Below, piece after piece: positions 1 to 30,563 of a stretch of DNA of 30,563 bases. Made by a program: the position numbers and the translations under genes. Position 1 is the first letter of the stretch; each line of letters starts with the position of its first letter. Source of the DNA: a virus; the IMG/VR virus record IMGVR_UViG_3300008219_000060, positions 1 through 30,563 of that record; one strand, given 5' to 3'. The notes beneath the pieces were generated by a model. The model was not told where the DNA came from. It ran no database searches and saw only the letters and a program-made list of their open reading frames with translations.

Positions 1-474
1 AAAGTTGATTTAATCATAGTTGATTATGCGGATATTCTCAAGCCGGTAACGAATTTTAAAGAGAAAAGGAACCAACTAGAATCTATTTATGAAGAGTTGC
101 GAGGAATCGCAAAAGAATATGAATGTCCGATCTGGACAGCCTCCCAAACTAACAGGACTGGATTGAACCAAGCGGTGATTACTATGGAAGCTATATCGGA
201 AGCCTTTAACAAGTGCTTTGTGTCTGATTTTATTTGTACAATTTCTCGCACTAAAGAAGATAAGGTGGCGAATACGGGCAAGATGTATGTTGCAAAAAAT
301 CGCAATGGTCCCGATGGAATGGTCTTCCCTCTGCTCTTTGATACTTCAAATGTCAAGATAGAAATATTAGAACCGACTGATGAGACTATTGATGAGATGG
401 AGGTAAATGAGGTCAAGAGACAACAAAGAGAAATGAAAAAAGTGTACGAACAATGGGAGGAAAGGAGCAAGTGA
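1..474 (+). CDS. dnaB: DnaB-type replicative DNA helicase, C-terminal part (5' end outside window)
   Basis: The reading frame is open from base 1, so the gene begins upstream of the window. The visible 157 residues are the end of a RecA-fold helicase. A Walker B strand (LIIVDYADIL) opens the fragment, followed by the DnaB sensor motif TASQTNR and then GKMYVAKNRNGPDG, which matches the DnaB-family H4/arginine-finger region (AK-RNGP). This family forms the hexameric helicase that unwinds DNA ahead of the replicative polymerase. After about residue 125 the protein ends in a charged helical tail. The stop codon abuts the start of the ribonucleotide reductase gene, so the two are probably co-transcribed. 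With a phage DnaE downstream it suggests a largely phage-encoded replisome. The family call is firm; a RecA-like paralogue such as a T4 gp41 type is the only close alternative. Confidence 0.85.
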   Translation, partial: KVDLIIVDYADILKPVTNFKEKRNQLESIYEELRGIAKEYECPIWTASQTNRTGLNQAVITMEAISEAFNKCFVSDFICTISRTKEDKVANTGKMYVAKNRNGPDGMVFPLLFDTSNVKIEILEPTDETIDEMEVNEVKRQQREMKKVYEQWEERSK

Positions 475-2892
475 ATGTACGATAAAAGAGAAGCGGAACA
501 AAGCGCTTTAGAATATTTTAATGGTGATGAACTGGCCGCTAATGTTTGGCTGACGAAATACTGCTTAAAGGATAAGGACGGCAATTTTTTAGAAAAGACG
601 CCGGAAGACATGCACAAGCGCCTTGCTAAAGAATTTGCAAGGGTGGAAAAGAAATTTAATGGTACGCGCGCAATGTCGGAAGATCGAGTGTTTGAAGTGT
701 TAAACAATTTTGATTACATTGTCCCTCAAGGGTCTCCTATGATGGGGATTGGGAACAACCATGTTAATGTATCTTTATCGAATTGTGTAGTTGTCGGCCC
801 GCCTGAAGATAATATTTCCTCCATTGTAGATACTGGCAAAGATATCGCGAATTTATTTAAGCGTAGGTGCGGAGTCGGACTTGATATTTCTCATTTACGC
901 CCCGAGAAGGCATCTGTAAATAATTCCGCTGGGACTACTAGTGGTGCGTGGAGCTTCGCTGATTTTTATTCGTATGTGTGTCGAATGATTGGCCAAAACG
1001 GTCGCCGTGGGGCGCTGATGATTAGCATGGATATCAGGCACCCGGACATTGAACAGTTCGTTAGAATGAAGCACGACTTAACGAAGGTCACTGGTGCGAA
1101 TGTATCTGTCAAAATAAGTGATCGCTTCATGAAAGCGGTAGAAAACAAGCAAATGTTTGCTTTGCAATTTCCAATTGATGCTAAGGACCCTACGATAACC
1201 AAAGAAATAGATGCTGTTAAGCTTTGGGATCTTATTGTAGAGTCTGCTACTAAAACGGCGGAGCCGGGGCTTTTAATGTGGGATAACATTTTGAAGTATC
1301 TCCCAGCAAATGAGTACGCCCAGTTTAAGACAGCGTGTGTCAATCCCTGTGCGGAATTGCCACTATCAGCCTATGATAGCTGTAGGCTCATCTCGATTAA
1401 TTTAAAGAATTTTGTAAAAAATCCGTTTACTAAGAAGGCGGCTTTTGATTTTAAGAAATTTTCACAGATAGTTTCGTCTGCGATGCGGCTGTCTGACGAT
1501 CTTGTAGAACTGGAACTGGAAAAGCTTGAAAATATCAGAACGGTGTCAGACACACCGGATGAAAAGGAATTATGGCAAAAACTTTATGATACTTGCACGA
1601 ACGGTAGAAGAACTGGTCTCGGCACTCACGGGCTTGCAGATGCGCTAGCCTGTCTGAATCTAGCCTATGATTCGGACGAAAGTCTCAAGGTTATTGATAA
1701 AATTTATAAGACTTTGAAAATCTCATCATATGAAGAGAGCGTAGAACTTGCTATCGAGAGAGGCGCCTTTCCTGTCTTTTCTTGGGATACCGAGAAGGAC
1801 AATGCCTTTATAAAGTCTCTACCAAAAAGATTACGAGAAAGAATACAAAAGCACGGGAGAAGAAATATCTCTATTTTGACTAATGCTCCAACTGGATCGG
1901 TCTCTATCATGAGCCAGACAAGCTCCGGACTAGAGCCAGTGTTTAGAAACTCTTATATTCGTAGAAGAAAATTGGATCATAGTGAGGAGACGGAAGCTGA
2001 TTTTGTAGATGATCTAGGGGATAGATGGAAGGAGTTTAAGGTTTATCATCACAACGCACAACAATATATTGATAAATATGGAGTTGATGACTTACCTGGG
2101 TTCTTCACTGAAAGCAATCAAATTGATTGGACGAAAAGAATTGGGATACAGTCAACCATACAGCGGCATATTGACCATTCAATCAGTTCAACAATCAACT
2201 TACCAAAAGGGACTTCTTCCAAAATAGTAGGAGATCTATATTTTGATGCATGGAGAAGTGGCCTTAAGGGAGTTACAGTTTATGTTGATGGGTCGCGATC
2301 CGGAGTCTTGATATCAAAGGATTCAACGGAGAAATCCGTTGAATTCTTCCCTCAAAACAATTCTCCAAAACGGCCCATTGAACTTGATTGCGAAATACAT
2401 AGGCCAACGATTAGAGGGGAGGAGTGGACCATATTAGTAGGTCTGATTGGAGATAAACCTTATGAAATTATGGGCGGCTTATCTACTTTTGTTGAAATAC
2501 CGAGAAAATACACAGAAGGCGTGATTGTAAAGCATGCAAGAAAGAGCACCAATAGCGTTTATGATTTGAAGTTCGGCGAGGATGGAGACGAAATTGTTAT
2601 TAAAAATGTTGTGAAAGTTTTCGATAATCCGAACCACTCGGTGTTTACCAGGATGATTTCTCTTGCAATGAGACATGGTTCTGGTGTACAATATGTCGTA
2701 GAACAATTAAATAAGGATAGAGATAGTGATGTGTTTAGTTTCTCAAAAGTGATTGCGAGAGTATTAAAAAAATATATTCAAGATGGCAGCAGGGCATCCG
2801 ATAAAACTTGCACGGAATGTAATTCCGAGGGTCTCATATATGTCGAAGGCTGTATAACTTGCACATCTTGTGGTTATGCTAAATGTGGATAG
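475..2892 (+). CDS. nrdJ: Adenosylcobalamin-dependent (class II) ribonucleoside-diphosphate reductase
   Basis: An 805-residue reductase that converts ribonucleotides to deoxyribonucleotides through a B12-generated thiyl radical. The active-site residues can be read: C104 in LSNCVVVG and C303 in DSCRLISIN are the redox pair, and N290-C292-E294 in NPCAELPL carry the radical cysteine and its partners. The C-terminus has the class II cysteine-rich tail: C779, C782, C793, C796, C799 and C804, ending CTSCGYAKCG, which passes electrons to the active site. No small NrdB-type subunit gene is next to it, as expected for class II. The ATG directly follows the helicase stop, and the GroES-like gene starts 9 bases after its end. 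Class II reductases work with or without oxygen but need cobalamin, so the host must make or import B12. Confidence 0.93.
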   Translation: MYDKREAEQSALEYFNGDELAANVWLTKYCLKDKDGNFLEKTPEDMHKRLAKEFARVEKKFNGTRAMSEDRVFEVLNNFDYIVPQGSPMMGIGNNHVNVSLSNCVVVGPPEDNISSIVDTGKDIANLFKRRCGVGLDISHLRPEKASVNNSAGTTSGAWSFADFYSYVCRMIGQNGRRGALMISMDIRHPDIEQFVRMKHDLTKVTGANVSVKISDRFMKAVENKQMFALQFPIDAKDPTITKEIDAVKLWDLIVESATKTAEPGLLMWDNILKYLPANEYAQFKTACVNPCAELPLSAYDSCRLISINLKNFVKNPFTKKAAFDFKKFSQIVSSAMRLSDDLVELELEKLENIRTVSDTPDEKELWQKLYDTCTNGRRTGLGTHGLADALACLNLAYDSDESLKVIDKIYKTLKISSYEESVELAIERGAFPVFSWDTEKDNAFIKSLPKRLRERIQKHGRRNISILTNAPTGSVSIMSQTSSGLEPVFRNSYIRRRKLDHSEETEADFVDDLGDRWKEFKVYHHNAQQYIDKYGVDDLPGFFTESNQIDWTKRIGIQSTIQRHIDHSISSTINLPKGTSSKIVGDLYFDAWRSGLKGVTVYVDGSRSGVLISKDSTEKSVEFFPQNNSPKRPIELDCEIHRPTIRGEEWTILVGLIGDKPYEIMGGLSTFVEIPRKYTEGVIVKHARKSTNSVYDLKFGEDGDEIVIKNVVKVFDNPNHSVFTRMISLAMRHGSGVQYVVEQLNKDRDSDVFSFSKVIARVLKKYIQDGSRASDKTCTECNSEGLIYVEGCITCTSCGYAKCG

Positions 2893-2901
2893 GAGGATCC
2901 G

Positions 2902-3183
2902 ATGAATTTTAGACCGGTGAACAGAATGATTTTAATTGATGTTAAATCGACAGACGAGGAAGACTCGTCAACGGTGCTTCTTCCGGAGGGGTTCAAACCC
3001 GCCGAGCAATACGGTTTCGGAAAGGTTCAATTAATAGCAAAAGATTGCAAAATTGATTTGTCCGAGGGCGATGAAATAATCTTTGAAAATTCCATGCTAC
3101 AAACCGTCTGCGTGGCAGACGAAGAGGTTAATTTATTGTTAGAGAATTATGTGCTTGCTATAACAAACGGAGAAGGAGAATAG
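2902..3183 (+). CDS. groES: GroES-like co-chaperonin
   Basis: A 93-residue protein with the length and order of a GroES (Cpn10) subunit. It opens with FRPVNRMIL, like the RPL.DRV strand of GroES. A flexible acidic segment follows, with a hydrophobic V25-L26-L27 step where the GroEL-binding mobile loop normally carries IVL. Then come a GKVQLIA strand, the SEGDEIIFEN strand-turn (like VKVGDIVIF) and a terminal ENYVLAI strand (like EsDILAV). A strong AGGAGG at 2892-2897 precedes the ATG. A phage GroEL is encoded about 16.6 kb downstream, which supports the call. Sequence match is weak in the roof-loop region, as in other phage co-chaperonins (T4 gp31 type), so the call rests on the overall pattern and on the GroEL partner. 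Confidence 0.72.
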   Translation: MNFRPVNRMILIDVKSTDEEDSSTVLLPEGFKPAEQYGFGKVQLIAKDCKIDLSEGDEIIFENSMLQTVCVADEEVNLLLENYVLAITNGEGE

Positions 3184-3184
3184 A

Positions 3185-3784
3185 ATGACTGCTTTAATTT
3201 TAGCTTTAACGACGATTTTTGTCGCGAGCCCGCAACCCCTGAAAGACTGCGAGGCTGGTGCGTATGCTTATGAAAATATTGTAGAGATTGCTGCTAATCA
3301 TTGTAAATACGCAAAATCTGAGAATATTGATATCGATCTGTTATGGTCTTTAGTTGAGATAGAAGAGAAATATAATGTCCCATATCATCTTAGAGGGATG
3401 ATTCTTGCCGCTGCGTGTATGGAGTCCGGTTACAATCCACTAGCGAAGGGAGATAGAAAATTTAGCAAAGATGGGAAGACACCAAAAGCAATAGGTATAC
3501 TCCAACAATGGCCTGTGTACGAAAAGGCATATGGGACTGTGCGAACGAATCCCATCTCCGCTGCGGATGGATGGATGAAACATATCGTTAGCAAGCTTGA
3601 GAAAGTTAAAAAGCAATGCAGGTTCAGGAACGAGACCAGGATATGGATAGGTGCCTGGGTGACTGGTATTCGTTATCCTAAAAAGGGTGGTCGATGCCGA
3701 GAAGTGCCGAATCATCTTAGGCTTTTAAACGACTGGCGAGATAAGGCAAGAAAGTTATCCTGTGAGCCACCAATTGGATGCTAG
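3185..3784 (+). CDS. Lysozyme-like / lytic transglycosylase-type protein with N-terminal export signal
   Basis: A 199-residue protein. Residues 1-14 (MTALILALTTIFVA) form a short hydrophobic start that could be a signal peptide. The core has the goose-lysozyme/SLT pattern: a helix with AACMESGYNP, where E80 would be the catalytic acid, then a GILQQW step at 104-109 like the GLMQ motif of transglycosylases. Enzymes of this type cleave the glycan strands of peptidoglycan, which in a phage points to lysis or to cell-wall opening during infection. Several cysteines (22, 40, 78, 145, 171, 193, 199) suggest disulphides and so a periplasmic location. AAGGAG lies upstream of the ATG. The next gene overlaps its last 23 bases. 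Confidence 0.65.
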   Translation: MTALILALTTIFVASPQPLKDCEAGAYAYENIVEIAANHCKYAKSENIDIDLLWSLVEIEEKYNVPYHLRGMILAAACMESGYNPLAKGDRKFSKDGKTPKAIGILQQWPVYEKAYGTVRTNPISAADGWMKHIVSKLEKVKKQCRFRNETRIWIGAWVTGIRYPKKGGRCREVPNHLRLLNDWRDKARKLSCEPPIGC

Positions 3785-4568
3785 GGTAGGCAACCATATT
3801 TATAACTGGGGAGAGGTTGTGATTGGAAACAATCTGGCCTCTTTTGTTTATGCGAAGAAAAATAATTGTAAGCTCATTGTCAACGGGCTAGAGGAGACGT
3901 TCCAGTTCGAGATATTCAGGGACGAAGAGACACTTCGATCCATTGAATACGACACAATGATAGCAAACAGAAAGATGCTGATAGACCAGCTTCTGTTCGA
4001 TTTGTGTCTTGAGGGCAACGCCCCCATTAACCGAAAAATAGATTCAATTAGAATTGAGCCTGAGGACAATCTTTTGAGTATTATCATATCTGATACTACG
4101 AGGATCAAAGCCAACTATACGACACTTCGTATTTTTGATGATAATTTGATTTCTGGTTTGCCATTTACTATAGCTCAAAAAACAGATATAAATATTGTAT
4201 ATGATTGGTTCAAATCAAATATAAATAGAGAAGTACATTTTTTAGAATTATACAATAAAGATAGCGCTTTGGCGAAGAAAGTCATCATTAGGAAAAAACC
4301 GGAGAACCTTGTTATTGCACAGTCTTTTCTCACTGATAAACAACTTAAAAAGTTTGATTTCTCCGATACAATGAGCAGGTTTAGCGCAGAAAGGACCCTT
4401 AAAGAAAATGAACTAAAAGGCCCACGGAATGGATTTTATAGACACAAGCCCGATGTACCTAGGTACCGGCCTATTAAATTAGATTTTATGAAGAGAGAGA
4501 TTATGCCACGGAGACGGAAAGAATTTATTAAATTTGGGAACATAACCTTTGATAATGAGGTCCTTTAA
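3762..4568 (+). CDS. Unknown protein, first of a two-gene module
   Basis: A 268-residue protein not recognised as any characterised family. It starts with GTG at 3762, inside the preceding gene, with a purine-rich AAGGCAAGAAAG just upstream. An internal GTG in GEVVIG is a possible later start. The first 50 residues (GNHIYNWGEVVIGNNLASFVYA) look like a beta-alpha unit. The middle (about 85-200) alternates short strands and helices, and the last 60 residues are very basic and proline-rich (RHKPDVPRYRPIKLDF then MPRRRKEF), which might bind nucleic acid or a partner protein. Its stop overlaps the start of the next gene as TAATG, so the two are translationally coupled and probably act together. 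No catalytic motif is obvious. Confidence 0.75.
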   Translation: MSHQLDARVGNHIYNWGEVVIGNNLASFVYAKKNNCKLIVNGLEETFQFEIFRDEETLRSIEYDTMIANRKMLIDQLLFDLCLEGNAPINRKIDSIRIEPEDNLLSIIISDTTRIKANYTTLRIFDDNLISGLPFTIAQKTDINIVYDWFKSNINREVHFLELYNKDSALAKKVIIRKKPENLVIAQSFLTDKQLKKFDFSDTMSRFSAERTLKENELKGPRNGFYRHKPDVPRYRPIKLDFMKREIMPRRRKEFIKFGNITFDNEVL

Positions 4569-5437
4569 TGGAGCCCGGATACCATCTCGCCGGGGTTGTC
4601 CCGGTAGCCGGACAAAAGCTGGATTTTAACATGCCATGGCATGATTGCTTAATGCCGATTGCAAAAAACTATCTTGCCATAGAAAGGTCTGTAATTGATT
4701 GCGGGTACGCGGGGTGTGAGACGATATTTGTAGTTTGCCACAACGACATGATGCCGTTGATTAGGGCGAGACTTGGAGATTATATCGAAGACCCCGCCTA
4801 CGCGTATAGGAGTTTTGAAGTATTCCCGCAGGAGGTTAGAGTCAGAATCCCAATTTATTATATAGCTGTGCATCCACACGATAGAGACAAAAGGGATAGT
4901 CTTGCATGGAGCGTTTTGTATGGGGCCAAAGTAGCGAATGAAATGATAGGGAGGCTCAGTAGTTGGCTTGTTCCGAACAAGTTCTTTGCGTCCTTCCCGT
5001 ATGGGGTACATAATCCGGAATTGTTGAGAGAACACAGGAGGGCGATATCTAGCCCGCAAAATTTTTCACTATCTTGGCAAGGCAAAACGGTTATTGAAGA
5101 TGAGTATCTGCCTTTTACTTTTGACTACGAACAATGTTTGTATTTTATAGACAATGTTAGAGGGAAAGGCACTTCTCGTTTTGTCAATCAAGAATGGGGA
5201 GACAAAAAGGTACAGTTACCAAGGGAGGAACAATATTCCGCTCGCTTCTTTAGTTTAAGTGATGTATTCTGTGATTTAGATTTTGAGATTATTGAAGAAA
5301 CGCCTTACTACTTTAACATAAGCAGTTGGGATGGATATCAAAATTATATATCCAACAAGCCGGAGGAGTTACACCGCCCTGTTAAGAGGATATTAAACCC
5401 ACGCTCACTAAAAGGGATTGGAGTAGAGAATGAGTGA
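4568..5437 (+). CDS. Putative nucleotidyltransferase-like protein of unknown role
   Basis: A 289-residue protein. The first 60 residues resemble sugar-1-phosphate nucleotidyltransferases (GT-A fold). A strand leads into AGVVPVAGQKL, followed by MPWHDCLMPI where real enzymes have PK.L.PI, and then AGCETIFVVCHND, like the second strand that positions the nucleotide. The signature is degenerate: the usual GxGTRM loop and the following lysine are absent. A later segment, HPHDRDKRDSLAWSVLYGA, is striking and could be a conserved active-site or binding block. The gene is coupled to the preceding unknown gene (TAATG) and overlaps the cysteine synthase start by 8 bases. Fold assignment is an inference from pattern only; the protein may have lost catalysis or use another substrate. 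Confidence 0.72.
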   Translation: MEPGYHLAGVVPVAGQKLDFNMPWHDCLMPIAKNYLAIERSVIDCGYAGCETIFVVCHNDMMPLIRARLGDYIEDPAYAYRSFEVFPQEVRVRIPIYYIAVHPHDRDKRDSLAWSVLYGAKVANEMIGRLSSWLVPNKFFASFPYGVHNPELLREHRRAISSPQNFSLSWQGKTVIEDEYLPFTFDYEQCLYFIDNVRGKGTSRFVNQEWGDKKVQLPREEQYSARFFSLSDVFCDLDFEIIEETPYYFNISSWDGYQNYISNKPEELHRPVKRILNPRSLKGIGVENE

Positions 5438-6296
5438 TATTTTAAATTATATCGGGGGGACGCCCTTAATTCAATTGGCTCCAAATTTATTTGCAAAACT
5501 TGAAACATACAGCCCTACCGGCTCTATCAAAGACAGGATGACGCACTATGTTTTAACGAAGGCGGAAGAACGAGGCGAAATAAAGCCGGGGGACACTATC
5601 GTTGAGGCATCGTCGGGGAATACGGGGATCTCCTTCTCTATGTTAGGCTCCGTAAAGGGTTACAAAGTGATCATCATACTGCCAAGCAACATGAGTGAAG
5701 AGAGAAAACAAATGATGAGGCTCTTTGGAGCACAAATAATCGAAGTAGGTGAAAGTGATTTTGAGGGAGCTATTGAACTAAGGGATAAAATGGTAGAAGA
5801 AAATGAAAACTATTTTTCTCCTAACCAATTTGCTAACCCCGATAATATTAAATGTCACGAGTGGACAACTGGTTTTGAAATAAAGAAGCAATTGATAAGT
5901 AAAGGAAAAGGAGAAATTGCCGCGATAGTATCTGGTGCCGGGACTGGTGGAACTATAATGGGAACAAAAAGGGCTCTGGAGAGGTTTGTAGATCCAATAC
6001 CTAAGTTTGTAATGGTGACACCCGCCGAGGGCCGCGCACACGGGATACAGGGGATCGGGGATGGAGGAGACTATTTAGTGAACCGCGAAGAGATAGACGA
6101 AGTGATTAGCATAACGACCGAGGAAGCCATCGAGAGAGCGAAAAAATTGGCGAGAGAGGACGGCCTTCTTGTCGGCATAAGTTCTGGGGCCAATGTGCTG
6201 GCTTCTGAACGATGGATGAAAGACAATGAATTTGAAGGAGTGGTGGTCACTTTTCTGTGTGATCGCGGGGAAAGATATTTGAGTATATTTGATTGA
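5430..6296 (+). CDS. cysM: Cysteine synthase, CysM type (O-acetylserine sulfhydrylase)
   Basis: A 288-residue PLP enzyme of the beta-family. K34 in TGSIKDR is the lysine that holds PLP. SSGNTG (61-66) binds the substrate carboxylate, SGAGTGGT (168-175) cradles the PLP phosphate, and GISSGAN (249-255) is the family's second loop. The C-terminal CDRGERYLS matches the CysM signature (CDRGDRYLS in the E. coli protein as I recall it) better than the SSGERYLS of CysK. CysM enzymes make cysteine from O-acetylserine with sulfide or thiosulfate. At 288 residues it is slightly shorter than CysM, lacking a C-terminal extension. It overlaps the previous gene by 8 bases. It is an auxiliary metabolic gene, probably supplying cysteine or sulfur during infection. 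Confidence 0.92.
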   Translation: MSDILNYIGGTPLIQLAPNLFAKLETYSPTGSIKDRMTHYVLTKAEERGEIKPGDTIVEASSGNTGISFSMLGSVKGYKVIIILPSNMSEERKQMMRLFGAQIIEVGESDFEGAIELRDKMVEENENYFSPNQFANPDNIKCHEWTTGFEIKKQLISKGKGEIAAIVSGAGTGGTIMGTKRALERFVDPIPKFVMVTPAEGRAHGIQGIGDGGDYLVNREEIDEVISITTEEAIERAKKLAREDGLLVGISSGANVLASERWMKDNEFEGVVVTFLCDRGERYLSIFD

Positions 6297-6321
6297 CAAA
6301 TCTTGGCTATATTGTTATGAT
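6293..6321 (+). promoter_or_regulatory. Near-consensus sigma-70 promoter for the polymerase gene
   Basis: TTGACA at 6293-6298, a 17-base spacer, then TATGAT at 6316-6321. The -35 box is perfect and the -10 differs at one position. The -35 overlaps the stop codon of the cysteine synthase gene. Transcription would start near 6328, just ahead of the GGAGGA ribosome site at 6335, and so decouples the DNA polymerase from the upstream operon. It implies transcription by host RNA polymerase with its main sigma factor. Confidence 0.8.
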
Positions 6322-6344
6322 TTAGTACGAGATTGGAGGAAGCC

Positions 6345-9300
6345 GTGGAGAGAAAAAAATCATCAATACCTTTTGTAGGACTACACGCACATAGCGTGGT
6401 TGGATCTCCTTTCGACGCACTTGGATATCCGCAGGAACACATGGACTTCGCCTACGAGAATGGAAGTGAGGCGTTGGCTTTAACAGACCACGGTAACGCG
6501 AATGGCATGTCTTACCAGATCCTTCATGCAAGAAAAATGAAGGAGCAAGGTAAAAATTTCAAACCTATTTTTGGAGTTGAGGCATACTTTTTGCCATCGA
6601 TTGATAAATGGAAAGAAGCATATGAGAAAGCAAAAGAGGATAAAAAGGAAGCGAGAAAACTAAAAAACTCGGACAACATGTCGATTGAGAATGAAGGCGA
6701 TTCTAAATCTAAAGCTAATATCATAAAGAAAAAGAATCACCTTATTCTCATCGCGCAGAATCAAGTGGGGCTTAACAATATTTTTGCACTTATCTCGAAA
6801 TCATATGAGGGAGACAATCGCTATCGATATCCTCGCGTTGATTACAAATTATTGGAGGAACATAATGAAGGAGTTATTGCTTCGTCTGCTTGTCTTGGCG
6901 GCGTGTATGCAGGTAATTATTGGGATAATCGTGACGACGGCTCTGACGCTGTTTTAAATGCTATGAGAGAAACAACTGAACGAATGCAGGCCATCTTTGG
7001 GGATCGATGGTACGGTGAACTTCAGTGGTTCTCTGCACCAGAGCAACACGAGTTGAATAAACATATTATTCAAATGGCAGAAGAATATAGCATGGAGTTA
7101 ATATCGACAGCCGATAGTCATTATCCAACACCTGATGCCTGGAAAGATAGAGAACTATATAAACGTCTTGGATTTTTGGGAAGAGCACAGAAACCGGAAT
7201 GGATGACAGATGAATTACCGGTTGACATAGAAGAACTTGGTATGGAGTTATTCCCAAAGAATGGAGACCAAATGTGGGAGTCTTATAAAAAATATTCTTC
7301 CATGTGTGGCATTGAATATGATGATGAATTGATATTAAATTCAATTACCAACACTCATAAGATTGCATTTGAAAGAATCGAAGACTTTATGCCGGACAGC
7401 ACCGTGCGACTCCCTGGATTTGTTGTGCCGCCTGACCACACCGCAACAGGAGCACTAACAAAGTTGGCTATTGAAGGTTTAAAAAATATGAATCTTCATA
7501 AAAAACTTAACTACGTTGATAGGCTTAAAGAGGAAATAAAAGTTATCGATGAGCGAGGATTCAGCAAATACTTCCTTACAATGAAAGCGATTGCAGACAG
7601 AGCCAATGATGTCATGCTTGCAGGACCCGGTAGAGGGAGCGCAGCAGGATCGCTATTGTCATATGTTTTAGGAATCACACAAATAGATCCTATTAAATAT
7701 GATTTGCTCTTTTCACGATTTATAAGAAGAGATGCGAAGGATTATCCGGACATTGACTATGATGTTAGTGATCGAATGAAGCTTACAAACTTGTTAATAG
7801 ATGAATGGGGAGCCGATACGGTTGTTCCTATATCCAATTATAATACTTTACAACTGAGATCCTTGATTAAAGATGTCTCTAAATTCTATAATGTACCGTT
7901 CACTGAGGTGAATCCGGTTACATCTAAAATGATCCAAGAGGCTACCCCTGCGGCAAAGAAAAAGCATGGAATCAAGTCCGGCGTATATGTTCCAACTTTC
8001 GAAGAGACTATGGAATTTTCGACGACCCTCCGGAACTATCTTGATAAATATCCATTTATTAAGACTCATATCGAGGCTATATACGGCTCCGTGAGATCAA
8101 TTAGTCGCCACGCGGGCGGAGTCGTCATAGGGGAACAACTAGACAAATATATGCCACTCATTAGTAATAAGGGTGTGGTGCAAACACCGTGGTCGGAGGG
8201 TCAAAATGTTCGGCACTTAGAACCTCTTGGATTTATTAAATTTGATTTCTTGGGGTTAAGCACCCTTAGAATGATTGAGGTAGCGATCGAGCATATTTTA
8301 GAAAGACATCATGGCATGAAAAATGTGACTTATAATGATATTAGAAAATATTATAATGAAACTTTGCATCCCGATGTGATTGACTTGAATGATGAAAACG
8401 TTTATCAAAACATTTTTCATAAGGGCAATTTTGCGGGAGTATTCCAATTTACACAGGAAGGAGCGCAAGAGTTTTGTGTCAAGGCAAAACCAAAAAACAT
8501 TATCGATATTTCTGCTATTACTTCTATCTACCGCCCCGGCCCTCTTGGCGCCAATGTAGATAAATCTTATGTGGAAGCAAAAGATAGTCCGGAGAATATC
8601 CATTATATACATCCCCTGTTGAGGGAAGTGACGCAAGAAACTTATGGTTTTCTTATTTTTCAAGAACAGATTGCTTTATTGGCACACAAGTTGGGCAATA
8701 ACATTTCCCTTGATGAGGGGAACGCTCTACGAAAGTTGTTAACAAAGAAAGGTACTGGCAGCGCAGTATCGGCAAAAATTAAAATTGAAAAGAAATTTAT
8801 CGAAGGTTGCATGGAGAAGGGAATTGATAAAATTAGCGCAGAGAAACTATGGGCTAACTTTGAATACTTCTCTGGATACGGTTTCAATAAAAGCCATGCG
8901 GTTTCTTATTCTGTATTGAGCTATCAATGCGCATGGCTTCTTAACTATTATCCTTCCGAGTGGGTAGCGGCATTTCTAGACCGCGAGCCCGAAGGTAGAA
9001 AAGAACAAGCAATCAATATTGCCAAGAAGATGGGATATGAAATTCAACCGATTGATATCAATCTCTCCACAACGAAGTGGGTAATTAGTGAAGACAACAA
9101 GAGTTTGATCCAGCCATTTAATTCGATAAAAGGGTTAGGAGAGGCTGCAATAAAACAAATCATAGATAATAGGCCATTTCATACGGCGGAAGAACTTTTG
9201 TTTAATGAAGATATATCTTATTCCAAATTAAACAAAAGAGCGCTAGACGTGCTTTGTAGATGCGGAGCTTTAGATAATCTTATCGATGAGAGATTTACTG

Positions 9301-9770
9301 GAGCCAAGCACTTCTGGGGAGCAGTTGCATGTGAAAGGCCGAAGAACAAAAAGAAATTTCTAAATAACATTGAAGCCTTCGCTTCGGAAGGAGAGTTTAG
9401 CGATGAAGAGAGGATTAGACATATTTCCGATTTGACCGGAGTGTTCCCATTTGATATCGTTGTGAACAAAGATGTTCAGAGGAAACTACAAGAATACTGC
9501 GTCCCTCCTTTGGGAGACTGGGATGACGATCTGGAGGTCGCTTGGTTTATTCCCAGGGAGATAGTGAGAAAAAAGACAAAGAATGGTAAAGATTATTGGG
9601 TCGTTAGAGTTCTTGATCCAACTTCGACTATTACGAGTATTAAATGTTGGGGGGTTAAAAAAGAAGATGAGTTACACATTAACCGTCCCTACATGGCTAG
9701 GCTAGATTATGATGAACAATGGGGATTTTCTACGCGCTCTATCAGACATAACTTTAAACTACTCGGATAG
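6345..9770 (+). CDS. dnaE: DNA polymerase III alpha subunit (bacterial C-family replicative polymerase)
   Basis: A 1141-residue C-family polymerase. I chose GTG at 6345 because GGAGGA (6335-6340) lies at correct spacing; a TTG at 6333 would add four residues but sits only about 5 bases from the predicted transcript start. The N-terminal PHP domain shows likely metal ligands (H14, H16, H49 in TDHGN, E79, H132, D257, H259), so it may be an active proofreading nuclease. A lysine/glutamate-rich insert at about 87-131 interrupts it. The polymerase core has GPGRGSAAGSLLSYVLGIT, PDIDYD with D469 and D471, and KFDFLGL with D634, the three catalytic aspartates. GYGFNKSHAVSYS and a helix-hairpin-helix (IKGLGEAAI) follow, then an OB-like end. 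It copies phage DNA, probably with the DnaB helicase. Confidence 0.95.
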   Translation: MERKKSSIPFVGLHAHSVVGSPFDALGYPQEHMDFAYENGSEALALTDHGNANGMSYQILHARKMKEQGKNFKPIFGVEAYFLPSIDKWKEAYEKAKEDKKEARKLKNSDNMSIENEGDSKSKANIIKKKNHLILIAQNQVGLNNIFALISKSYEGDNRYRYPRVDYKLLEEHNEGVIASSACLGGVYAGNYWDNRDDGSDAVLNAMRETTERMQAIFGDRWYGELQWFSAPEQHELNKHIIQMAEEYSMELISTADSHYPTPDAWKDRELYKRLGFLGRAQKPEWMTDELPVDIEELGMELFPKNGDQMWESYKKYSSMCGIEYDDELILNSITNTHKIAFERIEDFMPDSTVRLPGFVVPPDHTATGALTKLAIEGLKNMNLHKKLNYVDRLKEEIKVIDERGFSKYFLTMKAIADRANDVMLAGPGRGSAAGSLLSYVLGITQIDPIKYDLLFSRFIRRDAKDYPDIDYDVSDRMKLTNLLIDEWGADTVVPISNYNTLQLRSLIKDVSKFYNVPFTEVNPVTSKMIQEATPAAKKKHGIKSGVYVPTFEETMEFSTTLRNYLDKYPFIKTHIEAIYGSVRSISRHAGGVVIGEQLDKYMPLISNKGVVQTPWSEGQNVRHLEPLGFIKFDFLGLSTLRMIEVAIEHILERHHGMKNVTYNDIRKYYNETLHPDVIDLNDENVYQNIFHKGNFAGVFQFTQEGAQEFCVKAKPKNIIDISAITSIYRPGPLGANVDKSYVEAKDSPENIHYIHPLLREVTQETYGFLIFQEQIALLAHKLGNNISLDEGNALRKLLTKKGTGSAVSAKIKIEKKFIEGCMEKGIDKISAEKLWANFEYFSGYGFNKSHAVSYSVLSYQCAWLLNYYPSEWVAAFLDREPEGRKEQAINIAKKMGYEIQPIDINLSTTKWVISEDNKSLIQPFNSIKGLGEAAIKQIIDNRPFHTAEELLFNEDISYSKLNKRALDVLCRCGALDNLIDERFTGAKHFWGAVACERPKNKKKFLNNIEAFASEGEFSDEERIRHISDLTGVFPFDIVVNKDVQRKLQEYCVPPLGDWDDDLEVAWFIPREIVRKKTKNGKDYWVVRVLDPTSTITSIKCWGVKKEDELHINRPYMARLDYDEQWGFSTRSIRHNFKLLG

Positions 9771-9781
9771 TGCTTTATAAT
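9753..9781 (+). promoter_or_regulatory. Likely sigma-70 promoter for first tail-fibre gene
   Basis: TTTAAA at 9753-9758, a 17-base spacer, then a perfect TATAAT at 9776-9781. The -35 lies in the end of the polymerase gene and the -10 is just past its stop. A CTATTTAA box follows at 9790-9797 and could be a second, late-type start signal for the same gene. Confidence 0.55.
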
Positions 9782-9826
9782 AGTTTTAACTATTTAAGAT
9801 GAAAGAGAGTACCAAGAGAGTAGTGC

Positions 9827-10969
9827 ATGGGTAGTTTCGGTAAGTTTAGCGCGGGCGTTAAGTCGGGCCTGAAAGCAGGCAGGCTAGGGCACATGAAAGA
9901 CGTCAGTACACTTGCGTCTTATGACTTAGGACTTCTTAGGTACGATGCTGATGAGAAAACTTGGACAGCAGCCCCCGGAGACGTAAAAATACGTGGCGAC
10001 ACCTTTTTAACTGGCGCGCACAGGATACTGGGCGATCTATACGTAACTGGAACTGCGTATTTACAAAATACAGTAATCAAACACAAAACTCAATTTAGCT
10101 CTTCTGGGGCTAGTATATTTGGAGATGATTATACGGATTCTCACCAGTTCACTGGGTCTATTTTTTACAGTCAAAACATGTCGGGTGCCTTGTCTATTAG
10201 TTCGAATGCTTTGACTGCATCGTATTTAAAAGTTACTGGCTCCACGACACTAGGTAACTACACTTATACCTGGCCCTCTGCTTCTGGCGACTCCAATCAA
10301 GTTTTAACTATTGATGGCGGTGGCGGCCTTGAGTGGGCAGCCGTGGGTGTGGGGGACAACGACTACGCGACTAATGGGGATGAATATGTCGGTAATAGAA
10401 CTATTGGCAATATCACAAACTATACTCTTGGAGCCATAACGAACAATAAACAAAGAATTCATATAACAGGCGAAGGCCAGGGTGGCTTTGTCGGGGTGGG
10501 CGTTTCCGGTAGTGAGGTAACAAACATGTTAACGTTACCAAATATTCCAAACGTGTCTGGGTCGGGCAAAGCTGGTAGTTGGAGAACATATAGTTCCCGC
10601 AGATACAAGAAAAATATTGAAACAATAGAGAACCCCATCCCAACAGTAATGGAGTTAAGGGGAGTGACCTTCCAGTGGAAAAACGGCGACGTGAGCGACG
10701 TGGGATTTATCGCAGAGGAAGTTGGAGCCGTTCTCCCTGAGATTGTAGAATACGAGGCAAACGGTGTAGATGCGGAAAGCATGGAGTATTCTAAAATAGG
10801 ACCTTTACTTGTTGAAGTGGCCAAAGAACAACAAAAAATGATAAAGGGTCTTGATATAGCTTTAGTCACTCTTAGAGATGATTTTGAATACTACAAATTG
10901 CCTTGGTGGAGAAAAATATTCCTGTGGGTAAAAAGAAAGTTTAAAAAAGATAGTAAACAATTACAATGA
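9827..10969 (+). CDS. Tail-fibre-like protein with C-terminal S74 intramolecular chaperone
   Basis: A 380-residue protein. The N-terminus (to about 60) is mixed. Residues 60-250 are a Gly/Ser/Thr-rich beta-repeat region typical of trimeric fibres. Residues 250-345 match the S74 self-cleaving chaperone domain: SSRRYKKNI, with S256 and K261 as the likely Ser-Lys pair, followed by ELRGVTFQWKNG, VGFIAEEVGAVLPEIV and EYSKIGPLLVEVAKEQQ. This domain helps the fibre trimerise and then cuts itself off. Unusually the protein continues about 35 residues beyond the usual coiled coil, ending in a tryptophan-rich and strongly basic tail (LPWWRKIFLWVKRKFKK) that looks membrane-active or nucleic-acid-binding. 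A second S74 protein follows directly. Start at ATG 9827 is supported by an upstream GAGAG. Confidence 0.85.
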   Translation: MGSFGKFSAGVKSGLKAGRLGHMKDVSTLASYDLGLLRYDADEKTWTAAPGDVKIRGDTFLTGAHRILGDLYVTGTAYLQNTVIKHKTQFSSSGASIFGDDYTDSHQFTGSIFYSQNMSGALSISSNALTASYLKVTGSTTLGNYTYTWPSASGDSNQVLTIDGGGGLEWAAVGVGDNDYATNGDEYVGNRTIGNITNYTLGAITNNKQRIHITGEGQGGFVGVGVSGSEVTNMLTLPNIPNVSGSGKAGSWRTYSSRRYKKNIETIENPIPTVMELRGVTFQWKNGDVSDVGFIAEEVGAVLPEIVEYEANGVDAESMEYSKIGPLLVEVAKEQQKMIKGLDIALVTLRDDFEYYKLPWWRKIFLWVKRKFKKDSKQLQ

Positions 10970-11039
10970 TGTAGAATAAAAAGCTGTAGGGGACTTCATT
11001 TTATAGTTAATAACCTCTTATTTGATACTACTTAAAAGT

Positions 11040-11061
11040 GGCCCGAGGGAGACCTTGGGTC
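11040..11061 (+). terminator. Stem-loop between the two fibre genes
   Basis: GGCCCGAGG (11040-11048) can pair with CCTTGGGTC (11053-11061) over nine pairs, two of them G-U, around a GAGA tetraloop of the GNRA class. There is no U-run right after it, so it may be a weak or assisted terminator, or a stabilising 5' leader structure for the fibre mRNA. The rest of 10970-11101 is AT-rich with no clear gene. Confidence 0.4.
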
Positions 11062-11101
11062 CCATAATTAATAAATTATCAAAATATAGGGGGATATATT
11101 T

Positions 11102-13498
11102 ATGTCTATTATAATTTCCGGATCAGGAGTCCGTACTGGTGACAGTACAGTTAAGGTTCTTGAATTCGGCACGGAAGGCACGTTGACACTCAACGGTGAC
11201 CTTTCCACAACCGGCTCTGCCGGATTTGCTGCGATTACTGCTACCGGTCTTGCTTCGCTTGACGGTGGTATTAATGTCAATGACTCTCTGACAGTTTCGA
11301 ATGCTGGCGCTGTCGCTGGTGCAACTAGCATTGATGCTTCTGGCGATCTAACGGTCGGCACAATCACCAACGCTGAGTTCACCGTTGATGCGAGTGGCAA
11401 CACTGATATCGATGGCACTCTAAACGTTGAAGGTGTGCCTACCTTTCAGGCGGCAGCGGTCTTTTCTAGCGGTATCACAACTGCCGGCGCTATCGGCGGC
11501 GGTACTACTCTCGCTTTAACCGGATTAGCTAGCGTTGCGTCCATCTCGATGGATGACGGTTCTACACTTGGCCCAGATTCTGTGGCTGATTTGTGGACGT
11601 TCAATGCTGATGGTGACACTATCCAGAAGGACGGTGCATACGATTTTAATCTTGCTTCACATGATGGAACAAACGGTCTAAAGCTTGGTGGTGTACTCGT
11701 TAATGCGTCTGCTGCTGATCTCAACTTTACTAATGTTGCGGCGGCAGGCACAGCCGAGGCCTCCAAGGCTGTGGTTGTAGATTCCAACAAGGACATCTCT
11801 GGCCTCCGTGCCGTCTCCGCTACGTCGTATACGGACGGAACGGCTACGCTAACCGGTGGTAGATTCGCTGCTCTAGCTGATCTTACTGCGTCTTACGCCA
11901 AGATCGGTGTTCTTGATGTTGTGACTATCAACAGCAAGACCACGACGATTGAGAATGTTGAAATTTCGGCTTCACTTATGATTCTTTCTGATGGTGCGAC
12001 TGCTGCCAATGAAGCTGACGGCTCCGGTCTTTGGCTCAGCGGCGCTAACGCGTTCTTCGGGTGGAACAATTCCAAGGCGGCGTTAAGTGCAAGTCACAAA
12101 ATGTTCGTTAACGGAAATATGGAACTTGGCTCTGGCGCATCGCTTGTTATTGGCAGCGCTGCTCTGACTGAGGCTGAACTTGAGAAGCTCGACGGCATCA
12201 CTAACGGCACCGCCGCTGCTTCTAAAGCAATGGTTCTAGACGCTAGTGCCGACATCACTGGCGCTCGTAACCTTACGATTTCTGGTGAACTTGATGCAGC
12301 AACAGGTGACTTCTCTGGCGACATTGATGTTGATGGTACGGCCAACCTGGATGCTGTTGATATCGATGGTGCCGTTCAACTAGATGGCACTTTCACTAGT
12401 GGTGTAGACGGCACAGGCTATGATTTTAAGTTATTTGGCGACACAGCCGGAGCGTATATGCTTTGGGATGAATCAGCGGATGATTTAAAATTGGTTGGTG
12501 CTGCCGGCATGACAATCGCATCTGATCTTGATGTTGACGGTACAACTAATCTTGATGCTGTCGATATCGATGGCGCTGTTCAGCTTGATGGCACGCTTAC
12601 GGTTGGTGTTGATGGCACAGGCTATGATGTTAAGTTATTTGGTGACACCGCCAGTGCTTACATGCTCTGGGACACATCTGCGGATGACTTGGTTTTTGCT
12701 GGCGCTGCTGGTATTAACATTCCTGCTAGCAGGCTTCAAATTGCAAGCACAGTTGTCGCAGCTACCGCTGCTCAAATTGACTTTAATGTTGTTACTGCTG
12801 GTACTGCTGCAGCTTCTAAATCTGTTGTTCTTGATGGTAGTAAGAATATTGCTACTATCGGTACAATTGGTTGTGGTGCAATTACTTCAACTGGTGCTTC
12901 GACCATGGGTTCGTTGAACGTCGGAGGTACTCTGGCGTGCGACACTAGCCTCACACTTGATGCTGTTGCTATTAATGCAACTGAGTTAGGGTACATCGAC
13001 GGTGTTACTGCTGGTACTGCTCTAGCTTCCAAGGCTCTTGTCCTTGATTCCGACAAGGCCGTTACGGGGATTACTAGTCTAACTGGCAGTACGCTCACGG
13101 CGACCGCTATGTTCTCTGGCTCAACTATGGCTCTCATGGGTGCATCCCTTGGGTCGGGCCAGGCTATTATTGTTCCTGAGACTTTTGGGGTTAAAGCTGG
13201 ACAATTCATCACCTACTCGGACGCTTCTCTCAAGAAGAATATCAAGCCGCTTGGTAATGCTATTGAGAAGGTCATGTCAATGAGGGGCGTTTCTTACGAA
13301 ATGAAGAATGCTGACAATTCTCGTAAAGAGATCGGATTCATCGCACAAGAGATGAAAAATACAGTACCAGAAGTTGTCTATGGCGCAAGCGATGGAGAAT
13401 ATGGTATTGACTATGCGAAACTAACGTCAGTCCTCGTAGAGGCAGTCAAGGCCCAGCAATCACAGATTGATGAGCTTAAAGCTTTGCTAAAGAAATAA
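11102..13498 (+). CDS. Large repetitive tail-fibre protein with C-terminal S74 chaperone
   Basis: A 798-residue fibre. Most of it is short beta-repeats rich in Ala, Gly, Ser, Thr and Asp with almost no Cys. GTAxASKxxVLD occurs four times (at 11747, 12206, 12800 and 13013). Two 61-codon units repeat at 12326-12508 and 12530-12712. The end (about 700-798) is the S74 domain: SDASLKKNI with S706 and K711, MRGVSYEMKN, IGFIAQEMKNTVPEVV, DYAKLTSVLVEAVKAQQ and a final coiled coil. S74 domains trimerise the fibre and are released by self-cleavage. It probably binds the host surface. Base use differs from neighbours: many GCT, GGT and GGC codons and higher GC, fitting very high expression or separate ancestry. 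AGGGGGA precedes the ATG. Confidence 0.9.
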   Translation: MSIIISGSGVRTGDSTVKVLEFGTEGTLTLNGDLSTTGSAGFAAITATGLASLDGGINVNDSLTVSNAGAVAGATSIDASGDLTVGTITNAEFTVDASGNTDIDGTLNVEGVPTFQAAAVFSSGITTAGAIGGGTTLALTGLASVASISMDDGSTLGPDSVADLWTFNADGDTIQKDGAYDFNLASHDGTNGLKLGGVLVNASAADLNFTNVAAAGTAEASKAVVVDSNKDISGLRAVSATSYTDGTATLTGGRFAALADLTASYAKIGVLDVVTINSKTTTIENVEISASLMILSDGATAANEADGSGLWLSGANAFFGWNNSKAALSASHKMFVNGNMELGSGASLVIGSAALTEAELEKLDGITNGTAAASKAMVLDASADITGARNLTISGELDAATGDFSGDIDVDGTANLDAVDIDGAVQLDGTFTSGVDGTGYDFKLFGDTAGAYMLWDESADDLKLVGAAGMTIASDLDVDGTTNLDAVDIDGAVQLDGTLTVGVDGTGYDVKLFGDTASAYMLWDTSADDLVFAGAAGINIPASRLQIASTVVAATAAQIDFNVVTAGTAAASKSVVLDGSKNIATIGTIGCGAITSTGASTMGSLNVGGTLACDTSLTLDAVAINATELGYIDGVTAGTALASKALVLDSDKAVTGITSLTGSTLTATAMFSGSTMALMGASLGSGQAIIVPETFGVKAGQFITYSDASLKKNIKPLGNAIEKVMSMRGVSYEMKNADNSRKEIGFIAQEMKNTVPEVVYGASDGEYGIDYAKLTSVLVEAVKAQQSQIDELKALLKK
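12326..12712 (+). repeat. Two 183-base repeats in the fibre gene
   Basis: Copy A is 12326-12508 and copy B 12530-12712, each 61 codons, separated by 21 bases (period 204 bases, 68 codons). Both encode DVDGT.NLDAVDIDGAVQLD followed by a GTGYD.KLFGDTA.AYMLWD block and a closing GAAG. The protein copies are nearly identical while third codon positions have diverged, so selection keeps the repeat and the duplication is not very recent. Confidence 0.9.
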
Positions 13499-13547
13499 AA
13501 TAACTTTTGTTATTTTCGTGATTAACGTTTAGTGTTTTTCACAATGG

Positions 13548-13586
13548 GCCGGGGGGGAAGAAATTCCCCCCCGGCTTCATGCTTTT
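13548..13586 (+). terminator. Strong intrinsic terminator after the fibre gene
   Basis: GCCGGGGGGGAA (13548-13559) pairs perfectly with TTCCCCCCCGGC (13564-13575): 12 base pairs around a GAAA tetraloop (GNRA). A T-run within GCTTTTTG (13581-13588) follows after five bases. It closes the tail-fibre transcription unit, insulating it from the dUTPase operon. Confidence 0.85.
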
Positions 13587-13591
13587 TGTTA

Positions 13592-13620
13592 TTGACAAGA
13601 AAAAAAAATAATGTTACCTT
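13592..13620 (+). promoter_or_regulatory. Sigma-70 promoter of the dUTPase operon
   Basis: A perfect TTGACA at 13592-13597, a 17-base spacer containing an uninterrupted A9 tract, then TACCTT at 13615-13620. It lies just after the terminator, so transcription of dut, the DUF3310 gene, the IMPDH/GMPR gene and the next two genes restarts here. Confidence 0.7.
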
Positions 13621-13645
13621 AAATTATTAAATCGAAGGAGCCAGT

Positions 13646-14098
13646 ATGCTACTTGAATATTGTAAGTTACGCAAAGATGTGAAAAGTCCATCGAGATCTA
13701 ATCCATCAGATGCGGGACTTGATGTTTTTTATAATCCGGAGAACAATAAAAATATTAACTTGAGACCTGGAGAGAGTGCTATTCTACCAACCGGACTTAA
13801 ATTTGGAGTTCCACACGGTTATATGCTTCAAGTCATGAACAGGTCCAGCATGGCAGCGAAAAGAGGGCTCATAGTTGGAGCCCATTGCATTGATGCAGGA
13901 TATGATGGGGAGGTATTCATAGACCTACACAACATCAATCTTAAAGATACGGTAATCAAACCCGGAGAGAAGATTGCTCAAGTAGTTTTAGTTCCCGTTG
14001 TCCATTTCAGACCGGTCGAGTCGCGGGATAATCTATATGAAGATCCAATAGCGATTACAAATAGAGGCGACGGAGCCTTGGGGAGTACAGGGTCATGA
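13646..14098 (+). CDS. dut: dUTP diphosphatase (trimeric dUTPase)
   Basis: A 150-residue dUTPase that splits dUTP to dUMP and pyrophosphate, keeping uracil out of DNA and supplying dUMP for dTMP synthesis. All five family motifs are present in order: DAGLD (22-26), NRSSMA (65-70), the catalytic-site IDAGYDGE (82-89), GEKIAQ (107-112) and the C-terminal nucleotide-capping RGDGALGSTG (140-149). Length is normal for the family. Motif II reads NRSS rather than the more usual GRSS/PRSS. GAAGGAG lies upstream of the ATG. The stop overlaps the next start (ATGA). Confidence 0.95.
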   Translation: MLLEYCKLRKDVKSPSRSNPSDAGLDVFYNPENNKNINLRPGESAILPTGLKFGVPHGYMLQVMNRSSMAAKRGLIVGAHCIDAGYDGEVFIDLHNINLKDTVIKPGEKIAQVVLVPVVHFRPVESRDNLYEDPIAITNRGDGALGSTGS

Positions 14099-14370
14099 GC
14101 ATAGCTAATTTGCATGAGAGGGACAGGAGAGGAATACCTCGCGAAATAAAACAAAAAGAAATGGTTGATCACCCGACACACTACAAGCCGGAGGGATCGA
14201 AATACGAGGCCATTGATGTTATAGAAGACTGGGATTTAGGGTTTAATGATGGCAATGCAGTAAAATACATTTGTCGCCATAGGTTCAAAGGCAGCCCGGT
14301 ACAAGATTTGGAGAAAGCCATTTGGTATCTCAAAAGACATTTAGAAAACATTAAAAAGGAGACAGAGTGA
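14095..14370 (+). CDS. DUF3310 family protein
   Basis: A 91-residue protein whose core, VDHPTHYKPEGSKYEAIDVIEDWDLGFNDGNAVKYICRHRFKG followed by DLEKAIWYLKRHLE in the reading frame, matches the phage DUF3310 (SaV-like) family: HPxHY, E.IDVIE, GNAVKYICR and D..KA.WYL. Such proteins are common in phages among nucleotide-metabolism genes. Their function is not established, though some are annotated as nucleotide kinases. The N-terminal 25 residues are basic and variable. It is overlapped by the dut stop (ATGA) and by the next start (GTGA), so it is tightly coupled to dUTPase and the purine enzyme. Confidence 0.85.
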   Translation: MSIANLHERDRRGIPREIKQKEMVDHPTHYKPEGSKYEAIDVIEDWDLGFNDGNAVKYICRHRFKGSPVQDLEKAIWYLKRHLENIKKETE

Positions 14371-15374
14371 AAGAAGCACTATCATTTGACGATGTATTAC
14401 TTGTTCCTCAATATAGCGAGATAGAAAGTCGGTCTAAAGTCTCTACACGAAGCGATCTAGATTCGGATAACACGTACCGACTACCGGTTATTTCCAGCCC
14501 GATGGACACGGTTACAGAAGTCGAAATGGCTAAAGCTATGGCTAAAGCGGGTGGTCTTGGAGTTATACATAGATATAATACAATCGATAAACAAAAAGAT
14601 ATCTTTGTTGCCTGTGAAGGAAATCCTGCGGTGGCTATCGGAGCTACAGGTGATTTTATGGAAAGAGCGACATATCTTTTTAACCATGGAGCCAAAATCT
14701 TCTGTGTAGACACTGCGCACGGACACCACTCAGCGATGCGAAGGTGTCTTTCGGCTCTTAGAGAAAGATTTGATGAGGACATCCATATCATGGCTGGCAA
14801 TGTGGCTACACGAGAGGCTTTTGACGATCTGGCTTCGTGGGGCGCAAACAGTATTAGAGTTGGGATTGGTTCCGGAGCTATCTGTTCAACGAGATTGGTG
14901 GCGGGGAGCGGGATGCCGGTTTTTCAAAGCATCATAGAGTGTGCCAAATCGACTAGTAACGCCGCTCTTATCGCAGATGGAGGAGTGAGAACAACTGGTG
15001 ACATGGTTAAAGCGCTCGCCGCTGGAGCAGACTTTGTAATGATTGGCTCCATGCTTGCCGGGACCAAAGAGAGTCCCGGAGAGATATTCACAGGCAATGA
15101 TGGCAAGAAATACAAAGTCTATAGAGGAATGGCGTCAAAGGCGGCTCAAGTTGATTGGAGAGGAAGCTCCTCCACACCGGAAGGGATATCTACGACTATT
15201 CCATATAAAGGAAAGGTATCGCATGTTTTGGCCGATATCCAAGGAGGGATCAATAGCGGCCTTTCGTACAGCGGGTGTGCCACCATTCAAGAACTAAGGA
15301 ATAAGTGTGAATTTATTCGCCAGACCCCCGCAGGACAACATGAGAGCTATACTCACATATTAACAAGGAAATAA
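14367..15374 (+). CDS. IMP dehydrogenase / GMP reductase family enzyme lacking CBS domains
   Basis: A 335-residue TIM-barrel enzyme. It opens [17 protein letters not shown], then [16 protein letters not shown], a phosphate/nucleotide strand AGNVATRE, and the catalytic loop [11 protein letters not shown] with C173. [10 protein letters not shown] and [13 protein letters not shown] bind the IMP phosphate. There are no CBS regulatory domains, as in GMP reductases and a few short IMPDHs. [10 protein letters not shown] resembles IMPDH (YRGMGS), whereas the end [20 protein letters not shown] then EFIR resembles GMP reductase. It therefore acts on guanine nucleotide balance: IMP to XMP, or GMP to IMP. 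I cannot decide which. GTG start with AAGGAG at 14355-14360, coupled to the previous stop. Confidence 0.88.
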
Positions 15375-15375
15375 A

Positions 15376-15804
15376 ATGAGTGAAGAAAAGAAGCATTCGA
15401 ACAAAACTAGAAAAGGGGATGATAGGGACTGGGTACGCGGTCGAATGAACCCCGATGCTAGAATAAGAGATGCAACTATTCCTGGCATGGACGAAAGAAA
15501 GAAGATAATGTTCTACGATTCTGCAAAAAGACGAACGGACCTTAATATTAAATTAAAATACGACAACATCAAACAGTCCGAGTTTTTCAGGGTAATGATC
15601 TCCGGTTATTTAGAATGTGATCCTCATATACTGTCTTTCATTGAGGAATATAAAGAAAAAATGGAGATACACAACGTAGCGAAACGCAGTAAATCTAAGA
15701 GATTAAGAAAAAAAGCAGAAGAAACAAAAAAAACATTTTCTTTAGATGATGGCGATATTGAAGATCTTTTCGATATAATTGCGGAGGAACACCCAGAGCT
15801 ATGA
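15376..15804 (+). CDS. Small basic protein, possible ribbon-helix-helix fold
   Basis: A 142-residue unrecognised protein, about a third charged. The centre (about 52-95) reads RTDLNIKLKYDNIKQSEFFRVMISGYLECD, a strand followed by two helices in the spacing of ribbon-helix-helix DNA-binding proteins. That is pattern only, not a family match. A lysine/arginine-rich linker (KRSKSKRLRKKAEETKK) follows, and then an acidic tail (DDGDIEDLFDIIAEEHPEL). The ATG is one base after the stop of the purine enzyme, and the gene overlaps the mini-sigma gene by 4 bases (ATGA). A regulatory role alongside that protein is plausible but unproven. Confidence 0.7.
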   Translation: MSEEKKHSNKTRKGDDRDWVRGRMNPDARIRDATIPGMDERKKIMFYDSAKRRTDLNIKLKYDNIKQSEFFRVMISGYLECDPHILSFIEEYKEKMEIHNVAKRSKSKRLRKKAEETKKTFSLDDGDIEDLFDIIAEEHPEL

Positions 15805-16040
15805 AATGTTTAGAAAAGTGCAGAGAGTATAAAACGTCATGCCCCAATACTAGTTGTAGGCTTTGGATAGACTACGATACCGAGTATAATTGTGTTTTAG
15901 AAACTATAGACAAGTGTATCGATATTGAGAATAGGCCACTAACCCTCCAAGAAGTCGGCGAGAGATTAAAGCTTAGTTTTGTTAGGATAAAACAAATAGA
16001 AACCGAGGCTATGAAAAAATTAGCAAAGCTGCTAGAATAA
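15801..16040 (+). CDS. Cys-rich mini sigma-factor: sigma-70 region 4 domain protein
   Basis: A 79-residue protein with two halves. Residues 45-78 (LTLQEVGERLKLSFVRIKQI, then ETEAMKKLAKLL) match sigma region 4, the helix-turn-helix that reads the -35 box (TLeEVG....vtrERIRQIE..AL.KL). Residues 1-40 contain six cysteines (3, 7, 14, 19, 31, 39); the C-x3-C-x6-C-x4-C block could bind zinc. Regions 1-3 of a normal sigma factor are missing. A free region 4 may sit on the flap of RNA polymerase, as T4 late factors do, so it is a candidate switch for late transcription. It overlaps the previous gene (ATGA) and ends a metabolic operon. The region 4 match is good; the zinc and late-factor ideas are inference. 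Confidence 0.8.
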   Translation: MKCLEKCREYKTSCPNTSCRLWIDYDTEYNCVLETIDKCIDIENRPLTLQEVGERLKLSFVRIKQIETEAMKKLAKLLE

Positions 16041-16066
16041 TATTTAGAATTTACGCAGTTAGGGTA

Positions 16067-16074
16067 CTATTTAT
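16067..16074 (+). promoter_or_regulatory. CTATTTAT box, candidate late promoter
   Basis: CTATTTAT lies 36 bases ahead of the acidic-protein start. Similar boxes are at 9790-9797, 21351-21358 and 24728-24735, each near a gene start. No good -35 TTGACA lies at the proper distance. It could be the phage's own late promoter element, but such AT-rich octamers also occur by chance. Confidence 0.3.
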
Positions 16075-16110
16075 TCGTGCAAGTCTTTAATACACACTAG
16101 GAGCACTACA

Positions 16111-16740
16111 ATGAAAAAGGCATTAAATGAATCAACGGTTCGCAAGTTTATGAAGCTTGCTAATCTTGGGAGTCTCACTGAGACCTTTGTTGACAAAACA
16201 GTAAAGGAGGAGGAAGACACCCTCGAAGAGACCGAAGAAGTTACTGAGGGATCAGACACCCTCGAAGAGACCGAAGAAGTTACTGAGGGATCAGACACCC
16301 TCGAAGAGACCGAAGAAGTTACTGAGGAATTAGACGAACTGCCTCCCGAAGAGATGGGGGCGGGACTAGACGAACTGCCTCCGGAAGGGGACACTCTAGG
16401 TGATGTTCCGCCGGAGACTGTTGAGGCTATCGTTGACGCCATCGCAGACGCGCTGGAGTCGGTGACCGGCGTTGAAATTAATGTCGATTCTGCTGGAGGA
16501 GGTGAAGAAGCAGAATTGGACGCAGAGGAGCCGGGCGGCGAGGAGGATCTTCTGGATACTGCGGAGGACGCTCTAGGCGATCCCGCCGGAGAAGAATCCC
16601 TTGAAGAGTGGGACGAGGTAGAAGAGGCTTTAGACGCAGCCGACGTTTCTCTGGAAGAGAAATTTAATCAAGAAGACTTCGTTAATGAAGTGACAAAAAG
16701 AGTTGCGAAGAGACTTTTATCACTTAGTAAGAAGGGATAA
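16111..16740 (+). CDS. Very acidic repeat protein with conserved-looking N-terminal leader
   Basis: A 209-residue protein of unknown family, dominated by Glu and Asp. The start, MKKALNESTVRKFMKLANLG, is a basic amphipathic helix quite unlike the rest. Then a 13-residue unit, DTLEETEEVTEGS, occurs three times from residue 36. DELPPEE and DELPPEG form a shorter repeat. More acidic helices lead to a basic end (VNEVTKRVAKRLLSLSKKG). An acidic middle between two basic helices recalls phage scaffolding or capsid-interior proteins, but that is inference. Similarity in character to the leaders of the two proteins at 18755 and 19108 is noted in the findings. AGGAG precedes the ATG; a terminator follows. 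Confidence 0.85.
   Translation: MKKALNESTVRKFMKLANLGSLTETFVDKTVKEEEDTLEETEEVTEGSDTLEETEEVTEGSDTLEETEEVTEELDELPPEEMGAGLDELPPEGDTLGDVPPETVEAIVDAIADALESVTGVEINVDSAGGGEEAELDAEEPGGEEDLLDTAEDALGDPAGEESLEEWDEVEEALDAADVSLEEKFNQEDFVNEVTKRVAKRLLSLSKKG
16216..16327 (+). repeat. Three tandem 39-base units inside the acidic gene
   Basis: Units at 16216-16254 and 16255-16293 are identical base for base; the third (from 16294) is identical until about 16325 and then diverges. Each is 13 codons and in frame. Perfect identity at silent positions means very recent expansion, and the copy number may vary between related phages. Confidence 0.95.
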
Positions 16741-16766
16741 ATAATATACCCCCTAGTGTGTGCTTA

Positions 16767-16795
16767 GAAGGGAGACTTAGGTCTCCCTTCCTTTT
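16767..16795 (+). terminator. Intrinsic terminator after the acidic-protein gene
   Basis: GAAGGGAGAC (16767-16776) pairs perfectly with GTCTCCCTTC (16781-16790), ten base pairs around TTAG, followed by CTTTTAT. It isolates the highly expressed-looking acidic gene from the ClpP operon, which starts with GTG at 16810. Confidence 0.8.
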
Positions 16796-16809
16796 ATAAG
16801 GCGGATAAG

Positions 16810-17199
16810 GTGTTAGCGGAAAGTGAAGTTATCAATAGTGCTCTTTGGTTTTTCCTTGGCACGTTATCATATAGATTTATTAGTTCTCTTATTTTCTCTG
16901 CTCGCTCTCTTTTAATTATAGAAGAAACCATTATCCATTGTTTACGCTTAGTAAAATATAGTGACAAATCCTATGAAGCTGCTTTAGATCTGAAAGAGGA
17001 GATCTACAAATCAAATAAAACCTCGGAAGAATTGTTCAAAGAGAGGGAAGCTGATAAACTACTTCGGGATACATGGCGGAACATGGTGATCGTCGCCATA
17101 ATTAGCTCGTGCCCGCGTACACTAAGGGCGGCGATTAAGTTTAATGACTGGGATAGCGCCATGAAATATCTTCGTAAATTTCAAAAGGACATACAATGA
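16810..17199 (+). CDS. Small membrane-anchored protein of unknown function
   Basis: A 129-residue protein. Residues 10-40 (SALWFFLGTLSYRFISSLIF) form one hydrophobic segment, probably a membrane anchor, and a helical, charged cytoplasmic-type part follows, with coiled-coil character around 50-90. No family is recognised. The start is GTG at 16810 after an AAGG, immediately past the preceding terminator. The stop overlaps the ClpP start (ATGA), so it may be a membrane partner of that protease or simply a co-transcribed small phage gene. Confidence 0.72.
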   Translation: MLAESEVINSALWFFLGTLSYRFISSLIFSARSLLIIEETIIHCLRLVKYSDKSYEAALDLKEEIYKSNKTSEELFKEREADKLLRDTWRNMVIVAIISSCPRTLRAAIKFNDWDSAMKYLRKFQKDIQ

Positions 17200-17843
17200 G
17201 TTCGGAAGAAGTAGAAGGGGAAGAAAGAAAGGCCATCGAACAGCTTTTATCATCTCTGATGGGGCAGAGTTCTTCTAGTGATGAAGTTAAGTTAAGGATT
17301 GCGGCGCTCTATGGGGACATAACACAAGAAAAATGTAGCGAAGCGATCTATAACCTACTCTATTTAAAAGAATCCGGGAAAAATATGATGGCGGACCCGG
17401 AGGACCCGAACACAATTTACGTAAGTTACGAACCGGTTGATTTTTACATCTCAACATGGGGAGGATCTGTTGTAGATATGTTTGCGGTCTACGATGTTAT
17501 GAAGATGATGCAAAAAGAGTGTGACGTGAGAACATTTGGTTTTGGTAAAGTTATGTCCGCAGGAGTTATACTCTTGGCAGGAGGTACCAAGGGAGAAAGA
17601 TATGTTGGTGCAAATTGCAGACTTATGATTCACGGGGTTTCTTCGGGGCAGCAGGGCAATATTGACGAATTGCAGAACGAACTGGGGGAGACCAAGTGGG
17701 CACAAAAACAATATATACGAGCCCTTGCCAGGGACTCTAATATGAGTCAAAAACAAATTAGAGATCTTTTTGATAAAAAGACTAATATATACTTTAGTGC
17801 AAAGGAAGCAATCAAATATGGAATTGCTGATTACATCATATAG
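17196..17843 (+). CDS. clpP: ClpP-like serine protease (S14 family) with Asn at the catalytic Asp position
   Basis: A 215-residue ClpP-fold protein. FYISTWGGSVVDMFAVYDVM is the oxyanion and assembly region. S121 in GKVMSAGVILLAGG is the nucleophile and H146 in LMIHGVSSG the base. Where ClpP has its catalytic Asp (TERD before F/Y-x-SA), this protein has K-T-N197 before IYFSA, so the third member would be Asn. Listeria ClpP1 is a known ClpP with Asn there, so activity need not be lost. The first 60 residues are longer than in ClpP and acidic. No Clp ATPase gene is seen. Possible roles are head-protein maturation (some phage prohead proteases are S14 type) or altering host proteolysis. ATG overlaps the previous stop. 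Confidence 0.88.
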   Translation: MSSEEVEGEERKAIEQLLSSLMGQSSSSDEVKLRIAALYGDITQEKCSEAIYNLLYLKESGKNMMADPEDPNTIYVSYEPVDFYISTWGGSVVDMFAVYDVMKMMQKECDVRTFGFGKVMSAGVILLAGGTKGERYVGANCRLMIHGVSSGQQGNIDELQNELGETKWAQKQYIRALARDSNMSQKQIRDLFDKKTNIYFSAKEAIKYGIADYII

Positions 17844-17852
17844 GAGCGAAAG

Positions 17853-18734
17853 ATGGCTTGGTTTAGTAAATTGTTTTATAACAAAAAAAGTTCAAAAAAA
17901 TATGGCTGGTTGCCGTCTTGGTTTGGGCTCACCGGGTTCAACAAAGAACTTATCGAAAGGATTAGACTTTTCCAAGTCGAGTGGGACCTAGCACCAGACG
18001 GACTCGTCGGGCCTCAGACGTATAGAAGGTTGTTTACCGCCAAGGAAGCGAAGAATAAAGCAGAGAATTCAATTATATGCAATGGAATGCAAATTCCAAT
18101 TGCATGGGACAAAGTTAAGATTGATATGATGGACTCTAGTTGTTATAAGAGGTCCACCAAAGCTCGTTATCCTAACATGATTGTTACTCATTGGGATGTA
18201 TGTTTATCAGCGGATTCTTGTAAAAGAGTTTTAGAAAAGAGAAATATTTCTACTCATTTCTGCATTGATAACGATGGTACTATTGTTCAATTAGTGGACT
18301 GCAATGATGTGGCATGGCACGCTGGGATAAGAGCGGTGAACAATAATTCTGTTGGGGTGGACTTTAGTAATGCGTATTATATTAGGTATCAAAAAACTTA
18401 TGTTGCTAGGGGCCACGGAGAACGCCCCATTTTAAACGACAGCATGGTACATGGAAGGAAATTATCTCCCCATCTTGGGTATTATCCTGTGCAAATAGAG
18501 GCCTATAAAGCATTATTGGAAGCACTGCTAGCTCATTATAAAATCGCGGTAGATTATCCTCGCGAACGCTTTGAAGAATTAAATACAAGCATTGATAAAG
18601 ATGCAGCCAAAGGCAAGTTTGATGGCGTTGTATGTCACTACCATCTTACAAAGAGAAAAATCGACACGGCAGGACTAAAGTTAGATGAAATTATTAATGG
18701 TCTAAAAGAGTATCCTGTGGGTTCTAAAGACTAA
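17853..18734 (+). CDS. N-acetylmuramoyl-L-alanine amidase with N-terminal peptidoglycan-binding domain (endolysin)
   Basis: A 293-residue zinc amidase (Amidase_2 type) that would cut the bond between muramic acid and the peptide stem. Residues about 30-62 (ELIERIRLFQVEWDLAPDGL then VGPQTYRRL) match a PG_binding_1 repeat: FQ, DG.VGP.T. The catalytic part shows a first zinc ligand H113 in VTHWD, STHFCIDNDGTIVQLVD (131-148), H156 in VAWHAG, and CHYHLTKRKID (261-271), which carries the last zinc histidine and the catalytic lysine. There is no signal peptide, so it would need a holin or a partner to reach the wall. TAGGAG precedes the ATG. The ClpP gene is 9 bases upstream, and the tagged proteins follow. 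Confidence 0.88.
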   Translation: MAWFSKLFYNKKSSKKYGWLPSWFGLTGFNKELIERIRLFQVEWDLAPDGLVGPQTYRRLFTAKEAKNKAENSIICNGMQIPIAWDKVKIDMMDSSCYKRSTKARYPNMIVTHWDVCLSADSCKRVLEKRNISTHFCIDNDGTIVQLVDCNDVAWHAGIRAVNNNSVGVDFSNAYYIRYQKTYVARGHGERPILNDSMVHGRKLSPHLGYYPVQIEAYKALLEALLAHYKIAVDYPRERFEELNTSIDKDAAKGKFDGVVCHYHLTKRKIDTAGLKLDEIINGLKEYPVGSKD

Positions 18735-18754
18735 TTATATCGGGAGCATATACT

Positions 18755-19111
18755 ATGAAAATTACGAAACAACAACTTAAGCGGATTATCAAGGAAGAGA
18801 TTACAAAACTAAATGAGGGACCGATGGACGGCCTAGACATAGCGTTTAGCAATCTTAATAATTATCTAACATCCCTTGATAGTGGCAAGTGGCCCGACTC
18901 CCGAGGGGATGCGGTGGCGTCCATGAAGGCTATCCAAAGACATGTGTTCAAAACCCCGTCTAACCCAGCCGCAATGGAAAGTATAAATTACTATTCTGGA
19001 CGAATTATGGAGTTCCTAAGATCACACGGGCAAGGGGACCCACAAGGCGCATCCGGGTTTTTTAGACAACTGTTATCGAAACTGACTCTTGCCATGGGGA
19101 GAGAACAATGA
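18755..19111 (+). CDS. Small protein with MKITK N-terminal tag
   Basis: A 118-residue protein. The first 21 residues, MKITKQQLKRIIKEEITKL then NE, form a highly charged amphipathic helix nearly identical to the start of the next gene's product; after LNEG the sequences differ completely. The remainder is an ordinary helical protein with no recognised family. A shared leader on otherwise unrelated proteins points to targeting, for example into the capsid during assembly, with possible later removal. That is inference. GGGAG precedes the ATG by 9 bases, and the stop overlaps the next start as ATGA. Confidence 0.85.
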   Translation: MKITKQQLKRIIKEEITKLNEGPMDGLDIAFSNLNNYLTSLDSGKWPDSRGDAVASMKAIQRHVFKTPSNPAAMESINYYSGRIMEFLRSHGQGDPQGASGFFRQLLSKLTLAMGREQ

Positions 19112-19704
19112 AAATTACAAAATCAAGACTAAAACAAATTATTAAGGAAGAGTTAACTAAAACTCTGAACGAGGAAGTCGAGAGCATTGATCCTGCGATG
19201 ATGCGCTCGGTGAGAGACGCTGATAAAAGATCGTTCTTTAGTGAAACCTCTCAAGACCTTGAATCTGTTGCGGCAGCGATGCTTGGATATAGAATGATTG
19301 ATCATACCAACCCTGCTAAGGTCAAGACTGCAACACAAATGGCAGACCCAAAAGATGTTTTACTATTGGGTGTTACTCCCGAACACATCTATTTCAAGAC
19401 AATGGATGATATCTACTATCGCATGCCAAGACCCGGTGCGGCCCTAAATGAAGCGTTTGAGTCTTGGGACGACGCAGGACCCGACTACGACGACGACAAC
19501 CCACACGAGTTCGTTTTAGACGAACTGGTAACGGCAGCCGTGGACGCAGTAGGCACACTAGCACTTAAAAAGCTTCAAGCAGCTAATGCTCTTAACACCG
19601 TCGAAGGCATGAGTAGTAACGATGTTATTCTCGCTATCGAAGAGCCGTTGATGGATGCACTAACCCCTCTGGCTATAACAATTCATCATCTTGAGAACGA
19701 ATAA
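19108..19704 (+). CDS. Second MKITK-tagged protein, acidic
   Basis: A 198-residue protein. It begins MKITKSRLKQIIKEELTK then TLNEE, matching the leader of the preceding protein at about 15 of the first 20 positions. The body has no match with it. Residues 115-140 are very acidic (DDAGPDYDDDNPHEF), and two predicted helical stretches follow. No family is recognised for the body. Its ATG overlaps the previous stop; the upstream GGGGAGAG is a good ribosome site. It is the last gene before a strong promoter for GroEL. Confidence 0.85.
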   Translation: MKITKSRLKQIIKEELTKTLNEEVESIDPAMMRSVRDADKRSFFSETSQDLESVAAAMLGYRMIDHTNPAKVKTATQMADPKDVLLLGVTPEHIYFKTMDDIYYRMPRPGAALNEAFESWDDAGPDYDDDNPHEFVLDELVTAAVDAVGTLALKKLQAANALNTVEGMSSNDVILAIEEPLMDALTPLAITIHHLENE

Positions 19705-19716
19705 GACGATTAAATC

Positions 19717-19746
19717 TTGACAGACAAGTCTTTGCTATTATATAAT
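19717..19746 (+). promoter_or_regulatory. Consensus sigma-70 promoter of groEL
   Basis: Perfect TTGACA at 19717-19722 and perfect TATAAT at 19741-19746, with an 18-base spacer (one longer than ideal). It predicts a start near 19753 and a short leader to the GTG at 19777. This is among the strongest promoter matches in the window, consistent with early, heavy chaperonin expression. No CIRCE-type inverted repeat is visible. Confidence 0.8.
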
Positions 19747-19776
19747 ATCCCTAACTAGTCTAAAAGCGAGGTAAGC

Positions 19777-21348
19777 GTGACTAAACACTATTCTTCGGGG
19801 AGAGCCCTACATGAAAAACTCCTTGAGGGGATCAATGATCTTGCTGATAATGTTGCTTCTACTCTTGGCCCTCGCGGGCGCAATGTTATTTTACATAAAT
19901 CCGGCCATAGCCCAATTGTTACTAAAGATGGAGTCACTGTTGCCAGCTTCATTAATTTCGATGATCCTATTAAAAACGTAGGAGCCGAAATAATTAAACA
20001 AGCGGCAAGTAATACGAACACTAGCGCAGGGGATGGGACCACCACGTCCACTGTTCTAGCTCGTGCAATCCTGCAACAAGCGCAAAAGTACCTTGTAGCG
20101 GGCTCTTCCCCTGTAGAACTGAAACGAGGGATGGACAGAACAGTAGAGGCGATTGTAGGCAACATCAAGGGCCTGTCCAGACCGGTAGAAACACAAGAGG
20201 ACATTAGACACATCGCCACAATATCTGCAAATAATGATAGTTCGATTGGAGAACTTATAACCATGGCTGTGGACCAAGCAGGAAAAGATGGCGCTATTTC
20301 TGTTGAAGACGGTAAATCAATGGATACCACTCTAGATGTTGTGGAAGGATTTAGATTCGATTCGGGATATTTCTCCAAATCGTTTGTAACGAATCAGCGG
20401 AAGGGCGCAATAAAATATGATAGTCCTATCATTCTCGTGACTGACTACAAGATAGACACTGTAGATGTGATTTACCCTATATTAGAATTAGCTGCCAGGG
20501 ATGGCCGCCCTCTTATTGTCATTGCGGAAGAAGTAGAAGGCCAAGCTTTAGCGGCGTTAATCATGAATTCCACACGAGGCACCATGAAAGTAGCGGCGGT
20601 TAAGGCTCCGTATTATGGAGAGGAGCGCAGGAACACGCTGAAAGATTTGAGTGTGTCAATTGGAGCTACATTTATTTCCCGAGAATCGGGCTTGCGCTTG
20701 ACGGAAGCCAAGCTAGATAATTTAGGTACATGCGATAAAATAGAAGTTATTAAAAATCACACTACTATAGTTGGAGGGAATGGAGATATTGAGGAAATAG
20801 AAGAAAAAATAGAAGCACTTAAAGAAGAGATAAAACAAACCGATGACATACAAGAATGTGAGAGACTCCAAGAGAGAATAACGCGTCTGGCAAGCGGAGT
20901 AGCCATTATTCGTGTCGGCGGCGCTACAGAGGTCGAAATGATTGAGAAAAAGCACCGCGTTGAAGACGCACTAGAAGCAGTTAAATCCGCACAAGAAGAA
21001 GGAATGGTGCCTGGAGGTGCAGTTGCATTGATAAGAGCTTCTCAAGATATAGATTATGTAGAATTTGATAATGAAGACCAACTACTTGGGAAACAAATAA
21101 TTCTTAGTGCGATTGAGGCACCCCTTCGCCAGATGGCGATTAACTGCGGATTATCCCCAGACCTGATTGTTGAGAAAATACTTGCATCGGAAGAAGATAT
21201 GGGTTATGATTTTGTGACAAATAAAATGACTAGCATGATTGACGCCGGGATTATAGATCCTGCTAAGGTTGCAAGAACAGCATTACAAAATGCTACATCT
21301 GTGGCGTCAACGTTGGTGACAACTAATTATGCTGTAATAGAACAATAA
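19777..21348 (+). CDS. groEL: GroEL-type chaperonin, 60 kDa class, lacking the GGM tail
   Basis: A 523-residue group I chaperonin that folds proteins in a double-ring ATP-driven cage. TLGPRGRNVI and SAGDGTTTSTVLARA (D86) bind ATP, and HRVEDALEAVKSA holds the aspartate equal to D398 of E. coli GroEL. EGMVPGGAVALI and EAPLRQMAINCG are the usual equatorial motifs. It ends VTTNYAVIEQ: the flexible Gly-Gly-Met tail that lies in the cavity of bacterial GroEL is absent. GTG start with GCGAGG at 19766-19771. With the GroES-like gene at 2902 it forms a phage chaperonin pair, presumably for folding capsid or fibre proteins too large or too insoluble for the host system, as T4 gp31 and phage EL GroEL do. 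Confidence 0.96.
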   Translation: MTKHYSSGRALHEKLLEGINDLADNVASTLGPRGRNVILHKSGHSPIVTKDGVTVASFINFDDPIKNVGAEIIKQAASNTNTSAGDGTTTSTVLARAILQQAQKYLVAGSSPVELKRGMDRTVEAIVGNIKGLSRPVETQEDIRHIATISANNDSSIGELITMAVDQAGKDGAISVEDGKSMDTTLDVVEGFRFDSGYFSKSFVTNQRKGAIKYDSPIILVTDYKIDTVDVIYPILELAARDGRPLIVIAEEVEGQALAALIMNSTRGTMKVAAVKAPYYGEERRNTLKDLSVSIGATFISRESGLRLTEAKLDNLGTCDKIEVIKNHTTIVGGNGDIEEIEEKIEALKEEIKQTDDIQECERLQERITRLASGVAIIRVGGATEVEMIEKKHRVEDALEAVKSAQEEGMVPGGAVALIRASQDIDYVEFDNEDQLLGKQIILSAIEAPLRQMAINCGLSPDLIVEKILASEEDMGYDFVTNKMTSMIDAGIIDPAKVARTALQNATSVASTLVTTNYAVIEQ

Positions 21349-21370
21349 AACTATTTAAAAATAACTGAGG

Positions 21371-21667
21371 ATGAACATTTTGGAAGGACTTGACGTAAAT
21401 CAAATTCATCGAGATCTAGTCGACCTCAATAGCAAGCTACAACGTATGGTAGATGTTATTGAGGTCGTCAAAGACCGTCAAGAAATGATGGCTGATGATA
21501 TTGCTAAAATAAAGAATGCCGTTTACAACCCGGACGAAGGGATTTATGCAAGACTTAGGGAGCTTGAAGGTTGGAAACAAACTACTTCTAAAATTATGTG
21601 GATTTTTGCAACTTCTTTGATTGGATTAGTAACAGCCATGCTTCTTAGTGATGTCTTAAGAGGATAA
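21371..21667 (+). CDS. XhlA-like coiled-coil protein with C-terminal membrane anchor
   Basis: A 98-residue protein. Residues 10-70 form a coiled coil (VDLNSKLQRMVDVIEVVKDR), followed by ELEGWKQTTSKIMWIFATSL and IGLVTAMLLSDVL, a single membrane segment at about 74-93. This layout resembles XhlA/BhlA-type haemolysin or holin-accessory proteins, which sit in the inner membrane and help endolysins escape. The fit is structural, not by close sequence. The start is ambiguous: ATG at 21371 has GAGG only one base away, while TTG at 21380 has better spacing. A CTATTTAA box (21351-21358) lies just upstream, near the end of groEL. Confidence 0.72.
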   Translation: MNILEGLDVNQIHRDLVDLNSKLQRMVDVIEVVKDRQEMMADDIAKIKNAVYNPDEGIYARLRELEGWKQTTSKIMWIFATSLIGLVTAMLLSDVLRG

Positions 21668-21668
21668 A

Positions 21669-21986
21669 ATGAAACTTAAAATTGAAAGAACTATCAATTT
21701 AGAAGAAGCGCCGGAGCAGGCAAAGTACTCCCTTTCTCTAGCGGTGGATGGGGCTATTCGGATTCACAAACTCATTGAAATATTATCGAAAGAATCGGAT
21801 AAAAAGGATGTCAATGTCCAACTTTTAAATGACAATATACATAATATTCGAGAGACTCTCTATGAGATGGATTTGATGTTATCGGATGCGTCGTCTATAC
21901 TGATAAATTATCAAGCAGCAAAGGTACAAAAAGCGGTCTCTGACAAACAGTTGGCAGAACAAGAGGAAGAGAATGGCAGACTTTAA
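21669..21986 (+). CDS. Small helical protein of unknown function
   Basis: A 105-residue, almost wholly helical protein (INLEEAPEQAKYSLSLAVDG, then EMDLMLSDASSILINYQAAK) with a glutamate-rich end. No family is recognised. ATG is one base after the XhlA-like stop with GAGG upstream. Its stop lies inside the first unit of a 21-base tandem duplication that also holds the next start. Confidence 0.7.
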   Translation: MKLKIERTINLEEAPEQAKYSLSLAVDGAIRIHKLIEILSKESDKKDVNVQLLNDNIHNIRETLYEMDLMLSDASSILINYQAAKVQKAVSDKQLAEQEEENGRL

Positions 21987-22009
21987 AAAGAGAATGGCAG
22001 ACTTTAAAA
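21968..22009 (+). repeat. Tandem 21-base duplication of a gene-start region
   Basis: Units 21968-21988 and 21989-22009 are identical. Each contains AGAG, an ATG and codons for MADFK. The first copy also holds the stop of the upstream gene. The protein may therefore begin at 21973 or 21994. Confidence 0.95.
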
Positions 22010-22218
22010 ATGGAGATTTGGTACATGTGCCCTCATCAGCCACGCTAACTTATAAATCTGAGAAGCGCCCTATGTCTTTTATGCGCTTGAAGGGACCACA
22101 AAAACTTTTAATTGCGGAATCTGAGAGGAAAGACAGAACGATAGGTGTATTATATAATGGAGAGATATGGTACGTTGACAGGAGAGACGTTTATTCAATA
22201 GGAGATGAATATGTCTGA
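21973..22218 (+). CDS. Small GDL-motif protein with duplicated start
   Basis: An 81-residue protein (74 if it begins at ATG 21994). It reads MADFKKRMADFKNGDLVHVP, the MADFK segment being duplicated by the 21-base repeat. After NGDLVHV come short beta strands (KLLIAESE, TIGVLYNGEIWYVDRRDVY) suggestive of an SH3-like barrel. GDLV near the N-terminus links it in style to the small proteins at 27290, 27594, 28638 and 28930. Function unknown. It overlaps both neighbours. Confidence 0.7.
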   Translation: MADFKKRMADFKNGDLVHVPSSATLTYKSEKRPMSFMRLKGPQKLLIAESERKDRTIGVLYNGEIWYVDRRDVYSIGDEYV

Positions 22219-22540
22219 TTTAATATTATTGACTGAAGTATATGAAATTCCTGGAGATTTGAAGTATACGAAGCTAGCAACTCACGAGAAAGTCTACATG
22301 ACGGGTAAGTATTCCTTGAGGAATATATACATGAATCCTAATCAGGTTCTGGTGATTAAGGATGATCTTCATATGAAGAAGGAATTAGATAAGGGATTCC
22401 TTCCGGAAGGGATGGACGGAACACAAGAGTTTACTCGGATACAAGTAGGGTGTAACTCAAACTATGGAGCTTTAAATTTGACAGTTGTAGGGCCTATGAG
22501 TGTTATTGCCGCCAAACTTGCCGGTGAGAACAATGCATGA
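22211..22540 (+). CDS. Unknown small protein
   Basis: A 109-residue protein from ATG 22211, chosen because GGAG at 22201-22204 is six bases upstream; an ATG at 22205 is too close. It is predicted mainly beta (LILLTEVYEIPGDLKY, SLRNIYMNPNQVLVIKDD). The end (VVGPMSVIAAKLAG) looks helical. Not recognised. It overlaps the upstream stop and the glutaredoxin start. Confidence 0.7.
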   Translation: MSDLILLTEVYEIPGDLKYTKLATHEKVYMTGKYSLRNIYMNPNQVLVIKDDLHMKKELDKGFLPEGMDGTQEFTRIQVGCNSNYGALNLTVVGPMSVIAAKLAGENNA

Positions 22541-22796
22541 GTTTATTCTTTTTGTAAAGGCTGGATGCAATTTTTGTAAAAAAGCCACTAGTGCGCTGAA
22601 GGAAAGAAACCTATCATATAAAGAAATTAACATTAGGCACGGAGGTGAAGATCTTAGCTCCGAGGTCAAGGAGGCACTTGAATGGGATACGTACCCCATG
22701 GTCCTCCGCAAGACGGAAGGAAATAATCTTATCTTTGTAGGCGGTTGCTCTGATTTATTGGACCTTTTGAACCCAACGGAAGGGCTTGAGGAATAG
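22533..22796 (+). CDS. Glutaredoxin
   Basis: An 87-residue glutaredoxin from ATG 22533, the start that gives a normal family length; GGTGAG lies at 22523-22528. FILFVKAGCNFCKKA holds the C12-x-x-C15 redox site. TYPMV with P55 is the cis-proline loop, and FVGGCSDLLDLL matches the GG..DL glutathione-binding turn. It would reduce disulphides using glutathione, for example in ribonucleotide reductase or in folding. The C12-N-F-C15 pair is a variant of the classical CPYC. It overlaps the previous stop; the next gene begins two bases after its end. Confidence 0.9.
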   Translation: MHEFILFVKAGCNFCKKATSALKERNLSYKEINIRHGGEDLSSEVKEALEWDTYPMVLRKTEGNNLIFVGGCSDLLDLLNPTEGLEE

Positions 22797-22798
22797 AA

Positions 22799-23140
22799 AT
22801 GACTTATTCTATAGATCTTGAGTATATTAAGAAACTGACGTCTGAATGCGAGCGCAATATAGCGTTAAGTTCGGAAAATTTACGGCATTTTTTTAATGAA
22901 GAAACGGAAGACATTTATTTGTTGTCTCTGTTATCTGAATCATACTCGATAACCTCTAGGCTCTGGATGGAACTGAATCTTATTATAGGGGAAGCCGAAG
23001 GCCTGGAAGAAAAAGATGGAAAGATAGACGTTCCTCTTGGGGAAAAGACGATGCTATTTATCCAATCGGCCCTCTTGGCGAAGGTACAGCTAGATGGCGA
23101 TCTAGCCAGAGTCACCAGAGTGTCAAGCGTGGAAATCTAA
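22799..23140 (+). CDS. Unknown small helical protein
   Basis: A 113-residue helical, acidic protein (SIDLEYIKKLTSECERNIAL; IYLLSLLSESYSITSRLWME). No family recognised. GAGGAA from the end of the glutaredoxin gene forms its ribosome site. Part of a run of small overlapping phage genes. Confidence 0.7.
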   Translation: MTYSIDLEYIKKLTSECERNIALSSENLRHFFNEETEDIYLLSLLSESYSITSRLWMELNLIIGEAEGLEEKDGKIDVPLGEKTMLFIQSALLAKVQLDGDLARVTRVSSVEI

Positions 23141-23142
23141 CT

Positions 23143-23478
23143 ATGTTTTATGGCATCCTGTTTTTCGTTCTTGGGAACATAATTGCGTGGTTCCAATTTA
23201 ACTCGCAGTTTGCGTGGCCTTGGTGGAAAGACCGCCCACTGACTGCGCAACTTATATTTGCGGTACCAATGGGGATGTGTTTTTGGTATGCTGCTAAATA
23301 TATTGTAGAAGATAGCGGGGAGTTGTGGACGTCGAAACTTGTCGGCTTTGGCGCAAGCAACTTGATTTTTCCAATTCTGACATATGCGATTATGAAAGAA
23401 AGCATGTTTACGTTTAAGACTATGGCGTGCGTTGCCCTCAGCGGCGTGATCATTGCCATACAATTTTATTTTAAATAA
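23143..23478 (+). CDS. Small multi-spanning membrane protein, EamA/DMT-like half
   Basis: A 111-residue protein with about four membrane helices: residues 2-20, 34-52, 66-84 and 90-109. The last two (ASNLIFPILTYAIMKESMFT, then a final helix GVIIAIQF) resemble the end of an EamA/DMT-type transporter half, which dimerises in other systems. That similarity is weak. Few charged residues lie in the helices. ATG is two bases after the upstream stop. It could alter the host inner membrane; function unknown. Confidence 0.7.
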   Translation: MFYGILFFVLGNIIAWFQFNSQFAWPWWKDRPLTAQLIFAVPMGMCFWYAAKYIVEDSGELWTSKLVGFGASNLIFPILTYAIMKESMFTFKTMACVALSGVIIAIQFYFK

Positions 23479-23481
23479 CAC

Positions 23482-23509
23482 TTGATTTATATTTTAATGT
23501 GTATATTGT
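23482..23509 (+). promoter_or_regulatory. Probable sigma-70 promoter for hsp20
   Basis: TTGATT at 23482-23487, a 16-base spacer, then TATTGT at 23504-23509. Both boxes match four of six positions. A palindrome, TTGCCC-AAT-GGGCAA (23514-23528), lies right at the predicted transcript start and could act as an operator or as a hairpin in the leader. Confidence 0.5.
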
Positions 23510-23551
23510 ATGCTTGCCCAATGGGCAAACAACATCAAAAAGGAGAAAATG

Positions 23552-23968
23552 ATGGGTAAAATTAGTACGTATAGACAAACTCCGACTGTCTTTGATTCAT
23601 TGTTCGATGGATTCTTGACGTCTGGCCTGATAGATGATCTTATTGGACGCCCTACAAGAAGTCTTGTGGCTCCAAGGGTGGAGACGACCGAGAATAAAGA
23701 TTCTTATATCGTATCTTTGGCAGCGCCTGGGACGAGCAAGAGTGACTTCAATGTTACCCTTAAAGACCGTATGATAACTTTAGATTATACTAAGGGAGAA
23801 GAGTCCCCGACGTTTTTTAATCATTCGTCGTTCCGCAAGACATGGAGCGCGCCAAGAGGGACAAAGTCGCAGGACATTAGCGCGGAGTATGTCGACGGGG
23901 TGCTGAACATTGTTGTGAAGAAGGCGTCTGAAAGCGAGGAGACCGCCGAGGTGATCGATATTATTTAG
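23552..23968 (+). CDS. Small heat-shock protein (Hsp20 / alpha-crystallin family)
   Basis: A 138-residue Hsp20. I chose the second of two adjacent ATGs (23549 and 23552) because AGGAG at 23541-23545 is spaced best. Residues 45-130 form the alpha-crystallin domain: VETTENKDSYIVSLAAPGTS, KSDFNVTLKDRMITL, FRKTWSAPRG and AEYVDGVLNIVVKK, where A-x-x-x-G-V-L is the family signature. The C-terminal EVIDI gives the I-x-I type contact. It holds unfolding proteins for other chaperones. Similar phage Hsp20 proteins occur in cyanophages. It has its own promoter and a strong terminator, so it is a single-gene unit. Confidence 0.93.
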   Translation: MGKISTYRQTPTVFDSLFDGFLTSGLIDDLIGRPTRSLVAPRVETTENKDSYIVSLAAPGTSKSDFNVTLKDRMITLDYTKGEESPTFFNHSSFRKTWSAPRGTKSQDISAEYVDGVLNIVVKKASESEETAEVIDII

Positions 23969-23990
23969 TAGTTTGAAGTTACCTTTGCTT

Positions 23991-24028
23991 AAGAGGAGAT
24001 ACCTTTTTTGGTATTTTCTCTTTTTTTT
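23991..24028 (+). terminator. Strong terminator after hsp20
   Basis: AAGAGGAGATACC (23991-24003) pairs with GGTATTTTCTCTT (24010-24022) over 13 pairs, two of them G-U, around a T6 loop, followed by six more Ts. A textbook U-tract terminator. The rest of 23969-24106 holds no gene. Confidence 0.85.
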
Positions 24029-24106
24029 ATTCATTAGACAATTCTAAATTATATTTATTATTGAGCGGTTACTTGCTCTTTCTAACACAACGGGAGAGGG
24101 TTGTTT

Positions 24107-24727
24107 ATGTCCACCAGGGTGAAGGCAAAATATGTATCACTTTTTTTGTTTATCAACCTGGCAGTCTATTTTCTGATACAGAACCATGTAACTAAGAATG
24201 AGTATGATCTCATGACGCAATTTGACCGGGCAGTCCCATTTATGCCGGAATACATCTGGGTATACCACAGCATTGTGCCGGTCATCGGAGCGGCCATGGT
24301 ACTTATGGTTAAGTCAAGAAAAATATTCTTTACAACCCTTTGGTCATTCGTGTTTGCGACTATAGTATTAAATTGTTTTTATTTGTATTTTCCTTCTTTT
24401 TATCCTCGCGGGGAGTTCGAACCAATAACAATATCGGAGATTGTTGTAGAAATGACTAGAAGGATAGACGGGGCGAACAATACCTTTCCCAGCGGTCATG
24501 TATGCTTTGCATGGATAATGTATTGGGGCATATATTTTTCCGAAGTTGCCAATGAATTTAAGAGTTTAAGGTCTTTATTTTGTTTATGGGCAATTGGCAT
24601 TTCACTATCAACACTTGTGCTCAAACAACACTATCTTATTGACGTAGGGTCTGGGTTTCTTCTTGCGACTATTAGCTTTTTTATGGTAAAATCCTTCACG
24701 GAGGGATATAAATTATATGAAAAATAG
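24107..24727 (+). CDS. PAP2-family membrane phosphatase
   Basis: A 206-residue membrane protein from ATG 24107 (GGGAGAGGG at 24092-24100). It has about six hydrophobic segments. The phosphatase motifs are NNTFPSGHVCFAW, with the PSGH core, and LKQHYLIDVGSG, with the H-x3-D core. The usual first motif (K-x6-RP) is not obvious, as in the PAP2_3 subfamily. Relatives hydrolyse lipid phosphates such as phosphatidic acid or undecaprenyl diphosphate. In a phage it could alter membrane lipids or the cell-wall carrier. It stands between the hsp20 terminator and the deformylase gene. Confidence 0.85.
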   Translation: MSTRVKAKYVSLFLFINLAVYFLIQNHVTKNEYDLMTQFDRAVPFMPEYIWVYHSIVPVIGAAMVLMVKSRKIFFTTLWSFVFATIVLNCFYLYFPSFYPRGEFEPITISEIVVEMTRRIDGANNTFPSGHVCFAWIMYWGIYFSEVANEFKSLRSLFCLWAIGISLSTLVLKQHYLIDVGSGFLLATISFFMVKSFTEGYKLYEK

Positions 24728-24735
24728 CTATTTAT

Positions 24736-24825
24736 ATGGGTGAGGGGGAAGAAAGACTTATTCTTGAATCGAGTGCGCTGTTCATAGCACTGTTTTTATG
24801 TCTTGCTATACTTGAGTATTGTTAA
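24736..24825 (+). CDS. Possible 29-residue single-span membrane peptide
   Basis: ATG at 24736 opens a 29-codon frame that ends exactly at the base before the deformylase ATG. It reads MGEGEERLILESSALFIALF then LCLAILEYC: a short acidic start and one clean hydrophobic helix of about 17 residues. No ribosome site is visible ahead of it. A CTATTTAT box (24728-24735) lies directly before the ATG. If that box is a promoter the transcript would begin inside this frame, so the two interpretations conflict. Confidence 0.35.
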   Translation: MGEGEERLILESSALFIALFLCLAILEYC

Positions 24826-25299
24826 ATGAAATTTAAAATTATAAAAGATAAAGAAATCCTGAAGAAAAAATGCACCGATGTCGTTGACATAGGATCTGCA
24901 ATGTTAGTAGGCAAAGAGATGCTGGTCTTCCTGGAAAAGACGACACGCGGGGTGGGATTAGCAGCAAACCAGATAGGCGTAGACCAAGGGGTTTGCGTTA
25001 TAAATGTTGACAAACCTATTATACTAATAAATCCAAAAATTATACACTCGTTTAAAAAGATTATATTTCAAGAGGAGTGCTTGTCATTCCCCTCGGAAAC
25101 AGTAACAACTGAAAGATATGCTAATATAACGGTTGTGGCTGATAATCATGACGACCCACTATATTTCTCGGAGAAGAATCTCTTAGAGGCGGTGTGTGTA
25201 CAACATGAAATTGATCATTTGAATGGAATAACAATGCACGATAGAAAAATAGATCTTGACAGCGAGGAAAAGCCTGCTTATAATGTAAGCATACTTTAA
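24826..25299 (+). CDS. def: Peptide deformylase
   Basis: A 157-residue metalloenzyme that removes the formyl group from new proteins. Motif I GVGLAANQIG (42-51), motif II EECLSFP with metal ligand C85, and motif III QHEIDHLNG with ligands H127 and H131 and catalytic E128 are all present. Motif II has E where most bacterial enzymes have G (EGCLS). It has little of the C-terminal helix extension, like other phage deformylases. Phage deformylases are thought to speed processing of phage or photosystem proteins. It begins directly after the TAA of the 29-residue frame and has only a weak ribosome site. Confidence 0.93.
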   Translation: MKFKIIKDKEILKKKCTDVVDIGSAMLVGKEMLVFLEKTTRGVGLAANQIGVDQGVCVINVDKPIILINPKIIHSFKKIIFQEECLSFPSETVTTERYANITVVADNHDDPLYFSEKNLLEAVCVQHEIDHLNGITMHDRKIDLDSEEKPAYNVSIL

Positions 25300-25314
25300 T
25301 TTTAGGAGATAAAA

Positions 25315-25470
25315 GTGGCAAAAAAAGGAAAACTCCAGAGGGTACCGACCGAGCCGAAAAAGACGACGATTGGACGAGGGCCAAATCGCAAATGGGGGAA
25401 CAAGGGTGGAGGAGTTGGTGGTTCCACCCTCTCCAAGGGATACAAGAAAAAGTACAAGGGGCAGGGGTAG
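25315..25470 (+). CDS. Small basic Gly/Lys-rich protein
   Basis: A 51-residue frame starting with GTG behind a clear TTTAGGAGAT site. It reads AKKGKLQRVPTEPKKTTIGR then GPNRKWGNKGGGVGG, ending KGYKKKYKGQG: very basic (nearly a third Lys/Arg), Gly-rich and probably unstructured. That is typical of nucleic-acid-binding or ribosome-binding peptides. No family recognised. Its TAG overlaps the GTG of the next gene (TAGTG), supporting real translation of both. Confidence 0.7.
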   Translation: MAKKGKLQRVPTEPKKTTIGRGPNRKWGNKGGGVGGSTLSKGYKKKYKGQG

Positions 25471-25625
25471 TGCCCGATGAACAACCGTATATAAGAATAC
25501 CTCTCCCTCCTCCCGAGTGGGAAAGATATATTGAAGAGCAGGAGAGGAGGGAGAGGAGAGAGAAAGAAGAAAGGGCACTCCCTTCTGGTAGCTCAACCGG
25601 AAGTGTTGTAATTATCGAAATATGA
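25470..25625 (+). CDS. Small proline/arginine-rich protein
   Basis: A 51-residue frame starting at GTG 25470, overlapping the previous stop and with GGGGCAGGGG upstream. It reads MPDEQPYIRIPLPPPEWERY then IEEQERRERREKEERALPSG. The frame is open back to 25392, but that part overlaps the basic gene and codes atypically. A proline-rich start and a charged helix suggest a protein-interaction peptide. Its stop overlaps the next ATG (ATGA). Function unknown. Confidence 0.65.
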   Translation: MPDEQPYIRIPLPPPEWERYIEEQERRERREKEERALPSGSSTGSVVIIEI

Positions 25626-25894
25626 TCGGATTAGCCAGAAATATCACCACCCTTCTCAGGGTTATGGTGGCGGCCTACCTTGGCAGACCGAAAGATACTT
25701 TAGAGCTTGCAGATAAATTAGTGGATGAAAAAGAAAGAGAAAAACGACGAGATAAATACCCTTTCTGCGCTTACACCCAAGAGGGCGACGCTCCTGCGAA
25801 GGTCACATACCATCGCAGGAGAGAACATGCGGAGCGAAAGATGCACAGGGATCTGCAAAGTTCTAAGTGCTCTTGGCTGAAAAAAAGGAGTTGA
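25622..25894 (+). CDS. Unknown small basic protein
   Basis: A 90-residue protein. A short hydrophobic start (IGLARNITTLLRVMVAAYLG) may touch the membrane. The rest is highly charged, with C49 and C83 and a basic end (AERKMHRDLQSSKCSWLKKR). No family recognised. Its ATG overlaps the previous stop; AAGGAG near its end serves the next gene. Confidence 0.65.
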   Translation: MIGLARNITTLLRVMVAAYLGRPKDTLELADKLVDEKEREKRRDKYPFCAYTQEGDAPAKVTYHRRREHAERKMHRDLQSSKCSWLKKRS

Positions 25895-25897
25895 CGA

Positions 25898-26104
25898 ATG
25901 CCCCATTTCCATGTAATAAATACCCAAGATGAGACCCATCGTAAAATGGTTGAAGGCTCTTTTTGTACCGCACATATAAATAACAATTCCTTGAAAGGTA
26001 AGATTATATTTGCTCATAAAGAATATTGTCTTGTTGAAGATGGTAGTGGGAAGAAATACAAGTTAGGGTGGGGCCAAATTGGTAAAATTGAGAGGGCAGT
26101 TTAA
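25898..26104 (+). CDS. Unknown small beta-rich protein
   Basis: A 68-residue protein. KGKIIFAHKEYCLVEDGSGK and KYKLGWGQIGKIE look like three to four strands of a small barrel. AAGGAG lies 10 bases ahead of the ATG. Overlaps the next gene as TAATG. Function unknown. Confidence 0.65.
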   Translation: MPHFHVINTQDETHRKMVEGSFCTAHINNNSLKGKIIFAHKEYCLVEDGSGKKYKLGWGQIGKIERAV

Positions 26105-26394
26105 TGGGAAGTCAATCTAGAAAAGTTCAACGCAATAAAGAGAAGAGAGCGAAAAAGGATCTACAAAAAAAACTTGGCATGTTTGACAGGCTCGGCGACG
26201 AGTGCCTGATATGCCAGGAGCCGTTTGATAAAAGGTCCAAGGAACAGGTCAAAAGTTGGTTTGTTGTTGTGAGAGAGGCGCAAAAAAAAGCTAATATCTA
26301 CTGCCCTGGATGCTGGGGCAAAGCCCAGGAGATGATTGAGGGTATTGCAAAAGACTTAAACAAAGCGAAACAGGGGGGTGAAAATGTCGACTAA
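26104..26394 (+). CDS. Small zinc-ribbon-like protein
   Basis: A 96-residue protein with two CxxC pairs: C34-L-I-C37 in DECLICQEPFDK and C67-P-G-C70 in IYCPGCW, 30 residues apart, a likely zinc-binding site. The N-terminal 25 residues are strongly basic (RKVQRNKEKRAKKDLQKK). Proteins of this look are frequent in marine T4-like phages as far as I recall; their role is unknown. A nucleic-acid-binding role is inferred from charge and zinc pattern. It overlaps both neighbours. Confidence 0.75.
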   Translation: MGSQSRKVQRNKEKRAKKDLQKKLGMFDRLGDECLICQEPFDKRSKEQVKSWFVVVREAQKKANIYCPGCWGKAQEMIEGIAKDLNKAKQGGENVD

Positions 26395-26626
26395 GGCAAC
26401 TATTTCATATGGTCCCGACTTCCACCTATTTGAAGAATGCTTCGATGGGGAAAGCGTGTACCTTGAAGTTGAGAATACGGATTTTGAGGTAGACCCGAAT
26501 AGGGTGGCAGTAAAAATACCTCTTGACATCTGGAATCAAATGCTGGAGGATTACAATGAAAAGAGAAGGATCCCCCTTCTGGGAAAGTCCGGACAGCTTG
26601 AATTAAATTTTCATAAAGGAGAATAA
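26384..26626 (+). CDS. Unknown small acidic protein
   Basis: An 80-residue protein from ATG 26384, with a G6 run at 26373-26378; a GTG at 26378 is possible. Acidic N-terminal half (FEECFDGESVYLEVENTDFE), then VAVKIPLDIWNQMLEDYN. No family recognised. It overlaps the zinc-ribbon gene by 11 bases. Confidence 0.65.
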   Translation: MSTKATISYGPDFHLFEECFDGESVYLEVENTDFEVDPNRVAVKIPLDIWNQMLEDYNEKRRIPLLGKSGQLELNFHKGE

Positions 26627-26627
26627 T

Positions 26628-27128
26628 ATGAAAAAACTATTGATGGCGTTCATAGCGTCTAGTTTACTTATTGTGCCGTCCTCGGGACACGCGGAGAACT
26701 CTATTGGTTTTGCTGCTGGCTCGACTAGAGGATTCGGAGCCACGTATAGGCACCTGCCGGATGCTGGTGCGGAAAGTTCTTTGGGCTGGCAGGTTGCGGG
26801 TCTTCCTTTTATAACGAAAGAGGAGGGGGTGGTTTCCCTAGGAGCCGCCGCACTTTATCTTTTTCATCGTGGCAACGTGGGCTTGGCATACGCATCTTTT
26901 GGCGTTGGCACCGTGGCTGCGTGGAGCAACTGCACGGACGACGAGGACTTTCATTGTGAAGAAGAATCAAATTTTGGCATAGGGGTCGGCCCTGGAATTG
27001 GATTTGAACTACGCTTGGTAGAAAATCTAGGATGGTCGGTTGATGTACCGTTGGCAATATTATTCGCCAACGGTGAATTTGAAGGAGTGTACCCGATTCC
27101 GAATTCGGCACTGGTTTATTACTGGTAG
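26628..27128 (+). CDS. Exported beta-rich protein, outer-membrane-like
   Basis: A 166-residue protein with a clear signal peptide: MKK, a hydrophobic stretch LLMAFIASSLLIV, and cleavage after GHA22. The mature part alternates strands (SIGFAAGSTRGFGATYRHL, GNVGLAYASFGVGTVAAW, FGIGVGPGIGFELRLVENLG) and ends in YYW, an aromatic end residue typical of outer-membrane barrels. It holds two cysteines at about 104 and 112. It could be a small barrel placed in the host outer membrane, for example to block second infections. That role is inferred. AAGGAG precedes the ATG. Confidence 0.75.
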   Translation: MKKLLMAFIASSLLIVPSSGHAENSIGFAAGSTRGFGATYRHLPDAGAESSLGWQVAGLPFITKEEGVVSLGAAALYLFHRGNVGLAYASFGVGTVAAWSNCTDDEDFHCEEESNFGIGVGPGIGFELRLVENLGWSVDVPLAILFANGEFEGVYPIPNSALVYYW

Positions 27129-27191
27129 GTGTCCTGTGCGTATAACAGATAAAAGAAAGAACGCGTTGCGAGCCTGCGGCGGCCTCTTTCT

Positions 27192-27262
27192 CTCTTCATA
27201 GCTTAAGTGAAAGCCCCGGATCGTAACCGGGAAGATGCGAGTATCGAATCTCGTTGGAGAGT
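27192..27262 (+). tRNA. Divergent tRNA-Thr (anticodon CGT)
   Basis: The 71 bases fold as a cloverleaf. Acceptor CTCTTCA (27192-27198) pairs with TGGAGAG (27255-27261), with one G-U pair. T8-A9 are 27199-27200. The D stem is GCTT/AAGC with a 6-base loop. Anticodon stem CCCGG/CCGGG (27215-27219, 27227-27231) surrounds ATCGTAA with anticodon CGT at 27222-27224. The variable loop is AAGAT. The T stem is GCGAG/CTCGT around TATCGAAT. Oddities: no GG in the D loop, no base 26, an eight-base T loop, and no encoded CCA. It is followed by T6. A 7-pair helix (27154-27160 with 27185-27191) lies just before it. 27129-27191 contains no gene. Confidence 0.5.
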
Positions 27263-27289
27263 TTTTTATTCTCGGGAAGGAAATAAAGA

Positions 27290-27607
27290 ATGAGAGTTAA
27301 GGATTTAAAAGCTGGGGACCTATTATCACCAAAACCTGGGTATAACTTTTTAGTGTACTCCGGCTATTATGCCTCTCATGGGTCCGGACGGGACTGTGTT
27401 TTGGAATGCTCCTCCCGACCTGTCAGGATAGGGTCTAGAAGCTTGGGAGGCTCCTTTATCATCTATCTCGGAATGGTTCCCAAAAAAGATACGGGTTTTA
27501 ATAGTTACGAGGCAAGAAGAGAAGTCTTCATTGTTAACACCGGAGAAAAAATGAGAGTCATGCCTGATTCGTGGAGGAACATGGAGAAAGCCGATGCGTG
27601 TAGGTGA
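27290..27607 (+). CDS. Small GDL-motif protein
   Basis: A 105-residue protein beginning MRVKDLKAGDLLSPKPGYNF, then beta strands (FLVYSGYY, CVLECSSRPV, FIIYLGMV, EVFIVNTGEKMRVMP). An all-beta small barrel is likely. AAGGAA precedes the ATG. It overlaps the next gene by 14 bases. Its start and fold type resemble the following small proteins. Function unknown. Confidence 0.7.
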   Translation: MRVKDLKAGDLLSPKPGYNFLVYSGYYASHGSGRDCVLECSSRPVRIGSRSLGGSFIIYLGMVPKKDTGFNSYEARREVFIVNTGEKMRVMPDSWRNMEKADACR

Positions 27608-27815
27608 TCTAGTAAAATACACAGAGGAGTGTATTGAGCGGGATGAGTGGGAGGGCACCAACGGGTATCCTTATATTGGTGTAATAACCCGAAAGAGAGA
27701 AAGAGGTTCCGACCTAACCCACGACGCTTACGACGTAATGTGGAACGACGGCTATGCCGATAGGGCGGAATTTGAGTGGGCGGAGGACTTAGAAGTTGTA
27801 AGTGAAAGTAGGTGA
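27594..27815 (+). CDS. Small MKVGDL-type protein
   Basis: A 73-residue protein beginning MRVGDLVKYTEEC. IGVITRKRE, AYDVMWNDGY and EWAEDLEVV look like an SH3-like barrel (strand, W.DG turn, ED.E end). The first bases after the start (GTAGGTGATCTAGTAAA) are identical to those of the gene at 28930. GGAGA at 27582-27586 is its ribosome site. Function unknown; a host-interacting small protein is possible. Confidence 0.75.
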   Translation: MRVGDLVKYTEECIERDEWEGTNGYPYIGVITRKRERGSDLTHDAYDVMWNDGYADRAEFEWAEDLEVVSESR

Positions 27816-27867
27816 TCTCATCTTAGAATTGTTAAACATAGCAAAAAGGTTTAAATATTTTCCTTGA
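27802..27867 (+). pseudogene. Truncated MKVGDL copy
   Basis: GTG at 27802 opens GTGAAAGTAGGTGATCT, matching the starts of the genes at 28638 and 28930, but the frame ends after 21 residues (MKVGDLILELLNIAKRFKYF then P). Only the first six residues match the family. It looks like the remains of a duplicated gene start, overlapping the end of the preceding gene. Its tail carries the -35 box of the next promoter. Confidence 0.4.
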
Positions 27868-27892
27868 CCTTATCTGGATGTGGGACTATAAT
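27864..27892 (+). promoter_or_regulatory. Strong promoter placed for a leaderless mRNA
   Basis: TTGACC at 27864-27869, a 17-base spacer, then a perfect TATAAT at 27887-27892. The A of the lipoprotein ATG (27899) is seven bases past the -10, where transcription should begin. Confidence 0.7.
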
Positions 27893-27898
27893 ATCAAC

Positions 27899-28069
27899 AT
27901 GAAAACACTAATTATAGCAGCCCTGCTGATGACGGGGTGCGAAACAATCTATCATCATAACACAGTCCATCAAGTTGATGCGGCATATGACGACACTGCG
28001 GATGTCTATGCTGCCGACGGCACCGACGACACTGCGAATGTCTATTGCGACCGAAGGTTTTGTCTGTGA
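27899..28069 (+). CDS. Small lipoprotein
   Basis: A 56-residue protein from ATG 27899. MKTLIIAALLMTGC is a short lipoprotein signal with lipobox LMTGC, lipidated at C14. The mature part is low-complexity and acidic with a repeated DDTADVY/DDTANVY, and ends CDRRFCL, two cysteines that may pair. Asp/Thr/Ala-rich lipoprotein stalks like this recall Myxococcota and related bacteria. No ribosome site is visible and the promoter spacing suggests a leaderless message. It would sit in the host inner or outer membrane; superinfection exclusion is possible but unproven. Confidence 0.7.
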   Translation: MKTLIIAALLMTGCETIYHHNTVHQVDAAYDDTADVYAADGTDDTANVYCDRRFCL

Positions 28070-28130
28070 TATAATGGATAAACAACATTCTTAGGATACG
28101 GGCTTATAATATGGGGTAGGAGAATAAAAA

Positions 28131-28595
28131 ATGGATAAGCAACAAGAACTCGTAGACAAATATCCTGAACTTTTTGAGCACGCCTGGCCTTCCGTAAATG
28201 ACGGATGGCTTCCCTTGCTTGACACTCTTTGCGGAAGGATTGAACACTATGTCAAGTGGAAAGAAAAAGGCGGGGTTATTATCGTTGCAGACGGTGAAGA
28301 GCCGCCGGAACAGGGCAAATGGATGTACCGTTTTTTCTTTTCGCAAATCAAAGAAAAGTTTAGTGGTTTGAGAGCATATAGTTGTGGTGGCGACGATTAT
28401 ATCGGGGGATTGGTTGATCTTGCGGAAGCCCTCTCATATAATATCTGCGAGAACTGTGGCAACGCAGGCAAAGAGCAGCCAACCGGCTGGATCAAAACAC
28501 TATGTGATCCTTGTTTCAATGATTGGGACGACATCAGGAGCGCCAAGTGGGAAGCGGAGAAAGAGCGGCTTGTGAGGGATAAAGCACAAAGTTAG
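28131..28595 (+). CDS. Phage zinc-ribbon protein of unknown function
   Basis: A 154-residue protein. MDKQQELVDKYPELFEHAWP, DGWLPLLDTLC, QIKEKFSGLRAY, LAEALSYNICENCG (C106, C109) and GWIKTLCDPCFNDW (C125, C128) follow the order of a widespread phage family I know only as hypothetical: KYP.LF, DGW..LL, IKEKFG.LR, CE.CG, GW..TLC..C. The four cysteines should bind zinc. TAGGAGA precedes the ATG by ten bases; a TATAAT (28105-28110) lies upstream without a good -35. A near-copy of its first 14 bases occurs at 28074. Confidence 0.8.
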   Translation: MDKQQELVDKYPELFEHAWPSVNDGWLPLLDTLCGRIEHYVKWKEKGGVIIVADGEEPPEQGKWMYRFFFSQIKEKFSGLRAYSCGGDDYIGGLVDLAEALSYNICENCGNAGKEQPTGWIKTLCDPCFNDWDDIRSAKWEAEKERLVRDKAQS

Positions 28596-28602
28596 CTTTA
28601 GC

Positions 28603-28631
28603 TTTATCTTTATGACCCTCGTGCTTATAAT
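28603..28631 (+). promoter_or_regulatory. Promoter placed for a second leaderless mRNA
   Basis: TTTATC at 28603-28608 (weak), a 17-base spacer, then a perfect TATAAT at 28626-28631. The ATG at 28638 is again exactly seven bases past the -10. CCCTCGTGCTTATA (28617-28630) is repeated at 28814-28827 ahead of the tRNA. Confidence 0.55.
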
Positions 28632-28637
28632 ATAGTT

Positions 28638-28805
28638 ATGAAAGTAGGCGACCTAATAAAATTCAGATGTCCCACAAGAACACAAATTAATAAGGTTTTT
28701 CTTATTGTTGAAGGCGAAAAAACGGGAAACTGGTACAAGATTGATGAAACACAGCCCAGTCTCTTTCATAGTAAGAGAGACTTCATCATTGTAAACGAGG
28801 CTTGA
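28638..28805 (+). CDS. Small MKVGDL-type protein
   Basis: A 55-residue protein: MKVGDLIKFRCPTRTQINKV, then FLIVEGEKTGNWYKIDE and DFIIVNEA. It looks like a mini barrel, with the same start as the products at 27594 and 28930. No ribosome site precedes the ATG. The final TGA overlaps the TTGACA of the tRNA promoter. Function unknown. Confidence 0.65.
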   Translation: MKVGDLIKFRCPTRTQINKVFLIVEGEKTGNWYKIDETQPSLFHSKRDFIIVNEA

Positions 28806-28829
28806 CATATTAGCCCTCGTGCTTATAGT
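28802..28829 (+). promoter_or_regulatory. Promoter of the tRNA(CAT) gene
   Basis: Perfect TTGACA at 28802-28807, a 16-base spacer, then TATAGT at 28824-28829. The predicted start is at or next to the mature tRNA 5' end (28836), so very little 5' trimming would be needed. Confidence 0.65.
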
Positions 28830-28835
28830 TATTAA

Positions 28836-28910
28836 TGCGGGGTAGGGTACTGGTAACCCAACAGGCTCATAACCTGTGGCATGTCGGTTCGATTCCGGCC
28901 CCCGCGACCA
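28836..28910 (+). tRNA. tRNA with anticodon CAT (Met elongator or Ile2), CCA encoded
   Basis: A complete cloverleaf. Acceptor TGCGGGG (28836-28842) pairs with CCCCGCG (28900-28906), with a U1-G72 end pair. The D stem is GGGT/ACCC around ACTGGTA. The anticodon stem ACAGG/CCTGT surrounds CTCATAA (CAT at 28868-28870). The variable loop is GGCAT and the T arm GTCGG-TTCGATT-CCGGC, with discriminator A and encoded CCA. It lacks the three G-C pairs of initiator tRNA in the anticodon stem, so it is not fMet. Whether it reads AUG or, after lysidine modification, AUA cannot be settled from sequence alone. Confidence 0.93.
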
Positions 28911-28929
28911 AATATAATTGAGGTTATAA

Positions 28930-29160
28930 GTGAAGGTAGGTGATCTAGTAAAGCGCGACTTTGTGACTCAAGATCAAAAAAGAAGGTTTGAGCGACTCAA
29001 CGGGACACAAACTATTGGTATAATTGTTGGGCTAAATGAAGATATGGTTGCCGTACTTTTCGTTGGACAAACAGAAAGAGTTGTGGTAAGTTCCCAATAC
29101 CTGAGTGTTGTGAATGAACAAGAGCGACCAGGACGCAGGAGGTCCCCGAATGAAAGTTGA
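28930..29160 (+). CDS. Small MKVGDL-type protein
   Basis: A 76-residue protein starting at GTG 28930 with GAGG at 28920-28923: MKVGDLVKRDFVTQDQ, then TIGIIVGLNEDMVAVLFVGQ and ERVVVSSQYLSVV, an SH3-like pattern. The end (QERPGRRRSPNES) is basic and overlaps the next gene. It is the third complete member of the local family. Confidence 0.75.
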   Translation: MKVGDLVKRDFVTQDQKRRFERLNGTQTIGIIVGLNEDMVAVLFVGQTERVVVSSQYLSVVNEQERPGRRRSPNES

Positions 29161-29743
29161 TTTAATGAATGATGATCTCGTTTTTAAGAGAGCCGTCAAT
29201 GGCTGGATTATTGAACGGGTCGTTGATAGTGGAGATGGAGAGCGTCTGGTAACTACCATTTATGAGGACGCAGACCACATCGGAGAGATGAACATTCCTT
29301 CCAACCCGAACGCGGAAAGCCTGGCGAGAGCCATCGCAGAAGAATTGAGTTTCCACTCACAGACCAAGCATCGTGGAGGATTTAAGATACGCTATCACGA
29401 TAAAGGCCGAGAACAAGAGCAAGAAGGACAATTTATGGACGCCTGCTTGGATGATATGCTGGAGAAGAGAAAGGAAATAGATAAGTCTTATAAAGACACC
29501 GAAGAAGAGTTGAAAGAAATGGCCGAGGACAGAGAAGAAAAGTTGTATAAGACAAACATACAAACAACAGAAGACGGAGAATATTTCGTTGAGATCCCGC
29601 AAGCCCTATTGGAGGAGCTTGGCTGGGAAGTTGGTGATGATATGCGAATTGAAGAGACAGAGTTCTGGGATACGATGACTGAACACAAGGGTTTCACAGT
29701 TGCCAACCTCACGAAGAACCCGCAGGCAGATGAAGGTGAATAA
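29150..29743 (+). CDS. Protein with C-terminal AbrB/SpoVT-like domain
   Basis: A 197-residue protein from ATG 29150, chosen for the strong AGGAGG at 29137-29142. The N-terminal half (1-90) has beta strands (DDLVFKRAVNGWIIERVVDS) and an AESLARAIAEEL helix. An acidic coiled coil spans about 95-135. Residues 139-168 (TEDGEYFVEIPQALLEELGW, EVGDDMRIEE) match the swapped-hairpin AbrB/MazE fold: strand, IP..LL..LGW, GD.. . AbrB-type domains bind DNA or act as antitoxins; no toxin gene is adjacent. It may be a phage regulator. It overlaps both neighbours. Confidence 0.75.
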   Translation: MKVDLMNDDLVFKRAVNGWIIERVVDSGDGERLVTTIYEDADHIGEMNIPSNPNAESLARAIAEELSFHSQTKHRGGFKIRYHDKGREQEQEGQFMDACLDDMLEKRKEIDKSYKDTEEELKEMAEDREEKLYKTNIQTTEDGEYFVEIPQALLEELGWEVGDDMRIEETEFWDTMTEHKGFTVANLTKNPQADEGE

Positions 29744-30404
29744 AGTTATAAGTATATTCGCTGCGTGTCTTCTTTTCACGGCTTGTAACGAAACACACAC
29801 CGCCCTGCTGTTAGATATATTTGGAACGACAGCCGAAAGCAAGAAGGCGAAGTTTCTTACATACCCGCCTGGCTGGTATTCCATAGAGAAGTTCGGCGAG
29901 ACACCTCCAAATATGTCGTTTTCTGATCATTTGGGAAACTCGGACGCCGTGTTTCTCTCTGATTATTACCAGCACCCAGAAATTAAACTCTTGCTGCTGG
30001 TGAATGGAACAGGCTGGTGCGATTACTGCCAGGAACAGGCGTGGGAATACGAGGAATTATACGATGAGTTCAGCACCCACGGCCTAGAAATTTTGTATGT
30101 CTTGTCAGAGACCTGGGAATATAACGATTACATATTTGACGACCCCCCGTTGTCTAAATACGATCTCTCCTTTATGGAGAGTTGGAAGGGAGAACTTCCC
30201 TACCCTGTCCTCGCTGATAATTTACAACTATTTGAGTGGTGGGACGGAGAGTTTATGGACACACGGGTCATGCTGATAAAGACAGAGAAGATGACGAACT
30301 GGTATTCAAATAAGGGCTGGCATTACTCTAATCAATATGGTGCTCTACACTGGCTCATTTTCAATGTCCTGACCCCCGATCCGAACTCCGTGTTCTTTGA
30401 ATAA
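29730..30404 (+). CDS. Lipoprotein with thioredoxin-like domain
   Basis: A 224-residue protein from ATG 29730. MKVNKVISIFAACLLFTAC is a lipoprotein signal, with lipidation at C19. A thioredoxin/TlpA-type fold follows: LLLLVNGTGWCDYCQEQAWE has C97-x-x-C100, then LEILYVLSE, LPYPVLADN and TRVMLIKTEKM as the later strands. YPPGWYSIEKFGETPPNMSF before it resembles the lead-in of redoxin lipoproteins of Myxococcota-type bacteria. It would act on disulphides at the periplasmic face of a membrane. A lipid-anchored redox protein is unusual in a phage and may come from the host lineage. Start overlaps the previous gene. Confidence 0.8.
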   Translation: MKVNKVISIFAACLLFTACNETHTALLLDIFGTTAESKKAKFLTYPPGWYSIEKFGETPPNMSFSDHLGNSDAVFLSDYYQHPEIKLLLLVNGTGWCDYCQEQAWEYEELYDEFSTHGLEILYVLSETWEYNDYIFDDPPLSKYDLSFMESWKGELPYPVLADNLQLFEWWDGEFMDTRVMLIKTEKMTNWYSNKGWHYSNQYGALHWLIFNVLTPDPNSVFFE

Positions 30405-30456
30405 GGAAAACACAATGAGAACAACAAGAATAAGGAAAACACAATGAGAACAACAA
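30399..30456 (+). repeat. Tandem 29-base duplication of a gene junction
   Basis: 30399-30427 and 30428-30456 are identical. Each holds the GAATAA end of the lipoprotein gene, an AAGG ribosome site and an ATGAGAACAACAA start. The first copy's start gives only a ten-codon frame, so the second is used by the last gene. Confidence 0.95.
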
Positions 30457-30563
30457 GTCTTAAAACAATCTATCTTACAGAAGAAGAACTGAAACAAGCA
30501 ATTGCTAACTTTGTTAGAGACAAAGAGGGCACGAAGATTGGTTTGTATGCCCACCTGACAAAC
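30444..30563 (+). CDS. Unknown protein, 3' end outside window
   Basis: The frame from ATG 30444 is open to the end of the window (40 codons): MRTTSLKTIYLTEEELKQAI, then ANFVRDKEGTKIGLYAHLTN. A strand and a helix (TEEELKQAIANFV) suggest a small regulatory or structural protein. Too little is visible to name it. AAGG at 30433-30436 is the ribosome site, within the duplicated junction. Confidence 0.6.
   Translation, partial: MRTTSLKTIYLTEEELKQAIANFVRDKEGTKIGLYAHLTN

Follow-up and report, generated by a model that had tools for sequence, protein, structure and literature searches.

The DNA analyzed here, referred to as the window, is a viral record of 30.6 kb from an uncultured marine phage, and it carries genes for an amidase, a ClpP-like protease, GroES/GroEL, the alpha subunit of DNA polymerase III and tail-fibre-like proteins; no head genes lie within this fragment. 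In gene order and sequence, most of the window is matched by the 145–172 kb region of a close relative, the 185,927-base record G022, which encodes an S77 protease. Directly 3' of an endolysin-like amidase gene (17853..18734, + strand) and directly 5' of a GroEL-like gene (19777..21348, +), which are the fixed left and right borders, respectively, lie two genes, both on the + strand, for proteins of 118 aa (18755..19111) and 198 aa (19108..19704). The sequence confirms what the preliminary description had claimed of them, namely that two adjacent genes have near-identical starts and unrelated bodies. Their leaders, MKITKQQLKRIIKEEITKLNE (18755..18817, +) and MKITKSRLKQIIKEELTKTLNE (19108..19173, +), have MKITKxxLKxIIKEExxK(x)LNE in common over 21–22 residues and each match the leader profile with an E-value of 2e-11, while BLAST of one body against the other gave no match. 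Both leaders end in LNE, which fits the gp21 motif L/I-x-E, and the predicted cuts fall after E21 (LNE/GPMDG, with the slash marking the cut) and after E22 (LNE/EVESI), respectively. The first body has no detectable homologue, and other tagged bodies fill the same slot in relatives; the second is 63–67% identical in three relatives and had no substantial match in Pfam or PHROGs. We also noticed that the ClpP-like protease gene (17196-17843), just 5' of the amidase and tagged genes, is kept in relatives.

Searched with a degenerate DNA pattern that encodes the leader, the window gave exactly two matches, both on the + strand at the starts of the two tagged genes, and none when read backwards; for the broader pattern used later, the chance expectation calculated from its degeneracy is ~1e-15 per base. 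The two DNA copies in the window differ synonymously at 4 of 12 shared codons, so the pair is not a recent DNA duplication. Among 189 distinct DNA copies elsewhere, the shared leader residues use most of their synonymous codons, which argues that selection acts on the peptide. For the protein of the gene at 19108, AlphaFold run with four orthologues gave a mean pLDDT of 46. When it was run with 138 tagged proteins, the leader was modelled as a single helix over residues 5–25, with a pLDDT of about 96 over residues 1–20; the leader alone was confident, and the remainder of this model was not reliable.

The preliminary description had also connected an acidic protein encoded at 16111-16740 with the leader. 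Its start, MKKALNESTVRKFMKLANLGSLTE, is indeed basic and helical and contains LNE, but at residues 5–7, compared to residues 19–22 in the leader, and the leader profile does not find it. We therefore rejected the link: the protein belongs to one orthologous family at one locus in relatives, with an N-terminus of its own that is conserved as MKK(A/T)LNEST(V/I)RKFMKLANI..L(S/T)E. This acidic protein has tandem repeats (EETEEVTEGSDTL) and a basic C-terminus and is kept at the same place in relatives.

Scanning of viral contigs with the degenerate DNA pattern yielded at least 120 stretches, and scanning of 84,980 bacterial and archaeal genomes with the same pattern yielded nine, on six contigs of metagenome-assembled genomes. 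Two of these six contigs are taken as phage, because they hold many leaders and their genomes encode an S77 protease (in one case on the same contig), and we presume that the remaining four, all under 16 kb, are phage too. When 50,697 phage records were searched with the leader by tblastn, the sole match was an uncultured 484-kb phage, and the MKITK pattern had no match in Mel-JY01, immuto, RM378, T4, S-CREM2 or S-SCSM1. Cellular genomes and named phages almost entirely lack the leader.

At least 197 distinct tagged proteins were found among the viral contig matches listed and the nine stretches of the genome collection. Of their bodies, 185 from the matches listed had at least 30 residues and fell into at least 158 single-linkage clusters, including 138 singletons. 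Set against the possibility, named in the preliminary description, that the profile marks one family whose bodies align, the idea of a label survives because the profile lies on at least 158 clusters of non-aligning bodies. Conservation across the 197 proteins ends at residue 22, and there is none from residue 23 onward. It should be noted that the search pattern fixes residues 1–5, 8, 11, 12, 14 and 15 and restricts residues 9 and 13, and so selects for those; residues 7, 10, 16 and 19–22 are also conserved, although they are outside its constraint. The nine fully read records have 3 to 26 tagged genes each (leader profile, E < 1e-3), all on one strand within a record, and many back to back. 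Most tagged genes lie outside the head module. Of 104 profile matches in twelve records, 101 begin at a start residue, and in the other three the leader is briefly extended or its first codon is changed; ORF calling was rule-based, the start sites of some weak matches are uncertain, and many of the records compared are fragments. The bodies are 46–458 aa long, 68% of them are net acidic, and comparison of 138 tagged proteins with Pfam and PHROGs gave few family matches, almost none of known function.

A blind test, in which the 12 residues after Met were compared among all genes of a genome after removal of homologous bodies, also revealed shared starts. Similar pairs numbered 42 in G022, 73 in G005, 72 in G017, 384 in G002 and 464 in G009, compared to 1, 2, 1, 4 and 2, respectively, in a control window; some of these pairs are not leaders, such as those from MKVGDLV starts in G022. 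This test also recovered ipII/ipIII in T4, gp6/gp13/gp154 in S-CREM2 and MKKSQLRQIIKEAL-type starts in Flavobacterium phage immuto, and it found no such leader in Mel-JY01. It further uncovered a second, T4-CTS-like leader class, MKxLLxxWRKFLxE, on unrelated bodies in G022 (26537-29910), G012 (125833-131988), G005 (93254 and 181967-184251), G008 (91531-95247) and G016, with a further locus in G002 (70653). By eye, some second-class bodies resemble ADP-ribosyltransferases (VxYHxT/YHGTS) or 2H phosphoesterases (HVTLxHQS). In the 484-kb uncultured phage (LR756508; 13733-17442 of L274), tandem related proteins that start with MxLKxxLxE directly follow the capsid gene; by eye they are ADP-ribosyltransferase-like and reminiscent of T4 Alt.

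The leader is exchangeable: in close relatives, different bodies stand behind the leader in one slot with constant borders. This slot lies between the amidase gene (86% identical) and the orthologue of the gene at 19108 (63%). It contains the 118-aa protein in the window, a 206-aa tagged protein in L034 and, in G022, a pair of tagged proteins (111 and 91 aa), and the slot bodies of these three records have no detectable similarity to one another. A second kind of exchange was found with cyanophages. In a tagged protein of L086 (5550-6104), a match to phrog_11180 begins only at residue 23 (E 8e-45), and the body is 49% identical over its length to gp113 of cyanophage S-CAM4, which starts with MRDYKELKELCE/A, a T4-like leader that differs from the MKITK leader. 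The last domain of the L086 body also occurs in S-P4 gp060 (annotated as a structural protein), S-SCSM1 gp29 (annotated as a virion protein) and S-CREM2 gp137 (E 4e-9), for the last of which mass spectrometry of the virion gave 4 unique peptides (PMC10665884). In the same virion list, gp6, gp13, gp14, gp136 and gp154 of S-CREM2 have starts close to MKxFxxFLxE (PMC10665884). No further swap was found for the body at 38061 of G002, and the body at 191164 of G009 gave only weak similarity.

Several cyanophage proteins deserve mention beside these homologues. S-P4 gp060 (L266 1675-3264), S-SSM5 108 (L268 2035-3240) and S-SCSM1 29 (L265 1717-3270) consist of several small domains strung together with NEA/SEG/TEA-like joints, and one of these domains is a separate tagged protein in phages with the MKITK leader; these three look like cargo polyproteins. 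S-CREM2 gp12 and gp14 (L271 3905-9047), which are annotated as a Cas9-like nuclease and an APH-like kinase and were detected in the virion by mass spectrometry, have the T4-CTS-like starts LRFASFMAE and KRFDAFLTE.

In T4, leaders of 10–19 residues target internal proteins to the core and are then removed, and gp21 cuts after L/I-x-E (PMC9026906). A T4 gp21-type S77 protease (PF03420) was found in 18 of the 21 large tag-bearing records listed and, with G022 (117474-118109), in 19 of 22. The head module has the T4 order of terminase, portal, small genes, protease, small genes, scaffold and capsid protein, where the scaffold (119616-120851 in G022) is named from its position and composition and the capsid and portal were identified separately. 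Each of 11 records has a capsid protein whose N-terminal propeptide terminates, at the place of the T4 cut, in LLKE or LLRE, and we infer that L-x-E is the cleavage site of these S77 proteases. Among 243 leader proteins, 50% have an [LI]xE ending within residues 20–24, compared to 8, 7 and 5% in three equal downstream windows, and G, A and S are the commonest residues directly after it. Part of this excess may reflect descent of the leaders from a common ancestor instead of selection for cleavage. At the expected position, a clean [LI]xE is missing from about half of the leaders, and PFDD or PSND stands there in two orthologues of the gene at 19108. The ClpP-like protease was considered as the processing enzyme, since PHROGs files its relatives as head maturation proteases. 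It was not adopted, because the leaders terminate in L-x-E and the T4-order head module of near relatives contains an S77 protease of its own.

Close 3' of the protease gene, nine records encode a conserved protein of 128–143 aa (118348-118752 in G022, with eight orthologues) that starts with MKKSELKNIIKECVKEVIFEEG or similar; tblastn found none in named phages. Its start, MK(K/N)SELKxII(KP)xVKExxxExxxEEG, aligns with the leader and, compared to the leader consensus MKITKSQLKQIIKEELEKVLNEG, has two residues fewer near the beginning. Profile-profile comparison of the two gave a probability of 54% (E 1e-4), while the control N-termini of the capsid protein, scaffold and protease gave ≤0.2% (E 0.26–1). 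The resemblance of the leader to the N-terminus of this putative prohead core protein is suggestive, not proof, because about twenty residues carry it. Unlike the leader family, the core protein is one conserved family with one body, and it often has a 4-residue insertion. Leader-like starts also occur in other head-module genes (G020 69503-70911, G021 27092, and G022 117119 and 118115). A gene similar to that of ribosomal protein S21 (118762-118977 of G022; 5143-5370 of L272) lies in the head module just after the leader-like core protein, and it is also found in Mel-JY01.

An alternative reading of these observations is that the leader is an uncleaved localisation helix that sends early-acting proteins to the membrane, the replication site or a host protein and has nothing to do with virion cargo. 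Its modelling as a confident helix with a median net charge of +2 and the position of most tagged genes outside the head module would suit this role. Its hydrophobic moment, however, is hardly above that of shuffles (0.25 vs. 0.23), its conservation stops at L-x-E, leader-like starts lie in the head module beside the protease, and the cyanophage homologue combines a T4-like leader with a domain of a virion protein detected by mass spectrometry; we consider this reading improbable. On the same hydrophobic moment, an amphipathic membrane anchor was rejected. Less probable still, and in our judgment quite unlikely, is that the tagged proteins are transient, scaffold-like parts of the prohead core that build the head and are then degraded rather than delivered. 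Consistent with such a role are the likeness of the leader to the start of the protein beside the protease, the mostly acidic bodies, as in the T4 core proteins gp67 and gp22, and the effect of T4 IPIII on head building (PMC9026906); body lengths of 46–458 aa and the great differences among close relatives in the number and identity of tagged bodies are not those of an essential core part. An ordinary multigene family whose starts evolve slowly, or starts retained because they translate efficiently, would suit the tandem arrays on one strand, which suggest duplication, and the A-rich start codons. We consider this very unlikely in view of the use of most synonymous codons for the same residues, the sharp boundary at residue 22 and a body demonstrably common to phages with another leader.

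The leader is, in our assessment, probably a capsid-targeting propeptide. The preliminary description had proposed that the leader serves head-internal proteins as an address label or propeptide; the profile on at least 158 clusters of non-aligning bodies, the protease motif, the S77 protease and the cyanophage homologue all favor this proposal, in which docking, cleavage, virion location and injection are the inferred steps. Cleavage is somewhat less certain than targeting, because many leaders lack a clean site. In the proposed mechanism, the leader would fold as a single N-terminal helix and dock on the prohead core, probably in the manner of the similar N-terminal helix of the protein encoded beside the prohead protease, and would thereby bring any fused body into the prohead. 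The S77 (gp21-type) protease would then cut after the terminal L-x-E and free the body inside the head, from which, by analogy with T4, it would probably be injected with the DNA. The new N-terminal peptides predicted after the cut are GPMDGLDIAFSNLNNYLTSLDSGK for the gene at 18755 and EVESIDPAMMR for the gene at 19108.

A broader scenario, to which we give slightly less than even credence, is one of modular delivery, in which an interchangeable docking leader that copies the N-terminus of a core protein loads up to about 26 proteins per genome into the heads of uncultured T4-like marine phages, bodies are traded behind the fixed leader, and the second, T4-like class in some of these phages uses another dock. 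In the literature searched, we found neither a paper describing the leader nor a proteome of a tag-bearing virion. If the capsid-targeting reading is right, this leader would make it possible to single out, with nothing but DNA sequence, those uncharacterized proteins in large marine phages that ride in the virion and are probably injected, and the protein beside the protease gene is a candidate docking partner. Given that few tagged proteins have family matches, the leader would point to many unexplored candidates for roles in host takeover or counter-defence. A further suggestion would be that a separate loading leader arose in each T4-like lineage, all for the same protease motif.

Head propeptides of the phiKZ/SPN3US type have another cleavage motif. 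The motif of SPN3US is A-x-E (PMC10052503), while the third-last residue of the MKITK leader is mostly L, followed by I, M and V. The cultured Microcystis phage Mel-JY01, which is nearest by its capsid protein, lacks the leader. The cultured phage immuto, with an S77 protease and a related capsid protein, has unrelated proteins whose N-termini (MKKSQLRQIIKEAL and MKKSQLREIIRKEL) match this helix except that IT is missing (profile E 6e-5 and 0.004), but, unlike in the phages with the MKITK leader, copies are few and residues 20–22 hold no clear L-x-E. Its genes at 113144 and 102836 have the version nearest to the leader in any cultured phage; the host of immuto is Flavobacterium sp. LMO8. In T4-like cyanophages, MKxFxxFLxE leaders (S-CREM2 gp6, gp13, gp14 and gp154) likewise end in L-x-E and precede unrelated virion proteins detected by mass spectrometry, although they are short and T4-like; comparable to them is the second class, MKxLLxxWRKFLxE, which coexists with the long leader in several phages with the MKITK leader.

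Closest in kind is the T4 CTS of IPI, IPII and IPIII (MKTYQEFIAE/A), with which the MKITK leader shares a short N-terminal position, unrelated variable bodies and an L/I-x-E end for an S77 protease; the T4 lysozyme gene e precedes ipIII and ipII, and the tagged pair of the window likewise adjoins an amidase gene. In contrast to the T4 CTS, the MKITK leader has 21–22 rather than 10–19 residues and no sequence similarity to it, up to 26 tagged genes occur per record rather than a few, and the tagged bodies are mostly acidic, while the T4 internal proteins are basic. Most likely, the MKITK leader works like the T4 CTS but is not a member of it by sequence or length. The kind of leader is already known from the T4 CTS; new are its sequence, how many bodies a genome carries behind it, the replacement of these bodies within one fixed slot, the swap of leaders with cyanophages and the resemblance to a core protein.
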